A DNA stretch of 64,000 bases, taken from Candidatus Manganitrophus morganii (GTDB taxonomy: Bacteria; Nitrospirota; Nitrospiria; SBBL01; Manganitrophaceae). The stretch spans positions 2,790,001 through 2,854,000 of the forward strand of contig JAJHOH010000001.1 in NCBI GenBank assembly GCA_021651055.1, written 5' to 3'. Position numbers and translations under genes: made by a program. Within the stretch, counting starts at the first letter, position 1; each line of letters opens with the position of its first letter. The notes below the pieces were generated by a model. The model saw nothing but the letters and a program-made list of their open reading frames with translations. It did no database searches and was not told the DNA's origin. Below, piece after piece: positions 1 through 64,000 of this stretch.

Positions 1-1
1 C

Positions 2-1582
2 TGGGACATCGCCGACCAGCTACGCGGCGCGATGAACGCCGACGACTTCCGCGACTATATGTTGTCGTTCCTATTCTTGCGCTACCTCTCCGACAACTAC
101 GAGGCTGCGGCGCAGAAGGAGCTGGGGCGCGACTATCCCGCGCCGGCAAAAGACGAGCGGCGCGCGCCGCTGGCGATCTGGTACGACGCCAATGCCGAAG
201 ACGTTACCGACTTCGAGAAACAGATGCGTCTCAAAGTGCATTATGTGATCGAGCCGCAATACCTGTGGAGCAGCATCTATGAAATGGCGCGCACCCAGCA
301 CGACGACCTGCTGGATACCCTGTGGAAGGGCTTCAAGTACATAGAAGAGAAATCCTTTGCCAGCACTTTTCAGGGCCTGTTCTCCGAGATCAACCTGCAT
401 TCTGAGAAGCTGGGCAAGACGCCCAAGGCGCGCAATGAAAAGCTGTGCACCATTATAAAAAAAATCGCCGAGGGCATTGCCCAGTTCAGCACCACCACCG
501 ACATCCTCGGCGATGCCTATGAATACCTGCTAGGCGAGTTCGCCGCCGGGTCGGGTAAAAAGGCGGGCGAGTTCTACACCCCGCAGCAAATCTCCACGAT
601 TCTTTCCCGCATCGTGACGCTGGACAGCCAGGAACCGGCCACGGGCAAAAAGAAAAAACTCGATCAGGTGTACGACTTTGCCTGCGGTTCCGGCTCGCTG
701 CTGTTGAATGTCCGCAAGCAACTCGGCAAGGGCGGCATCGGCAAAATCTACGGCCAGGAAAAGAACATCACCACCTATAACCTGGCGCGCATGAACATGC
801 TGCTGCACGGAGTGAAAGATACCGAGTTCGAGATTCACCACGGCGACTCCTTGCTCAATGAGTGGGAAATCCTCAAAGAGATGAACCCGGCCAAAAAGCT
901 GCAATTCGATGCCGTGGTCGCCAACCCGCCTTTCAGTTACCGCTGGGAACCCAATGATGCGTTGGGCGAGGATTTCCGCTTCAAGAATTACGGCCTCGCC
1001 CCGAAATCGGCCGCCGACTTCGCTTTTCTGTTGCACGGCTTCCACTTCTTGAGTGACAGCGGTGTGATGGCAATCATTTTGCCCCACGGCGTGCTGTTCC
1101 GTGGCGGCGCGGAAGAGCGCATCCGCACCAAGCTGCTGAGAGACGGCCATATCGACACCGTGATCGGCCTGCCCGCCAACCTCTTTTTCTCCACCGGCAT
1201 CCCAGTTTGTATTCTGGTCCTAAAACGCTGCAAAAGACCCGATGACGTGTTGTTCATTAATGCATCCGAACATTTTGAAAAGGGCAAACGCCAAAACCGC
1301 CTGTTGCCGGAGCACATCGACAAGATTATCGAAGCCTATCAGTACCGCAGGGAAGATGAACGCTACTCACGACGTGTTTCAATGGAGGAAATAGAGAAAA
1401 ACGATTACAACCTGAATATCTCGCGTTACGTAAGCACAGCCACTCCTGAGGAACAAATTGACTTACAGGTGGTTAACACAGAATTGACAGACCTACAAAA
1501 TAGGATTGTTGAAAACACAAAGAAACATAATGAGTTTCTTAAAGAACTTGGTCTGCCACCCTTGCCTGGCAAAGAAGATTGA
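2..1582 (+). CDS. hsdM: Type I restriction-modification DNA methylase subunit, 5' end outside window
   Basis: This is the modification (M) subunit of a type I restriction system, which methylates adenine using S-adenosylmethionine. The reading frame is open to the first base and reads WDIADQLRGA before the first ATG at 32, which matches the usual HsdM N-terminus, so the gene starts upstream of the window. Counting from that ATG, the SAM-binding motif FACGSGS lies near residue 216 and the catalytic NPPF at about 298-301. The C-terminus (HNEFLKELGLPPL) looks complete. An hsdS gene would normally follow at once, but none does and no hsdR is seen, so the system is either split, with partners upstream, or partial. 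The family call is firm. Confidence 0.93.
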   Translation, partial: WDIADQLRGAMNADDFRDYMLSFLFLRYLSDNYEAAAQKELGRDYPAPAKDERRAPLAIWYDANAEDVTDFEKQMRLKVHYVIEPQYLWSSIYEMARTQHDDLLDTLWKGFKYIEEKSFASTFQGLFSEINLHSEKLGKTPKARNEKLCTIIKKIAEGIAQFSTTTDILGDAYEYLLGEFAAGSGKKAGEFYTPQQISTILSRIVTLDSQEPATGKKKKLDQVYDFACGSGSLLLNVRKQLGKGGIGKIYGQEKNITTYNLARMNMLLHGVKDTEFEIHHGDSLLNEWEILKEMNPAKKLQFDAVVANPPFSYRWEPNDALGEDFRFKNYGLAPKSAADFAFLLHGFHFLSDSGVMAIILPHGVLFRGGAEERIRTKLLRDGHIDTVIGLPANLFFSTGIPVCILVLKRCKRPDDVLFINASEHFEKGKRQNRLLPEHIDKIIEAYQYRREDERYSRRVSMEEIEKNDYNLNISRYVSTATPEEQIDLQVVNTELTDLQNRIVENTKKHNEFLKELGLPPLPGKED

Positions 1583-1834
1583 GTAGCGCTCATGGTCCGG
1601 GCCGGACCTAGAGATTAGATTGGTGTCAGGGGTCAGCTCTTGCGATCAAGCATTTCATTGCTCTGATTCCTCTGTCTAAAGCTTTCTATTTTTCATTGAA
1701 CCCCTTCTGAAAACGGCGTACCCTGAAGCGGCATGTGCGGCTTCATAAAAAAATAGGGACACCCCCCATTTATAGAAACTCAAAAGGCTTTCCACCATCC
1801 AACCATATCATCTTCTAGGAGATGCTAAAATCCG
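1583..1834. other. Intergenic gap where hsdS would be expected
   Basis: No gene is visible in these 252 bases. They contain short runs such as GGTGTCAGGGGTCAG (about 1621-1635) and AATAGGGACACCCCCCAT (about 1752-1769), which remind me of debris left at the edges of small transposons. No inverted repeat or transposase fragment could be shown, so this origin is a guess. Confidence 0.3.
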
Positions 1835-2938
1835 ATGCCCTACTATATAGATCTTTTCTCTCCTGAAACCCATGCGGCTTTCGCCGCATCGTCCCGCGAT
1901 ATCTCCGGATTCCGTATCCGACATAAAAACATGGCCGAAAGAATCAAGCCCGGCGATGTCTTCATTTGTTACCTCACCCGGTTGTCTCGCTGGTTCGGGG
2001 TATTGGAAGTAATCGAAGGCCCATTCATTGATAACAAGCCTATTTTCGTTCCGGAAAATGACCCTTTCGTGGTCCGATTTCGAGTTCGGCCCACCGTGTG
2101 GCTTGATATTGATCAAGGCATTTCCATCCACGAGAACGTCATCTGGACCGGCCTGTCATTTACACGGGATTTAAATAAAGATTCTCTGAGTTGGACCGGG
2201 AAGGTTCGAGGCAGCCTCGTCCGGCTCGACGATTCAGATGGTAAATTTCTATCGAAGAGACTCATGGCCCAGGTGGCTTCTCCAAAACCCTATCCACTGA
2301 GCGAACAGGATGTGCGAAAGCTTGCTACTCACAAGGTGAATCGAACGGACAAAGTGATTAACGTTTCTGTCCCTGAAGATACGGGTGCTCTTGAAACTGC
2401 CGGAGTCATCCCGGCGGAAGAAATCCGTGAATCTCTTCGCATTCAGGCATTAATCGCATCAATAGGAGCGCAAATGGGGATGTCGATTTGGCTCCCGCGC
2501 GCCGATCGCGCAGGAGTCCTGAAGGGATGGAAAAACGAATCCGACAGCTTACTTGATCGCCTTCCCCTGAACTACGATGACACAACGCTTCGCACCATCG
2601 AGCAGATCGATGTCCTATGGCTCCGAGGCCGTTCTATTGTCCGGGCATTCGAAGTGGAGCACACCACTTCTGTATACTCGGGAATTCTTCGAATGGCGGA
2701 CCTTTTGGCGCTCCAGCCCAACATGGATATTAAGCTCCACATTGTCGCTCCGGAAGCGAAGCGTGAAAAAGTGTTTCAAGAAATTCGGCGCCCGGTATTT
2801 TCTCTTCTTGAAAAAGGTCCGCTGGCTGAGAGCTGCACTTATCTCTCGTATGATAGTCTTCGCGAGTTAGCGAAGGAGCGGCACCTTTCGCACCTTTCAG
2901 ACACAGTGCTTGATGAATACACTGAAGAAGCAGAGTAA
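1835..2938 (+). CDS. EVE/PUA-like domain protein with C-terminal PD-(D/E)XK-like nuclease domain
   Basis: The N-terminal part (about residues 1-145) resembles an EVE/PUA-like fold: it starts MPYYIDLFSP and has GDVFICYLTRLSRWFGVLEV at about 39-58. EVE domains are known readers of modified bases in modification-dependent restriction enzymes. The C-terminal part (about 200-345) carries IDVLW, then AFEVEHTTSVYSGILRMADL, a D...ExE arrangement typical of PD-(D/E)XK endonucleases. I infer a nuclease that cuts DNA with modified bases. It lies just after hsdM on the same strand, which fits a defence locus. No catalytic lysine outside this motif was confirmed. A non-nuclease sensor role remains possible. 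Confidence 0.65.
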   Translation: MPYYIDLFSPETHAAFAASSRDISGFRIRHKNMAERIKPGDVFICYLTRLSRWFGVLEVIEGPFIDNKPIFVPENDPFVVRFRVRPTVWLDIDQGISIHENVIWTGLSFTRDLNKDSLSWTGKVRGSLVRLDDSDGKFLSKRLMAQVASPKPYPLSEQDVRKLATHKVNRTDKVINVSVPEDTGALETAGVIPAEEIRESLRIQALIASIGAQMGMSIWLPRADRAGVLKGWKNESDSLLDRLPLNYDDTTLRTIEQIDVLWLRGRSIVRAFEVEHTTSVYSGILRMADLLALQPNMDIKLHIVAPEAKREKVFQEIRRPVFSLLEKGPLAESCTYLSYDSLRELAKERHLSHLSDTVLDEYTEEAE

Positions 2939-3071
2939 CGGTTGAATACGATTGGGCGGCTCAGCAACTTTCTCCAAAAATAGAATTCGAGATTGACTCA
3001 GTGCCGGCAAAATAAGCCTGGAGAGCCGAGCTCTGTTCCAGCGAGATACTTTTAGCCGCGAGGGAGACTTT

Positions 3072-3455
3072 TTGAAAAGCGATTTGGAAAAAGCCGCGAA
3101 CGGAAACAGGCTACAGGGTAAGGCACTCGACCAAGCTAGCACCATTCTCGCCGATGTTCGAAAGCAAATTCAGAAGGCTGCAGGTAAAGACCCGATTTTA
3201 CTATTCCATATACGGCGATATGTGGCCAGGAAATTAATATATGATGAACGGGGAACACCGATGCAACGAAGAGCTCTCAAAGAAAAAAAGAGAATTCAGC
3301 AGGCCAATGCATGTGCTGATTGTAAAAGCCCGTTGACTGCCAAAGGCGCTGTGCTCGATCGCTTAACTGCACTCGATGGATACACCGAGAGTAATACACG
3401 GCTTCTTTGCCCATTATGCGATTCGAGGATTCAAAGTGACCGCGGATTTAAATAA
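3072..3455 (+). CDS. Small zinc-ribbon protein, degenerate HNH-like
   Basis: The gene encodes 127 residues from a TTG at 3072, with GGGAG about 5 bases upstream; no better start is seen. The C-terminal third has two CxxC pairs (CADC near 83 and CPLC near 115) separated by about 30 residues, with VLDRLTALDGYTESN between them. In HNH nucleases this position usually reads DH-x-x-P-L-x-x-GG. Here the histidine is arginine, so the fold may remain while catalysis is lost. The N-terminal half is charged and helical. It follows the EVE-nuclease gene by 133 bases on the same strand and could be a DNA-binding partner. The function is not known. Confidence 0.55.
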   Translation: MKSDLEKAANGNRLQGKALDQASTILADVRKQIQKAAGKDPILLFHIRRYVARKLIYDERGTPMQRRALKEKKRIQQANACADCKSPLTAKGAVLDRLTALDGYTESNTRLLCPLCDSRIQSDRGFK

Positions 3456-3483
3456 GAAAATGTTTAGGTGCCAAGTCTGGAAA

Positions 3484-3625
3484 TTTGACTTCTAAATGAA
3501 CCCTCCTGGATCGCCGACGATGGTTTCCTCAGATGGGTGGTTCGTCGTCTTGGTGAACCACGCGCAAGGCCGCGTCATCGAAACCCGCCATCACGTCTGC
3601 GGCTCGTATAAAGAGATCTTTAAGC
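3484..3625 (+). pseudogene. DUF429 gene fragment 1 (5' end only, with indels)
   Basis: This stretch matches the beginning of the DUF429 fragment at 4800-5110 closely at the DNA level: it shares the TGGATCGCCG block, then TGGTTCGTCGTC, then a long run through GAAACCCGCCATCACGTCTG. Small insertions and deletions break the frame near its start. Similarity ends near 3625, after KEIFK. Only about 45 codons of a family usually well over 200 residues long remain. Confidence 0.6.
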
Positions 3626-3666
3626 CTCCCCCGGCAAGTTTTTGGAGCGAGAGAATGGTCTCTCCC

Positions 3667-3692
3667 TTGACCCTTAGTAACCATGCTATACT
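3667..3692 (+). promoter_or_regulatory. Possible promoter upstream of the putative toxin pair
   Basis: TTGACC at 3667-3672 is followed 14 bases later by TATACT at 3687-3692, with TG one base before the -10 (extended -10). The spacer is short for a sigma-70 promoter, so the extended -10 carries the call. The next gene starts about 145 bases downstream. Confidence 0.3.
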
Positions 3693-3837
3693 TCAGCGAA
3701 AGTGATTTTCAGCGGCATGGGTGATGCATTAGCACATGGATTCCTAAAACGAGAAAATACTTGGAGACCGAATAAATCGTCATCACAGATCGAATCGAGA
3801 TTAATCCAAAAATAAGGAAAAGAGTCGGCAGGGTGCG

Positions 3838-4140
3838 ATGATTGACCGCGTGACTTCCAAGAACGGCATCGCCATTCGACTCACCGATGAACGATGGGCG
3901 CATATCACGGAAGAGCATTGTGAGCTGGCCGGATTACGCTCGGAGGTGGTGGCGACCGTGTTGCAACCGGAGCGTATCCTGCTCGGCGGCGACGGCGAGC
4001 TGATCGCCGTCCGCGAACTGGAAGAGGGCAAGCATCTCGCGGTTGTCTATCGAGAGGGGTCGAATGACGGTTTTATCATTACCGCGTTCCTGACTCGAAG
4101 AGTCCGGTCGCTTGCAAAGAGGAGACAGGTATGGCCATAA
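3838..4140 (+). CDS. Small protein resembling DUF4258/PBECR-type nuclease toxins
   Basis: This 100-residue protein has a core pattern of WAHITEEH near residues 20-27, a central strand pair (HLAVVYREG near 65) and a final strand with FIITAFLTRR near 78-87. These resemble small barnase/RelE-like toxin families such as DUF4258 and PBECR. The stop overlaps the next gene's start by about 10 bases, so the two are translationally coupled, as in toxin-antitoxin pairs. The toxin role is inferred from size, pattern and pairing; no catalytic residue set is proved. Confidence 0.55.
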   Translation: MIDRVTSKNGIAIRLTDERWAHITEEHCELAGLRSEVVATVLQPERILLGGDGELIAVRELEEGKHLAVVYREGSNDGFIITAFLTRRVRSLAKRRQVWP

Positions 4141-4373
4141 CTGATTTTCAGGAATATTTGAAACTGATTCCGGCCGTCAACCGGGCGCCGCAGCACGCGG
4201 TCTGGCTGACGTACGACGCCGAGGCGGACACACTGTATGTGAATTACAAGAAGCCGAGCTACGCCACTGACAGCGAAATGACGGACGACGATGTGATCGT
4301 CCGGTATGAAGGCGATGAGGTCATCGGTTTTACCGTTTTGCACGCGAGCAAACGGGCCAAGAAAACCACATAA
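4131..4373 (+). CDS. DUF2283 family protein, possible antitoxin
   Basis: The gene encodes 80 residues. From residue 22 it reads VWLTYDAEADTLYVNYKK, followed by DVIVRYEGDEVIGFTVLHAS, the typical short repeat of DUF2283 proteins. It overlaps the preceding toxin-like gene, which suggests that it neutralises it. The N-terminal about 20 residues are an extra helix absent from the second DUF2283 gene at 4576. The family call is good; the antitoxin role is inferred from context. Confidence 0.65.
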   Translation: MAITDFQEYLKLIPAVNRAPQHAVWLTYDAEADTLYVNYKKPSYATDSEMTDDDVIVRYEGDEVIGFTVLHASKRAKKTT

Positions 4374-4407
4374 AAGGCATCGGTTTTTATAGAACAAAAA
4401 AGGGACA

Positions 4408-4450
4408 GTCTACTTTAAATGAAACCCTCTTGGATCGCCGGGGACGAATC
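4408..4450 (+). pseudogene. DUF429 gene fragment 2 (about 25-40 bases)
   Basis: The run CCCTCTTGGATCGCCGG repeats the opening of the two other DUF429 fragments (3484 and 4800). It is preceded by AAAGGGACAGTCTACTTT. Similarity is lost after about 40 bases, so this is only the head of the gene. Confidence 0.45.
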
Positions 4451-4575
4451 CGACCGTGGCGACGTTGGAGCGGATTCTACTGGCACTGGGGAAGAGGCTG
4501 GAACTGGAGGTGGCCTAGAGGAGTGAAACATTAGACTGAGTTGCTTGGACAAACTGCCAAATATTGGAAGAAACC

Positions 4576-4770
4576 ATGAAAGTGAAATATGATCAGGAAG
4601 TGGATGTGCTGACGATTCAATTCAGCAGCGCCCCCGTTGAAGAAAGCGATGAGGATAAGCCCGGTATTATTCTTGATTATGACAAAGACGGAAACGTCGT
4701 CGGCATCGAAATCCTCAATGCATCGAAACGGATGGAGAACCCTCGCGCGCTTGAATATGCGATCGCTTGA
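4576..4770 (+). CDS. DUF2283 family protein, stand-alone
   Basis: The gene encodes 64 residues from ATG 4576, chosen because GGAAG lies 5 bases upstream; a TTG at 4564 would only add four residues. The sequence MKVKYDQEVDVLTIQF, then GIILDYDKDGNVVGIEIL, is a standard DUF2283 protein. No toxin-like gene precedes it directly. It lies between two DUF429 heads. DUF2283 proteins are often found beside small toxin-like genes, but here any partner is missing. Confidence 0.7.
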   Translation: MKVKYDQEVDVLTIQFSSAPVEESDEDKPGIILDYDKDGNVVGIEILNASKRMENPRALEYAIA

Positions 4771-5114
4771 AAGAAAACGTTTCCTCGAATACCCCAGTTG
4801 TAACACCCTCTTGGATCGCCGGCGTCGATGGTTTTCGTGGTGAGTGGTTCGTCGTCCTGGCAAACCACGCGCAAGGGCGCGTCATCGAAACCCGCCATCA
4901 CGTCTGCGGCTCGTTTAAAGAAGTGTTAAATCTCACCCCTGCTCCGAAAGTCATCGCCATCGACATCCCGATCGGCCTTTTAGACACGCCGGAGATCGGA
5001 GGCCGGCAATGCGACCGGGAGGCAAGGCGCCTTCTGAAGCCCCCGCGCGCCAGCAGCGTCTTCTCGCCGCCGATCCGGAAATATCTTCCAGCCCAGAACC
5101 ATCCCCATTATTAA
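4767..5114 (+). pseudogene. DUF429 gene fragment 3 (N-terminal half)
   Basis: An open frame of 115 codons reads WIAGVDGFRGEWFVVLANH, APKVIAIDIPIGLLD, then GGRQCDREARRLL and ASSVFSPPIR, the first half of a DUF429 family protein (predicted nuclease of the RNase H fold). The frame then runs into unrelated sequence and stops. The conserved aspartates of the first half are kept, but the C-terminal half is missing, so it is most likely a remnant. No start codon with a ribosome site precedes WIAG; the TTG at 4767 overlaps the stop of the DUF2283 gene. Confidence 0.7.
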
Positions 5115-5181
5115 TTCTTAGCATGTTTCATTGATCCTTTTCCCGCGGTTTGGCTAAGTATCGCAAACCATGTTTTTCATC

Positions 5182-5210
5182 TTGCCAACTTTTTCTTAAT
5201 TATGTATTCT
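5182..5210 (+). promoter_or_regulatory. Sigma-70-like promoter for the 5285 barrel gene
   Basis: TTGCCA at 5182-5187, a spacer of exactly 17 bases, and TATTCT at 5205-5210. The start codon lies 75 bases downstream. The match is 5 of 6 and 4 of 6. Confidence 0.5.
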
Positions 5211-5284
5211 GTGCCGGACTATTCCGGGCCGCTAGGCTGAGAACTTGAATAACAAGACCACTCAAACGCAGACGGGGAGATCAC

Positions 5285-6211
5285 ATGGCACAGTCACTGA
5301 GGATGGTGTTTCGATGGCATCGCTCATTTCTTTTCACGGTCATTGGCCTCTTTATGATATTGCAGTCGGGACAGGCTTTCGGACATGTGATGTTCGGAGA
5401 TCCGACATCGTCGATCGGCGGCACGAACCGGTTCAGCCTTTCGGTCGGCGGAGGGGGCGTGATCACACAGAAGTTTATATTCAACGATCCGTCATATACC
5501 TACGTCACGCCGACACAAAGACTTGTGTTCGAGGGGCTGGAAGACTCAGACGACCCGGAGGCGGACTCCGACGAGTTTAAGGGGGAACACATCTTCCTGA
5601 CCGGGGCTTACCGGTTCGGGGCGGCGGGAGAGATTTTCTTGACGGTCGGACAGATGCGGCTTAAAGAAGAGCCTTTCGACGGAGAGCTGGGGCTAATTTG
5701 GGGGGGAGGGGTGCGCATCAGCCCCCCGCAGCCGGGACCGTTTAAGGCCGGTTTGGTTCTCCAAGCATTCAGCGGAAGAACAAAAGATGAGGGCTACGAC
5801 GTTCTGATCAACGGATTTCGGAACAATCCGAACGGGTCGACCTTCGTATTTTCCGAGGGGAGCGGTGAGAATGAAATCAAATATTCCGGATTAAGCGCCA
5901 TGATCGGGATGAGCGCGCAACACTTTGCCAGTTTTCATCCCTATATCGGTTTGATGATTACTACTTTAAAAGGGAACGAGAAGGGCTCCGTCTCCGGAAA
6001 CGGCAATGTAAATGATTGTGTCGTTGGGGTTACCTGCACCAATACCCAGGAGCCGTTTACCGCTTCTTGGGACATGGATTTCGAATTGAATACAATGATC
6101 GGGGGGATCATCGGGTTTCAATTCAGCCCGGACGGTCCGTTTACGGTCACGGTCGAGGGCCAGGTCGGGCCGCAGACCGCTTTTTATGTTTCGGGCGGAA
6201 TGCAGTTTTAG
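5285..6211 (+). CDS. Predicted outer-membrane beta-barrel protein
   Basis: The gene encodes 308 residues. A signal peptide occupies about residues 1-33 (hydrophobic FLFTVIGLFMILQSG, cleavage likely after AFG or AFGH). The rest alternates polar and aromatic strands with many glycines, contains acidic loops (DSDDPEADSDEFKGE near 80), and ends in a C-terminal phenylalanine (GGMQF), the usual outer-membrane barrel insertion signal. A ribosome site GGGGAG lies 6 bases before ATG 5285, and a promoter is visible upstream. I do not recognise the family. Confidence 0.7.
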   Translation: MAQSLRMVFRWHRSFLFTVIGLFMILQSGQAFGHVMFGDPTSSIGGTNRFSLSVGGGGVITQKFIFNDPSYTYVTPTQRLVFEGLEDSDDPEADSDEFKGEHIFLTGAYRFGAAGEIFLTVGQMRLKEEPFDGELGLIWGGGVRISPPQPGPFKAGLVLQAFSGRTKDEGYDVLINGFRNNPNGSTFVFSEGSGENEIKYSGLSAMIGMSAQHFASFHPYIGLMITTLKGNEKGSVSGNGNVNDCVVGVTCTNTQEPFTASWDMDFELNTMIGGIIGFQFSPDGPFTVTVEGQVGPQTAFYVSGGMQF

Positions 6212-6236
6212 GGACGATTCGTTAATAGGGTAGGTC

Positions 6237-6521
6237 ATGCACCCGGAAGCAGAACGTTTAGATGAAGTAAAAACTTTTATTGTGGCGCTGGTTCGGCGCG
6301 GGGGCGGCGAGGCCGTTTCCCTCGACGCCATTCGGACCGCCCTGCAAACGCACCCCTTGATCCCCCTCTGCTATCGCAGCGAGGAGCCGGGGCTGTTGGC
6401 CTTCGAGCGCGCGGCCAAGCAGAAGAATTTCAACAACCTGGTCGGGGAATATTTGGTGGAGCTGGTGAGGGATGGGGAGTTGGTGTATGAGCCTTCGGAG
6501 AAGGGATACCGGTGTGCATAG
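6237..6521 (+). CDS. Small hypothetical protein
   Basis: The gene encodes 94 residues and starts 25 bases after the barrel gene. The sequence is mainly helical (KTFIVALVRRGGG, then DAIRTALQTHP) and ends in a beta-hairpin-like ELVYEPSEKGYR. The pattern helix, AIRTAL, helix, then hairpin resembles a small winged-helix, but no family was recognised. Co-transcription with the barrel is likely because no terminator lies between them. Confidence 0.5.
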   Translation: MHPEAERLDEVKTFIVALVRRGGGEAVSLDAIRTALQTHPLIPLCYRSEEPGLLAFERAAKQKNFNNLVGEYLVELVRDGELVYEPSEKGYRCA

Positions 6522-6555
6522 GCGGGCGGTCATGTTTGATAAAGATAGTTATTCG

Positions 6556-6740
6556 AATGGGGCTCTTCGCCCCAAGCCCCACCACGGGGGTTGCGTGCCC
6601 AACCCCCTTTGGATTCCCAGGGCAGCCGGGGGGCAAGTACCCCCCCAGCTCCCCCCGTCTACGGTCAGAACTCGCACACCCACGGAAGTACACCGCTGGA
6701 GTGTGCTTTAGACAGCTGACCTTGTAGGGTAGGTGGAACG
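6556..6740 (-). repeat. GC-rich dispersed repeat, copy A (partial, diverged)
   Basis: It shares with copies B, C and D the GGGCTTCGCCCC-like end, the GGATTCCCAGGGCAGC block, the ACGGTCAGAACTCGC block and the GGTAGGTGGAACG end. It is the most diverged copy and is taken to run opposite to B and D. An 11-bp inverted repeat, GTGGGCTGCTG/CAGCAGCCCAC (6753-6763 and 6811-6821), follows it. Confidence 0.7.
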
Positions 6741-6865
6741 ATTTGATTTGTAGTGGGCTGCTGCGTCCTCGCTCCACCCATCCCCCAGTGGGGCCCTTGC
6801 GCTGCGGGCACAGCAGCCCACAAGAGATCACCCAGTAATTCTAAGAATTCAAATCAAAACCAAAT

Positions 6866-7169
6866 AGCAAAGAGCCTGCGCGTCAAGGACGTCCTGTGTC
6901 CCTCATCCCCCTGCGTTCTTCTGTCCAGACGTTTCATCTACCAAATCAGGTCACCATTGTTTGAAGCACAATCCACGGTGCTCTTCCGTGCGTTGTGCGA
7001 GTTGTGACCGTGGGGGGTGCTGGGGGGCGGCAGCCCCCGCTGCCCTGGGAATCCGAAGGGGGGTGGGCACGCATCCCCCGCGGCGGGGGTGTGGGGCGAG
7101 CAGCCCCACGACTTTGATCTTGCGATTGATCCTCGCAGGTGGGGCTCGGGGCAACGCCCCCTTCCAATC
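6866..7169 (+). repeat. GC-rich dispersed repeat, copy B
   Basis: This 304-base copy is nearly identical to copy D over its central part, from CAAATCAGGTCACCATTG through TGCTGGGGGGCGGCAGC to the GCCCC end. It lies just past the 3' end of the oxygenase gene. The GC-rich half can form several strong hairpins. Confidence 0.8.
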
Positions 7170-7911
7170 ATCCCCCCTCTTCCTGAAACCCCCCGGCCCG
7201 ATAGGTCAACACCAACGTATCCCGATAGCCCCCCTCGGCGACCGGCAGGATCGGCGTCGATTCGTGAATCACCCGCGTGTCGTCGAGCAAGAGGAGCGTC
7301 CAGGGTTCTGTTAAGGTAAACCGCTTGCCGTTCGATCCGGCCGCCTCGAAGATCCGGCTCTCTCCCCCTTTGATGTTCACCCGCCCCACCAGAAAGATCG
7401 CCACGAAATCGACCCCGTCGCGATGGGCCCCTTCCGGCGTCGGCCGGCCGATGCCGTGGGCGGTGTCGATCCGGAACGGGTGCGCTTCCACATACCAGGG
7501 TTGCGGGCCTTTGATTGTGGAACAGAGCTGCCCGATCACCTGAAGCAGCCGCGTCCAGGCCGGCGCCGCGACGGTGGCCGGGGCGATCGGCTCGAAGAGA
7601 CGCTTCATCCCCCCATGCAGGGCGTTGTAGTCGAGCGGCTGCCAGTGGGCCCGGTGCGGCGCCTGCGTGACCTCCTTCCCCTCCACCACAAAACAGGAGT
7701 GACGCCGCCGCCGGTAAGGGACGGTATCTTTCAGATAGGGATCGAGCGGCAGGTCGTTCCAAGCCGGCGCAAGCGCTTCCAATTCCGAGGAGGTGCAACG
7801 GGCGAACGTACAAACGTCGGAGGGGCGCAGCACCGCGTAACCGTGAGACTGCAGCGCATCCGGCAGCTGATCGGGTTTCGAAAAGGGGGGAGGAAGGATG
7901 GCGCTTGGCAT
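7168..7911 (-). CDS. 2OG-Fe dioxygenase family protein
   Basis: This gene encodes 247 residues counted from ATG 7911 (MPSAILPPPF), the first ATG after which the sequence looks coding; an in-frame ATG at 7998 would add 29 unlikely residues. The motif AHRDGVDF gives the iron-binding H-x-D, VIHESTP supplies the distal histidine, and RDTLVLTYR the arginine that usually holds 2-oxoglutarate. The layout fits the 2OG-Fe_Oxy_2 type. The substrate is not known; some relatives hydroxylate free amino acids. No strong ribosome site precedes the start. The gene is bracketed by inverted copies B and C of the GC-rich repeat. Confidence 0.8.
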   Translation of the reverse strand: MPSAILPPPFSKPDQLPDALQSHGYAVLRPSDVCTFARCTSSELEALAPAWNDLPLDPYLKDTVPYRRRRHSCFVVEGKEVTQAPHRAHWQPLDYNALHGGMKRLFEPIAPATVAAPAWTRLLQVIGQLCSTIKGPQPWYVEAHPFRIDTAHGIGRPTPEGAHRDGVDFVAIFLVGRVNIKGGESRIFEAAGSNGKRFTLTEPWTLLLLDDTRVIHESTPILPVAEGGYRDTLVLTYRAGGFQEEGG

Positions 7912-8009
7912 CGTGAGTTCGGGTTTAAACCTCCAAAAAAGGGGTCTGCTCCTGCACAGGGAATGGAAGAGAATACCCCCAAACAAAATTGAAATCAATC
8001 ACCTTTTGA

Positions 8010-8423
8010 GATTGGAAGGGGCTTCGCCCAAGCCTTACCTGCCTGAATCCAAGGTCGTGGGGCTGCTCGCCCCACACCCCCGCCACGGGGGGTGCGTGCC
8101 CACCCTGTTTATCACACGTGGGGCCGGCGCTGGAAGAAGGTTGTTGGTTTCCGATCTTCACACCAGGTGCGCCTTGCCCCACACCCAAGGATTCCCAGGG
8201 CAGCGGGGGCTGCCGCCCCCCAGCACCCCCCACGGTCAGAACTCGCTCAACCACGGAAGAGCACCGTGGATTGTGCTTCAAACAATGCTGACCTGAAGCG
8301 GTAGGTGGAACGTCTGGACAGAAGAACGCAGGGGTATAGGGGGCACAGGACGCCCATGACGCGTAGTCTCTTTGCTCTCGGATTTCAGATTCCTAATTCC
8401 TAATTCTCAGATTCCTAATTAGC
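8010..8423 (-). repeat. GC-rich dispersed repeat, copy C, with an internal insertion
   Basis: It is the inverse of copies B and D. The GC-rich end faces the oxygenase gene and the AT-rich end (ATTCCTAATTCC) faces rsmE. About 80 bases at 8104-8186, absent from B and D, interrupt it. Confidence 0.8.
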
Positions 8424-8517
8424 TAACCCCCGCCCCAATAGCATCGCCTCTTGCTCTATCGAGCGGCCCATGTTAATAAAGTGCCGTGAACGTTCATCTC
8501 ATTCCCTGGACCCTCGT

Positions 8518-9252
8518 ATGAACCTGATCCTCCTGGAACCCCATGAAGTCGGCGCTTCTGGCGAAGCCGTCCTTTCAGATGCGCGCGCCGTCCACCTGCG
8601 CAACGCCCTGAAGGTGGCGCCGGGATCTCACGTCCGCATCGGTCTTCTCGATGGGCCGCGCGGCGTGGGGACGGTGGTGTCGATCGGCGACGGGACGGCG
8701 GCCTTGCGCTGCGCGTTCGAAACGACTGTTCCTTCCCGGCCGGGGGTCGATCTGCTCTTGGCGCTGCCGCGGCCGAAGGTGATCCGGCGGATCTGGGCCC
8801 AGGTCGCCGCGCTCGGCGTCGGGCAGATCATTCTGACCAATGCCGAGCGGGTGGAGCGAAACTACTTCGACACCCATTGGCTCGCGCCGGAGGGCTACCG
8901 GCCGCGGTTGATCGAAGGGTTGCAGCAGGCGCGCGACACGCGGCTGCCGACCGTGTCGATCCACCGGCAATTTAAAGTACTGATCGAAGATCAGCTCGAC
9001 GGTCTCTTCAAAGACGGGCGGCGTCTGGTGGCCGATCCGGCGGCGGAGAAGCCGGCGGGGGCGGCGGTCCGGGAGGGGGGCGAGGGACGTGTCCTGCTCG
9101 CCGTCGGGCCGGAGGGGGGATGGAACGATTTCGAGAGGGGGCTTCTTGCGGCGCACGGCTTTCAGCCGGTCGGGATGGGCCCCCGGACATTGCGCACCGA
9201 CACCGCCTGCATCGCGCTTTTGGCGTTGGTCCATGAGGGGATGAAAGGATAA
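8518..9252 (+). CDS. rsmE: 16S rRNA (uracil-1498-N3)-methyltransferase
   Basis: This SPOUT-class enzyme methylates U1498 of 16S rRNA using SAM. The protein has 244 residues from ATG 8518 (MNLILLEPHEV); an ATG at 8470 would add 16 residues that do not look like the family. The N-terminal PUA-like part (HLRNALKVAPG) is followed by the SPOUT core, with LLLALPRPK, the QQARDTRLP segment, the SAM-binding knot AVGPEGGW and the final MGPRTLRTDTACIALL. All key motifs are present. Inverted repeat copies C and D flank the gene. Confidence 0.95.
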   Translation: MNLILLEPHEVGASGEAVLSDARAVHLRNALKVAPGSHVRIGLLDGPRGVGTVVSIGDGTAALRCAFETTVPSRPGVDLLLALPRPKVIRRIWAQVAALGVGQIILTNAERVERNYFDTHWLAPEGYRPRLIEGLQQARDTRLPTVSIHRQFKVLIEDQLDGLFKDGRRLVADPAAEKPAGAAVREGGEGRVLLAVGPEGGWNDFERGLLAAHGFQPVGMGPRTLRTDTACIALLALVHEGMKG

Positions 9253-9260
9253 TGGGGTTA

Positions 9261-9594
9261 GATAATTAGGAATCTGAAAATTAGGAATTAGGAATCCGAG
9301 AGCAAGGAGAATGCGCGTCATGGGCGTTCTGTGCCCCCCCATCTTCCTGCGTTTCTTCTGTCAGACGTATTATCTACCAAATCAGGTCACCATTGTTTGA
9401 AGCACAATCCGCGGTGTTCTTCCGTGCGTTGTGCGAGTTGTGACCGTGGGGGGTGCTGGGGGGCGGCAGCCCCCGCTGCCCTGGGAATCCGAAGGGGGGT
9501 GGGCACGCACCCCCCGCGGCGGGGGTGTGGGGCGAGAAGCCCCACGACTTTGGATTCAGGAAGGTGGGGCTTGGGGCGAAGCCCCATTCCAATC
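9261..9594 (+). repeat. GC-rich dispersed repeat, copy D, with AT-rich leader
   Basis: It begins with AATTAGGAATCTGAAAATTAGGAATT-type sequence and then matches copy B through the CACCATTGTTTGAAGCAC and GGCGGCAGCCCCCGCTGCC blocks to the CATTCCAATC end. Together with copy C it forms a long inverted repeat around rsmE. Confidence 0.8.
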
Positions 9595-9658
9595 TAATTT
9601 CTGAGGTTTTAGTCCAGTCTATAAATATCTCCCCTATCGATTCACCTCGATTTCCGAT

Positions 9659-9664
9659 TATAAT
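9659..9664 (+). promoter_or_regulatory. TATAAT -10 box before the CPBP protease gene
   Basis: A perfect TATAAT lies about 32 bases before the GTG start at 9696. No clear -35 box is found at the usual distance, so the promoter call is tentative. Confidence 0.35.
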
Positions 9665-9695
9665 GTCCTGACAATGCCAAGAGAGGGAGAAACGC

Positions 9696-10934
9696 GTGAT
9701 TCAAACGGTGCCCGATGAGAATGCCCCGGAGGAAATCAAAGAAGAAAAGAAATCACCCCCGGTTTCCACCGGCGAGATCGCCCTCGGTATCTCCCTCCCC
9801 TTTCTCGTGATCGCCGCCTCCGTCTTTGTCGATGCCGTCTACGTCCGAAACCATCCCTGGCGCCAGGGATACATCGGCTTTGTTTCGTTGATCCTCTTTA
9901 ATCTGATCCTCCTCGTTTATGCCCTGGCCGTCTGTAAACGGCGGGGGATCTGGCCGCTCTTTCGTCCGATCTCCCCCGCGGCGGTCCTCTCGATGATTCC
10001 CTTCGCAATATTGATCGCCTTCGGCATCAACCTCCTGGTCGGGACGACCCACATGGCGATGGAGAAGATCTTGAACCAAAAGTTCGAGATGCCCGACTAT
10101 TCGGCGCTGGCGACCTTCGGGCCGAACAGCCTCCTCTCCGTCATCATGATCGTGATCGGCTTCACCGCCATTCCGATCTTGGAAGAGATCTACTTTCGGG
10201 GGTTTCTCTACAATGCCCTCAAGACCCGCCTTCCGCTCCTCTTTGCCGCCAATCTGCAGGCGATCCTCTTCGCGGCGGCCCATGGGGCCGGCTTCATGAT
10301 CGGGATTCTCTACTTCATCGCGGGGATGGCGCTGGCGGTGGTTTATGAAATGCGGAAGGAGCTGGTCTCGCCGATCTTGGTCCACGGCGCCATCAATGCG
10401 ATGGCGCTGATGCCGCTGCTCGCCCTGGCGCTTCAGAATTTTCACATGCCGGCCGCCACCTGGGAGGAGGCGGAGCGTCCGCCGGCATGGCTGGCGCCGG
10501 CGCCGCCGGCGTGGATCGATAAGAAAGAGAATGCGGCGGCGCAGCGGCAATACGCCATCGACACCTGGGGGAGCCAAGGGTCCAAAGCGTGGAAGAAAGA
10601 GACCGTCGCGCTGCAGGCGGTCTGCGTCTGGTTTCCCGAAGATCGCGAGGCGTGCGCCAAGGCGAAGAGCGGCGTGGTTGCGATCTACTCCACCTTTCTG
10701 AAAGACCACCGGCGGGCGGTCATCGAGGCCGACCGGCTGATCGCCGAATTTCCGAAGGAAGAAGAGGCGGTCGCCATCGCCTTGACGCGGCGGGGTTTCG
10801 CTTACCTGATGCTCCAGGATTTGGAGAAGAGCCGCGAATCGTTCGAAAAGGTGATCAACGAGTACAGCCAACACAGCACGCCGCTCGAAGAAGCCGCAAA
10901 GGGAATTCAGATATTGGAGAGGGTGGAGAGATAA
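9696..10934 (+). CDS. CPBP (Rce1-like) intramembrane protease with C-terminal TPR-like tail
   Basis: The gene encodes 412 residues from GTG 9696, with GGGAG upstream. The N-terminal 35 residues are charged and cytosolic. Residues about 30-250 hold several membrane helices with the glutamic-protease motifs: EEIYFRG near 163-169, HGAGF near 190, and HGAIN near 230. These fit the CPBP family of membrane endopeptidases. Residues 255-412 are soluble and contain two or three helix pairs resembling TPR repeats (RRGFAYLMLQDLEKSRESFE). A protease joined to a TPR-like tail is less usual; the tail may recruit substrates. The substrate is not known. Confidence 0.8.
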   Translation: MIQTVPDENAPEEIKEEKKSPPVSTGEIALGISLPFLVIAASVFVDAVYVRNHPWRQGYIGFVSLILFNLILLVYALAVCKRRGIWPLFRPISPAAVLSMIPFAILIAFGINLLVGTTHMAMEKILNQKFEMPDYSALATFGPNSLLSVIMIVIGFTAIPILEEIYFRGFLYNALKTRLPLLFAANLQAILFAAAHGAGFMIGILYFIAGMALAVVYEMRKELVSPILVHGAINAMALMPLLALALQNFHMPAATWEEAERPPAWLAPAPPAWIDKKENAAAQRQYAIDTWGSQGSKAWKKETVALQAVCVWFPEDREACAKAKSGVVAIYSTFLKDHRRAVIEADRLIAEFPKEEEAVAIALTRRGFAYLMLQDLEKSRESFEKVINEYSQHSTPLEEAAKGIQILERVER

Positions 10935-11011
10935 TGATTCGATTGGGAATCTGAGGATGAGGAATCAAACGCCTTGGAAGGGGGCAACGCCCCGAATAGG
11001 AAAATAACAGA

Positions 11012-11359
11012 ATGAATTCCGGTATTGTCTACTCCACCGAACATGGTAAAATGTGCCCCGATTGCGGCGAGGCGACGGCGAAATGCCGCTGCCGGAAAAA
11101 ACAGCCGGCTCTCAAAGGGGACGGCATCGTGCGGGTGTCGCGCGAAACCAAGGGGCGCAAGGGGAAAGGGGTCACTCTGATCACGGGGGTGCCGCTTCAT
11201 CCGGAAGGGCTCCGGAACCTCGCCAAGGAGCTGAAGCAGACCTGCGGGAGCGGCGGCACGGTGAAAGAGGGGGTTATCGAAATCCAAGGCGACCACCGCG
11301 ACACCCTGGTTGAAGCGCTCGGCAAAAAAGGATATGTCGTTAAACGCGCGGGAGGATGA
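11012..11359 (+). CDS. yciH: SUI1-family translation factor YciH
   Basis: This 115-residue protein has two short zinc-like cysteine pairs at the N-terminus (CPDCG and CRC). The SUI1/eIF1 core follows, with RKGKGVTLITGV near 50 and CGSGGTVKEGVIEIQGDH near 80. These proteins help monitor start-codon selection on the 30S subunit in bacteria. Length and motifs agree with the YciH family. It follows the protease gene by 77 bases. Confidence 0.92.
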   Translation: MNSGIVYSTEHGKMCPDCGEATAKCRCRKKQPALKGDGIVRVSRETKGRKGKGVTLITGVPLHPEGLRNLAKELKQTCGSGGTVKEGVIEIQGDHRDTLVEALGKKGYVVKRAGG

Positions 11360-11483
11360 TTCATCAATTAGGAATTACGAATCGAGAATGAGGAATGAAA
11401 ATAAAAATTCTTCCCTTTGTTTTGAACGATCAATTCCTAATTCATAATTTCATTTTAACTTCTCATTCGGAGAATCATCGGAA

Positions 11484-11756
11484 ATGACTCGTCTTCTTTT
11501 TACACTTCTTGTGATCACCTTATTGACCTTTCTGTTGGGCCGGTTTCTCGGAAAGTTCCTCTACCGCCGCCCGGCGGGAAGCGCCGAGCGGGTCGATGCA
11601 GGAGACGCGCTGGTGCAAGACCCGAACTGCCTGACTTACCTTTCCAAGAAGAGGGCGCTGGAGGCGAAGCAGGGGGGGGTGACCCATTATTTCTGCGGAC
11701 CCGCGTGCGCCGAGGCGTTCGAAAAGAAAAAAGCAGGGAAGGAGTCGGGCGGTTAG
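11484..11756 (+). CDS. Small membrane-anchored cysteine protein, YHS/PP0621-like
   Basis: The gene encodes 90 residues. One membrane helix (about 3-20) is followed by a basic loop, then a soluble tail with DPNCLTYLSKKRALEAKQ near 47-64 and HYFCGPACAEAFE near 68-80. The pattern DPxC...YFCxxxC resembles small YHS/TRASH-like metal-binding domains, as in PP0621-type proteins. A valine is usual where asparagine is seen in DPNC. A role in metal handling is plausible, not shown. Confidence 0.6.
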   Translation: MTRLLFTLLVITLLTFLLGRFLGKFLYRRPAGSAERVDAGDALVQDPNCLTYLSKKRALEAKQGGVTHYFCGPACAEAFEKKKAGKESGG

Positions 11757-11866
11757 AGCGGTTTGCGGCGACAGACCCCTTTCGTCTTGCCAACATCCAC
11801 CCGGCGATGTATCCTAGTGCCGAGAAGGCGAATCCGGGCTTATAGGGTCCATTTTTAGGAACAACG

Positions 11867-12169
11867 ATGAACAATCCAAATCTGAAATTACCTCTCCGGG
11901 AGATCGGGCTGCTCTGTCGGCGTTACCAGGTCCGTGAGCTTGCTTTGTTCGGCTCGGCGCTTGGTAAAAACTTTGGACCTGAAAGCGACATCGATCTGCT
12001 GGTTGAGTTTGAAAAAGACGCACCAATCGGCTTCCTGGAATTTGCGGAGCTACAGAATGCTCTGAGCGATCTCTTGCATCGCAAAGTGGACCTGGTTCCT
12101 AAAAAGGGACTCAAGCCGCTGATTCGAGACGAAGTGCTCTCCCGTATTCAGGTGATTCATGCGGCGTGA
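11867..12169 (+). CDS. mntA: MNT-type nucleotidyltransferase antitoxin
   Basis: The protein has 100 residues with the minimal nucleotidyltransferase motif: GSALGKN near 28-34, then SDIDLLVEF about 40-48, whose two aspartates bind metal. In MntA/HepT systems this protein adenylylates a tyrosine of HepT and blocks its RNase activity. The gene overlaps the HepT gene by 11 bases, as expected for the pair. Confidence 0.88.
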   Translation: MNNPNLKLPLREIGLLCRRYQVRELALFGSALGKNFGPESDIDLLVEFEKDAPIGFLEFAELQNALSDLLHRKVDLVPKKGLKPLIRDEVLSRIQVIHAA

Positions 12170-12545
12170 AGATCTCTATCTCTGCGACATTCTGGAAGCG
12201 GCTGACGCAATCGCAAAGTTTATTACCGACATCTCTGCGGAGAATTTCGGTGAAAACGACTTGATCCGAAGCGCTGTTCTGCAAAAACTGCTGATTATCG
12301 GAGAGTCGGCGGCACGACTATCTGAAGACTTTAAGGCGAAAAGACCCGAATTCCCCTGGCGGGAGATCGTTGGTTTCCGAAATATCGCAATTCACGCTTA
12401 TTTCGCTGTTGATTGGCAAATTGTTTGGAAAGCGGCCATCATCAATGCACCTCAACTAAGAAGGCAAATTGCGGAGATTCTCTCCAAAGAATACCCCAGC
12501 ACTTATCAGAAATTCCACGACGGTGCCCTCGACGATACCCGATGA
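12159..12545 (+). CDS. hepT: HEPN-domain RNase toxin, HepT/DUF86
   Basis: This 128-residue, all-helical protein has the HEPN motif R-x4-H as RNIAIHAYF around residues 73-81. The tyrosine in the motif is the residue usually adenylylated by MntA. GESAARLS near 49 is also typical of DUF86. It is translationally coupled to mntA. All toxin residues are intact, so the system may be functional. Confidence 0.88.
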   Translation: MRREDLYLCDILEAADAIAKFITDISAENFGENDLIRSAVLQKLLIIGESAARLSEDFKAKRPEFPWREIVGFRNIAIHAYFAVDWQIVWKAAIINAPQLRRQIAEILSKEYPSTYQKFHDGALDDTR

Positions 12546-12608
12546 GAATGGACATGCCACCGCTCTTTTCGTCCGACGCTCTTTCATGTGAGGACGCTCT
12601 TTCTTACA

Positions 12609-13658
12609 ATGGAAAATGATAAAGGGAACGTTTTCCCTATGACCGATTCTTCCTTACATCATCGCGCTCAATCGAACCTCCGCGACACCCTCACATTGGC
12701 CTTGGAGTGCGCCCCCGAGGCGCCGGCCCTTTTAGTCTTTGATGAACAATCCGGGTTGTCGCGCCTTTTAGCGGAAGCCTACCGGGCGGCGCTGCCGAAC
12801 GCCGCCGTATTGAATTTCGATCAGGTCACCGCGAAAGAGATCTTATCCGCGGTCGATCTTCTCCCCGCGAAGGGGCTGGTGGTGCTGGTTCAGTCGACCA
12901 GCTTCCGGCTGAATGAATTTCGATTTCGGGTGGAGCTCTTCAATCGTGGGTTGAAGGTGGTCGAGCATCCCCACCTGGGACGGATCTCCGAAGCGGAGTT
13001 TGCCACCTACCTCGACTCATTGGCGTACGATCGGGCTTATTACCGGTCGGTCGGGCCGGCGCTGAAGGAGCGAATCGACCGGGCGGCGCGGATCGCCGTG
13101 ATCTGCGAAGGGACCGAATTAATCTACGACTCCCCCTTCGAAGCGGCCAAGCTGAACATCGGCGATTACCGCGGGATGAAAAATGTCGGGGGACAGTTCC
13201 CGATCGGGGAGGTCTTCACCGAGCCGAAGGAGGTCCGCCGCGTGAACGGCGCCTTGAAGATCTTCGCCTTCGGCGACGCCGACTTTACCGTCCACGCTCC
13301 CGGCCGGCCCTTCACCGCCGCGATCGAAGGGGGGGTGCTGGTCGCCGCCCCCGACGCGCCGAAGGGGTTTCATGCCGTGTTGGATCAGATCCGGGCCGAG
13401 GAGCGGGAGGTCTGGGTGCGGGAGCTCGGCTTCGGCTTGAACCGCGCCCTGACGCGGGAGCGGCGGCTGACCGACATCGGCGCCTACGAGCGGATGCTCG
13501 GCATCCACCTCTCCCTCGGCGCAAAACACGCCCTCTACACCAAGCCCGGTTTTCCGAAGAGCGGAAAATTCCATGTCGATGTTTTTGCCGCCGTGGCGCG
13601 GGTGGAGATCGACGGAGAAAAGGTGTTCGAAGGGGAGAAATACACGATCATCGATTAG
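12609..13658 (+). CDS. M29-like aminopeptidase / metal-dependent hydrolase
   Basis: This protein has about 349 residues from ATG 12609. The alternative ATG at 12639 is equally good, with a GGGAA upstream, so the N-terminus is not certain. The central NVGGQFPIGEVFTEP near 202-216, GFGLNRALTRER near 283-294, and HVDVF near the end follow the pattern of thermophilic aminopeptidases (M29) and related NicX-type enzymes, whose metal ligands include glutamates and histidines in these motifs. The precise substrate is not known. The gene is convergent with the kinase gene after it and the two overlap by 4 bases. Confidence 0.65.
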   Translation: MENDKGNVFPMTDSSLHHRAQSNLRDTLTLALECAPEAPALLVFDEQSGLSRLLAEAYRAALPNAAVLNFDQVTAKEILSAVDLLPAKGLVVLVQSTSFRLNEFRFRVELFNRGLKVVEHPHLGRISEAEFATYLDSLAYDRAYYRSVGPALKERIDRAARIAVICEGTELIYDSPFEAAKLNIGDYRGMKNVGGQFPIGEVFTEPKEVRRVNGALKIFAFGDADFTVHAPGRPFTAAIEGGVLVAAPDAPKGFHAVLDQIRAEEREVWVRELGFGLNRALTRERRLTDIGAYERMLGIHLSLGAKHALYTKPGFPKSGKFHVDVFAAVARVEIDGEKVFEGEKYTIID

Positions 13659-15409
13659 GAATGGGTCTTTTGTTTCGGAAGCCGCAAGAAGAACGTGGCC
13701 CCTTGGCCTTTTTGCGATTCCACCCAAACCTGGCCCCCGGCGAGATGGACGATTTTGGCCACGATGGAGAGGCCGATCCCGGTCCCCCCCGCCTCGCGCT
13801 CTTTGAGCTGCTGAAACGGATCGAAAATCTTTTTGTGATAGGCCGGGTCGATGCCGATGCCGTTGTCTTTCACGTAGAACTCCGCCCATCCTTCCAGTTC
13901 GCTTCCGCCGATTTCGATCTTCGGATGGGGCTGCTCCCCCATGAACTTTCCGGCGTTGACGATGAGGTTTTGAAAGACCTGGGTGATGTGGAACGACCCG
14001 AAGGTGAAGTGCGGGAGGGAGGGATGAACGACCACCTGCACTTTTTTTTCTTCGAGCCATTCTTGATATCGGTTGAGGATCGCGATCAGCGCCTCTCGAA
14101 CGTCGACCGGCTCGTTTTTCTCGGGGGAGCCGATTCGGGTGAGGATCTGCATCCCCTCGATAAAGTCACCCAGATAGTCCGTGTTCGACAACACCCGTTG
14201 AATGTAATGCTTTCCTTTGTCGTCCAGCACGGCGGCATATTCTTCCAGGAGCAGCGAGGCGACCCCTTGCAGGGAGATCACCGGTCCTTTTAGATCGTGA
14301 GAGAGGGTGTAGACGAACGATTCCAATTCTTTCGTTCTCGCCCGGACCTGCCGCTCCAGACCGTCCCGGGCCTGTTGCACCTCCTCGGCCATCTTGCGCA
14401 GATCGGCTTCGACCCGCTTGCGCTCGGTGATTTCCTCGATTAACAGCGCGGTGCGTTCCCGGATCTTCTTTTCCAGATCGTCGTAGGCTTTCTGAACTTC
14501 GATGACCATCTTGTTGAACGTTTCGCCGAGCGAGCCGATTTCGTCTTTCGACGTGACCTCGACACGGGTATCGAGCTTCCCCCCCGCGATCTCCGCCGCC
14601 GCCGTTTTCAAATGGATGAGGGGATTAAAAATAGACCGGACAAAAAAGGTCCCGGCAGTCAACGCCAAACCGAAAATGAAGGTCGAATAAACGATCAGGG
14701 CGCTGACGGCGGTATCCCGGGATCGCCGGATATGGTCGTTCGCCGCGCCGACATGCGTGTAAATATCGGTGACCACGCGGTGAAGGGTGTCGTCGACCAG
14801 GTTCTTGTACCGTTTTGCCTTGATGATGTAGGTTTCCCGTCGCCGCTCTTCTTGCGCGATCTCCTCCTGATTCCCGGAGGGCTGAAGCCGGAGGATCTTT
14901 TCCTGGGAGGCGATGACCTTCTCGACATACTTCGCAAACCCGCCGAAATAAAGGGTCGCCTTGCCGGCGGCCTGCTGGATCTCGTAGGGGGCGGTGTTCA
15001 CGACCAGGGTGTCTTGCAGCCCCATTTTTTCCCATCGGGCCGAGACGAGCCCTCCCGTCGATTTTTGAAACGCCTCCGTCTTGCTTCCCCAAATCATCGC
15101 CTTCGTAAACATGTCGAAGACCAGGACCGATTCCTTGAATCGGGTTTCGACCGCCTGAAGATGGCCGATCTCCTCATGGGTTCCGATCAACAGAACCCGA
15201 TCGATGGTCCCGGCCCCGAGGGTCAAGGCATGGAGCGCTTCATCGGCGCTCCGGGAAAGGGGAATGCGCTCCGCGATCACTAGGTCGGCCTGCTCGGTCA
15301 CTTGATGAATCCGGGTCACCCCGAAGACCACCAGAGAAAATCCGGCGACGGATAAAAAAGCGAAGATCGCCCCGAGTTTCGCTCTGATTCCCCTGATTCC
15401 ATTGAACAT
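13655..15409 (-). CDS. Membrane sensor histidine kinase
   Basis: The gene encodes 584 residues. A first membrane helix (about 12-32) and a second (about 245-268) enclose a mostly helical periplasmic region. HAMP (about 270-325), a long coiled coil, the HisKA H-box (YTLSHDLKGP, about 370) and the HATPase domain follow, with N box NLIVNAGKF, G1 DNGIGIDP and G2 GTGIGLS. All catalytic parts are present, so it should autophosphorylate. The gene starts 6 bases after the secreted Cache-like gene, and an AGGAG lies over that gene's stop; the two are coupled. No response regulator is adjacent. Confidence 0.9.
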   Translation of the reverse strand: MFNGIRGIRAKLGAIFAFLSVAGFSLVVFGVTRIHQVTEQADLVIAERIPLSRSADEALHALTLGAGTIDRVLLIGTHEEIGHLQAVETRFKESVLVFDMFTKAMIWGSKTEAFQKSTGGLVSARWEKMGLQDTLVVNTAPYEIQQAAGKATLYFGGFAKYVEKVIASQEKILRLQPSGNQEEIAQEERRRETYIIKAKRYKNLVDDTLHRVVTDIYTHVGAANDHIRRSRDTAVSALIVYSTFIFGLALTAGTFFVRSIFNPLIHLKTAAAEIAGGKLDTRVEVTSKDEIGSLGETFNKMVIEVQKAYDDLEKKIRERTALLIEEITERKRVEADLRKMAEEVQQARDGLERQVRARTKELESFVYTLSHDLKGPVISLQGVASLLLEEYAAVLDDKGKHYIQRVLSNTDYLGDFIEGMQILTRIGSPEKNEPVDVREALIAILNRYQEWLEEKKVQVVVHPSLPHFTFGSFHITQVFQNLIVNAGKFMGEQPHPKIEIGGSELEGWAEFYVKDNGIGIDPAYHKKIFDPFQQLKEREAGGTGIGLSIVAKIVHLAGGQVWVESQKGQGATFFLRLPKQKTHS

Positions 15410-15415
15410 GCCGGC

Positions 15416-16018
15416 TTAAAGCTCCTGGATAATGGCGCTGATGTTATAAATCGATTTGATCACGCCGATGGCCCGTTGGGTTTCCGGATCGATCACCGGC
15501 ACATATAGGGCGATCGCCTCCGCCTGTGCGCTGTCGTCGTATTCGATATCTCCGTAGTAATGTTTTCCGCGGCCGCCGGCATACGCCTCGACCCACCAGT
15601 CCTCGTCGGCCTGGAAATAGTCGGAGGTCTTGTTGGTTTCCCCCACGATCAATCCGACGGCGTCGGCGATGAAAATCTCGGCGAATCCGTCGTGCGCTTT
15701 CTGAAACGCGATCAGGTGCCGGGCGCAGTCGTTGGCGATGAATGCGCCGATAAATTCATCGACCCCCTTCACCCTCCGCCATTTCTGATCGAGTTTTTCG
15801 ATCTCGCGCGGGGTGAGGTGCTTGTTTTGATGATTCGACTCCCTGACGAGGCGGATGGTTTTCGGATCTTCCGCCAAGGTTTTGATCAGTTGGATTTTTT
15901 GTTGGAGAATTTCTTCGACCTCTTCGGAGAATGCATTTTCGCCCGCGGTTCCCTCTCCCGGCATCCCGGCGAAGAGCAAGATGACGAGGAAGCGGATCGC
16001 GCAGGCGCGGAAAGTCAT
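15416..16018 (-). CDS. Secreted Cache/PDC-like sensor protein
   Basis: The gene encodes 200 residues from ATG 16018, chosen because GGAGGGG lies 10 bases upstream; an ATG at 16084 would extend it by 22 residues. The N-terminus is a signal peptide (AIRFLVILLFAGM). The rest resembles a single Cache (PDC) sensor domain: a long helix, FIANDCARHLIAF, then IADAVGLIVGETNKTSDYF and the conserved core QADEDWWVEAY, then IALYVPVIDPETQRAIGVI. Cache domains bind small ligands outside the cell. It is in an operon with the histidine kinase and probably supplies its signal. Confidence 0.7.
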   Translation of the reverse strand: MTFRACAIRFLVILLFAGMPGEGTAGENAFSEEVEEILQQKIQLIKTLAEDPKTIRLVRESNHQNKHLTPREIEKLDQKWRRVKGVDEFIGAFIANDCARHLIAFQKAHDGFAEIFIADAVGLIVGETNKTSDYFQADEDWWVEAYAGGRGKHYYGDIEYDDSAQAEAIALYVPVIDPETQRAIGVIKSIYNISAIIQEL

Positions 16019-16243
16019 CCGAATGGGTCCCCTCCAGCCGCGCCGTTTTAAACCGAACCCCGTTTTTGTATTCCGATCGATCATGAATAGATGCCGCCCA
16101 TGGTTCGCCTTTGCTTTTCTTTTCATCGTGCGGAACGGGAGTAAAGGTAAGTATACCCGGCATTTTAAGTCCGTCAAAGAAGGGGCGCGCGGTCTTCCCG
16201 CAGGAAGAGAACCGACATGCGCAGGGAAAAGGGGGGCGGGCGG

Positions 16244-16272
16244 TTGACATTCCAGGTTCGGTATTCTAACGT
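16244..16272 (+). promoter_or_regulatory. Possible promoter for doxX
   Basis: A perfect TTGACA lies at 16244-16249. With a 17-base spacer the -10 is TAACGT at 16267-16272, which is weak. The start codon is 47 bases downstream. Confidence 0.3.
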
Positions 16273-16318
16273 TGACCCGATAGACGAAGCGCTTATCTTT
16301 ACCCAGGAGGATCTGCCG

Positions 16319-16702
16319 ATGTTTATGAAGTCTTTCGCTCCACAGACCTATGCCCTGATGCGGATGGTCACCGGTTTTCTCTTTATGTGGCACGGGACCC
16401 AGAAGCTCTTCGGGTTTCCGATTCCGCCGCAGGGAGAACCCGCCGCCCATGTGGTCTTTATCGCCGGTCCGATCGAGCTCCTCGGCGGACTCTTGGTGAT
16501 GATCGGCCTCTTCACCCGGTGGGCGGCGTTTCTCTGCAGCGGGCTGATGGCGGCGGCCTACTGGATGGCGCACGGGACACAGGCGGTGTTTCCGATCTCC
16601 AATCGAGGTGTGCTGGCGGCCCTCTACTGTTTCGTCTTCCTCTACATCGCCGCCCGGGGACCGGGGATCTGGAGCGTCGACGCCGCCCTCGGCCGCGACT
16701 GA
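16319..16702 (+). CDS. DoxX family membrane protein
   Basis: The gene encodes 127 residues from ATG 16319, with AGGAGG about 11 bases upstream; an open frame extends back to 16217 without a ribosome site. Four membrane helices are visible, with FLFMWHGTQKLFGF near 22-35, then GPIELLGGLLVMIGL, then AAYWMAHGTQAVFPI and a last helix. This fits the DoxX/DoxD family, linked to quinone redox reactions or thiosulfate oxidation, but the exact role of stand-alone members is not established. Confidence 0.85.
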   Translation: MFMKSFAPQTYALMRMVTGFLFMWHGTQKLFGFPIPPQGEPAAHVVFIAGPIELLGGLLVMIGLFTRWAAFLCSGLMAAAYWMAHGTQAVFPISNRGVLAALYCFVFLYIAARGPGIWSVDAALGRD

Positions 16703-16936
16703 GATGGGCTGCTAAAGTCCATCCGCGTCGTGGTTCGCCTTGCTCACGGTGTGAGTAGAGGTACTTCGCACAATTGATTTAGAGCACACTCTCTCCCGCT
16801 CGGAAATCCTCACGTACGATACAGTACGCTGCGGTTTCCTCGCTCCCTGCGGCTAGCGACCTATCTCTCAGAAAAAATAAAACCCCGGATTCTTTCTCAA
16901 ATGGTGTTTATCTGTTTCTACTTGGGAGTCGGTGAG
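16700..16936. other. Intergenic stretch with no gene
   Basis: About 240 bases between doxX and the hairpin. They include CTCACGTACGATACAGTACGCTGCGG (short inverted matches GTACG/CGTAC) and an A-run. No coding region or RNA gene was recognised. Confidence 0.3.
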
Positions 16937-16964
16937 CCCGCCCTCCGGAAAAAAGGAGGGCGGG
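16937..16964. terminator. Strong hairpin between convergent genes
   Basis: CCCGCCCTCC and GGAGGGCGGG form a perfect 10-bp stem with an 8-base loop. It lies 26 bases beyond the stop of the secreted-protein gene on the minus strand and after doxX on the plus strand. It has no T-tract on either side, so a terminator is likely but not certain. Confidence 0.45.
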
Positions 16965-16990
16965 TCTGAGACGACAGGACAGATGTCTTC

Positions 16991-17605
16991 CTACTGGATC
17001 CCCTTCGGGTGTTGGTAGACCATCAGGTGGGCGTAGGGGGTTCCGGCGAACATGATGTAGGTCCCCAATGGATTCACGTGAACCGGAAGGCCGGTCATCT
17101 TTGCATCGAACGGCCAGAAGATCATCCAGTGGGGGGGTTCTTGGACTTTCTTCGCCCCCGGCCCGTCCGCCATGACAATTGTCCCCTCTTTCTCGAAATG
17201 CCATCCCCCTTGCGCCATGTAGGAGACTCCGGGTGAGGTATTGGTCGGTCTCTCCTTTCCGCTGAGAAGATCGTTAAACCATTGCTCGGCGGCGGCGTCG
17301 TTGCAGATCGGGTCGGCCTCGGAGAGATTGCTGATATCGGGATAACAGACGAAGCCGTTGGTTCCCTTCTTGACCTCGATCAATTTACCGTCGGCGCCAT
17401 AGACCTTCACCGTCGCGTCCTTTGCAATTTCCGCCGGCGCGGCGCTGAGCGCCACCTTGATCTGCTCTTCCTTCGATTTGGAACGGATTCCTCCTTTTGC
17501 CGTCATTCCCATTTCGCCCATCTTGTGGCCTTCTTCAGCCAGAGCAACGGCGCCGCCGAAGGAAATCAGCGCGGAAAGCATCCAGATCATCCATTTTCGT
17601 TTCAT
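16991..17605 (-). CDS. Secreted hypothetical protein
   Basis: The gene encodes 204 residues. A clear signal peptide (about 1-23, cleavage after ALA) is followed by a short His- and Met-rich linker (GHKMGEMGM) and a soluble domain containing FVCYPDIS and DPICNDAAAEQWFND, two cysteines that could pair. It ends with PPHWMIFWPFDAKMTGLP and YIMFAGTPYAHLMVYQHP. A strong ribosome site (GGAGGAG) precedes the start. The histidines and methionines suggest metal or copper binding, but I do not recognise the family. Confidence 0.7.
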   Translation of the reverse strand: MKRKWMIWMLSALISFGGAVALAEEGHKMGEMGMTAKGGIRSKSKEEQIKVALSAAPAEIAKDATVKVYGADGKLIEVKKGTNGFVCYPDISNLSEADPICNDAAAEQWFNDLLSGKERPTNTSPGVSYMAQGGWHFEKEGTIVMADGPGAKKVQEPPHWMIFWPFDAKMTGLPVHVNPLGTYIMFAGTPYAHLMVYQHPKGIQ

Positions 17606-17672
17606 CTTTTTCTCCTCCTTTTCTTGTCCTGGTTTGATCGGGCATCCCCGGTTTGTGTCGGAGAGCCTTTCT

Positions 17673-17684
17673 ATAACATGTTAT
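17673..17684. promoter_or_regulatory. 12-bp perfect palindrome upstream of secreted protein gene
   Basis: ATAACATGTTAT lies about 68 bases before the start of the minus-strand gene at 17605. A palindrome of this size at this place may be a repressor or activator site. The regulator is not known. Confidence 0.25.
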
Positions 17685-17955
17685 GCGGCATCTGATGTGG
17701 TTCAGTATGATGTCGTTGCAAGCGGAGAAAACTTACAAAAAAAGCGATATTTTAATTCCTCATCCGTCATTCCTGATTTGTAATCAAAAAGTGCGTCTCC
17801 CTGAGAATCTCAAAGATTTGGTAGAATAGAAGGTAAGAACTCTATGTTTTTCAGTAAGCATCCATAGATCGAGGTCTTTCCGAGGGTCCGGACGCCAGGT
17901 CATCCTCCGTCGACACCGGATTTCTCAGGACAGCGACCTCGGGGGAGGTGAAACC

Positions 17956-18462
17956 GTGGAACAGGTGATGAGGCAAGGAGAAGTGGATGGGCCGTCGCGC
18001 TTTGCCGTTCTTTGGCTCTTGGTTTTTCCGTTTTTGTTCTTTTTTATCTTTTTCTTCACAAACCATCCGGAGTCGCACTACGACGAGATCCCGGTTCCCG
18101 AACGGAAGCTGAACCTGAAGGGGTTGGAGATGGTGACGACCCAATATCTCGACGAGCACCCGGAGGACTTTTACCGATTTATTCGCATTCTGACGAACGC
18201 GGATAATGCCCTTCAGGAAAACGAATCGCTCACCCGCGGCGCGGTGGTGAAGTGGCTGAACCAATCGATGCGGCAGGAGGGGTTCGATTCGGAGATGCCG
18301 GTCCGGCTCTTCCTGCGAAATGTTTACCTGAAAGAATGGGAGGGGGCGTATCTTCGCCGGATCGATCCGGGAGAGAGGGAATACCTCTACGATCTGATCG
18401 GCGCGACGATCGGCGGCATGTACCGCTGCACCTGTGTTCCCCCCGACCTGAAGCAGAGTTAA
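17956..18462 (+). CDS. Single-pass membrane protein, unknown function
   Basis: The gene encodes 168 residues from GTG 17956, with GGAGGTG 6 bases upstream. A phenylalanine-rich membrane helix (about 18-36) is followed by a soluble domain with MVTTQYLDEHPEDFYRFIRI and IGGMYRCTCVPP at the end. The C-terminal CTC could bind metal or form a disulfide. No family is recognised. Confidence 0.6.
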   Translation: MEQVMRQGEVDGPSRFAVLWLLVFPFLFFFIFFFTNHPESHYDEIPVPERKLNLKGLEMVTTQYLDEHPEDFYRFIRILTNADNALQENESLTRGAVVKWLNQSMRQEGFDSEMPVRLFLRNVYLKEWEGAYLRRIDPGEREYLYDLIGATIGGMYRCTCVPPDLKQS

Positions 18463-18908
18463 GCATAAAAGCATCGGTCGATTCGAAAATTGGGAATGGA
18501 AAGGTTTTGCTTCGTCTCCGTTCATTCTTAGATTGATTTTAGCCTTCCTCCATAAACATACCGAAATTGACAATTTCCCTATCCGCTTATATAGTTTTAA
18601 TACTTTCAATAGTATGAGAATGCGGTGAGTGGAACAACTTCCCTCTGATCCGATGTTGTCGCCGACAGCCGGCCTATTGGATCGTGGCGAGAATCTAGGC
18701 CCTCATGTCCACTCTTTCCCTGCATTTTTAGATAGACCGGTTCATTCCTCCTTTTCTACTGCAGCCGACTGCGACGGGTAGCATCGCTTCCTTCGGTCCT
18801 TTTTTGTCAGCGGCTCGAAGGGAGAGCACTCAAGGACCGGAAACAAGCGGCGCTATAATGGGGTGACCCCTGATCACACCTTTTCGTTATCTCTCAATTC
18901 GTCAAAAA
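18463..18908. other. 446-base gap without a gene
   Basis: The first 200 bases are AT-rich. A TATAAT at 18854-18859 lies about 50 bases before the next gene and may be its -10 box. No coding region or RNA gene is recognised. Confidence 0.3.
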
Positions 18909-20762
<1,854 letters not shown>

Positions 20763-20764
20763 GG

Positions 20765-21220
20765 ATGGGGGATTTCAAGAGCATTCTGCTGGTGGAGGAC
20801 AATGTGGAAGATGTGGAGCTGACGCTGGAGGCGCTCGCCGAGTACAATCTGGCAAACGACGTCATCATTGCCCGAGACGGCGCCGAGGCGTTGGACTACC
20901 TCTATTCCCGGGGGGCCTTTAAGATGCGCACGCCCGGGAATCCGGCGGTGATTCTGCTCGACATCAAGATGCCGAAGGTGAACGGGTTGGAGGTGTTGAG
21001 GACCATTAAAGCGGATGAAAAGCTGAAAACGATCCCGGTAGTGATGTTGACCTCCTCCCGCGAGGAGCCGGACTTGGCGGAGAGTTACACGCTGGGGGTC
21101 AACGCCTACGTCGTCAAACCGGTGAACTTTCAGGAATTCGTCAAAGCGGTCAAGCAGCTTGGTGTTTTCTGGGCGCTGCTCAACGAGCGGCCGCCGGGGA
21201 GCGTGAAAAGACAGAAATGA
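20765..21220 (+). CDS. Rcp1-like single-domain response regulator
   Basis: The gene encodes 151 residues from ATG 20765, with GGAGG about 8 bases upstream, inside the end of the kinase gene. It is a single receiver domain: acidic ILLVEDN, phosphate-accepting aspartate in ILLDIKMPKVNG, threonine in VVMLTSS, and lysine in YVVKPVNF. There is no output domain, as in phytochrome-partner regulators (Rcp1 type). It overlaps the histidine kinase and is its likely partner. Confidence 0.9.
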   Translation: MGDFKSILLVEDNVEDVELTLEALAEYNLANDVIIARDGAEALDYLYSRGAFKMRTPGNPAVILLDIKMPKVNGLEVLRTIKADEKLKTIPVVMLTSSREEPDLAESYTLGVNAYVVKPVNFQEFVKAVKQLGVFWALLNERPPGSVKRQK

Positions 21221-21362
21221 ACGGCAGGGACGCGCAGACGGACGGGCCGTTCGTGCTTGGGTGGGTCCCCCTGCCGCGTGGCTGCGCGAGTCTCACTGGG
21301 GAAGAGGAACGGCAGTGAAGTGAACGGCCGTCTCCCGCCGGGCGCGGCGCGGGCGGTGTTCC

Positions 21363-22322
21363 TCAATCGGCGTGATGGTCGTGCTCGCGTTTGACGCAGA
21401 AAGGGCCCTCGCATCCGAGGAGGTCGACGCCTGGGTTTCTTCCGGGGGAGATGCGGAACTGCTTCTGTGTCTCATAGATCGGCCGGACCACTTCGCTCGC
21501 CTCGAATTCGAAATTCAGCTCGACATGCCCGTCGGGGGGGACGGTGATGATCTTCTCGATCGGCTTCAGGTGGGGATGCCAGGCCAGAATCTTGTACGTT
21601 CCGGGCGGGATCCGGTCGATCGCATAGCTGCCGCTCCGTGTCGTTTTGTCGAAATAGGGGTTGTCGACGATCCAGGCCCAGGTCTGCATATACTCATGCA
21701 TGCCGCAAATGATCTGAGCGATGTTCTTTCCTTGGTCCAGATAGACCCATCCTCTCTGGACCTTGTCGGAGATCGGGATCGGGAAGCGGGTGATCCGACG
21801 GCCTGTTTCTTTCTGGTAAAACTGCGCGTCGTGAATCACCGGATCTTTGTTGAGGACGGAGAGCATGTATTTGTTCCGCATGACGCTGACGAGAGGATGG
21901 ATGTGAACGAGGTTTCCTTCTTTGTCTACTTCAAACTGCTCATCCTCCGGCGTATTCGCCGGGTGGAACATGCAGTTCACCGCAAAAAGCCGATTCTCGT
22001 TGGAGCGAAATCCCTTCCCCCGGCTCACCTCCTGGATGGCAATCACCGCGTCCTGGAGCCCTCCGGTCGGATCGACGTTGAACTCCTTGAGGACGACATG
22101 TCCTTTCGCATCGGAAATCTTCTTACAGAACTCTCCGAAGGCGTATAGAACCATCGGAAAGACGCGCGGCTCCGGCACCGGTCCGTTCAAGACGACCCTT
22201 CCGGTGATCACCCCGCCGTTCTCCACCGGGGCGATCTCATACGCCGGCGCGGCCGCGCTCCAGGCGAGGCAAAAGAGAATTCCAAAAATCGATACAAGAT
22301 AGGCTTTGATTCGTTTTGTCAT
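21363..22322 (-). CDS. Periplasmic carboxypeptidase-regulatory-like / cupredoxin-like protein
   Basis: The gene encodes 319 residues with a signal peptide (about 1-27). The N-terminal GGVITGRVVLNGPVPEP resembles the start of a carboxypeptidase regulatory-like fold. The centre contains CGMHEYMQTWAWIVDNPYFD and GSYAIDRIPPGTYKILAWHP, which resemble the copper-loop region of plastocyanin-like proteins. The end is cysteine- and histidine-rich (LGCEGPFCVKREHDHH), suggesting metal binding. Electron transfer or metal binding in the periplasm is inferred. The exact partner is not known. Confidence 0.65.
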   Translation of the reverse strand: MTKRIKAYLVSIFGILFCLAWSAAAPAYEIAPVENGGVITGRVVLNGPVPEPRVFPMVLYAFGEFCKKISDAKGHVVLKEFNVDPTGGLQDAVIAIQEVSRGKGFRSNENRLFAVNCMFHPANTPEDEQFEVDKEGNLVHIHPLVSVMRNKYMLSVLNKDPVIHDAQFYQKETGRRITRFPIPISDKVQRGWVYLDQGKNIAQIICGMHEYMQTWAWIVDNPYFDKTTRSGSYAIDRIPPGTYKILAWHPHLKPIEKIITVPPDGHVELNFEFEASEVVRPIYETQKQFRISPGRNPGVDLLGCEGPFCVKREHDHHAD

Positions 22323-22444
22323 GACGCTTCTCTCTTAAATTCTTTATTAAATATTGATCTCTTCCCGAGGCGCCTGTCAACTATCCCTGCGCCGCGCGGT
22401 TCTGATTTTATCACAGGAAACCATAGGGGAGATAGCGGTATTTT

Positions 22445-22480
22445 CAATTAGGAATTAAGAGTGACGAATTAGGAATGAAA
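22445..22480. repeat. AT-rich dispersed repeat (AATTAGGAATT units)
   Basis: The sequence is AATTAGGAATTAAGAGTGACGAATTAGGAATG. Similar tracts occur at 8385-8425, 9261-9300, 11366-11400, 11431-11465, 24721-24754, 55222-55265 and 58991-59026, always between genes. Confidence 0.7.
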
Positions 22481-22603
22481 CATCCTTCGGTCTCCGCATT
22501 GATTTATTCGAGGAGAAATGGTTTAATCGCGGCGGAGAAGCCGGGATATTCCGATACTTGACGATCATCCGTCCGGGATGCCCTCCTGAGAAGAGAGGTC
22601 TCT

Positions 22604-23062
22604 GTGCTCGAAGGAACCGATCCCGCCCCAAAACGCCGATTTCTTTTAAAAGAGCCGACCGGTCTCTTTCTCCGGTTTCTTCTCCCGTTTTTCCTGATCG
22701 GCTGCGCCGCCTCTTTTCTTCATTATTACGATCCCACCACGTATACAAACCTCACCGACCTCAAGCCCAAAGTCGCCATGCTGTATGAAACCTTCGAGGA
22801 AGAGGCGATCGACCTGGAGGCCGTCCGGCAGATCCGGCTGGAGATGGGGCAGGCATACGAATATGAAAAGGGAAAGGGAGAGAAGAACCGGGAAACGGCG
22901 GGGCAGCTCGGACTGATCTTGGAAATGTTCTCCCGGCATGTCCAGGAGCGGAAAAATAAGGGGAAGTGGTCGGAGGCGCAGATTCAGAACAGGTGGGAAA
23001 ACATGGAAGAGGCCTTCGATATCGCGATTTCAACGGAGCGTTTGAAGAACAAAAACGAGTGA
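22604..23062 (+). CDS. Lipoprotein, hypothetical
   Basis: The gene encodes 152 residues from GTG 22604, with GAGAGG upstream. A hydrophobic stretch (about 20-33) ends in LIGC, a lipobox, so the cysteine near residue 34 is probably lipidated. After it the protein is helical and charged, with many acidic residues. It is followed 13 bases later by another helical hypothetical gene, likely in the same operon. No family is recognised. Confidence 0.6.
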   Translation: MLEGTDPAPKRRFLLKEPTGLFLRFLLPFFLIGCAASFLHYYDPTTYTNLTDLKPKVAMLYETFEEEAIDLEAVRQIRLEMGQAYEYEKGKGEKNRETAGQLGLILEMFSRHVQERKNKGKWSEAQIQNRWENMEEAFDIAISTERLKNKNE

Positions 23063-23075
23063 GCGGAGCGCGACC

Positions 23076-23402
23076 ATGCCGGAGTTGTGGGAAGGTTTTA
23101 TCGACACGCTCAGAGACACCGCAAGTCATCTCGCTAAGGATGAGCTGAAGAGGCTGGTCGCGAACGCCAAGACCGACGCCAATGCGTTTATCCGAAAGCA
23201 GGGGGTGAAGATGGAGCGGTATCTCAATCAACTGGCGGCGGGGGAGATCAGCAAGGAAGAATTCGAAGGCAACATGGAGGACCTCCGGACGCTCACCGAG
23301 ATGCAGTCGCTCAAAATGAAGGTCGCCGCAAAGGCGAGCGCCCAGCGCCTCTGCAAAGGAATCGAGGAGGTCGTTTTAAACGGGCTGATGACGCTGCTCT
23401 GA
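23076..23402 (+). CDS. Small helical hypothetical protein
   Basis: The gene encodes 108 residues, mainly charged helices: DTLRDTASHLAKDELKRLV near 10, then QLAAGEISKEEFEGNMEDL near 52. There is no signal sequence or membrane helix. It appears co-transcribed with the lipoprotein gene just upstream. No family is recognised. Confidence 0.55.
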   Translation: MPELWEGFIDTLRDTASHLAKDELKRLVANAKTDANAFIRKQGVKMERYLNQLAAGEISKEEFEGNMEDLRTLTEMQSLKMKVAAKASAQRLCKGIEEVVLNGLMTLL

Positions 23403-23530
23403 AGGGGCGTCCGCGATGCTTCCGGCGTGAAACCGATCTGCTCCAGATAATATAGATAGTATAGAACGCGCCATCTTCCCTCGACACACCCTTCCGAACT
23501 ATAATCGAAGTAATCTTCAATCAAGTCATC

Positions 23531-23595
23531 TTGTCATGCCGAGCCGAAGGCGAGCATCTCGTTTTGGACAGGATCGCGCGCTCAGGATGACATTG
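23531..23595. repeat. Hairpin repeat of the TGTCATnCTGAGC type
   Basis: The imperfect inverted arms TGTCATGCCGAGC (about 23532-23544) and GCTCAGGATGACA (about 23580-23592) flank a 35-base middle with GAGCATCTCG. Repeats of this general design occur in many bacterial genomes. It lies just before the Saccharopine-dehydrogenase-like gene. Confidence 0.6.
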
Positions 23596-23643
23596 AACAA
23601 AGGCCTGGGAAGGATCCGGTTCCGCTCGGCCAAGGAGGGTACC

Positions 23644-24717
23644 ATGCCTGAGAAGCGGTGGATGATTTATGGGGCGTACGGTTATACGGGCGCGCTCATT
23701 ACGGAAGAGGCGGTGCGGCGGGGGCACCGGCCTGTCGTCGCGGGGCGGTCGGCCGACCGGCTGATTCCGCTCGCGAAGCGGTTCGGGCTCGATCCCCTTG
23801 TCCTCGATCTCAAGGATGAGACCGCCTTGACGAAAGCGGTCGCCGAATGTGCGCTGGTCCTTCATGCGGCGGGGCCGTTTGCGGAGACGAGCGGCCCGAT
23901 GGTCCGGGCCTGTTTGAGCGCCGGGACGCACTATGTCGATATCACCGGAGAGGTTTCGGTTTTCGAGGAGATCTTCGCGCGCGACCCGGAGGCGAAGCAA
24001 AAGGGGATCACGCTGCTGCCGGGGGCGGGGTTCGATGTGGTGCCGGGAGATTGTCTTGCGAAGTATGTCGCCGACAAGGTGCCGGGGGCGACGCGGCTCG
24101 ATCTGGCGGCGACGGCGACGACGCGGGTGAGTCCGGGGACGGCGCGGACGATGATCAAGCAACTTCCCCGCGGGATGTCGATCCGCCGGGAAGGGCGGCT
24201 GGTGACCTCCGCCGCCGCGGAGGAAGCGCGGACGGTCCGTTTTCCCGGCGGCGCTCGGCAGGCGGTCGCGGCCACGCTCGGCGAGCTCGCCGCCGTCTAT
24301 TGGACGACCGGCATTCCGAATATCACCGCGTATATGGCCTTTCCGTCGCCGATGATCGGCCTGATGCGCTGGACTGCGCCGATCTTGCAGCGACTGCTCG
24401 CTTCCGATTCGATCCGGCGCGCGGCGGAGCGGGGAGCGCGTGCGGCGGTCCGCGGGCCGAATGCGGCGCAGCGGGAGAAGGGCCGGGCCGCCCTCTGGGC
24501 GCGGGCGTCGGACGAGAAAGGAAACGCCGCCGAGGGATGGCTTGAGACGGCGGAGCCCTATCTTTTTACGGCGATGGCGGCGGTCCGCTGCGCGGAGGAG
24601 GTTTTGAAGAAACTTCCGACGGAAGGCTGCTCGGGCGCCTGCACCCCGGCGGGGGCGTTCGGCGCCGACTTCGTTCTGAAGATCCCGGGAACGAAACGAT
24701 TGGATCGAATCTCTTAA
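23644..24717 (+). CDS. Saccharopine dehydrogenase NADP-binding domain protein
   Basis: The gene encodes 357 residues from ATG 23644, with GGAGGG 5-6 bases upstream. The N-terminal Rossmann fold has GAYGYTGALITEEAVRRG and VVAGRS; HAAGPFAETSGPMVRACL and GTHYVDITGE match the family of trans-acting enoyl reductases and saccharopine-dehydrogenase-like enzymes. The C-terminal part has TAYMAFPSP-like membrane-near segments and then EGWLETAEPYLFTAMAAV. The substrate cannot be stated. Confidence 0.82.
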   Translation: MPEKRWMIYGAYGYTGALITEEAVRRGHRPVVAGRSADRLIPLAKRFGLDPLVLDLKDETALTKAVAECALVLHAAGPFAETSGPMVRACLSAGTHYVDITGEVSVFEEIFARDPEAKQKGITLLPGAGFDVVPGDCLAKYVADKVPGATRLDLAATATTRVSPGTARTMIKQLPRGMSIRREGRLVTSAAAEEARTVRFPGGARQAVAATLGELAAVYWTTGIPNITAYMAFPSPMIGLMRWTAPILQRLLASDSIRRAAERGARAAVRGPNAAQREKGRAALWARASDEKGNAAEGWLETAEPYLFTAMAAVRCAEEVLKKLPTEGCSGACTPAGAFGADFVLKIPGTKRLDRIS

Positions 24718-24720
24718 AGG

Positions 24721-24754
24721 CAATTACGAATTAGGAATTACGAATTAGGAATCA
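24721..24754. repeat. AT-rich dispersed repeat (AATTAGGAATT units)
   Basis: The sequence has AATTACGAATTAGGAATT twice in tandem, the same family as the tract at 22445. It lies between two convergent genes. Confidence 0.75.
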
Positions 24755-24793
24755 AGAGCTTGCGAGGACTCTAAAGATTTTCTTATTCGTCAT

Positions 24794-25516
24794 TTAATTT
24801 GTTTTTCCCTCCAGTTTGTTCACGAACTTCTGGAAGTCGCGCTGCTCCTCCTGAGAAGGCTTGATTCCAAAAGCGAGGGAATCGATCTTGTCTTTCACCT
24901 CGACCAGGTTCGGATTGAGCCGGAGCGCCTCTTTGTATTTCTTTTTGGCTTCTTCCAACGTCCCCAGCTCTTCGAATCGCGCGGCCTCCAGCAGAAGACG
25001 GCCGATCTCTCTTTCCTGAGGCCATCCCGCGGCAATCCGCCATCCCCCCTCCTCCCTCACCACGCCGAGCCCTTTTCTCACGGTGATCATCGGAACGGGA
25101 CGGTCGTGATATTGCTTCTTCAAAAACTGATCGAATTCGGCGGGGCTCATCGCCGAACCGGCCGAGGAGAGGGCGGCGAGGAGAAGATCTTCCGTGATCC
25201 GATCGGCGTCCGGCTGGTGGACCCGCACGACCGCCCGGCCTCGGTCGCCGTCGATTTCCAGGGTCTCGATGGAGAAGGTCGCTCTTTTCATCAGCGGCTC
25301 GATCCCCATGCTCTCATCCATCGACATATGATGGACAAACGCGTCGAAGTTCCGGAACGCGCGATCGGCCGAGGAGAGCTCTCCGTAAGCGGCCCGGAGA
25401 TCTTGCTGGTAGGTGGCCGACAAATAGCGGGTCAATACCGCAGCCGGATCGGAGCGATCCGGACGGCAGGCCGCAAAGAGGAGAGCCAAGAGAAATAGGA
25501 AAAGTTTAGAGCGCAC
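24794..25516 (-). CDS. Lipoprotein with DUF4878-like region and TPR-like helix pair
   Basis: The gene encodes 240 residues from GTG 25516, with AGAGGA 4-5 bases upstream. Residues 2-16 form the signal, and the lipobox LFAAC places the lipidated cysteine near residue 16. A middle section (YLSATYQQDLRAAYGELS, then FSIETLEIDGDRGRAVVRV) resembles NTF2-like or DUF4878 folds in which the chain packs around an aromatic cavity. The C-terminal AKKKYKEALRLNPNLVEV is one TPR-like unit. The function is not known. Confidence 0.65.
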   Translation of the reverse strand: MRSKLFLFLLALLFAACRPDRSDPAAVLTRYLSATYQQDLRAAYGELSSADRAFRNFDAFVHHMSMDESMGIEPLMKRATFSIETLEIDGDRGRAVVRVHQPDADRITEDLLLAALSSAGSAMSPAEFDQFLKKQYHDRPVPMITVRKGLGVVREEGGWRIAAGWPQEREIGRLLLEAARFEELGTLEEAKKKYKEALRLNPNLVEVKDKIDSLAFGIKPSQEEQRDFQKFVNKLEGKTN

Positions 25517-25601
25517 GCGATCCTCTGCCGGGAAGGTGTGTGGAATCCATCCGTAAGTATAGCAGGCCAAGGAAATTCGGGCGGGGCGCGCGGCCGTCGA
25601 A

Positions 25602-26216
25602 TTAGCCGAGAAGGGTTGTCTCAAAGAGGATTTCGCGGCAGGTGCAGTAATTTCCGAGATGGCAAAGCGCCAGCCGGGGGGCGGCGCCGCGCGGCGGGAA
25701 AGCGGTGCCCGGCGCCAACGCGCCGATGCCGAGGGTGATGTGCGGGGAGAAGCGCTCTAAGGCCGCCGCTTCCGGATAGCGGTTTACCCAATCGACGCTG
25801 GCCGGCGCGACATCGGGAAAGTCGATGAAGTCCTCCGCCGTCGCATCGTGCGCAAAAAGGGGGCTCAACCGATTGAAGACTGTTTCGTGAAGCGACTGCA
25901 GTACGGCGGTCGGATCGACCTTCCAGGCGGCGACCGTCTCGCCGGTGGCGATGGGGCCGGCGTCGATTCCGGTGAAGATCAGCGGGATCGGCGGAAAGTA
26001 CGACGCGATCTCTTCCAGAAAATTGGCGGCGGCCGGGAGATCCTCCTCCTTCAACGCTCCCATCGCCAGGGAGAGATGCGGGAGAGAGTGATTCCGATCC
26101 AGGACGATTTTCTTCTCGAAGCGCAGGAGCAGCTCCTGATTCATCTGAAGGGCGGCGTCCATGATCTCTTCGGAAGGAAGAAGGACGATATCGACAGCGA
26201 GTTTATTCAAGACCAT
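25602..26216 (-). CDS. 2H phosphoesterase (2'-5' RNA ligase family)
   Basis: The gene encodes 204 residues with the two catalytic H-x-S/T-x motifs of the family: PHLSL about residue 47 and PHITL about 160. These enzymes act on cyclic phosphates or 2'-5' links. The spacing and length fit, but the natural substrate is not known. The gene starts 5 bases after the stop of the gene at 26222-26554, so the two form an operon. Confidence 0.8.
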   Translation of the reverse strand: MVLNKLAVDIVLLPSEEIMDAALQMNQELLLRFEKKIVLDRNHSLPHLSLAMGALKEEDLPAAANFLEEIASYFPPIPLIFTGIDAGPIATGETVAAWKVDPTAVLQSLHETVFNRLSPLFAHDATAEDFIDFPDVAPASVDWVNRYPEAAALERFSPHITLGIGALAPGTAFPPRGAAPRLALCHLGNYCTCREILFETTLLG

Positions 26217-26221
26217 CCCTT

Positions 26222-26554
26222 CTATCCTTTTTGGATTTCCTCTTCAAATCTTTTATAAAGATCGACATCGCCGCTTTTCCCGATCTGCTTCTCCTCATAC
26301 GGTACCCCGACGCGGCGATAGAACTCCTGCGCGACATTTTGAAAAGTGCCGGTAACGAGGGCGATCAGCCAGTAGCGCATCTTCCCGAACTGAAGGTGAA
26401 CCACCTGAAGCGCGAGCCGGGTACAGGTGTAATTGAGCAGGCCGGCAAAGGCGGCGTCGTTTCCTTCCGCCTTCGCCTCCGCGACGATCCGCTCGGCGAG
26501 CGCGTCAATCAAGGGATCGAATTGGATTCGTGCTTTCGGCGCAATGTAGGGCAT
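26222..26554 (-). CDS. Small conserved protein, DUF6899-like
   Basis: The gene encodes 110 residues, beginning MPYIAPKARIQFDPLIDALA, with a following LLNYTCTRLALQVV segment. These resemble a small conserved family (DUF6899-type) of unknown role; the match is from memory and unverified. It is the first gene of an operon with the 2H phosphoesterase. Confidence 0.6.
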   Translation of the reverse strand: MPYIAPKARIQFDPLIDALAERIVAEAKAEGNDAAFAGLLNYTCTRLALQVVHLQFGKMRYWLIALVTGTFQNVAQEFYRRVGVPYEEKQIGKSGDVDLYKRFEEEIQKG

Positions 26555-26689
26555 CGTGAACCTCCTTGTGGGTGTTCGCCGGATCGAAGGGCCGACGGTC
26601 TCGGATCATCTTAAAGGGGAGGCCCCTCCAAAGCAACAGGAAGGCGTCTCGGACAGGCCGGGCGGGTCTGAGACCTAGGTCATTTTTTG

Positions 26690-26718
26690 TTGAATCACCC
26701 CAGGCCAAAGAGTATCCT
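26690..26718 (+). promoter_or_regulatory. Sigma-70-like promoter for the 26756 membrane protein gene
   Basis: TTGAAT at 26690-26695, a spacer of 17 bases, and TATCCT at 26713-26718. The start codon is 38 bases downstream, preceded by a strong GGAGGTG ribosome site. Confidence 0.5.
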
Positions 26719-26755
26719 AAAAGCGTTCCATCCACCCAACCAAAGGAGGTGTGCC

Positions 26756-27295
26756 ATGAAGTTTCTTCAACGTTTTGGCCCCGAAACCGGTTTTGGGTTT
26801 GCTCTGTTTTTCCTGTTGGGCGCGCTCGCGCTCATCGCCCTCCATGGCCTCTTCGAGCGGGCAACCGGAAAGCGGATTCCACGGATCTTCCAGGCGGGCC
26901 TCACCTGGGCCGCCGCTTATGTTTTCTTCCGATGGATTCTCTTCCCGCCGATTCCCTCCTCACTCCTTTATATCTACATGGCCGTCGTCACCGTTGCCGT
27001 GATCCTCTTGATGATTGAGAGCCCTCTTTCCACAGAGGAGTGCAAGCAGAGGGGGGTTGCCACCATCCTCGGTGAGACGCCGGCCTATCGGATCGCTCAG
27101 GCCGTCACATTCGTCCTGATTGCTTTCTCCGCTTTCCTGTTAAGCCGCTATCTCGTTACCCCGCCGCCGATCGGGGAGCCGATCGAACTGAGAGTGTATC
27201 ATTCCGCGCCACCGGCTTCGATCGAAGTTCATGGAAAGATCTACGATCTGCAGACGGCGAAGAATCCGTTCCGGGAAGAGGAAATTCCGCTCTAA
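26756..27295 (+). CDS. Multi-pass membrane protein, unknown
   Basis: The gene encodes 179 residues from ATG 26756, with AAGGAGGTG upstream and a promoter in view. Four membrane helices are predicted at about 13-35, 48-68, 68-92 and 117-138. The C-terminal tail SAPPASIEVHGKIYDLQTAK-NPF looks like a soluble linker, of the sort that often precedes a c-type cytochrome domain, but the protein ends here. The gene may be a membrane subunit that lost its cytochrome part. That is speculation; no heme motif CxxCH is present. Confidence 0.6.
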   Translation: MKFLQRFGPETGFGFALFFLLGALALIALHGLFERATGKRIPRIFQAGLTWAAAYVFFRWILFPPIPSSLLYIYMAVVTVAVILLMIESPLSTEECKQRGVATILGETPAYRIAQAVTFVLIAFSAFLLSRYLVTPPPIGEPIELRVYHSAPPASIEVHGKIYDLQTAKNPFREEEIPL

Positions 27296-27313
27296 TAGAA
27301 ACCGATCGACCTA

Positions 27314-27344
27314 CGTAGAGACGTCCCGACGGGACGTCTCTACG
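27314..27344. repeat. Perfect palindrome with 15-bp arms before the macro-domain gene
   Basis: GTAGAGACGTCCCG and its reverse complement meet around a single central base. Palindromes of this kind are dispersed in many genomes. It ends 11 bases before the ATG at 27356, so it is near the ribosome site of that gene and could fold in the mRNA leader. Confidence 0.85.
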
Positions 27345-27355
27345 ACGGAGAAGAA

Positions 27356-27898
27356 ATGGCGGAGAAAACAATTTCCGGCGTGACGGTCGAGTGCGTCAAG
27401 GGGAACATCGCGGCGCAGCCGGAGATGACGGCGATTGTCAACGCCGCCAATGCGGAATTGCGGATCGGCGGCGGTGTGGCGGGGGCGATTCACCGGGCGG
27501 CAGGGCCTGGACTAGAAGAGGAGGGGCGTCCACTGGCGCCAATTCGTCCCGGCGAGGCGGTGATCACCGGCGGGCATCACCTCCCGAATCGATATGTAAT
27601 TCACTGTCTTGGCCCGGTTTACGGAAGGGACAGGCCGGAGGCGGATCTCTTGGCGCGCTGTTACGCGAATGCGCTCGACCTGGCTGAGAGGAACGCCATC
27701 GGCTCGATCGCCTTTCCCGCCATCTCCACCGGGGTTTTCGGCTATCCGATCGAGTCGGCGGCGGAGGTCGCCTTCCGAACGATCAAAGAGCAGCTTCCGA
27801 GCCTCCGAACGGTCAAACGAATCCGATTCGTTCTCTTTGCCGACAAAGATCTGGAGATTCACGAAAAGGCGCTCGATCGAATCTTCGGCGAATTGTAA
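27356..27898 (+). CDS. Macro domain ADP-ribose-binding protein
   Basis: The gene encodes 180 residues. The macro fold shows AIVNAANAELRIGGGVAGAI near residues 24-43, where NAAN and the glycine stretch bind ADP-ribose, followed by VIHCLGPVYG and PAISTGVFGYP. These enzymes often remove ADP-ribose or O-acetyl-ADP-ribose. The key residues are present. Two GC palindromes flank the gene, one just before the start and one right after the stop. Confidence 0.93.
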   Translation: MAEKTISGVTVECVKGNIAAQPEMTAIVNAANAELRIGGGVAGAIHRAAGPGLEEEGRPLAPIRPGEAVITGGHHLPNRYVIHCLGPVYGRDRPEADLLARCYANALDLAERNAIGSIAFPAISTGVFGYPIESAAEVAFRTIKEQLPSLRTVKRIRFVLFADKDLEIHEKALDRIFGEL

Positions 27899-27919
27899 GG
27901 GCGGGTTTGAAACCCGCCC
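27899..27919. repeat. Perfect GC-rich palindrome after the macro-domain gene
   Basis: GGGCGGGTTT and AAACCCGCCC meet around one base, just beyond the stop codon, and are followed by CCTACA. It may act as a terminator hairpin, but no T-tract follows. The same design occurs at 32519 and 62379. Confidence 0.75.
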
Positions 27920-27937
27920 CTACATCACGATCGGTGT

Positions 27938-28178
27938 CGGGTCATCAGGGGCCCCATCGAATCACGCTCGGCCCCTCCGGGGACGGCGCCGGATCTTCCG
28001 CGGGGGCGGTCTCTCCTCCCGCGGTTCTCCCTCCCATCGAATCCAGCGGTCGATCGTCCGTTCTTTCGCTCAACGCCGCTCGCCTGTTCGATGACGCCGA
28101 TCTCCGGCGCGATCCCCGCCAGGTAGAGCCGGTCTTCTGTTGGATCGACCGTGATCGAGAAGGGGAAGGCGCCGGCCG
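27938..28178 (-). pseudogene. Duplicated 3' fragment of the 29418 beta-propeller gene
   Basis: The 241 bases are a diverged copy of 29411-29653: both read AGAFPFSITVDPTEDRLYLA and then GIAPEIGVIEQASG on the minus strand. Here the frame breaks after NGRSTAGF, and only the final part of the gene is present. Together with the intact gene it forms a direct repeat on either side of the DUF3187-like gene. Confidence 0.8.
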
Positions 28179-28351
28179 TCTTGACCATCATAAATGCGCG
28201 GTCCCTTCCAAATCAACAGGAACGCGTCCCTTCCCGCTCCCATGTGAAGCGGATACGGAATAGCTCTTGAATTTGGAGCGCCGCTCGATTACGCTAAAAC
28301 CACCTTGGGATCTAGGCCGGTGAGATTGATCGAAGAGAGAGGATCGATTTA

Positions 28352-29377
28352 GTGAGGCAGGGGTGTGGAAGTCGGAGGGGCCGCTTCGCGCTCGGATGCA
28401 TTCTTTCCCTGTTGCTCTTTTCCCACAAGCTTGTTCAGGCCGAATCGGCCCATCCCTGTTCGGAGAATGTCGGGTTTGGGCCCTTGGGCATTCGGGGACA
28501 GTCCTATTTTCAAATGCTCCATTTGACGCCGACCCCGTCGGCCCCTTCCACGCTTCGGAAAGGTGAATGGGAGGGGCAAGCCCTCTTGACCTGGGTGAAC
28601 GGTTGGGCGGTTTCAAAAGGCCACTATATGATCGACACCGAAACCCTCCAGTGGACCGGCAAGCTCAGCTACGCTCTCAACGACCGGATTCAGTTCGGTC
28701 TCGAGCTCCCCGTTCTTTGGCGGGGCGGCGGCTATTTGGACCGTTCCATCGAGGGGTTTCACCATGCTTTTAATTTGGGAAACGGCCGGCGGGATCGATT
28801 CCCGCGAAATCGGACCCGCTTCGAATTTCACCGCAAGGACGGATCGACCTTCGTTCTGGAAGATTCGGGGATCGGTCTCCAGGATGCGGTCTTCTCCTCC
28901 CAAGTTTCCCTGACCTGCGGCGGAGCGAAGGTCCCGGCCGCCGGCGTGAGTCTGTCGGTTTCTTTGCCGACCGATCGTGAGGAGAAGTTGTATGGAACGG
29001 ACGGGATCGACGTGAGCGGGACCCTGCTTTTCGCAAAACGGATCAGTCGGGTTTATCTTTATCTCAATTTCAGTTATGTCCGTCTGGGGAGCGGCGATTT
29101 CGTCGGCATCCCTTTGCATCGGGATAAATGGGTCGGGTTTGCCGCCGTGGAATATCGCCTGAAGGAGGGGACCTCTCTGATCCTGCAAAATACGCTCAGC
29201 TCGGGGGTGGCCGAGGATTTCTTCGAATTCTCGGATTATACCGATGAGATGGCCTTCGGCTTCAAGACGGCGTTTTCAAATCGTCTTGTCTGGGAGGCGG
29301 GGGTGATTGAAAATCTGTTCAACATCCGAAACGGTCCCGACTTCGGTATCCATACCGGACTGAGTTATCGGTTTTAG
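28352..29377 (+). CDS. DUF3187-like outer-membrane protein
   Basis: The gene encodes 341 residues from a GTG at 28352 (MRQGCGSRRG). Residues 12-30 form the signal peptide, likely cleaved after QAE. The rest alternates strands with GPLGIRGQSYFQMLHL, GHYMIDTETLQWTGKLSYAL, and DRIQFGLELPVLWRGGG, and ends in a final phenylalanine (LSYRF). It resembles DUF3187, a family of outer-membrane proteins. The gene is flanked by 240-bp direct repeats, which suggest recombination. Confidence 0.7.
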   Translation: MRQGCGSRRGRFALGCILSLLLFSHKLVQAESAHPCSENVGFGPLGIRGQSYFQMLHLTPTPSAPSTLRKGEWEGQALLTWVNGWAVSKGHYMIDTETLQWTGKLSYALNDRIQFGLELPVLWRGGGYLDRSIEGFHHAFNLGNGRRDRFPRNRTRFEFHRKDGSTFVLEDSGIGLQDAVFSSQVSLTCGGAKVPAAGVSLSVSLPTDREEKLYGTDGIDVSGTLLFAKRISRVYLYLNFSYVRLGSGDFVGIPLHRDKWVGFAAVEYRLKEGTSLILQNTLSSGVAEDFFEFSDYTDEMAFGFKTAFSNRLVWEAGVIENLFNIRNGPDFGIHTGLSYRF

Positions 29378-29410
29378 TGAGTACCTCCGAGGCAAAATAA
29401 ATGGTCGGAG

Positions 29411-29653
29411 CGGGTCATCAGCGGTTCCATCGAATCACGCTCGGCCCCTCCGGGGCGGGGGGCGGTTCGTGCGGGAGTGGCGGTTTCTCCTCCCCCGGTT
29501 CCCCCTCCCACCGAATCCAGCGGTCGATCGTCCGTTCTTTCCGCCCGCTGCCGCTCGCCTGTTCGATGACGCCGATCTCCGGCGCGATCCCCGCCAGGTA
29601 GAGCCGGTCTTCTGTTGGATCGACCGTGATCGAGAAGGGGAAGGCGCCGGCCG
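29411..29653. repeat. Direct repeat, second copy (matches 27938-28178)
   Basis: This is the intact copy; it lies at the 3' end of the beta-propeller gene. The best preserved run is CTCGCCTGTTCGATGACGCC and the bases after it. Confidence 0.85.
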
Positions 29654-30494
29654 CTCCCTGGATCTTCACCTGTTCCAGCCGTTTTCCGTCGTAGACGAAA
29701 TAGGATCGGAGCATCGGCGCGGCGATGAAGAGGCGCTTCGTCCGGGGATCGAACGCGAGGCCGCGCGCCAGCGTTCCCTTCGGTAGCGGGAGGCGATCGG
29801 GGGGGGCGGCAAGATCGGAAAGATGGAAAACCAGAACCCCGTCGAAGTTCGACACGTAGAGCCGCCCGCGGTCGGGATCGGCGGCGATGGCGAAGGGGCC
29901 GTTGAGCCCGCTCTCCTCCGGACCGATCGTCTGGTCCGGCCGGCGCTCCCCATCGACCTCCGCCGCTTTTTCGAAGACGAGGAGCGCGCCGGGGTGGGCG
30001 TCGGCGACGAAGAGACGGCTGCGGTCGGCGTAGACGCCGGTGGGGAAGTTGAACCGCTTGAGGATGCGGCTGGCGCGGGTTGCAGTGCGGGGATCGAACC
30101 GATCGAAGATCAGAAGCGCCCGGTCGGCGGCATTGGCGACGAAGAGGGTTTTGGAGTGGGGGTCATACGAGAGCCCCGAGATCATCCCGGTGAGCTCGAG
30201 GGAGGCGCCGGGACGCGCCCCCTTCTCACCGGGTTGGGGAAAAACAAGCAGCTTGGTTCCCCCTCGTTCTTCACCGGGGATCGCCGCAAAGAGGCGGTCT
30301 TGCGCCGGATCGAACGCCAGCAGCAGCGGCTGAAAAGAGGGGGGCTGGGCGCGGGCGAAGGCGCCTGAGAGCGCAACGGCCGCCAGAAGGAGAAGCGCCG
30401 CCCAACGTCCCGTCGGGTGTAAGATCATCCGTCTTAGTTTGCTCATCGTCTCTTTGCGTTCAATTCTTTGAGAGGAAACGCTCCTCTTCTCCAT
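29418..30494 (-). CDS. Secreted SMP/NHL-like beta-propeller protein
   Basis: The gene encodes 358 residues. The first ATG at 30494 has AAGGAG 7-8 bases upstream; a second ATG at 30446 is a possible start with a weaker site. The membrane segment WAALLLLAAVALSGAFA is a signal peptide. The rest consists of repeats of the type LLAFDPAQDRLFAAIPG, LSYDPHSKTLFVANAADRAL, and IAADPDRGRLYVSNFDG, which form six or seven blades. Such proteins bind ligands or partners. The end is proline-rich. No enzyme signature is seen. Confidence 0.75.
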   Translation of the reverse strand: MEKRSVSSQRIERKETMSKLRRMILHPTGRWAALLLLAAVALSGAFARAQPPSFQPLLLAFDPAQDRLFAAIPGEERGGTKLLVFPQPGEKGARPGASLELTGMISGLSYDPHSKTLFVANAADRALLIFDRFDPRTATRASRILKRFNFPTGVYADRSRLFVADAHPGALLVFEKAAEVDGERRPDQTIGPEESGLNGPFAIAADPDRGRLYVSNFDGVLVFHLSDLAAPPDRLPLPKGTLARGLAFDPRTKRLFIAAPMLRSYFVYDGKRLEQVKIQGAAGAFPFSITVDPTEDRLYLAGIAPEIGVIEQASGSGRKERTIDRWIRWEGEPGEEKPPLPHEPPPAPEGPSVIRWNR

Positions 30495-30682
30495 ACCATT
30501 CTCCTTTCAGAGAAAGCAAATCAATTCTTCGGCGGGCGACCTGTCGTATCACCGGTGACCGGGTTGATGTGATGTTGCCGACCTGTTTTTTTCGCGCTTG
30601 AACAGGATCGTCCGCTGGGTTACTGTTAGAGAATATGGTTTTGGATCGATGAGATGAATCCTGACACTGAAAGGAGAGCTTC

Positions 30683-31129
30683 ATGGAGGTGAAAGAGCTG
30701 GGACATGTTGTCCTCTATGTTCGCGATCTGGAACGATCGCGCCGCTTCTACCGGGACGTTCTCGGCTGGAAGGAGATCGGGCCGCTTGGTGATTGGGCCG
30801 CCGCCTTCTCTTCCGGACGGACCCATCACGAGCTCTTGCTGATCGAGGTCGGTACGGAGGCGGCGCCGATCCCGGACGGCCCGCGGGTGGGACTCTATCA
30901 CTTCGGCCTCAAGGTCGGGAAGAGCGACGACGAGCTGCGGAAAGCGGTCGAGGAGATTCGCGCGGCCGGGGTTCCGATCATCGGGATGTCCGATCACACC
31001 GTCACCCACAGCGTCTACATCGCCGACCCGGACGGGAACGAAATCGAGCTCTACATCGACGTTCAGCCGGAGGTCTGGCGGAACGATCCGAAGGCGTTCA
31101 TCGCCCCGATCCGCCCGCTCCGCTTATAA
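30683..31129 (+). CDS. VOC-superfamily (glyoxalase/dioxygenase) protein
   Basis: The gene encodes 148 residues. The N-terminal LGHVVLYVRDLERSRRFYRD contains the first metal histidine (about residue 7), with YHFGLKVG and EIELYIDVQ supplying the second histidine and the glutamate typical of the vicinal-oxygen-chelate fold. Whether it acts as dioxygenase, lyase or resistance protein cannot be told from the sequence. It precedes the quinone reductase gene by 9 bases, probably in one operon. Confidence 0.85.
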   Translation: MEVKELGHVVLYVRDLERSRRFYRDVLGWKEIGPLGDWAAAFSSGRTHHELLLIEVGTEAAPIPDGPRVGLYHFGLKVGKSDDELRKAVEEIRAAGVPIIGMSDHTVTHSVYIADPDGNEIELYIDVQPEVWRNDPKAFIAPIRPLRL

Positions 31130-31138
31130 GAGGCGAGC

Positions 31139-32098
31139 ATGAAGGCGATTCGCATACATCAATTCGGCGGGCCGGAGGTCCTGAAGCTGGAGGAGGTTCC
31201 CGACCTGCAACCCGGTCGGGGAGCGCTCCTCGTCCGGATCAAGGCGATCGGTGTGAATCCGGTCGACACCTACCGCCGCGCCGGATCGAACCCCGATCTG
31301 ACATTGCCCTACACCCCCGGCTCGGATGCCGCCGGGGTCGTCGAAGCGGCCGGGGAGGGGGTCCGCCGGTTCAACGCGGGAGATCGGGTCTACACCGCCG
31401 GGACCCTCACCGGCGCCTACGCCGAGGCGGCGCTCTGTGAGGAGACGCAGCTTTATCCCCTTCCGGAGCAGATCTCCTTCGAACAGGGAGCGGCGATCGG
31501 CGTCCCCTACGCCACCGCCTATCGCGCCCTCTTCCAGAAAGCGCAGGCCGTTCCGGGGGAGACGGTGCTGATCCACGGCGCGACCGGCGGGGTAGGGCTG
31601 GCCGCCGTCCAGTTGGCCCGCGCGGCGGGCATGATTGTGATCGGGACCGGCGGAACCCCCAAAGGCCGGGAACGGGCGTCGGAGCAAGGGGCGCATCATG
31701 TCCTCGATCATCACGCGCCGGGTTATCTCGATCAAGTCCGCCCGCTGACCGAAGGACGCGGGGCCGATCTGATCCTGGAAATGCTGGCCAATGTGAATCT
31801 TGGGAAAGATCTCAGGGCCGTCGCCGAAGGGGGGCGCGTGGTGGTGATCGGCAGCCGGGGACCGGTGGAGATCAACCCGCGCGATGCGATGAATGAGGAG
31901 GCGACGATTCTCGGGATGCTTCTCTTCAACGCGACGGCAAAAGAAATGGCGAGCATCCATGCGGCGCTCGGGGCGGGGCTTGCGAACGGAACGCTTCGCC
32001 CGGTGATCGGCCGGAGATTCCCCCTGGCGGAAGCGGCGCAGGCTCATCAGTCGGTGATGGCGCCGGGAACGTATGGTAAGATTATTTTGATCCCTTAA
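31139..32098 (+). CDS. Zinc-independent NADPH:quinone reductase (MDR family)
   Basis: The gene encodes 319 residues of the medium-chain dehydrogenase family. The start MKAIRIHQFGGPEVL is typical of quinone reductases. The NADP-binding Rossmann fold has VLIHGATGGVGLAAVQLA near 140-157, followed by AMNEEATILGM and the terminal KIILIP. No zinc ligands (cysteines of class-III alcohol dehydrogenases) are seen. The likely reaction is reduction of quinones or aldehydes with NADPH. Confidence 0.9.
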   Translation: MKAIRIHQFGGPEVLKLEEVPDLQPGRGALLVRIKAIGVNPVDTYRRAGSNPDLTLPYTPGSDAAGVVEAAGEGVRRFNAGDRVYTAGTLTGAYAEAALCEETQLYPLPEQISFEQGAAIGVPYATAYRALFQKAQAVPGETVLIHGATGGVGLAAVQLARAAGMIVIGTGGTPKGRERASEQGAHHVLDHHAPGYLDQVRPLTEGRGADLILEMLANVNLGKDLRAVAEGGRVVVIGSRGPVEINPRDAMNEEATILGMLLFNATAKEMASIHAALGAGLANGTLRPVIGRRFPLAEAAQAHQSVMAPGTYGKIILIP

Positions 32099-32115
32099 GA
32101 AAGGAGAGGAACGGA

Positions 32116-32514
32116 ATGCCGGATGGAGAGAAGAACCGCCCCTTCGGGGAGGTCGATCGTCATAAGCTCATCGAGGTGAACGACGCGCTGCGCGGGCTTC
32201 ATAAAGTGCTCATCGGCACCGTCCGGAGCGAATACGAGCGGGAGCATGGCCCGATCGCCGGCTCCGGCGCCCTTCTCCGTTTACTGATGGAAGATCCATT
32301 TTTCTCATGGCTCCGTCCGATGTCGAAAGCGATGGTCGAAATGGACGAGCTTCTCGAAGAGGCAATGCCGCTGGAGCCGATCCGGATCGCCGGCCTTCGC
32401 GAGCGGATCGAGGGGATGATCGCCTCGCCCCGCTACCTGAGCCTCCTTCAATCGAGCCCCGAAGTGGTGATGGGCCACACCGCGCTCCGCAAAGCGCTGG
32501 GGGAACTGAGATAA
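32116..32514 (+). CDS. Helical hypothetical protein
   Basis: The gene encodes 132 residues without signal peptide or membrane helix. Helices such as LIEVNDALRGLHKVLIGTV and IEGMIASPRYLSLLQSS dominate. It is 17 bases downstream of the quinone reductase gene and probably belongs to that operon. No family is recognised. Confidence 0.6.
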   Translation: MPDGEKNRPFGEVDRHKLIEVNDALRGLHKVLIGTVRSEYEREHGPIAGSGALLRLLMEDPFFSWLRPMSKAMVEMDELLEEAMPLEPIRIAGLRERIEGMIASPRYLSLLQSSPEVVMGHTALRKALGELR

Positions 32515-32518
32515 GTAG

Positions 32519-32565
32519 GGGCGCAATTCATTGCGCCCTTTGGGTGGGCATGATGAATCATGCCC
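32519..32565. repeat. Two adjacent perfect palindromes
   Basis: GGGCGCAAT/ATTGCGCCC (32519-32538) and GGGCATGAT/ATCATGCCC (32546-32565) are separated by 7 bases. They directly follow the hypothetical gene and share their outer GGGC/GCCC arms with the palindrome at 27899. Confidence 0.85.
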
Positions 32566-32687
32566 CTGCATAAACCACGCAACAAATATTCTGCGTTTGT
32601 GTTAGATCCGTCGTTTGCTTATCAATGCTTCTGATACAATAAAGACATAACCTGCCCGCCTCATATTCCATCCTAGAATATTTCTTC

Positions 32688-32717
32688 TTGACACATCCCG
32701 AAATAATGTGGTAAAGA
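32688..32717 (+). promoter_or_regulatory. Possible promoter of the IPT/RHS operon
   Basis: A perfect TTGACA at 32688-32693 with TAAAGA at 32712-32717 (18-base spacer). The -10 is weak. The operon's first start codon is 145 bases downstream. Confidence 0.4.
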
Positions 32718-32861
32718 TCCCCAGAAAATTATTACGTAAGTGACTGAGCGCTCGTAAAATTCAGTGCGGTAGATTTTTTAATGTAGTAACTTACGCTGAA
32801 CTCCCGGCCAAGGACGGCTGTTGTTTTCTCACAGTTCCTTTTGTCTGTTTAGAGGGTACCG

Positions 32862-35657
32862 TTGAAACGGATCACCGGCCGAGAGAGCAGCGGCGCTTGT
32901 AGCCTTCCCAATTCCTCCCTTCATTTAATCAAGAAATTTTCTTGTTTTATCATTCTCGCGTCGCTTGTCTTTTTAGGTTTTGCCTTATTCTCACCCGATG
33001 CTCTCCAGGCGGCCGACACAGGTCTCCGAAGTCCGACGTCTAACCTGGCAGATACAGGTGGGGATGGCAACGGTTATCAGGGTAATTCGGCCAACGCCCA
33101 CACCGATGATACTTTAAACGCAGTAGACACCGACAGCGGATCAAGCACAGGCACCTCCTGCACGGGGATGGATAAAGACAAACACCGGTTCTATGACTAC
33201 GGCTTCAGCATCCCTGGTGGATCAACCGTCAACGGCATTGAAGTTCGGCTCGATGCGCGGGCCGATAGCACCTCTGGATCTCCGAGGATCTGTGTACAAC
33301 TCTCCTGGAATGGTGGGACGACTTGGACCACGGCGAAGACCAGTCCGAATCTGACGACCACACTCGCCACTTACACCCTGGGGAATGCCACCGACACCTG
33401 GGGTCGGACCTGGAATGTAAATGACTTCGGCAATGCGAACTTCCGAGTACGCCTGATCAATATCGCCAGCAATACCTCGCGCGACTTCACCCTCGATTGG
33501 GTGGCCGTACGGGTTCACTATGTGGTACCGGCCCCTCCGACGATTACTTCAACACCGGTGACGACCGGGAATGTCGGTCAGGCCTATTCCTATCAGGCGA
33601 CCGCGACGGGGACCACACCGATTACCTGGTCGTTGGTGAGTCCTCCTTCCGGGATGACGATCGGCTCGACGACGGGGTTGGTTACCTGGACCCCTGGTAA
33701 TGCAGGCAGCTTCCCTGTTACGGTCCGGGCAACAAACTCACTCGGCTCGGTGGATCAGTCTTACACCATTGTTGTGAGCACCCCGGCTGACACGGGTCTT
33801 CGAAGTCCGAATGCGAATGCGGCAGACACAGGTGGAGACGGCAATGGCTACCAGACCACGCCGACCAATGCCCACGCCGATGATACTGCAAACGCGGTGG
33901 ATACCGACAGCGGGACAAACACCGGTACCTCCTGCACCGACGCCGGTAAAGACAAACACCGGTTCTACAACTACGGCTTTGCGATTCCGAACGGGGCTGT
34001 GGTCAATGGGATCGAGGTTCGGCTCGATGCAAGGGCCGACAGCACCTCCGGCTCCCCGAGGATCTGCGTGCAGCTCTCCTGGGATAATGGGAACACCTGG
34101 ACCACGGCGAAGACCAGTTCGAACTTAACGACCACACTCGCCACCTACACCTTGGGGAATGCCACCGACACCTGGGGTCGGACCTGGAATGCGAATGACT
34201 TCACCAACCCCAACTTTCGAGTACGCCTGATCAATATCGCCAGCAATACCTCGCGCGACTTCACCCTCGATTGGGTGGCGGTGCGGGTTCATTATGCGAT
34301 CCCCCCACCCCCCCAAATCAGCAGTCTCTCGCCAGATATCGGTCCCGAGGGCACCAACGTAACAATCGCCGGATCGAGTTTTGGGACGAGCGCAGGCACC
34401 GTGACTTTTAACGGCATGGCGGCAACCGTGAGCGGCTGGAATAACACAACAATCACGGTGCAAGTCCCAGCCAGTGCTACAACAGGCCCGGTCGTCGTTA
34501 CAACGACGGGAGGGGTTGCCAGCAATGGCGTGACTTTTACTGTGACCCCGAAGATCAACAGCCTTTCGCCCGCCTCCGGAGTGATCGGCACATCCATCAC
34601 AATCAACGGAACAAATTTTGGGGCGACTCAGGGAACCAGTATAGTGACCTTTAACGGTCTTGCCGCAACCCCAAGCAGTTGGTCTGATACCAGTATCGGT
34701 GCTTCCGTCCCGGTGGGAGCAAGCACTGGGGCTGTGATCGTTGCGGTTGAAGGGAATCCCAGTAGCGGGGTCAACTTTACCGTCTTACCTAAGATCGATA
34801 CACTCGCCCCCACTTCTGGGCCGGTGGGAACATCGGTCACTCTCACCGGATCTGGTTTTGGCGCAACCCAGGGATCCAGCATTGTCAGATTTAATGGTGT
34901 GATCGCTTCGGTCAGCAGTTGGTCGGCGGAAAGTATTGTCACGTCTGTCCCCCCCGGTGCTGGCACGGGACCGGTTGTGGTGACGGTGGGAGGAAATGCC
35001 AGCACTGGAATGACCTTTACAGTTACGGTGACTCCTCAGATTAATAATCTCTCTCCGACATTGGGTCGAGCAGGTACCTTGGTCACAATCGGTGGAACCA
35101 GTTTTGGGGCAACCCAAGGGACCAGTACCGTCACCTTCAATGGAACAGCAGCAACGCCAAGCAGTTGGAGCGAGACGAGCCTTGTGGTTCCTGTTCCGGA
35201 AGGGGCAACGACAGGCCCTGTCCTTGTGACTGTCGGCGGCCTTTCCAGCAATGGGGTGGTCTTTATAACAAGTATCAGACAGACATACATCTATGATGAT
35301 GCGGGCAGACTGGCGGGGGTCATCGATCCGGTAGGGGAAACGGCCATCTATTCTTATGACGCAGCCGGAAACCTTCTGGGCATCTCGCGTCAGAGTTCTT
35401 CGACGGTTTCCATCATTGCAATCAATCCGAAGAAAGGGCCCGTGGGTGCTTCCGTTACGATCTCAGGAACCGCGTTCTCAACGGTTTCGAGTGAGAACAT
35501 CGTAACCTTCAATGGCACTGCGGCCACGGTTCTCTCTTCCTCTGCAACGGAAATCGTGACGACCGTGCCTTCAGGGGCGACCTCAGGACCCATTGCAGTG
35601 ACAAATGGAAACGGAAATGCGACAAGCAGTACTTCCTTTACGGTGACGACACCATGA
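32862..35657 (+). CDS. Large secreted surface protein with duplicated sheet domain and IPT/TIG repeats
   Basis: The gene encodes 931 residues from TTG 32862, with GAGGG upstream. Residues about 30-50 form a signal peptide. Two near-identical units (about 51-222 and 309-480) start TGLRSP and contain RLDARADSTSGSPRICVQLS; a He_PIG-like Ig segment lies between them. Four or five IPT/TIG units follow (SLSPASGVIGTSITI-type, from about 483). Around residue 808-845 a single YD repeat pair (YIYDDAGRLAG, IYSYDAAGNLLGI) interrupts the IPT array. This is a cell-surface or secreted adhesin-like protein. It overlaps the RHS gene by 4 bases. Confidence 0.8.
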   Translation: MKRITGRESSGACSLPNSSLHLIKKFSCFIILASLVFLGFALFSPDALQAADTGLRSPTSNLADTGGDGNGYQGNSANAHTDDTLNAVDTDSGSSTGTSCTGMDKDKHRFYDYGFSIPGGSTVNGIEVRLDARADSTSGSPRICVQLSWNGGTTWTTAKTSPNLTTTLATYTLGNATDTWGRTWNVNDFGNANFRVRLINIASNTSRDFTLDWVAVRVHYVVPAPPTITSTPVTTGNVGQAYSYQATATGTTPITWSLVSPPSGMTIGSTTGLVTWTPGNAGSFPVTVRATNSLGSVDQSYTIVVSTPADTGLRSPNANAADTGGDGNGYQTTPTNAHADDTANAVDTDSGTNTGTSCTDAGKDKHRFYNYGFAIPNGAVVNGIEVRLDARADSTSGSPRICVQLSWDNGNTWTTAKTSSNLTTTLATYTLGNATDTWGRTWNANDFTNPNFRVRLINIASNTSRDFTLDWVAVRVHYAIPPPPQISSLSPDIGPEGTNVTIAGSSFGTSAGTVTFNGMAATVSGWNNTTITVQVPASATTGPVVVTTTGGVASNGVTFTVTPKINSLSPASGVIGTSITINGTNFGATQGTSIVTFNGLAATPSSWSDTSIGASVPVGASTGAVIVAVEGNPSSGVNFTVLPKIDTLAPTSGPVGTSVTLTGSGFGATQGSSIVRFNGVIASVSSWSAESIVTSVPPGAGTGPVVVTVGGNASTGMTFTVTVTPQINNLSPTLGRAGTLVTIGGTSFGATQGTSTVTFNGTAATPSSWSETSLVVPVPEGATTGPVLVTVGGLSSNGVVFITSIRQTYIYDDAGRLAGVIDPVGETAIYSYDAAGNLLGISRQSSSTVSIIAINPKKGPVGASVTISGTAFSTVSSENIVTFNGTAATVLSSSATEIVTTVPSGATSGPIAVTNGNGNATSSTSFTVTTP

Positions 35658-35686
35658 ATGTGTCATCTATAGAAACAGAGGATTCA

Positions 35687-38600
35687 ATGTCTACTGTTCG
35701 GGTCTTGGCACGCATTCTGATTTTTAAATTAATGCTTGTTGCATTTTTAATTGCCGCCAAACCTGCTTCGGCCGGCACGGCGGTGTGGACCACTCCATGT
35801 TATCAGCAGAACTGGGACGGCCCAATCGGTATTTATTGTGGAACTCTGGAGCAGGCTGCAAGAGCATACCTGGATGATACCGAACTTTATCTGGCCTCTA
35901 TAGGACGACCTCTTACCTTTCAATTGCTTGAAGTATATGCCGGTCAGCACAATTTAGATATTCACTTTCTAAGAAGTGATGGATTTAACAATTGGACTCA
36001 AGTTGCGGCATATTGTCCTCCTGGCTACAATAATTTTCAGCCTTATTTCTGTCAACCGGACGGTGTCGATAAAAAGAAGAATGATTGTAATACCGAAGCG
36101 GTCGTCGGCAATCCATGTAGTGCGGGAAAAAGAAACAAAAAGGCCACTGAAATTGATTATAGCGGCCCTGGGCTGATCTACAAGCGTACTTACAACAGCT
36201 TCTCAATGGATGAAGCTCGTCTGGGGCACCTATCAGGATCAAATTGGCGCGGAGCCTATGACTATTCCCTCACCCTCAACAGCCAATGGAATACCCAGCT
36301 AGCCACGGCCATCTTAAAGCGCCCTGATGGAACAGTCATTAACTTTGCCCTTACGAACGGTCAATACGTTGCCGATTCGGACATCACCAATCGATTGGAG
36401 CAAACCCCAACTGGATGGAGCCACACTCTCAGAGACGGCACAATTGAGACCTATGATACTGCCGGGCATCTTCTTTCAATTACCAAGCTCAATGGCCAGA
36501 TTGAAACTCTGAGTTATGACACCTCCGGTAAACTCGCCTCCGTAACCGGCCCCTTCGGCCACACGCTTCAATTCGTCTATGGGACCAACAATAAGATTGC
36601 CAGCCTCATCGACCCCGCAAATGCAGCCATCACCTATACCTACGATAGCAAGAACAATCTGGAGCGGGTCTCCTATCCGGATGGAACGGCGAAAATCTAC
36701 CACTATGAGAACACGACCTACCCATTTCACCTCACCGGCATCTCCTATAATGATGGGCAGGGGGGAGTCACTCGGTTCTCGACCTATGAATACGATACCT
36801 CAGGTAGTCCGATCCAAACCGAACATGCCGCTACCGACAACGGCGCCCCTCAGGAGAGCTACACCCTGGTCTATGACTCACCGACACAGGCGACCGTTAC
36901 CGATCCTGCGGGCAACGTGGAGGTCATGATCTTTCAGCTTAATCTTGGGGTCAATAACCTGATCAGCAAGACAAATTTAGCCGATGGCAAAACCCTCACG
37001 CAGGTTTTCGATGATAATAATCGGCTGACCAGCCGCACCGATGAGGAGGGGCGTACCACTACCTATACCTACAACGCTGCACATCAGAAGACCTCCATGA
37101 CGGAGGCGGCAGGAACCCCTCAGGCACGCATCACATCCTATCAATATCTTTCGGCCGATCTTGATCTGCTCACTTTGATCCAAAGCCCTAGCGTCCATGC
37201 CGGCTCCCTGAAAGAAACGGAGACCACTTATGATCCCGCCCGAAACCCACTTACCATCACGGAGCGCGGGTACACCCCCACGGGAACGGCTATCTCGAAA
37301 ACGGTCGCGTTCACTTATAACGGTTTTGGCCAGGTCTTGACCATCGATGGACCACGCACCGATGTCGCCGATATCACCACGCTGGAGTATTATGACTGCA
37401 CCAGTGGGAGTGCTTGCGGCCAGTTGGAAAGCACGACCAATGCCCTGGGTCATCAGACACATTTCGATACCTACGACTCTCAGGGTCGCGTCACACAGAT
37501 GACCGATCACAATGGTTTAGTGACTTCTTATACATACGACTTCTTCGGCCGCATTCTCACGATGACCCAAACCCCACCGACCGGAACCAGTCGCAATACA
37601 CAGTATGTCTATGATCAGAATGGAAAGATCACGAGCGCGACCCTGCCGGACGGCATCGTCTTGACTTACACTTACGACGCGGCCCAGTATCTTCGGAGCA
37701 TTACCGATAATTTGGGCAACAAGGTTGAATATCGCTATGATCTGAAAGGAAACCGCACAAGCGAATTGACCAAAGATCCAAACGGGACGCTGGTACGCAG
37801 TATCGAAACAGCCTATGATGTTCGAAACAGTGTTGCCTCAATCAATGCCGGCGGGAGCTTCACGCAACTGGTTTATGACGCCGTCGGCAACCTGGTTCGT
37901 ACGACCGACCCGAACGACAACCCCAACACCGTTCACACCTACGACGCTCTCAATCGCCTGATTCAGACGGTCGACGCCCTCTCCGGCGCGGCACAGTATG
38001 GATATGATTCGAACAATCGGCGCAAGGAGGTGACCCCTCCGGGTACGACCGCCACGCAATATACTTACGACGATCTCGGCCATCTGCTCCAGGAAGTCAG
38101 CCCCGAACGGGGGACGATCAACTTGACCTATGATCATGCGGGGAATGTCAAAACGCGGACCGATGCCCGCGGGATTACCGCCACCTATACTTACGATGCG
38201 CTGAACCGACCCCTGACTGTCGATTACCCCGACACCGAATCGGATGTCACATTCACCTACGATTCCGCTCCAGGCTGTACCTTCGGAATGGGGCGGCTCT
38301 GCGCAACCATCGACGCAAGCGGCACCACAACTTTCGCTTACGATGCGTTTGGAAATCTAATTCAACAAGCCCACACCGAACTGGGGGTCACCTATACGGT
38401 CCAGTACACCTATGATGCCGGAAATCGGATTCAGTCGATCACCTACCCGGATGGGCAGACGGTCAGCTATTCCCGGAACGCAGTCGGTCAAATCAGCGTC
38501 ATGACGTTACCGATCAACGGAGTCACCACCTCCCTGCTCAACAATATACTCTATCGTGCAGACGGCCTGATTACCGAGTGGACGTTTGGTAACGGCCTGG

Positions 38601-39799
38601 TCGAAGCCCGCAATTATGATTTGCAAGGACGGTTGATCACTCAGACGCTCGGAACCGTGGAGAGCCGAAGCTATACCCACGATCCGAACGGCAATGTGTT
38701 AACACGCATCTCCTCCGTTGGGAACTCCACCTACACGTATGATCCGCTCAACCGTCTGACAGGAGATAGTCTCCTCCCCGAGAGTACCAGCTTCACTTAT
38801 GACGCGAACGGTAACCGTCTTGCCCTGCAGGCCTCCTTGGATGCGATCGTTGGCCTCGATCTGGGAGCAAGAACGTTTACCTATAATGCCACCGGCCAAC
38901 TGGCTCAGGTTTATGAAAATGGGAATCTCATCGCCACCTACGTTTACAACGCGCAGGCCCAACGCACCCGCAAGATCACGGCTACCGAGACGATCCTCTA
39001 TCATTACGACCGCTCCGGCTTGCTATTGAGCGAAACCACCGCCACGGGAAGCGCGATTCGGAAGTATGTCTGGTCAGGGGAGATCCCTGTCGCTCAGATC
39101 GATCAAAGTACAACCGAGGTAGTGCGCTATTTGCATACGGATCATTTAAACACGCCCAGACTCGCGACCGATGCTTCCAGTGCCGCTATTTGGCGGTGGG
39201 AGGCCGATGCCTTCGGAGTGGCCCAACCGAACTCGGCCATTACGATTAATCTAAGATTCCCCGGGCAATACTTTGACCAAGAGACAGGGCTGCATTATAA
39301 TTGGAATCGATATTACGACCCGAAGATAGGGAGATACATCACGAGTGATCCGGTCGGGTTGGCGGGTGGACTGAACACGTATGTATATGCCAATAATAAC
39401 CCAATCATATACGCTGATCCTTCAGGATTACTCGGCAATGGAACGGTCCCTGGAGGGGCTCGCCCCGACTACAGCTCATGTAGTTACTACGACCGAAAGT
39501 GCAGCGAGACAGGATGTGGATATTACTGCGAAACCGCTCCGAGACTTTGCCGAAATGCCGAATTGATACCTTCATTTTGGGGAATAAATAGTAACGAGTT
39601 TAATTGTATCCGTCGCTGTTTGGTACGCGAGGATAAGAAGGTGCACGAGCAACGGGATAAGTGCAAAAATAAAGACTGCCTCAAGGATAAGCAGATCGAT
39701 GACTATCACATAGCTTGTTTTACGGAATGCGGCGTATCACCGAATCGATATCCTGGTGTCAACCCTTGGTGGCTCCCAAATCAAAATCCACCTAAATGA
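35687..39799 (+). CDS. RHS-repeat protein with cysteine-rich C-terminal tip
   Basis: The gene encodes about 1,370 residues; I prefer ATG 35687 because AGAGGA lies 4-5 bases upstream and the signal peptide LIFKLMLVAFLIAAK starts there. An ATG at 35654 overlaps the previous stop (ATGA) and is possible. After a short domain, many YD repeats (YTYDALNRPL, YQYLS-type) make the RHS barrel. The core ends with HLNTPRLATDA, GQYFDQETGLHYNWNRYYDP and GRYITSDPVGLAGGLNTYVY. The about 120-residue tip has 11 cysteines. RHS proteins carry variable toxin tips released by this core. Confidence 0.9.
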   Translation: MSTVRVLARILIFKLMLVAFLIAAKPASAGTAVWTTPCYQQNWDGPIGIYCGTLEQAARAYLDDTELYLASIGRPLTFQLLEVYAGQHNLDIHFLRSDGFNNWTQVAAYCPPGYNNFQPYFCQPDGVDKKKNDCNTEAVVGNPCSAGKRNKKATEIDYSGPGLIYKRTYNSFSMDEARLGHLSGSNWRGAYDYSLTLNSQWNTQLATAILKRPDGTVINFALTNGQYVADSDITNRLEQTPTGWSHTLRDGTIETYDTAGHLLSITKLNGQIETLSYDTSGKLASVTGPFGHTLQFVYGTNNKIASLIDPANAAITYTYDSKNNLERVSYPDGTAKIYHYENTTYPFHLTGISYNDGQGGVTRFSTYEYDTSGSPIQTEHAATDNGAPQESYTLVYDSPTQATVTDPAGNVEVMIFQLNLGVNNLISKTNLADGKTLTQVFDDNNRLTSRTDEEGRTTTYTYNAAHQKTSMTEAAGTPQARITSYQYLSADLDLLTLIQSPSVHAGSLKETETTYDPARNPLTITERGYTPTGTAISKTVAFTYNGFGQVLTIDGPRTDVADITTLEYYDCTSGSACGQLESTTNALGHQTHFDTYDSQGRVTQMTDHNGLVTSYTYDFFGRILTMTQTPPTGTSRNTQYVYDQNGKITSATLPDGIVLTYTYDAAQYLRSITDNLGNKVEYRYDLKGNRTSELTKDPNGTLVRSIETAYDVRNSVASINAGGSFTQLVYDAVGNLVRTTDPNDNPNTVHTYDALNRLIQTVDALSGAAQYGYDSNNRRKEVTPPGTTATQYTYDDLGHLLQEVSPERGTINLTYDHAGNVKTRTDARGITATYTYDALNRPLTVDYPDTESDVTFTYDSAPGCTFGMGRLCATIDASGTTTFAYDAFGNLIQQAHTELGVTYTVQYTYDAGNRIQSITYPDGQTVSYSRNAVGQISVMTLPINGVTTSLLNNILYRADGLITEWTFGNGLVEARNYDLQGRLITQTLGTVESRSYTHDPNGNVLTRISSVGNSTYTYDPLNRLTGDSLLPESTSFTYDANGNRLALQASLDAIVGLDLGARTFTYNATGQLAQVYENGNLIATYVYNAQAQRTRKITATETILYHYDRSGLLLSETTATGSAIRKYVWSGEIPVAQIDQSTTEVVRYLHTDHLNTPRLATDASSAAIWRWEADAFGVAQPNSAITINLRFPGQYFDQETGLHYNWNRYYDPKIGRYITSDPVGLAGGLNTYVYANNNPIIYADPSGLLGNGTVPGGARPDYSSCSYYDRKCSETGCGYYCETAPRLCRNAELIPSFWGINSNEFNCIRRCLVREDKKVHEQRDKCKNKDCLKDKQIDDYHIACFTECGVSPNRYPGVNPWWLPNQNPPK

Positions 39800-39813
39800 C
39801 CTAATGCATTTTT

Positions 39814-40059
39814 GTGAAGAAACTCTTTAATAATATTGTAATTCTTATAGTTTCTATCGGACTTGCCTTTCTTCTATATGCTTCATTAGCGTGGCTCTTG
39901 CGTGGAGCCAGCTTAGTCTTAGGACGGGAGAGCAGGCTTGGCGATTTTTTCGAGGCAATGCTGTTTTGGATATCGCTGTTGGGTTTTGGTTATGTTATTC
40001 TTCCCCTGCTTACCATCCTTGTGTTTCTATGGCTAAAAAAGAGATGGGGAAATCTGTAA
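39814..40059 (+). CDS. Small two-helix membrane protein, possible immunity gene
   Basis: The gene encodes 81 residues from GTG 39814, 15 bases after the RHS gene stop. Two membrane helices (about 9-30 and 48-72) are joined by a short basic loop. Immunity genes commonly lie at this position next to an RHS toxin tip. That role is inferred from position alone; no immunity family is recognised. Confidence 0.5.
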   Translation: MKKLFNNIVILIVSIGLAFLLYASLAWLLRGASLVLGRESRLGDFFEAMLFWISLLGFGYVILPLLTILVFLWLKKRWGNL

Positions 40060-40285
40060 CCTTCTCAGTCGCCATCCTTTTTACATTGTTGTCCTTTCTT
40101 TATTAAAAGTCACCCCCATCAAAGGTGGCGACCCCCAAATGGTTCGCCCTTCTTTCCTCAAACTCAACAGCCGGCCATAGCCCTTCCATCGAAATACTCC
40201 CTTTGAACTACATAGACACAACCTCCCCAAACACGATATCTTGAATTAAGGGAGGGTGTGGAGCGAAACAATCGGGAGTAAGTAG

Positions 40286-40699
40286 ATGATTCTGATCGAT
40301 TTATTCGTGGCGCTTATCATCGGTTTGATCTTGACCCTGATCTTCTGGCCGCGGTTCCGGGCGTCGGGTTCCTGGTCGAACTGGGCCGGAGTGGCCGGGT
40401 TCCTTTGGTTCTTCATCTTGGTTTTTCTGGCCTCCTGGCTTGGCGGCGTCTGGATCACCCCGGCGGGGCCGCGCGTCTGGGGGGTCTCCCCCTTTCCTTT
40501 CTTGCTGATGGGACTTCTTTTCGCGTTGCTCCTGGCGGCGACCGCTCCGATCCGCCCGCCCCGCGCGCGGCGTCAAACGCTGGCGGAGGCGCGGGAGGAG
40601 CCGACCGTCGAGGAGGGGACGTTCGTCGTTCTGAATTTCTTTTATTGGATTCTGTTGATCGCCCTCCTCGTATCGATTCTGGCGCGCTACGGCGCGTGA
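40286..40699 (+). CDS. Small multi-pass membrane protein
   Basis: The gene encodes 137 residues with four likely membrane helices: LFVALIIGLILTLIFW (5-20), GFLWFFILVFLASWLGGVW (about 38-56), FPFLLMGLLFALLLA (about 70-84) and NFFYWILLIALLVSIL (about 116-131). A charged stretch about residues 90-110 separates the third and fourth. Its stop is 71 bases before the site-2 protease start. No family is recognised. Confidence 0.6.
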   Translation: MILIDLFVALIIGLILTLIFWPRFRASGSWSNWAGVAGFLWFFILVFLASWLGGVWITPAGPRVWGVSPFPFLLMGLLFALLLAATAPIRPPRARRQTLAEAREEPTVEEGTFVVLNFFYWILLIALLVSILARYGA

Positions 40700-40770
40700 T
40701 CGCGGGAAGCCTCGGATGGATTGAAAAGAGGACTTCCCTGCACCTCGCGTACTCACGATTAGGAGGTGAA

Positions 40771-41961
40771 ATGTTCGGTAAAAGAATGACTCTCTTTAAA
40801 CTCTTCGGTTTTGCGGTCCATGTCGATCTCAGCTGGATCGTGATCGCCGTGTTGGTCACCTGGTCGCTGGCGGCCGGTCTCTTTCCGTTTCAGTTTCCGG
40901 GTCTCTCGACGGGGACTTATTGGTTGATGGGGATCGCCGGATCGCTGGGGCTCTTCGGGTCGATTATATTTCATGAGATGAGCCACTCTCTCGTCGCCCG
41001 CCGGTTCGGGATTCCGATGAAGGGGATCACCCTCTTTATCTTCGGCGGCGTGGCGGAGATGGACGATGAGCCGCCGAGTCCGAAGGCGGAGTTCTCGATG
41101 GCGATCGCCGGGCCCCTCTCCAGCTTCTTCCTGGCGGCCGTATTTTACGGCCTCTATATCGTGGGGATGCAGGGAGGATGGCCGATGACCTTCAACGGGG
41201 TGATCGGCTACCTCGGTGTCATCAACGCCATCCTGGCGGTGTTCAATCTGGTTCCGGCTTTTCCCCTCGACGGAGGACGGGTCTTCCGATCGATCTTGTG
41301 GGGATGGCGAAACGACATCCGATGGGCGACGCGGATCTCTTCTGCGTTCGGCTCCGCCTTTGGGCTCTTTCTAATCTTTGTCGGCGTTCTCAACGCACTT
41401 CGGGGGAATTTTATCGGGGGGGTCTGGCAGTTCCTGATCGGAATGTTCCTGCGGGAGGCGGCCCGGATGTCGTATCAACAGCTCCTCGCGCGCCAGGCGC
41501 TTGAAGGAGAGCCGGTCCGCCGCTTCATGAAGAGCGATCCGGTGACGGTTTCCCCCGCCACGTCGCTGGCGCAGCTGGTCGACGATTACGTCTACCGCCA
41601 TCAATACAAAATGTTTCCGGTGGTCCAGAACGGCGCGCTGGTCGGCTGCATCGATCTCGATCAGGTGAAGGAGATTCCCCGGAATGAATGGGCCTATCGG
41701 ACGGTCGGCGAGGTGGCGAAGACGTGTGCCGTCGAAAACACGATCTCTCCCGATGCCGATGCCGTAAAGGCCCTCTCGAAGATGAGCCGGATGGGCCGCA
41801 GCCGGCTGCTGGTGGTGGAAGACGGCCGGCTGGCCGGCATCCTTTCGTTGAAAGATCTCCTCCATTTCCTCTCGCTCAAGATCGAGCTGGAAAACGGCGA
41901 GCAACCGGGGCGCCGACCTGAGATTCCGGAGAAAGAGCAAGAGCGGAGAAAGGCGGCGTGA
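40771..41961 (+). CDS. Site-2 protease (M50) with CBS domains
   Basis: The gene encodes 396 residues from ATG 40771, with AGGAGG 5-6 bases upstream; the frame is open further upstream without a ribosome site. The zinc motif is HEMSH (about residues 68-72); the third ligand lies in PAFPLDGGR near 163-171. Several membrane helices surround it. After residue about 245 there are two CBS domains (SDPVTVSPATSLAQLV, TCAVENTISPDADAV), usual in this type of membrane protease. The substrate is not known. Confidence 0.9.
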   Translation: MFGKRMTLFKLFGFAVHVDLSWIVIAVLVTWSLAAGLFPFQFPGLSTGTYWLMGIAGSLGLFGSIIFHEMSHSLVARRFGIPMKGITLFIFGGVAEMDDEPPSPKAEFSMAIAGPLSSFFLAAVFYGLYIVGMQGGWPMTFNGVIGYLGVINAILAVFNLVPAFPLDGGRVFRSILWGWRNDIRWATRISSAFGSAFGLFLIFVGVLNALRGNFIGGVWQFLIGMFLREAARMSYQQLLARQALEGEPVRRFMKSDPVTVSPATSLAQLVDDYVYRHQYKMFPVVQNGALVGCIDLDQVKEIPRNEWAYRTVGEVAKTCAVENTISPDADAVKALSKMSRMGRSRLLVVEDGRLAGILSLKDLLHFLSLKIELENGEQPGRRPEIPEKEQERRKAA

Positions 41962-41966
41962 TACTG

Positions 41967-42002
41967 ATAGGGTGTAGGGTATAGGGGGTAGGGGATAGAG
42001 GG
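41967..42002. repeat. Short G-rich repeat (TAGGGTGTAGGGTATAGGG)
   Basis: A tandem of TAGGG-type units, GATAGGGTGTAGGGTATAGGGG and GTAGGGGATAG, lies between the protease and HflX genes. The function is unknown. Such tracts can be G-quadruplex-forming. Confidence 0.5.
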
Positions 42003-42022
42003 AGAAGTGCTGGCCTCATCCG

Positions 42023-43696
42023 CTATTTCTTCGCCTGGATGGTCTTCTCTTCATCAACCGGTTCCACCGTTTTCTCCTTCCAGAGCCGTTCTTCGATCGC
42101 CGCCAGGAGCGGGCCGAGGCTCTCCGGCTGGAGAGCCGAGATGGCGATCGCGCCCCCGTACCGCTCGCAAAGGGTCGCCACCGTTTTCGGATGAATCCGG
42201 TCCTTCTTGTTGAAGACAAGGAGCTGCGGCGTGTTTTCCAAGCTCAGCTCGGTCAGGATTTTCTGGACGGTCTGCATGTGTTGCTCGAAATGAGGATTGC
42301 TGATATCGATCAGGTGGATCAACAGATGCGCATCGCGCAGCTCATCGAGGGTCGATCGAAACGCGCCGAGCAGATCGGGCGGAAGCGACTGGATGAAGCC
42401 GACCGTGTCGGTGATGATCACCTCCCGCTCGCGCGGAAAACGAAGACGGCGGGTCGACGTATCGAGGGTCGCAAAGAGAAGGTCTTCGGTCTGAACGTCG
42501 CTCTTCGTCAGGGCGTTGAGCAGGGTTGACTTTCCGGCGTTGGTGTAGCCGACGATCGAGAGGATCGGGATCGAATGGGCCACCCGCCGCACCCGCCGCC
42601 GAGCCCGCGCCTCCGCCAAAGATTCCAATTCCCGCTCCAGCCGCGCAATCCGATCGCGCGCCCGTCGGCGGTCGACCTCCAGCCGCGTCTCTCCCGGTCC
42701 TCTTCCGCCGATGCCGCCGGTGAGGCGAGACAACGCCGTGCTCCGCTCGGCGAGCCGCGGGAGGCGGTATCGAAGCTGCGCCAGCTCCACCTGGACTTTC
42801 GCTTCCCGGGTCTGCGCCCGCTGGGCGAAGATGTCGAGGATCAACTGGGTCCGGTCGAGCACCTTCATTTCGGTGACCTCGCCGATCGCCTTTACCTGAA
42901 GCGGGGTGAGGTTTTGGTCGAAAATCAAAAGATCGGCCCGCTGCTGGAGCGCCTTCATCACCACCTCTTTGAGTTTCCCCTCGCCGAGGAGATACTTGGG
43001 GTGAAAGCTCTTCGGACGCTGGTGGATCCGATCGATCGGGACCAGCCGGGCGGAGCGGGCAAGCTCCGCGAGCTCATCCATCGAGGCTTCCTGATCGATC
43101 CGCGGTTGATTCGAAACGCTGATCAGAATCGCCCTTTCCTTCCGACGATCCACAGCCCGCGTCGGCTCCCCCGAGTCAAACTCCGCTTCAAGGGCGGAAA
43201 GGAACGATCTCAACGGCAGGTTTAATTGATGAATCGAGACCGGCGGATGGATCTCATAAATCTTTTCATCCGGATTGGTCGGAAGAAGGTGGGCGAGATA
43301 GACGGTGCCGGGAAGCCCTTCTTGGACCACCCCGACGGCGGCGATCAGATCGAGCCGAAGGAGGGCGAGGTCGGTCAGATCGTCTTCATTCAACGGCTCG
43401 TTCTTCAGATGGGTATGAACGAGCCGCACCCCCCGGAGCCCCCGCTTCCCGAAGCGAAGCCCGGTCAGATCGGGGATCTCGATCTCCCGTTCGTTTCCGA
43501 CGAGGACGGTATAGATCTCCCCTTCCCGTCCCGCCAAGATGCCGATTTGTCTTCCGATTTCGAAGGAAAGGGCCGTCATCAGCCGCGCAATGTCGGGGGT
43601 GACGACCTGGTCTGATTTTATTTTCCGCCGGCCGATCTGTTCCAGCCGTTTGATCTGCTGCGGTTTCAAGCCGCTCGTCGTGCCGTAAATATTCGT
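42023..43696 (-). CDS. hflX: Ribosome-associated GTPase HflX, unusual start
   Basis: This GTPase acts on stalled ribosomes. The N-terminal domain begins IYGTTSGLKPQQIKRLE and has GRQIGILAGREGEIY. The GTPase part has GYTNAGKST (G1), DTVGF (G3) and NKKD (G4). An open frame runs to 43831 with no good ribosome site; the first ATG in it at 43786 is directly next to AAAGG. An AAGGAGG lies at 43702-43708 and only the in-frame codon ACG at 43696 (5 bases away) or ATT at 43690 (11 bases away) sits at a working distance. I chose ACG; a non-ATG start is inferred. Confidence 0.9.
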   Translation of the reverse strand, partial: TNIYGTTSGLKPQQIKRLEQIGRRKIKSDQVVTPDIARLMTALSFEIGRQIGILAGREGEIYTVLVGNEREIEIPDLTGLRFGKRGLRGVRLVHTHLKNEPLNEDDLTDLALLRLDLIAAVGVVQEGLPGTVYLAHLLPTNPDEKIYEIHPPVSIHQLNLPLRSFLSALEAEFDSGEPTRAVDRRKERAILISVSNQPRIDQEASMDELAELARSARLVPIDRIHQRPKSFHPKYLLGEGKLKEVVMKALQQRADLLIFDQNLTPLQVKAIGEVTEMKVLDRTQLILDIFAQRAQTREAKVQVELAQLRYRLPRLAERSTALSRLTGGIGGRGPGETRLEVDRRRARDRIARLERELESLAEARARRRVRRVAHSIPILSIVGYTNAGKSTLLNALTKSDVQTEDLLFATLDTSTRRLRFPREREVIITDTVGFIQSLPPDLLGAFRSTLDELRDAHLLIHLIDISNPHFEQHMQTVQKILTELSLENTPQLLVFNKKDRIHPKTVATLCERYGGAIAISALQPESLGPLLAAIEERLWKEKTVEPVDEEKTIQAKK

Positions 43697-43865
43697 TGGG
43701 GCCTCCTTTTTCGAACTTGAACACGCACGCGCGTCGCATTCCTCGCAGCGAAGGTTAGACGCGCGAATACAAATAGAGTTTTCCATCCTTTCGGGTCGAA
43801 GTTCCCCGCAGCTTGCTGCGGAGAGCTTCAATTTAATATTAACATTTTTCTTTTTCCAAATCGAT

Positions 43866-43874
43866 TGGTATAAT
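43866..43874 (+). promoter_or_regulatory. Extended -10 promoter for the FG-GAP gene
   Basis: TGGTATAAT (43866-43874) is a perfect -10 hexamer with the TG extension, in the gap before the plus-strand gene that runs opposite to hflX. The -35 region is poor, as is common with extended -10 promoters. Confidence 0.55.
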
Positions 43875-43902
43875 AGGCCCCTTGTTAAAAGAGGAGGCCT
43901 TA

Positions 43903-45327
43903 TTGCGGTTGACCAGAGAATCGTTCTTCGTGGGGGGTGTCATCTGTTTTTCCATGTGGATCGGCCTCAGCGGCTGTCAGAGACCGGAAAATCAGCGGCC
44001 GGCCAATCCGCTTCCGCCGGTCGAGCTGGTTTGGAGCACCACCGGGGAGAATGCCACCTTCTCCCGATACGGCTCGGCGCTGGCGACGGGAGATGTCAAC
44101 AATGACGGCTTCCCCGATCTTCTGGTGGCGGCCAACTCCTTCAATACCGGCCGGGCCGATGCGGGGAAGGTCTACCTGCATCTGGGGACCGCTTCGGGGC
44201 TGTCCGAAACGCCGGCCTGGAGCAGCAGCGGCGACAATATCGAAGGGGCCTATTTCGGCGCCTCGCTCGCGTTGGCCGATCTGAACGGGGACGGTTTTGC
44301 CGATGCCGTCATCGGAGCAAGCAATTACCGCAAGGGGGAGAGGGGGGCCTTCACCGGACGGGTCTATGTTTATCCCGGAAGCGCTGCGGGGCTTTCGGAT
44401 CAGCCGATCTGGGCCTTATCGGGCGATGAGCAGACGGGGGCTTTCTTCGGGGCTTCGGTCGCCTCGGCCGGAGATGTGAACGGAGACGGCTTTACCGATC
44501 TCCTGGTCGGGGCAAGCGGTTATGCCGACAAAGATCTCTCGGTCGGAAAGGCCTATCTTTACATGGGGGGCGCGAAGGGGCCGTCCCAAAAGCCGGCCTG
44601 GACCGCGATGGGGGACCATGCCCCCGGCTCCGGGTACGGTCTTATCGTCAAAGGGGCGGGGGATATCAATCACGATCATTATGACGACATCCTTGTCGCC
44701 GCCCCCCGCCTTACCGGAAAGGTCTTCCTCTATCAGGGCTCTTCGCGGGGTCCGTCCGAATTTCCGGTCTGGAGCTCCTCCGGCGACAACCAGGGGGGGG
44801 CGGCATTCGGTCTCGGGATCGCGCCGCTCGATGTGAATGGGGACCGCTTTCGCGATCTGGCGATCGGCGCTTATTTCCAGGACACACCCGGCCATACCGA
44901 TGCCGGAAAAGCATTCCTCTTTTTCGGATCGGCGTTCGGGATGTCGAAGAAGCCGGACTGGAGCGCTTCCGGAGAAAACCTGATCGATGCCAAATATGCG
45001 ACAAGCATCACGGCGCTCGGCGACATCAATCACGACGGCTACGACGATCTCCTCATCGGCTCGAAGCAGAAAGAGAATGACCAGATCCAATCGGGCAAGG
45101 TCTTTCTCTATCTTGGCGGCCCCAAAGGCTTCGGAGAAAAAGCGGCCTGGACCACCGACGGTGAAAATCAACAGCAGGCCCTCTTCGGCGAGGCGGCGGC
45201 CCCGATTCGATCGAAAGCGTTCAACGGGTTTGTCGTCAGCGCGCCGACCTATTCCGCGGCGGAAGATCTGGAGCGGACGGGGAAGATTTATCTCTATCGC
45301 GTCCAATCCGCCAAGTCCTTTCCTTAA
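43903..45327 (+). CDS. FG-GAP/VCBS-repeat lipoprotein
   Basis: The gene encodes 474 residues from TTG 43903, with AGGAGG about 6 bases upstream. A signal ends in LSGC, a lipobox, so the protein is anchored. About seven repeats follow, with the motif DVNNDGFPDLLV, DLNGDGFADAVIG, DVNGDGFTDLLVG and so on; the aspartates and asparagines bind calcium as in integrin alpha chains and VCBS/FG-GAP proteins. The gene product is probably a surface or periplasmic binder. Ligands are unknown. Confidence 0.85.
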   Translation: MRLTRESFFVGGVICFSMWIGLSGCQRPENQRPANPLPPVELVWSTTGENATFSRYGSALATGDVNNDGFPDLLVAANSFNTGRADAGKVYLHLGTASGLSETPAWSSSGDNIEGAYFGASLALADLNGDGFADAVIGASNYRKGERGAFTGRVYVYPGSAAGLSDQPIWALSGDEQTGAFFGASVASAGDVNGDGFTDLLVGASGYADKDLSVGKAYLYMGGAKGPSQKPAWTAMGDHAPGSGYGLIVKGAGDINHDHYDDILVAAPRLTGKVFLYQGSSRGPSEFPVWSSSGDNQGGAAFGLGIAPLDVNGDRFRDLAIGAYFQDTPGHTDAGKAFLFFGSAFGMSKKPDWSASGENLIDAKYATSITALGDINHDGYDDLLIGSKQKENDQIQSGKVFLYLGGPKGFGEKAAWTTDGENQQQALFGEAAAPIRSKAFNGFVVSAPTYSAAEDLERTGKIYLYRVQSAKSFP

Positions 45328-45588
45328 CTTTAGCAGCCGGCGGCCCTCCCCCATCCATATGAACCAACTTGCATACTCTCCGCAATGTTCATCAGCGTGA
45401 AGAAAGTTGCACGCGCCTCTTTCGAGGCAAATCGTTCCGATCGAATGATTCAAAGCATCCTCCAGATTTGAATCTCTATTCATTACCGGTCGTTACCAGC
45501 GATTCTCCATTCCTGATCTAGAGGCACCCCTCTTGCATCGCTTCTTATATCGGTGCGGTTGCGTGGATCCTCGATGGGAGCAAAACAG

Positions 45589-45735
45589 ATGAAGGGGATG
45601 ATCATCCTTCTGATGGTTATCCTGGCTCCGGATATTGTCACGGCGGCCGCCGTGACTTCCGGACAATCGGGTCCCTGGTCTTCACCGGCGACATGGGTCG
45701 GCGGCGTCGTTCCGGGCGACGGGGATGAAGTGTGA
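45589..45735 (+). pseudogene. N-terminal, frameshifted part of the beta-helix protein
   Basis: This frame encodes 48 residues from ATG 45589, with GGGAG 8 bases upstream. It has a signal peptide (MIILLMVILAPDIVTAA) then PWSSPATWVGGVVPGDGDEV, and a TGA follows at once. The second unit of the neighbouring gene reads ATITSAGNGSWSSASTWVGG and PGDGDEVIIADGHTVRIDR without interruption. A shift of one base after GTG at 45730 joins this part to the frame at 45732 exactly in register. It is therefore the missing signal-peptide region of the large protein. Whether the shift is real, programmed or a sequencing error cannot be told. Confidence 0.7.
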
Positions 45736-48700
45736 TTGCCGACGGCCATGCCGTCGAGATTGATCGGGACATCGGGAGCGAGGGGCTCGGATTGAAAATG
45801 CTCCGCGTCGGAACCCACAACGGCTCGGCGGCGCGGCTCTTCTTTGACGGGCGCAGCCGTTCCCAAGCGGTGACCCTTCGATTCGCGAGCCGCGGAAAAG
45901 ACCGGGGAGTCGATGCCTTCGGCATTCACTTTTGGGGGAGCATTCAACTGGAGGGAACCCTTGAGCATCCTCTGGTGATCGAGCCGGTGGTCCAGGACGG
46001 GAGTGCGGTGACGTTCATTCAAAAAGACCCAAACAGCAGCCGCGTCGATCTGATCCTTCGCGACGTGATCCTTCGGCGGGCCGGCGATGAGCAAAGCGCC
46101 GGGATCGACGTCCGGGGGGCAAGCCGCTCCGGGGAGCGGGTGATCATCGAGGGAAATCGATTCGAGGGATCGGGTTCGATTCAACTCGCCGGCGCCGACG
46201 GCGGCGGCGCGACGATCTCCCTGAGCCGGAATGAGGCGGTCGATCATCGGGGATCGTTCGTCCAATTTCGGGCCGCGCGAAATCTGCTGATCGATCGGAA
46301 TCGGATCACCCTGGTTGCCTTCCCCGCCGGGGCGCCGGGACAGGCGGTCATCGACGGCATCCAGGGAGACGGGGTCGGAAATGGGATTCGGATCGAGGGG
46401 AACACGATCCTCAGTACGATCGATGCTGAAAGCGCGACCCACCCGCGCCGCTACGCGATCTGGCTCAATGGTTTCCCGGACTCTGTCGTGGCCGGCAACC
46501 GGGTCGCCGCCCAGGGGGTCTCCTATGGGTTTGAAGAGGGGGTCACTATTTTGGGCGGGGCCGGGAGGGGAGCGAACATCCGGATCGATCGAAACAACAT
46601 TATCGGCACAGTTCACGGCGTCGGCATTCATACCGTCCGGACCGACAACAGCGGCATCGAAGTGACCCGGAACCGGATCTTCGACAACCGCAACGAGCAT
46701 ATCTTCATCTCGGAGGGGCATCAGATCCGGATCGTCAACAACCTCCTCTACGGAACGCTTCATAGCGGCCAGGCCGGCATCCTCCTCTACAACACCGATC
46801 AGGTCGAGATCGTCCACAACACGCTCAATGGGACCCCTTCGGTCTCCACCGCGGGAATCGCCATCGGAAATCAGGGAATCGGCGTTTCGCACGGCGTCGT
46901 CGTCAAGAACAACATCCTGACCCGTTGGAACAAAGCGATCCAGAACCGGCCGGCCGGGAACACCTTCCGGGAGGTGGCCTACAACCTCTTTTTCGAGAAT
47001 GTGAAAAATTATGATCTCGAGCCGATCGACGGGGCGGGAGCCGGCGATGTTCTCGGCGATCCGAAGTATGTCGACCGCTCTTCTAGCGACTATCATCTCC
47101 AAACCGGCTCGGCGGCGATCGACCGGGCCGATCCGGCCGGCGCGCCGGCGGAGGATATCAACGGGCAGGCGCGCCCGGCCGGCGCCGGATTCGACATCGG
47201 CGCCGACGAGTACCGGGAGCCGGCATCTGCCGATTTGGCGGCGACGGTCGGCGCCACCCCCGAGCGGGTGATCGTCGGAGGGCGGCTGACCTATGTCGTC
47301 ACCGTGACGAATCATGGCCCCGCCATGGCGAATGAAGTGGCGGCGACCGTCACCCTCCCTTCGGAGATCGCGCTCCTTTCCATTCAGACCGATCGAGGAA
47401 GCTGCGATCCGGGGGGGATCTGCTCTCTTGGGGAACTGGAGAGCGCCGAACAAGCGGTCATCACCGTCGAGACGACGGCCGTCGCGGCCGGCTTCCTCAA
47501 CGCGACGGCTCGGGTCGCCGGACGGGAAACCGATCCCGACGCCGGCAACAACACCGCTTCGGCGGAAGCGGCGGCGGTTCCGGGCGACGGCGGCGGGGGA
47601 GGACCGCCCATTCCTTCCCCTTCTCCCCCTTCTCCTCCTCCTTCCGACTCGACCGGTTCGCCCCGATACGGATTCGGTTGCGGGGCGGTTCAGCCGGCTT
47701 CCGGCAACCGGGGTTTTCGCCGATCCGATCTGGGCGATCTCCTTCTCCTTGCATGGCCGCTGTTCTTCCTTCTTTTCAGAAGATTGAAAAGGTTGTTCTC
47801 TCTGCTCCTCCGGAATGCGGTATGGGTCGGAGGCCTTCTCCTGATTCTCCTTCCGCTCGAAGCGGGAGGGGCGACGATCACCTCGGCTGGTAACGGTTCC
47901 TGGTCGTCCGCATCGACGTGGGTGGGAGGCCGTGTGCCGGGGGACGGCGATGAGGTGATCATCGCCGACGGGCACACCGTCCGGATCGACCGGAACGTCG
48001 GCACGAGCGCTCAGGGATTGAGGATGCTCCGGGTCGGCACCCGCAACGGATCGACCGCGGTGTTGAAGTATGACGGCGCCGCGGCGGCGCGGGGGTACAC
48101 GATCGTCTTCGGAAGCACCGGGAAGGTGGAGGGCCAGGACGCGTTCGGGATTCGATTTTTCGGAACGGTCGATCTGCAAGGATCGGCGGCGAAGCCGCTG
48201 GTTTTGGAGCCGAGATTCAAAGACGGCCGGGCAATCACCTTTATCCGCAAGGAGGGGGCGAGCACCGAGGTCGATCTGACGCTGCGCGGTCTCACCTTCC
48301 GATTTTTAGGGGATGGGGAGCGCGCCGGGATCGATGCCTCAAATGGGGCGCGGATCGCCATCAGCGACAACACGTTCGAGCAGTCGGGTTTCATCCAACT
48401 GGCCGGCGCGAATGGGACGGCCGGAGCGGTTTTGGTGAGCGGAAACACGGCGACCGGACAGAAGGGGTCGTTTGTGCAGTTCCGCGCCGCCCGCGGGATC
48501 GACATTCTCCAAAATCAGGTCACGATCGCCTCTTTTCCGGCCGGCGCGCCGGGCCAGGCGATGATCGACAGCATCGAAGGGGATGAGATCGGGACCGATA
48601 TCCTGATCGAGGGGAACACCCTCATCAGCACGATCGATGCCGAGAACCCCACGCGGCGCCTCTTCGGGATCTGGTTGTCCGGGGTGACCGACTCCATCAT

Positions 48701-49697
48701 CCGTGGGAATCGGATCTCGGCCCAAGGGGTCGCCTATGGATATGAAGAGGGGATCTCGATTCTCGGAGAGGGAAACAATGCAAGGGATAATCGCGTAGAG
48801 GGAAACATCATTTCAAATACGATCCATGGGATCGGCATCCATACCGGCCGGTCGGGCAATCCGGGGATCATCCTTACCCGGAATGAGATTTTCAACAACC
48901 GGAACGAGCATATTTTTATCTCCGACGGTTATCAGATCGAAATCGTCAACAACATCATGTATGGACCGCTTCATTCGGGCCAGGCGGGGATTCTCCTCTA
49001 CAACACCGATCAGGCGAAGGTGGTGAACAATACCCTGGATGGAACGCCGGAGGTCTCCACCGCCGGGATCGCCATCGGCAACGCGGGGATCGCGACCTCT
49101 TTTAATGTGGTTATCAAAAACAATATTTTGACCCGGTGGAACAAGGCGATTCAGAACAGAAACAGCGGCAACAGCTTCAGCGAGGTCGGCTACAATCTTT
49201 TCTTCGAGAATGTCAACGATATCGACGACCTGGCTTCCAACGCGGGCTCCCAAATCCCGAGCGATCGAACCGGCGATCTCTTCACCTCGCCGGGATATGT
49301 CGATGCCGCATCGCGAAAATATCACCTCCTGGCCGGATCGTCGGCGATCGATCGGGCCGCCGCCCCGAACGCGCCGGAGGTCGATTTCGACGGGCAGGCC
49401 CGGCCTTTCGGAGAGGGCATCGATATCGGCGCCGACGAAGCCTCTTCCGATGCGCCGATCCCCCCGTCTTCCTGTTCGGGATCGGGGTGCGGCGGGGAAG
49501 ATGGAAGCGGCAACCCGACCGCCTCTTCCGAGGGGGAAAATTCGGGGGGATTCGGATGCGGGGCCATTCAGTCCCGCGCTCCGAGAAAAACGTTCGATCG
49601 ATCCCATCTGGGTGACCTGCTTCTCCTTCTCGTCCCGTTCTTTTACTTTCTTTTCATGAGAAGCGCGGCTCATCCTGTCAGACGGAGGGGTACATAA
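45732..49697 (+). CDS. Giant protein of two fused right-handed beta-helix units
   Basis: The open frame encodes 1,321 residues from a GTG that overlaps the stop before it (GTGA). It holds two full-length homologous right-handed beta-helix units (about 1-520 and 735-1265). Each has LRMLRVGT or LKMLRVGT, SGSIQLAG or SGFIQLAG, IEGNT, EHIFISEGHQIRIVNN, HSGQAGILLYNTDQ and NNILTRWNKAIQNR. A CARDB/DUF11-like section (about 495-610) lies in the first. Each unit ends with FGCGA-x-Q, a membrane stretch and arginines, a sorting-tail pattern. A signal-peptide-like stretch sits between. Parallel beta-helices often bind or cleave polysaccharide; no active-site residues were identified. Confidence 0.8.
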   Translation: MIADGHAVEIDRDIGSEGLGLKMLRVGTHNGSAARLFFDGRSRSQAVTLRFASRGKDRGVDAFGIHFWGSIQLEGTLEHPLVIEPVVQDGSAVTFIQKDPNSSRVDLILRDVILRRAGDEQSAGIDVRGASRSGERVIIEGNRFEGSGSIQLAGADGGGATISLSRNEAVDHRGSFVQFRAARNLLIDRNRITLVAFPAGAPGQAVIDGIQGDGVGNGIRIEGNTILSTIDAESATHPRRYAIWLNGFPDSVVAGNRVAAQGVSYGFEEGVTILGGAGRGANIRIDRNNIIGTVHGVGIHTVRTDNSGIEVTRNRIFDNRNEHIFISEGHQIRIVNNLLYGTLHSGQAGILLYNTDQVEIVHNTLNGTPSVSTAGIAIGNQGIGVSHGVVVKNNILTRWNKAIQNRPAGNTFREVAYNLFFENVKNYDLEPIDGAGAGDVLGDPKYVDRSSSDYHLQTGSAAIDRADPAGAPAEDINGQARPAGAGFDIGADEYREPASADLAATVGATPERVIVGGRLTYVVTVTNHGPAMANEVAATVTLPSEIALLSIQTDRGSCDPGGICSLGELESAEQAVITVETTAVAAGFLNATARVAGRETDPDAGNNTASAEAAAVPGDGGGGGPPIPSPSPPSPPPSDSTGSPRYGFGCGAVQPASGNRGFRRSDLGDLLLLAWPLFFLLFRRLKRLFSLLLRNAVWVGGLLLILLPLEAGGATITSAGNGSWSSASTWVGGRVPGDGDEVIIADGHTVRIDRNVGTSAQGLRMLRVGTRNGSTAVLKYDGAAAARGYTIVFGSTGKVEGQDAFGIRFFGTVDLQGSAAKPLVLEPRFKDGRAITFIRKEGASTEVDLTLRGLTFRFLGDGERAGIDASNGARIAISDNTFEQSGFIQLAGANGTAGAVLVSGNTATGQKGSFVQFRAARGIDILQNQVTIASFPAGAPGQAMIDSIEGDEIGTDILIEGNTLISTIDAENPTRRLFGIWLSGVTDSIIRGNRISAQGVAYGYEEGISILGEGNNARDNRVEGNIISNTIHGIGIHTGRSGNPGIILTRNEIFNNRNEHIFISDGYQIEIVNNIMYGPLHSGQAGILLYNTDQAKVVNNTLDGTPEVSTAGIAIGNAGIATSFNVVIKNNILTRWNKAIQNRNSGNSFSEVGYNLFFENVNDIDDLASNAGSQIPSDRTGDLFTSPGYVDAASRKYHLLAGSSAIDRAAAPNAPEVDFDGQARPFGEGIDIGADEASSDAPIPPSSCSGSGCGGEDGSGNPTASSEGENSGGFGCGAIQSRAPRKTFDRSHLGDLLLLLVPFFYFLFMRSAAHPVRRRGT

Positions 49698-49777
49698 AGA
49701 GGCCATGGATGAGGATGAGCCGATTGGAGGGCCTTCCGTTCAATGTGAACTTTGGGGGAGAAAGGAAACATCACGTT

Positions 49778-50389
49778 ATGAAAAAGCAACCGTTCTGGAT
49801 TTTCACAATGATCCTTTTGATTTTGCCCCAGCTCGGCTGGGCTCAGGAAGACGGGCGGATCGAGAACACCTTTGGAATCGGTCCTCGCGCCGGTTATTAC
49901 AAGAGCAAAGATGCCGACGAGGGAGCATGGTATGGCGGTGTACAGAGCCGGTTTCGCTTCGGAGAGGTCATCGGCCTCGAGGTGGCGGCGGACTATCGAA
50001 CGGAGGAAACGTTCGAGGTGGACGCACCCGGATTTGATGGAGAGATTAATGTACGCTCCTATCCGGTCACTGCATCGCTTCTTGTTTTTCTGCCGATCCT
50101 TCCCCATTTTTCTCCTTACCTGGTCGGGGGAGGAGGCTTGTACTACACCAAAATAGATTATTCAGAGAGTCTTGAGGATCTGGGGTTTGACGATCGGACC
50201 GAGCGGCCCTGGGGGTGGCATGCAGGGGCCGGGTTGGAATTCCCCATCACCGAGACGGTGGCGCTCAATGCCGATGTTCGATATATTTTCATGGATTCGG
50301 AATTCGGCGATGAGGGAGGCACCGATCTCGATGAAGACAGTTCGGTTGACAGTTGGGCGGCCACCGCGGCGCTGATGTTCTACTTCTAG
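49778..50389 (+). CDS. Outer-membrane beta-barrel protein, OmpW/OmpA-barrel-like
   Basis: The gene encodes 203 residues from ATG 49778; an upstream ATG at 49709 has no ribosome site near it. A signal peptide (WIFTMILLILPQLGWA) is followed by strands with ENTFGIGPRAGYYKSKDAD, GLEVAADYR, FSPYLVGGGGLYYTKIDY and RPWGWHAGAGLEFPIT. It ends in a terminal phenylalanine (LMFYF). This is an eight-strand-type barrel. It follows the giant beta-helix gene by 80 bases. Confidence 0.8.
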   Translation: MKKQPFWIFTMILLILPQLGWAQEDGRIENTFGIGPRAGYYKSKDADEGAWYGGVQSRFRFGEVIGLEVAADYRTEETFEVDAPGFDGEINVRSYPVTASLLVFLPILPHFSPYLVGGGGLYYTKIDYSESLEDLGFDDRTERPWGWHAGAGLEFPITETVALNADVRYIFMDSEFGDEGGTDLDEDSSVDSWAATAALMFYF

Positions 50390-50569
50390 ACTCCATAACC
50401 TCCTTCCCACCTCATCGAGGGGCCGGCTTTGCTTCGGCAGGGTCGGCTCCTCCTTCCTCCAGCCCTCCAGCCAATTGCAAACTGATCGACCGGAAGGAAC
50501 AACCCCTATTCCCGATTTCAAAGAAACCGTCTGGTTTTTATCCGGAGGGTGTGGTGGAGAGGGTGGAAG

Positions 50570-50650
50570 CTAACTCCGCTTGATCACCGCGAAAATCCCC
50601 CAGACGATCAACACCAGGAGGACAAGGTTCAGGAGCATGCCGAAGAGCAT
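50570..50650 (-). CDS. Possible 26-residue single-helix membrane microprotein
   Basis: From ATG 50650, with AAAGGGG 8 bases upstream, the frame reads MLFGMLLNLVLLVLIVWGIF and then a short basic end. A longer frame extends to 50764 but is not clearly coding. Such single-helix proteins are common but easily missed; the only support is the ribosome site and the hydrophobic pattern. Confidence 0.4.
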   Translation of the reverse strand: MLFGMLLNLVLLVLIVWGIFAVIKRS

Positions 50651-50729
50651 CGAATGGCCCCTTTCGTTTAAGGTTTGGTTGGTCTGATTGTAGAACGGGA
50701 GGGGGAGATTTTGCAAGCGCTGAAAAGGG

Positions 50730-51635
50730 TTATATGAAGACAATCGTTTTGTTTCCGTGAACAAGGACCCGGTCTTCGACGTGCCAGGTGACGGCGCGGG
50801 TCAGCACCGTTCGTTCGACGTAGCGGCCAATGCGCCGGAGATCTTCGACCTCCTTGCGGTGATCGACCCGTTCGACATCTTGCTCGATGATCGGGCCGGC
50901 GTCCAGCGCCTCCGTGACGTAGTGGGCGGTGGCGCCGATCAACTTGACCCCCCGCTCATACGCCCTTGCGTAGGGATCGGCGCCGACGAAGGCGGGGAGG
51001 AAGCTGTGATGGATGTTGATGATCTGGTTCGGATAATGTTTGATGAAGCCGGGGGTGATGATCTGCATGTAGCGCGCGAGGACCACCAGATCGACCTTTC
51101 CCTCCATCAAGGCAAGCTGCTTCCGCTCCGCCTCCTCTTTCCGGCTCTTATCGACCGGGACATAATGAAACGGAATCCCCCACGTTGCTACGGTCTGCTC
51201 CAGGTCGGGATGATTGGAGAGAACCATCGCGATCTCGGCCCTCAGATCGCCCGCCCGCCGGTGCCAGAGGAGCTCGAAGAGGGCGTGTTCCGCCTTTGAG
51301 ACAAAAATCGCCAACCGCTTCACCTGCCCCGCATACGCGAGCCGCCACGCCATATCGAATGTGGCGGCGATCCGAGAGAAGGCCCGCTCCAACGCCGGGC
51401 CGCGCTGCTCCAGCCCCGAAAGCTGAAACTCCACCCGCATAAAGAAGATCCCGCCGGTCGGATCGGTCGAGTGTTGATCGGAATCGATGATGTTGGCCGC
51501 TTGCTCGAAGAGAAAGCGAGAGACGGCGGCGACGATCCCCGGCCGGTCGGGGCAAGAGATCAACAGCCGGCCGATGTCGCCGTAACCGTCCGAGATCGGC
51601 GGCCAGAAAGAAGGGGGGGATTGTTTTTGGTTCAT
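50730..51635 (-). CDS. purU: Formyltetrahydrofolate deformylase
   Basis: The gene encodes 301 residues. An ACT domain (about 20-95, [20 protein letters not shown]) is followed by the formyltransferase-like domain, with [15 protein letters not shown] holding the catalytic N-x-H and [16 protein letters not shown] the catalytic aspartate. PurU hydrolyses 10-formyl-THF to THF and formate, supplying formate for purine synthesis. Motifs and length agree with the family. Confidence 0.93.
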
Positions 51636-51903
51636 CCGGGTCTCACTGATGGAAAATGGAAATCGATGTGATGCCAGCGGATCATAGGTTACCAGAAAAA
51701 GGGGTCGGAGACCAGAAGAAGAATCGCGACGCTTGGAAGGTAAACGGAATGTAAACGAAATGTAAAGAGAGATACAGATCGAGGTTTAAAAAAAGGTTAA
51801 GCTAGACCCAACTTCCGAAATCGCCGCGGCGTTTTATACGGCGGCATGACCGATGGACGTTCACAACGACTTGCAGATGATGATCTTTCAGAGGGAGGGT
51901 GAG

Positions 51904-53382
51904 ATGGGGTTGAAGTTTGAGACGTTAGGGAATGCCACATTGCAGCTGTTTGAAGAGGGGAGGCCGGTTCTCGCCACCGATCCATGGCTGAAGGGGACCG
52001 CTTATTTCGGGAGCTGGGGGCTGGATCACCCGCTGACGGAGACGCAAATCAGGAACGTCGTCCAGTCGCCGTATCTCTGGATTTCTCACGGCCATCCCGA
52101 TCACCTCCATCCCGATTCGATCGAGATGCTCTCGCGGAAGTCGCTTATCCTGCTGCCGAATCACTATCACCCGGAGATCCGAGAGTCGCTTGAGTCGAAA
52201 GGTTTTCGGGTCGAAGTGCTGCGATTCAAGGAGTGGACGCGGCTCACCCCGACGGTCCGGGTGATGTGCCTGGAGAATATGAATCAAGACGCCATTTTAA
52301 TCGTCGAGGCGGGGGACGCGCTGATCGTCAATCTCAACGATTCCCCGTTGCACGGCGAGGGACCCTTCCTGAAGACGTTGATCGCCTCCTATAAAAAGTC
52401 GTTTCTGTTGGCCCTCTGCAGCATCGACGCCGACATGATCAACATTGTCGGCAGACGGGGAGAGTCGCTTGCCCCCCCTCGTTACGAGTCAAAACGGAGC
52501 GCCGTTTGGGAGCTGGGGGACCTCTGCGCCTTTCTGAATGTGAACCATTTCTGCTGCTTCTCCTCGCAACACCTCTATGTCCGTCCCGATTCGATCTGGG
52601 CGAATCCTTACCGGATCGGCTGGGAGGAGATGCAACGCCACTGGAATGCCCCCGAGACGAAGTTGATCGAGCCGTTCGTCACCGTCGACCTGACCGATGG
52701 TTCGGTCACGCCGAATCATCCGGCCCACCGGCCCGACCTGAGTTCGATCTCCACGGAGACCGGCGAGGATGACTGGAACGAGACGATGTCGAAAGGGGAT
52801 TGGGAGGCGCTGGAGCGGTTCGTCCGCCGCTTTCGGCTCCTCAAGCGCCACGTCGGTTTTATCCGATTTACCGTCGCCGGGGAGGCGCGGACCTTTTACA
52901 TCGATCCTCGGCGTGCGAGGGGCGGGAAGGATCGGCGGGGAATTCATTTTATCGCCCCGCGGAACTCTCTGATGAAAGCGGTGGAGTACGGCTACTTCGA
53001 CGATCTTCTGATCGGAAATTTCATGAAAACCGAACTGATCAACACCCGCCTCTATCCTCACTTTACGCCGATCGTGGCGAAGCTCGGCGGGAATGCGAAG
53101 GTCTTCACCCCCCGCGAGCTCTGGCGGTTTCGCGCCCATTACTTCCGGCTCTCTCCGCGGGCCTACATCGCGCACCATCTGCAAATGCAGTGGGTTTATC
53201 AGTGGAAGCCGCGGCTGCGCGGCGCGCTGAAAGAGGCGGGCCTTCTCGATACGGCCAAGCGGGCGATGCGCCGGGCGCTCGGTCTCCCCTTGCTGCCGGC
53301 GAAGGCCGATCCGGAACCGCTCGGGGAGACGCGATTGCGCGGAACCGACCCGGGGCTTATCCGCCCGAAAGCGGATCGATGA
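51904..53382 (+). CDS. Metallo-beta-lactamase-fold hydrolase
   Basis: The gene encodes 492 residues from ATG 51904, with GAGGG a few bases upstream. The MBL fold shows SHGHPDHLHPD near residues 60-70, the H-x-H-x-D-H metal motif, and the phosphoesterase-like later parts VNLNDSPLHG and FCCFSSQHLYVRPDSIW. The C-terminal region after about 300 is a second, unassigned domain. It resembles UlaG-like or sugar-hydroxylase MBL proteins; the substrate is not known. Confidence 0.8.
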   Translation: MGLKFETLGNATLQLFEEGRPVLATDPWLKGTAYFGSWGLDHPLTETQIRNVVQSPYLWISHGHPDHLHPDSIEMLSRKSLILLPNHYHPEIRESLESKGFRVEVLRFKEWTRLTPTVRVMCLENMNQDAILIVEAGDALIVNLNDSPLHGEGPFLKTLIASYKKSFLLALCSIDADMINIVGRRGESLAPPRYESKRSAVWELGDLCAFLNVNHFCCFSSQHLYVRPDSIWANPYRIGWEEMQRHWNAPETKLIEPFVTVDLTDGSVTPNHPAHRPDLSSISTETGEDDWNETMSKGDWEALERFVRRFRLLKRHVGFIRFTVAGEARTFYIDPRRARGGKDRRGIHFIAPRNSLMKAVEYGYFDDLLIGNFMKTELINTRLYPHFTPIVAKLGGNAKVFTPRELWRFRAHYFRLSPRAYIAHHLQMQWVYQWKPRLRGALKEAGLLDTAKRAMRRALGLPLLPAKADPEPLGETRLRGTDPGLIRPKADR

Positions 53383-53441
53383 GACCGACCTGCGCCGACG
53401 TGGTCTTCGTGTAGGGGAGTGGAAGGATGGGAGGGTGCGGC

Positions 53442-53846
53442 TTATCGCGGCTTTCTTTTTAGAATGTCTGCGAGGCGACGCTTGGGAGGCGGGGCCCGAC
53501 GGCTTTGATACCGGAGACGCGTTCCATGTGTGAGGGAGAGGGCGATTTCTTCAGCGGCTAATTCCTTCGGAAAGTAGGTGCCGGAGACCTTGGCCCCGTT
53601 TAGGCTCGCTCCTTCCAGGTTGGTTTGGGATAAATCGACGCCGCGAAGATCGGTCTGGAGAAAATAGCTGCCGCTGAGATCGAGCCCTTTTAGATCGACC
53701 TCGCGCAGGTCAAGCCCGCCGAGGTCGGAATCGGTGAGATCCATCTTCTCTCCTTTGCGTTTTCTTGCGTTGAACTCGTCGATACGGCTTTCACGCAAGA
53801 GGCGATAGAGGGGATCTCGGTTGTCATTGATCGGTTTTAGCGACAA
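53442..53846 (-). CDS. Pentapeptide-repeat protein
   Basis: The gene encodes 134 residues. The repeats DLTDSDLGGLDLREVDLKGL, then DLSGSYFLQTDLRGVDL and TNLEGASLNGAKVSG follow the A(D/N)LXX pattern from about residue 36 to 92. The repeat makes a square helix; the function is unknown. The N-terminus and basic C-terminus (RRAPPPKRRLADILKRKPR) are not repeats. Confidence 0.88.
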   Translation of the reverse strand: MSLKPINDNRDPLYRLLRESRIDEFNARKRKGEKMDLTDSDLGGLDLREVDLKGLDLSGSYFLQTDLRGVDLSQTNLEGASLNGAKVSGTYFPKELAAEEIALSLTHGTRLRYQSRRAPPPKRRLADILKRKPR

Positions 53847-54010
53847 GCGCGACGTCTCCTTCCAGGGCCGGAACCCCGGTTTCCATCAAGACGATCCCTG
53901 CGTGAGGGATCCTTCTGATATAGAGAAGTATACTCCCGATTTTAAAAACTGGGATACGGCCCCTTCTACCGATTTCATCTCAGGCCGCTCATGGAGACTT
54001 TATGCGGTCA

Positions 54011-55207
54011 TTACACGAACCCTCCGGCGCAGTGTCCGGAGGCCCAGGCCCACTGGAAATTATACCCCCCCAGCCAGCCGGTCACATCGACGACCTCGCC
54101 GATAAAATAAAGCCCTTTCACCTCTTTGGCCTCGAAACTTTTGGACGAGAGCGCGTTGGTATCGACCCCCCCCTTGGTGACCTCCGCCAGGCGATAGCCG
54201 CCGGTTCCGGCGGGGATGATCCGCCATTGCTGAAAGCGGGCGGCGATCGCCGCGATTTCTTTCGGCGTGTATCGGCCGACCGGCTTGTTTCCTCCCGACA
54301 CTCCCAGCCACTGTTCGGCCAGGCGTTTGGTCAGCCGCTCGCCGATCAGGTTTTTCAGTTCCGCCTTCGGCCGCTCCTTCTGCCACTGTTTGATTGTTTC
54401 GGTCAGATCAAGATCGGGGAAAAGATTGATCGTCACCGGATCGCCCGGCTCCCAGTAGTTTGAAATTTGCAAAATGGCGGGGCCGCTTAATCCGTGGTGG
54501 GTAAAAAGGATCGCCTCCCGAAAGGTCCGGTCGCGGCAGGAGACCCGCGCATCCGCGGCGGTTCCGGAGAGGCCGTCGATCTCCTCCAAATCGCGGGGGT
54601 TCAAGGTCAAGGAGACGAGGCCGGGCCGGCAGGGTAACACGGGGAGGCCGAACTGCGTCGCCATCCGGTATCCGAAGTCGGTTGCTCCGATCTTCGGGAT
54701 CGACAGCCCCCCCGTGGCGATCACCAGCGATTGGCTCTCGTAGCTTCCGAGGCTGGTTTGAAGGGTAAAACGATTGGGTCCGATGAGTTGCCGTTCTATT
54801 TTCCCAACCGAGCAGTTCGTCCGAATCTGCACCCCGCCGAGGCGGCACTCTTCCAGCAGCAGGTGAACGATCGCCGTCGCTTTCCCGTCGCAGAAGAGCT
54901 GTCCTAACTTTTTCTCGTGATAGGGGATGCCATGTTTCTCGACCAGCGCGATAAAGTCGGCCGGCCCGTAGCGGCTGAGGGCCGATTTGCAGAAGTGCGG
55001 GTTGGCGGAGAGGTAATGGCCCGCCTCCACATGCAGGTTGGTGAAGTTGCAGCGTCCCCCGCCGGAGATCAAGATTTTCTTGCCGACGCGGTCGGCCCGT
55101 TCCAAAAGCAGAACCCGGCGTCCCCGTTGGCCCGCGGTCAAGGCGCACATCAGCCCCGCGGCGCCGCCGCCGATGACGATGACATCGAATTGTTCCGAAA
55201 CATTCAT
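54011..55207 (-). CDS. HI0933/YhiN-type flavoprotein
   Basis: The gene encodes 398 residues. The FAD-binding start VIVIGGGAAGLMCALTAG is followed by GKKILISGGGRCNFTN, a mark of the HI0933/BaiN family, then VIATGGLSIPKIGATDFGY and the closing YFIGEVVDVTGWLGGYNFQW. Some relatives reduce unsaturated substrates with NAD(P)H. The exact substrate here is unknown. Confidence 0.92.
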   Translation of the reverse strand: MNVSEQFDVIVIGGGAAGLMCALTAGQRGRRVLLLERADRVGKKILISGGGRCNFTNLHVEAGHYLSANPHFCKSALSRYGPADFIALVEKHGIPYHEKKLGQLFCDGKATAIVHLLLEECRLGGVQIRTNCSVGKIERQLIGPNRFTLQTSLGSYESQSLVIATGGLSIPKIGATDFGYRMATQFGLPVLPCRPGLVSLTLNPRDLEEIDGLSGTAADARVSCRDRTFREAILFTHHGLSGPAILQISNYWEPGDPVTINLFPDLDLTETIKQWQKERPKAELKNLIGERLTKRLAEQWLGVSGGNKPVGRYTPKEIAAIAARFQQWRIIPAGTGGYRLAEVTKGGVDTNALSSKSFEAKEVKGLYFIGEVVDVTGWLGGYNFQWAWASGHCAGGFV

Positions 55208-55221
55208 AGAGCGAGTTCGAT

Positions 55222-55265
55222 TGAGAATTAGGAATTACGAATGAGGAATTAGATTCGTAATTGAT
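55222..55265. repeat. AT-rich dispersed repeat (AATTAGGAATT units)
   Basis: The run GAATTAGGAATTACGAATGA is followed by GGAATTAGATTCGTAATTG. It lies between the flavoprotein and the arsenate reductase-like gene. Confidence 0.75.
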
Positions 55266-55278
55266 CCATTCCCCTGTC

Positions 55279-55635
55279 TTACAAACCGATCAGCTCCAAA
55301 ACATTCTCCGGGGGGCGGCCGAGCACCGCTTTTTGAGGGGTAATGACGATCGGCCGTTCGATCAAGATCGGGTTTTCCGCCATCAGCTTGATCCACTCGG
55401 CATCCGACCGTTTGTCTGAGGCCTTGATGCCCAATTCTCCCGCGACCGGCTCTTTAAAGCGAATCAGTTGCTTCGGCTCCATCCCCAACTTTTTCAAAAT
55501 CTCAGAAAGCGCTTTTTGCGTCGGCGGGGTTTGGAGGTAGAGAATGATGTCCGGCTCGATTCCTTCTTCATTGAGAAGTTTAAGGGTTTCGCGGCTCTTG
55601 CTGCATTTGGGGTTGTGAAAGATTGAGATGTTCAT
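55279..55635 (-). CDS. arsC: ArsC-family arsenate reductase-like protein
   Basis: The gene encodes 118 residues. The catalytic cysteine is in HNPKCSKS (about residue 11), and RPIVI near the end matches the ArsC glutaredoxin-coupled family. Glutathione- or glutaredoxin-dependent arsenate reduction is the usual role; stand-alone members also occur as Spx/YffB-like proteins, so the reaction is not certain. GGAG lies about 7 bases upstream. Confidence 0.88.
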   Translation of the reverse strand: MNISIFHNPKCSKSRETLKLLNEEGIEPDIILYLQTPPTQKALSEILKKLGMEPKQLIRFKEPVAGELGIKASDKRSDAEWIKLMAENPILIERPIVITPQKAVLGRPPENVLELIGL

Positions 55636-55753
55636 GGCTTACTCCAAGAAAAGGGGAAAAATTTATTATCTAAAGATTTATCTTTTCTCGCTATAGAAAA
55701 GTCCATTCTAAGACGGCAATTTATAATCCAATCCTATCGCTAAGTCAACTTGC

Positions 55754-57196
55754 TCAAAACCGCACCCGTACCCGGTACTGCAGCTTCACCTCCTTGTCCT
55801 TCCCCACCGGCACATCGAACTGGACGGTGTGGGCCTCCACCTTCGTATAGTCATGTGTCGTCTTCAAAATTTCCCAGTCGCCGGGGATCGGCTCGATCAC
55901 GCGGATGGTGGCGGAAGTCTCTTTATGGTTCCGAAGGGCGACCTCGAAGGCGACCTCGTACGTATCCCAAGCGATCTTTTTCCACTCGGTCTGCTTCCGC
56001 TCGGCGACGAGGTCGAAGGCATCCCCCATTTTGATCTTGATCGTTTCATCTTTGGGAGTGTGGTCGATCCGGTCTTCGCCGATAAACTGGAGGCTTCCGT
56101 CGCTGTCGGCTTTGTAGACGCGAAGGGTTCCCTTGGGGAGCGGCATGCCGAGCTGGTTTTCTTTTTTGTTGGCGATCTCCACATAGACGCCGACCTTCTG
56201 ATTCGAGATCGGGGTGCCGTACTGCGTCCGATAAAAATGCGCCGCCCCGTAGTAGAGGAAGCGTTTCTTCACCGGAACCTGGTTGGCGGTCAGCAGCGTG
56301 ACCTGTTTGGTCTGGTTGTCCTTCAGCGTCGTCGGGCGCTGGAGGGAGTAGAGGTGATATTCGAAGAACGATTCCTCCGTAAAGGGGGCGGCGGCCGATT
56401 TGGCGGCGGCCATTTCCAGCGCGTGGGGGGCGTCGCGCGTCTCGAACCGATCCAAAACCCGGTTCACATCGCCCGCCACCAACTTCAGCTTGGCATTCTT
56501 GAAGGTCGCCCCGCTTTTGTTGTCGAGGGTCACCCAGCCGGTCAGATCGATCTTTTGATCTTCCTTGTCGAGGATCGCGACGTAGTCGCTCCTCCAGGTC
56601 ATCCCGCCGGTGAGATAGGTCGCTTCGACCTTCTGGGGGCGGGTGGTTTCGTTCTCCAATCTCCAGACGAGGGTCGGATTCGGGAGAAGATTTTCAGGAA
56701 GGCCGGGGAAGATCATCTTGCCGGGGTGGTCGGTAAAGATCCGGTCCCCCATCCGGTAGACGATGCCGCCGTGGGTGCTGAGGATCGTGATCGGGATCTC
56801 GACGCCGTCGCGCAGGACGTTGATCTCCTTGCCGACGAACTTGTCGAGCAGCTTCTGAGGCGAGAGGAGATCATATTCATAGTTCTGCTCCAACACGCCG
56901 AGTCCGGCCGGATCGGTGAGCGAGGTGATGTGGACCGTCTGGGGCATGATCTGCGCCGCGACGTCGGAGAACTTCAGCTCGGTGATTCCGGCCGGGAGGG
57001 TCAAGCGCCGGGTCTCCTTCACCAGGCCGAGATTGCTGTTGTAAACGGTCACCGAGAGCGCCTCTTGGTCGTCGGCATGGCTCGCCTGTTCGTGCGGCTT
57101 CTCCCGAGGGCCGGCCGCTTCGCCGCCGGGTCCGGTAAAAAGGAGCGCGGCCGACAGCGCCAGGGTTGGGATGATCAAAAGCAGGTTGGTTTTCAT
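55754..57196 (-). CDS. DUF4139 domain-containing secreted protein
   Basis: The gene encodes 480 residues with a signal peptide (about 1-25). The N-terminal part contains LSVTVYNSNLGLVKETRRL, the DUF4140-like start, and YATYLTGGMTWRSDYVAIL-type strands; LKYRVRVRF near the end completes the DUF4139 family pattern. The family is secreted and of unknown function. It lies downstream of the ECF sigma/anti-sigma pair on the same strand, about 100 bases from the anti-sigma gene, and may be regulated by it. Confidence 0.82.
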   Translation of the reverse strand: MKTNLLLIIPTLALSAALLFTGPGGEAAGPREKPHEQASHADDQEALSVTVYNSNLGLVKETRRLTLPAGITELKFSDVAAQIMPQTVHITSLTDPAGLGVLEQNYEYDLLSPQKLLDKFVGKEINVLRDGVEIPITILSTHGGIVYRMGDRIFTDHPGKMIFPGLPENLLPNPTLVWRLENETTRPQKVEATYLTGGMTWRSDYVAILDKEDQKIDLTGWVTLDNKSGATFKNAKLKLVAGDVNRVLDRFETRDAPHALEMAAAKSAAAPFTEESFFEYHLYSLQRPTTLKDNQTKQVTLLTANQVPVKKRFLYYGAAHFYRTQYGTPISNQKVGVYVEIANKKENQLGMPLPKGTLRVYKADSDGSLQFIGEDRIDHTPKDETIKIKMGDAFDLVAERKQTEWKKIAWDTYEVAFEVALRNHKETSATIRVIEPIPGDWEILKTTHDYTKVEAHTVQFDVPVGKDKEVKLQYRVRVRF

Positions 57197-57297
57197 CTTC
57201 TCCTCCTAGGGAATGTTTTGGGGGGACGGTTTTGGTCCTTATCCCTGTTAGACCGCGGAGGAGAAAAAAGGTTTCAAGTTTTTTGTGGAAAATTTCC

Positions 57298-58350
57298 TTA
57301 TTTGGCCGGGGGCGGCTTGGCGGCGCCGGTCTCTTTTGATTTATCGAATAGAAAGGTCAACTCGATCCGCATCGAGGACGAGGGCTCCGCCCCGGTTTGG
57401 GGGGGCGGGGAGGAGGGCTGCGATTCGGAGATAATCTCTCCGACCTGGGTCAGTTCCGACTTGAATCGGCTATATTCAGACTTCGGGAGGTCGAGCCGGA
57501 ACCGCGGTTTGGCATTGTTCGGGTCGTCTCTCTCGGCGGCGGGATGAAGGGTGCCGCCGCTGCGCTGAACGATCTCCCTCACCTTGGCGGAGAGGTCCAT
57601 CGGTCCATCCGCTTTTCCTCGGGTGAGGAGCGTCAGGAGAATATCGGGAGGAGAGGGGGATTCCCTCTTCGGAAGCGCTTCCGCCGTCCGTTGCTCGCCT
57701 CTCTCCGGAAGAGGGGGACCTGTGGAAAGACCCGTTTCGGATTCGGTTTTTCCCGATTCGGCCTCTTTGAATGCCATCTTCTCCTGCGCGGGGGCCGGCG
57801 CCGGCGCGGCGCGGTCTTGCCGAGCCGACGGCTCGATTTTATCCGTCTCCGCAGGGGGGGCTTGTAGGGAATCGGATAACAACTGCTCCGATGGGGCGGC
57901 GGGTGGTCCGGCCGTGTCGGCCGATTTCGATTCCTCGACGGCGGGCGGCGCTTGCTTCAGGGCCGGCGCGGCTTCCGATGGAATCGACTGTGCCATCTGC
58001 TCCATCGGCTCGTTCGCCCGGTAAAGAAAAACAGCCAGGCCGACGACGAGAAGGAGCGCGGTGGCATGGAGGGGGATCTTGATCCTGAGCGGCTGGAAGA
58101 GGCGCTCCCAGAGGGTCGGTCCCGCCCCCTCTTCCCGGACGCGCGCCATGACCCGCTGTGAAAATCCGGCGGGGAGTTTCACCTCGGGAAGTCCGGCCAC
58201 CCCCTTGATTCCGTCCCGCAGCTGCTTCGCCTCCGGGAGGCATCGGGGACAGGAGGCGAGATGATCCTCGATCGCGCGCCGGCGGTCGGCGTCTTCGAGC
58301 CGGTTATCCAAATATTCCGAGAGCTGTTCTTGGATCTGGTCGCAGTTCAT
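57298..58350 (-). CDS. Zinc-finger anti-sigma factor with large periplasmic domain
   Basis: The gene encodes 350 residues. The N-terminal H-x3-C-x2-C zinc finger (HLASCPRC, with C3) is the anti-sigma zf-HC2 signature. A membrane helix follows (about 92-110, ALLLVVGLAVFLY). A long proline- and alanine-rich linker then leads to a globular domain (about 240-345) containing LDLPKSEYSRFKSELTQVGE and MRIELTFLF, which resembles DUF4349-like or similar periplasmic sensor folds. It overlaps the sigma gene by 4 bases and likely holds that sigma factor inactive. Confidence 0.8.
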   Translation of the reverse strand: MNCDQIQEQLSEYLDNRLEDADRRRAIEDHLASCPRCLPEAKQLRDGIKGVAGLPEVKLPAGFSQRVMARVREEGAGPTLWERLFQPLRIKIPLHATALLLVVGLAVFLYRANEPMEQMAQSIPSEAAPALKQAPPAVEESKSADTAGPPAAPSEQLLSDSLQAPPAETDKIEPSARQDRAAPAPAPAQEKMAFKEAESGKTESETGLSTGPPLPERGEQRTAEALPKRESPSPPDILLTLLTRGKADGPMDLSAKVREIVQRSGGTLHPAAERDDPNNAKPRFRLDLPKSEYSRFKSELTQVGEIISESQPSSPPPQTGAEPSSSMRIELTFLFDKSKETGAAKPPPAK

Positions 58351-58943
58351 TTCTCTATCCTACTTGAATCGTAATACGGCGCAAGCTTTGTTTTTAAGGC
58401 GAGCCGCGCCCGGTGGAGCCGGGATTTCGCCGTTCCGAGGGGAACCTTGAGGATACGGGCGATCTCTTCATACGGAAGGCCCTGAAGATCGTGGAGGAGA
58501 ATGATCAGCGCTTCTTCCTCCTTCAGGCCGTTCAAACCTTGCTGGACGCGGACGTGCGCCTCCTTCCGCTCGGCCTCCTGCGCAGGGTCCGGACCGGGAT
58601 GCGGAAGATCGGCGAGCGGATCGTGCGCCTCTTCCGGATCGTCTGCGTCGAACGCCGCTCTTCGAGACACGTCGGCGGCGAGGCGTTTTCTCCGGGTCAT
58701 CGCCTGGTTGACGGCGATCCGATAAAGCCAGGTGGAGAAGAGAGCGTCGCCCCGGAATTCTTGGATGGCGCGGTAGGCGGCAAGAAAAACCTCTTGCGCC
58801 GCATCGGAGGCCTCTTCGATATCTCCCAGCAGACGGTAGAGGAGATTAAAGATCGGCTTCTGATGGCGTTGAAGAAGGGTCTCGAAGGCGTCGGTTTCGC
58901 CGTTCTGGACCCGTTGCACCCACTCCCAGTCGGTTCCGTCCAT
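58347..58943 (-). CDS. ECF-type RNA polymerase sigma factor
   Basis: The gene encodes 198 residues. Region 2 has LLYRLLGDIEEASDAAQEVF and FSTWLYRIAVNQAMTRRKR; region 4 has GLPYEEIARILKVPLGTAKS. This is a complete RpoE-like ECF factor. The stop overlaps the start of the anti-sigma gene by 4 bases (coupled translation). The sigma factor is likely to control an envelope or stress response; the DUF4139 gene is a candidate target. Confidence 0.93.
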   Translation of the reverse strand: MDGTDWEWVQRVQNGETDAFETLLQRHQKPIFNLLYRLLGDIEEASDAAQEVFLAAYRAIQEFRGDALFSTWLYRIAVNQAMTRRKRLAADVSRRAAFDADDPEEAHDPLADLPHPGPDPAQEAERKEAHVRVQQGLNGLKEEEALIILLHDLQGLPYEEIARILKVPLGTAKSRLHRARLALKTKLAPYYDSSRIEK

Positions 58944-58990
58944 CTGGTTTATTTAGACAATGAAAAAAGAAAAAGGTTCCTTAAAAAGCA

Positions 58991-59026
58991 ATCACGAATG
59001 AGGAATGTGGAATTTAGGAATTGAAA
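58991..59026. repeat. AT-rich dispersed repeat (diverged)
   Basis: A diverged copy of the AATTAGGAATT-type repeat (AATCACGAATGAGGAATG, then GGAATTTAGGAATTG) lies between the sigma factor gene and the MEKHLA gene. Confidence 0.6.
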
Positions 59027-59066
59027 CTCGGTTTCCCGGCTTTAATTCCTATTTTCATATTGTACC

Positions 59067-59525
59067 TTACAAGTATTTCCATCGCCAAAATGTCGCTGCT
59101 TGTCCACAGTGGCGGTTTTCCTTGTCGAGCAGATTCCAGACCAGCGCCTGCTCGATCATAAAACGCCGGCCGGTGCGGGAGATTCGGATCCCTTTGTAGT
59201 TGTCGATGAAGCCTTTTCGGGTGACCTCCGCCAGCAGGCGCGCCCGCTCTTCCCGGCTGACCGGCTCCGCCGTCAGCCGGGAGGGGGTGCGGGTAAACGT
59301 TTCCCACGACATTTCCCAAAGGGCCAGCGCGGTTTCGTTTCCGTAATCGAGGAGGGGGTCATCTTCGACGCCGTGGGAGACGACCACGAAAGGGGCGTGA
59401 AAAAGCTGTTCGGCGAGTCTGCTTGAAGAACCGGCGGGGATGAGAAGATCCCGGCCGGTCCAATGCGTAAAGCTTTGGAGGAGTCGCTCGGTATGTTCAA
59501 TGAAGAATGCGCTCTTCGTGTCCAT
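59067..59525 (-). CDS. MEKHLA domain protein
   Basis: The gene encodes 152 residues. The sequence FVVVSHGVEDDPLLDYGNET followed by LALWEMSWETFTRTPSRLTA and RKGFIDNYKGIRISRTGRRF and then FMIEQALVWNLLDKE fits the MEKHLA domain, a PAS-like fold first described in plant and bacterial proteins. It may sense small ligands, but no partner domain is seen here. It is a stand-alone gene. Confidence 0.8.
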   Translation of the reverse strand: MDTKSAFFIEHTERLLQSFTHWTGRDLLIPAGSSSRLAEQLFHAPFVVVSHGVEDDPLLDYGNETALALWEMSWETFTRTPSRLTAEPVSREERARLLAEVTRKGFIDNYKGIRISRTGRRFMIEQALVWNLLDKENRHCGQAATFWRWKYL

Positions 59526-59655
59526 CCGGGGTCTTTAGGGTCCGATTCAGGGCAGCGGGGGCATTATGGCAGAAAGGGAGCGCTCCGGCAAGGGGGAGAG
59601 AATCCATTGCGGATTGCAGAATGCGGATTCGGAGTGGATGCAATCGTAGGGGAGA

Positions 59656-61050
59656 TCATCCCTCTGGGGTGAACAGGCTCCAGAGGTAGACGAGGGCGAA
59701 GCCGGCGAAGAAGAGGGCGGCGAGGGTGGTGGCGAGGAAGGCGGGGCGGGAGGGTTGCAACTCCGGCGGAAGACGGCGGCGATTCAGATAGAGGGTCAGT
59801 CCGGCGACGATCGGAATGTGGGCCGCTTCGATCCCGCCGGCGAGTTTCAGCAGGCCGACCGGCTTGCCGACGAAAAAGAAGAGAACGATCGGAAAAAGGG
59901 TGACCCAACCGATTAAATAAACGCGGCGCCAGAAGGCCTCGTCTCCCCATCGCCCTCCCGGATGGAGCGGGGCGACGAGGAGACGGGTCCCGGTCCCGAG
60001 GAGCCGCGAAAAGCCGTCCTGGACCGAAAGGACCGTTCCCCAAAATCCGATCAAGACGCCGGCGACCATGAACCAGTATCCGGCCGGTCCCCAGACCCCT
60101 CCCAGCAGGTGGCCGAGGGTGGCGGCGACCCGATCTTCGTCGGGAACCAAGCCTCTCGGCTTCAGCAGCTCCGCGCCGAGAATCAGGAAGGCGATGGCGA
60201 TCGCCAGCGCGCCGATCACCCCGACCGTATTGTCGAGGGTCATCTGCGTGAGCCAGCCGCGCAGGCGCTGCCGGCCTGCGGAGGACGAATCGACCCCTTC
60301 TTCCGAGGCCGCGCGGCGCGCACCGGCGGCGCCGTATCCCTTTCGGGGAATCCAGAACGAATACCAGATGAACCCGGCGGCCCCCGAAAGCATAAATCCG
60401 AGCCAGGGGAGGACCTCCCCATAGTCGACGTTCGGGGGGAGGCGCGGGATCAATCCCTCGGCGAGCGCCGCCGGATCGGGAAAGAGCAGCAAGGCGGCGG
60501 TGAGGACGAGGACGGCAAGGAGGATCGCCACCGCCGTCGCGATCCGCTCGATGATCCGGTAATGGCCCTTTAAAACCAGAAATGCGGAGAGGGAGATGAG
60601 GCCGGCCGTCCAGAGGCGGATCTCCCCCGGCAGGATCAAGATCAGGGCTGTGGCGGCGGCGCTGGCCAATCCCGCGACGGTGGTGGCGGCGACCAAGAGC
60701 TGAGGGACCAGAATCAGCCAGACCGCCCAATTTCGCGGTCCGGGGAGCTTCGAGAAACCATCGAGCAGCGAGACGCCGGTGCAGACCGCGAAGCGTCCGA
60801 CCTCGCGGTTGATGAACCACTTGAGAAGGACCGCCGCCAGGAGGCCCCAGAGAAGCGCATAGCCGTAGAGGGCGGCGACGCGCGGGGTGAAGAGCAGCTC
60901 GCCGGAGCCGGTGGCGGAGACCATCCAGAGAAAGCCGGGGCCGAGCCAGAGGAGCCGCCGCCGGCCGCGCGGCGGCTCCGGGATGTCGGACCGGCCGCGC
61001 TCCTCCGCCGGCCGGGAATAAGAGGGCCGCTCTTTTTTTCGGGGGATCAC
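59656..61050 (-). CDS. Nramp-like metal transporter, atypical
   Basis: The gene encodes 464 residues with about eleven membrane helices. The start GPGFLWMVSATGSGELLFTP resembles the first Nramp helix. However, the usual metal-binding DPGN is replaced by TGSGEL, and the second metal motif MPH is not found. Therefore it is Nramp-like but may move a different substrate. Its N-terminal region is cytosolic and basic, and its first codons overlap the last codons of the upstream gene by 4 bases. Confidence 0.75.
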   Translation of the reverse strand: MIPRKKERPSYSRPAEERGRSDIPEPPRGRRRLLWLGPGFLWMVSATGSGELLFTPRVAALYGYALLWGLLAAVLLKWFINREVGRFAVCTGVSLLDGFSKLPGPRNWAVWLILVPQLLVAATTVAGLASAAATALILILPGEIRLWTAGLISLSAFLVLKGHYRIIERIATAVAILLAVLVLTAALLLFPDPAALAEGLIPRLPPNVDYGEVLPWLGFMLSGAAGFIWYSFWIPRKGYGAAGARRAASEEGVDSSSAGRQRLRGWLTQMTLDNTVGVIGALAIAIAFLILGAELLKPRGLVPDEDRVAATLGHLLGGVWGPAGYWFMVAGVLIGFWGTVLSVQDGFSRLLGTGTRLLVAPLHPGGRWGDEAFWRRVYLIGWVTLFPIVLFFFVGKPVGLLKLAGGIEAAHIPIVAGLTLYLNRRRLPPELQPSRPAFLATTLAALFFAGFALVYLWSLFTPEG

Positions 61051-61409
61051 GCAGCCCCTCGTTCCGTCCGTTCGGCGGGACGATCGACCAGATTCGGCAT
61101 GATAAATTCGGTGAGCGTGTCGATCAGGGGGTGCCGGTCTTCCGGATAAAGTTCTTTGAGCTGCTCGCTTGCCTGCCGCAGCAGATCTTCCGTCGGCGCA
61201 TTGTCCCGCGAGGAGAGCCGAATCAAAGAATGGATGATCCCCTCGATCAAGGTCTGTATGCGAATGTTCTTCCGCTCCCGATCGAGGTCCGGAAAGGCTT
61301 CGTCCACCAGATCTGAATAGACCGCCGCAAATTGCCCCGCCAGGTAGTGTCTTACCTCTTCCGGAAGAGGGCGAATCCGTTTATCTAAATACATTTTCGA
61401 AAGCTCCAT
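61047..61409 (-). CDS. Small helical protein coupled to Nramp-like transporter
   Basis: The gene encodes 120 residues from ATG 61409; ATG 61394 (MYLDKRIRPLP) has a better-placed GGAG and is an alternative. The protein is helical and acidic (LAGQFAAVYSDLVDEAF, IRIQTLIEGIIHSLIRLSS). It shares 4 bases with the transporter gene, so the two are probably translated together. The role is not known. Confidence 0.55.
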   Translation of the reverse strand: MELSKMYLDKRIRPLPEEVRHYLAGQFAAVYSDLVDEAFPDLDRERKNIRIQTLIEGIIHSLIRLSSRDNAPTEDLLRQASEQLKELYPEDRHPLIDTLTEFIMPNLVDRPAERTERGAA

Positions 61410-61698
61410 AGGAATGTAAGCAAGTGGATGAGAAGGAGGACCCTTGGGCCTCTCCCGTTTCTCTGTAAGAAGAAAGCCCGCCCGACGCCGATCTCTTCCA
61501 TCACCGATCGGATCTGCTTCAGTCCAGAGCGAAGAGGAGCCATCGAGCAGATGTATATAGAAATGGTAGCGAATCGGGGCATTTGTTTGCAACGGAGCGG
61601 AGCGGCATACCGGCCGAAGGGGATTGCATTTCGAAGCTGGATGTGATCCGACGAGAGCAGGGCCGCTTGGGGAGGCGGTTCGTGATTCCGAGAAAGAA

Positions 61699-62307
61699 TC
61701 AGCGCGCTCCATCCGAGGGATCGTAGCGCATGATCGGCCGCGTTTCGGAGCGCCGGAGCGCTTCTTTGAATCCGGCCTTTCGAAAGGCCGAGGCGATGCC
61801 GGTCCAGGCGAACGGGTCGGGCATGGCGTCTTTCTTCGGTTCGATCGGATATCCTTCAACCGCCCGAGCGCCGTTCTCCATCGCAAAGGCCACCGCCGCT
61901 TTCAGCAAGCGCGGGGTGATCCCTTTCCGCCGGAACGGTTTGGAGACGAAGAGACAGGTGATCGACCAGACCGGGGTGTCATCGATCGGCTTCAGAATAC
62001 GGGAGCGTTCCAAGGCAGGGTAGTTCTCCCGCGGGGCGACGCCGCACCAGGCGACCGGTTGCTCCGCAGCATAGGCCAAGATTCCGAGCGGGGCTTTGGA
62101 GCGGGCCAGCTTCTGGAAAGCGGCCCTGTTTCCCTCTCCCTTTTGTTGATTGAATTGTGACCGCGGCAATCGCCAAAACATACACCAGCAGCCGCCGCAC
62201 GCCCCGCGCGGGCCGAAGAGCGTTTCGAGGTCTTTCCAATTTCGAGACGTCAGCGCCTGAAAGGTCAGCGGGGGCGGTTCTTGATGATGCGGAGCGGATC
62301 GACTCAT
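61699..62307 (-). CDS. GNAT-family N-acetyltransferase
   Basis: The gene encodes 202 residues from ATG 62307 (MSRSAPHHQE), with AAAGGA about 9 bases upstream. The acetyl-CoA loop is FVSKPFRRKGITPRLLKAAV (about 120-140). A cysteine-rich segment CGGCWCMFWR near residue 37 precedes the fold and is typical of a GNAT subfamily of unknown substrate. The acetyl-CoA motif is intact. Confidence 0.8.
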   Translation of the reverse strand: MSRSAPHHQEPPPLTFQALTSRNWKDLETLFGPRGACGGCWCMFWRLPRSQFNQQKGEGNRAAFQKLARSKAPLGILAYAAEQPVAWCGVAPRENYPALERSRILKPIDDTPVWSITCLFVSKPFRRKGITPRLLKAAVAFAMENGARAVEGYPIEPKKDAMPDPFAWTGIASAFRKAGFKEALRRSETRPIMRYDPSDGAR

Positions 62308-62378
62308 CGGAGCGTTCCTTTGCGGGAAAAGATTCCGGGTCGGCCGATTGTATCCCTTTGTGCGGAGCATCGCAAGGA

Positions 62379-62400
62379 GGGGCGACGCATGCGTCGCCCC
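62379..62400. repeat. Perfect 22-bp palindrome
   Basis: GGGGCGACGCA followed by TGCGTCGCCCC, in the gap between the GNAT gene and the SelO-like gene. The family is the same as at 27899 and 32519, judged by the shared GGGGC/GCCCC arms. Confidence 0.85.
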
Positions 62401-62459
62401 TTCATGATGATCGGTTTAAAGTAATTTGATCGTAAATAAAGAAAGAATGGCCGGTTCCG

Positions 62460-64000
62460 CTAGACGCTTTCCCGGTATTTATTGACCGTATCCAACATGG
62501 CATGTAACAGCCGCCGTGTTTTTCTGCTCTTCGCGTGTCGGCCCGGGGCGGCCGCTGCGGAGGGCGATTCCGGCCGCAAGATCTGCCCTTCCACAAACTC
62601 CTGGAACATCTGGTGCAACTCTTCCGTCGAGATCGTTTTCCATTCTCTGACCATCCGCTGCCCGACGAAAATAATGGCGTCTCCGGTCACCCTATTGTAG
62701 CGGTTGATCAGAGCGGACCGGTCCCCGATCTGACGCAGGACCTCCTCCGTGGTCCGTCCCTCCAGATCGGCCGCCCGGCGGACCAGGCTCCAATACACCC
62801 GCTGGAACTGGGCGATCTTCTCCTGCCGGCTTCGACTGAGCCGGACATCGGCCGTGGAGGCGTAATCCGACCGCAAAATATCGATGAACTGTTTTGGAGA
62901 GATTGTGTCGGCGGCGGACAAATAGAGGGGGGGCAATTCGCGCAGGATATCGCGGATACAGAAGATGGCGTCCCAATTGAACCCGTCCGCCACGGCATGA
63001 CGGCCCCGCTTCGCCTTCGCTTTTTCAAAATATCTCAAAATGGTTCTGAATTCCCCGACCCGCTCCCGATCCTGCGCGCTTTTCAATAAGAGGGCCTGGG
63101 TGTTTTGATCGAAACCGATGCGGTAGAGAACGGCTTCATCCCTTGTCTGCTCGAATATCCGCTCGAACCGTTTTAGCGACGGATGGTTTTTGAAGGCCCT
63201 CAGGTTTTTCTTTTTTCCGCTGGTCAAAAAGTCGGTGAGCTGCGCGAAGGTTCGGACGAGGTATTTGGCCTTGTTCTTCTGTTCGGTGATGCTGGTGGAA
63301 AGGCGGTCGACGTCGTCATATCGGTATTCATGGTGAAAGAGGCCGAACTGCCGGACCGAGCCGTAATCGATGATCCCCGCATCGGTGAGGATATTGTCTC
63401 CGTCCCATTCCATCCAGCAAAAGATATATTCGCTCTCAAATTGCGCGGCGGCTTTTGCAAACGCGACGGTGATCCGCTCCAGCAGGTCGCCGTACTTCTC
63501 TCCGGCATTCCGGATCAAAGGCCACTCTCTGTTTTCGACCTGTCTGGCGATGTGGTAATCGACCACCCGTTTTAATCCCGAGTAATCTCCTTGTTTGAGG
63601 TATTTAAAGAAATGGGCGGGACGCAAAAGATTTTTCCCGGCGCGCACGGTAATGCAGGTGTTGTCGTCAAAAGCGATCACCGCCAGCGTTCTCTCCGTCC
63701 GGATTTGATTGCGATGGAAAATATCGCTCATCAGCGCCGCGCAGACCCCGTCCGACAAATCCAAACGGCCGCTGCCGTACGACGCGTTTTTATCGCCGGT
63801 CTTAAAATATCTTTTTTCGATCGCCGTCGCCGGGCTCAGGCAGGTGACGCCGGCGCCGCAGCTGGAAATATCCCATCGGCCATGAGGACCTTTAAACGTC
63901 CCGTTCCAGATGCTACGTCCGTCGCCGGAGGTATGCCCCTTTTTGTCGGGATGCTGCATCTGCAAGTAGCGGGTCGCCATATAGCGATGGGGGCGGATGT
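62460..64000 (-). CDS. SelO-like protein adenylyltransferase, 5' end outside window
   Basis: The frame is open to the window edge, so the gene continues upstream (513 codons visible). It has TSGDGRSIWNGTFKGP and DISSCGAGVTCLSPATA near the start, VRAGKNLLRPAHFFKYLKQ in the centre, and the kinase-like core DGDNILTDAGIIDYGS, in which Asn and Asp would bind metal as in SelO. The C-terminal half differs from the family. SelO proteins AMPylate protein substrates in stress. It has no clear start inside the window; the first ATG is at 63980. Confidence 0.75.
   Translation of the reverse strand, partial: IRPHRYMATRYLQMQHPDKKGHTSGDGRSIWNGTFKGPHGRWDISSCGAGVTCLSPATAIEKRYFKTGDKNASYGSGRLDLSDGVCAALMSDIFHRNQIRTERTLAVIAFDDNTCITVRAGKNLLRPAHFFKYLKQGDYSGLKRVVDYHIARQVENREWPLIRNAGEKYGDLLERITVAFAKAAAQFESEYIFCWMEWDGDNILTDAGIIDYGSVRQFGLFHHEYRYDDVDRLSTSITEQKNKAKYLVRTFAQLTDFLTSGKKKNLRAFKNHPSLKRFERIFEQTRDEAVLYRIGFDQNTQALLLKSAQDRERVGEFRTILRYFEKAKAKRGRHAVADGFNWDAIFCIRDILRELPPLYLSAADTISPKQFIDILRSDYASTADVRLSRSRQEKIAQFQRVYWSLVRRAADLEGRTTEEVLRQIGDRSALINRYNRVTGDAIIFVGQRMVREWKTISTEELHQMFQEFVEGQILRPESPSAAAAPGRHAKSRKTRRLLHAMLDTVNKYRESV

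Follow-up and report, generated by a model that had tools for sequence, protein, structure and literature searches.

In Myxococcus, a C-terminal sorting tail with a cysteine motif (CTERM) has been shown to be cut by a protease of the CPBP family (PMC11980579). The same work describes MXAN_5598, a protein of Myxococcus xanthus with an internal MYXO-CTERM, for which the authors suggest an origin by gene fusion followed by processing at that point, and its authors say that tags of this type are functional within proteins (PMC11980579). A precedent for an internal sorting tail is, with MXAN_5598, already published. The Manganitrophus protein analysed here resembles it in having a Cys-containing tripartite sorting tail inside a longer chain, but the C-terminal half of MXAN_5598 forms a barrel in the outer membrane and has OmpA domains, whereas in the Manganitrophus protein this half is paralogous to the first and brings a second copy of the tail. 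The likeness extends to the MYXO-CTERM, JDVT-CTERM and Synerg-CTERM families, which also occur on exported proteins and combine a Cys motif, a hydrophobic segment and a basic end; unlike them, the Manganitrophus tail has no NCBIfam match, and a like tail occurs in a bacterial class where no CPBP protease was found. A different kind of parallel is FbcH, the cytochrome b/c1 polyprotein of Bradyrhizobium, in which signal peptidase cleaves behind a signal within the chain. In both cases a membrane segment is followed by an internal signal-like segment in front of an exported domain, although the proteins are unrelated and the cut in Manganitrophus is predicted from sequence. A literature search for bacterial polyproteins with internal tails or internal signals returned nothing of use.

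The window, that is, the whole stretch of 64,000 nucleotides under analysis, covers positions 2790001-2854000 of a single 4.29 Mb contig. Its source genome belongs to the “Ca. Manganitrophus” lineage, its relative among the named genomes being “Candidatus Manganitrophus” sp. GAC4 (G004; CP114561), the sole relative found by our genome-contig scan. An open reading frame on the forward strand (45735-49697) runs without any break up to its stop codon (49695-49697) and, as a reading made from the sequence alone had proposed, joins the end of one protein to the start of another, leaving a sorting-like tail inside. Unit 1 (45735-47669) consists of a G8-like start, a right-handed beta-helix, a choice-of-anchor Q domain, a DUF11 domain (PF01345, about 47232-47567) and a Pro/Ser-rich linker. 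The internal tail GFGCGAVQPASGNRGFRRSDLGDLLLLAWPLFFLLFRR (47670-47783) carries a GFGCG motif, a spacer, a hydrophobic stretch and arginines, and is followed by LKRLFSLLLRNAVWVGGLLLILLPLEAGG (47784-47870), which holds a basic loop and a second signal-peptide-like segment, whose small-residue end LEAGGA lies directly before mature unit 2 (from ATITS). Unit 2 (47871-49538) comprises a beta-helix, a choice-of-anchor Q domain and a low-complexity linker, and the frame closes (49539-49697) with a second copy of the internal tail, GFGCGAIQ...RSHLGDLLLLLVPFFYFLFMR, which includes a membrane helix (residues 578-599 of the unit 2 model) and an Arg-rich end before the stop.

The two units are paralogues with 57% identity, and both match Pfam Beta_helix (PF13229, 83.8 bits over five stretches) and NCBIfam NF041518. 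They share these domains with the right-handed beta-helix and choice-of-anchor Q surface proteins, but the present protein strings two whole units together in a single chain, each unit having export and tail segments of its own. The predicted structure of unit 2, of moderate confidence (mean pLDDT 61), shows a beta-solenoid core, a disordered linker and a terminal helix. The solved folds closest to it, for the most part enzymes with a parallel beta-helix and tailspikes of phages, have low TM-scores, so no activity was assigned, and a PDB search by sequence gave no match. The immediate gene neighbours encode an FG-GAP protein, an OmpW-like barrel and a formyltransferase, and the neighbouring genes are conserved in the relative G005. 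Elsewhere in the window, a TIG/Ig-domain protein is followed by a 1381-aa RHS-repeat protein (32862-39799); neither G002 nor G004 aligns at length with the region of about 32.6-40.1 kb, whose flanks are joined in both, and the region may be an insertion.

The notion of two full-length fused units holds for their paralogy, but unit 1 is not full length in the window, where some 53 residues at its start lie in a different forward frame, at 45574-45735; they comprise the signal peptide region (MGAKQMKGMIILLMVILAPDIVTAAA...GDGDEV, then TGA). The cause is a deletion of one base at 45732/45733, within GATGAAGTGTGATTGCC (45730-45740), which cuts unit 1 from a signal peptide that is intact and in frame in the four relatives G002, G003, G004 and G005. 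Because of this deletion, the listed GTG start at 45732 is purely mechanical. The missing base is either a true lesion or an assembly or sequence error. It could mark the window copy as a decaying pseudogene, a possible if rather unlikely reading that would be compatible with our main interpretation for the relatives: the split from the signal peptide speaks for it, while the other 1320 codons are open and conserved and the loss of a lone base, seen in a single assembly, may be a sequence error. Compared with G002 and G004, the window's other conserved genes are for the most part intact, so the defect looks isolated.

The fusion itself is shared across the genus. The two-unit chain is encoded in one frame in all four relatives with a readable junction, with 1390 aa in G004 (GAC4), 1397 in G002, 1606 in G005 and over 1110 in G003, whose copy is cut by the contig end; G001 was left out of this count, its contig beginning within unit 2. 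The internal tail, the basic loop and the second signal-like segment are common to the four. Such a junction, kept in frame in four relatives, is not due to chance, and the two-unit architecture is a real, old and conserved design in the genus. The sequence-only reading had suggested the loss of a stop codon between two tandem genes as the origin of the continuous frame, and a search for relatives keeping both genes apart, which it had recommended, found none at the fusion locus in any relative examined. Unfused paralogues of one unit, ending in the same tail, do occur in G001 and G003 at a different locus (L029, 4719-6710; L030, 534-2417), where the downstream proteins contain Ig-like-looking repeats. 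In the phylogenetic tree, unit 1 copies cluster together (90/92), unit 2 copies do so as well (100/99), and the unfused singles stand apart as a third group. Since the copies of each unit form separate groups, the fusion is older than the sampled species; tree and shared frame fit one event of duplication and fusion that came before the divergence of the Manganitrophus species sampled. A stop loss recent and limited to the window genome, or a misassembly of the junction, is hardly credible on this evidence: the frame-breaking base error or mutation elsewhere in the window copy does indicate that gene or assembly is imperfect, but the junction is open and free of frameshifts in four other genomes, at synonymous divergences of up to about 1.4, and every readable relative encodes the same continuous protein, the outcome which the sequence-only reading itself had named as refuting its proposal.

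The internal tail is under purifying selection, with dN/dS values of 0.13-0.23 in well-diverged pairs, as are both units (about 0.2-0.3), and its alignment retains G-F-G-C, G-D-L-L and a proline. The linker and second signal segment show 0.36-0.49 in informative pairs; linker values above 0.8 come from two very close pairs and rest on 29 codons with almost no changes. Signal peptides usually evolve more loosely. Separate translation of both units from one frame, through internal starts, would find some footing in the TTG codons at the junction of the window genome (G000), G002 and G004. However, no in-frame ATG, GTG or TTG occurs at a shared place before unit 2 across the species compared, and in G005 none is found from the internal tail motif to mature unit 2, so that in G005 at least unit 2 has to be read through from unit 1. 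We regard this explanation as very improbable, and internal restart was rejected for the lack of a conserved start codon.

How such a chain might be arranged and processed can be proposed from charge and hydropathy, which make the two internal membrane segments of the sequence-only reading plausible; the second of them can also be taken for a cleavable signal peptide. The predicted orientation is that of a hairpin, with the tail helix running out-to-in, the basic loop inside and the signal segment in-to-out. The hydrophobic stretch of the tail is short (about 13-15 residues) and exceeds the hydropathy cut in some species only, and the cysteine lies about 18 residues upstream of it. In our favoured interpretation, which we hold to be probable, an ancestral tandem pair of beta-helix genes would have become a single gene before the Manganitrophus species split and been maintained as one chain, a precursor exported as two domains with a membrane hairpin between them. 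The N-terminal signal peptide would export unit 1; the internal GFGCG tail would stop the transfer, leaving the Arg-rich loop on the cytoplasmic side; and export would restart at the second hydrophobic segment with unit 2, placing both beta-helix domains outside, with unit 2 anchored by the terminal tail. The hairpin would probably be cleaved behind its second hydrophobic segment by signal peptidase I, and a second cut may occur at the Cys motif by some sorting enzyme, in which case the gene would encode a two-protein precursor. We infer the topology, the cleavage and a lipid anchoring at the cysteine from these features.

Small residues (AGGA, AGAA or SGAA) occupy the expected signal peptidase positions before ATITS in all species, and they would fit a cut by signal peptidase I. 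An uncut double beta-helix surface protein, held by the internal hairpin and the terminal helix, has the merit that a hairpin without cleavage is the simplest account of two hydrophobic segments and a basic loop, and the fusion is conserved in all readable relatives. We nonetheless find it unlikely, since these peptidase-like residues are retained in the second segment directly before mature unit 2, and the Cys motif is retained in an internal tail that is no longer terminal.

With regard to the enzyme acting on the tail in a cleaved precursor, the tail has the three parts of known sorting signals (cysteine, hydrophobic helix and basic cytoplasmic end), as seen in the alignment, the hydropathy profile and the unit 2 model. 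Membership in the named CTERM families was rejected, as the NCBIfam CTERM models matched neither eight tails (E up to 10) nor the full protein. The Pro-Glu-Pro motif that precedes the helix in the PEP-CTERM/exosortase system is absent, the motif being GFGCG, though the genus has exosortases. Rhomboid genes, which may or may not include a rhombosortase, are found in most genomes, and the tails have no NCBIfam GlyGly-CTERM match; the presence of exosortases or rhomboids does not discriminate. Given the immediate neighbours named above, a dedicated enzyme adjoining the gene was rejected, and no processing enzyme could be linked to the tail. CPBP proteins do occur in the genus, and of five that were scanned, four in relatives and one in the window's genome, none reached an Mrt cut-off. 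The window encodes an Rce1-like CPBP protease (9696-10934) that is extended at length at its C-terminus and falls below all Mrt cut-offs; it has this length in three of the six genus genomes (G000, G002 and G004).

Within the genus, strong tail matches are restricted to the beta-helix family, and a tail search through a Nitrospirota sample of 198 genomes added one further genome (E 1.2e-4 per genome). That genome belongs to another class of Nitrospirota, and genomes near it share its GxGCGT(V/I) tail, which they carry on similar proteins of an exported family unrelated to the beta-helix one. At four loci (L081, L083, L084 and L086), tail and helix sit on an exported protein of about 265 aa, which in L081 adjoins a CxxCH-rich, multihaem cytochrome-like protein. 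Ten genomes from this class, half of them carrying the tail and one with a completeness rating of 100%, yielded no CPBP protease, which argues against a myxosortase-type enzyme and makes a CPBP myxosortase an unlikely candidate. If both tails are one signal, a CPBP protease is probably not what processes it; the tails of the two classes could also be convergent. A bolder proposal, put forward tentatively, is a natural surface polyprotein: a single gene would yield a pair of anchored proteins of the beta-helix type, both equipped with an export signal and a Cys tail and separated by a cut at an unnamed GxGCG signal through a non-CPBP enzyme.

Should the chain be cut as proposed, it would offer a clean example of a surface polyprotein in bacteria, with an internal tail that would test whether sorting tails function away from the C-terminus. 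The surface proteins of this manganese-oxidizing lineage have hardly been studied, and the GxGCG tail, present on two unrelated protein families of Nitrospirota, is a candidate for a new sorting signal there.
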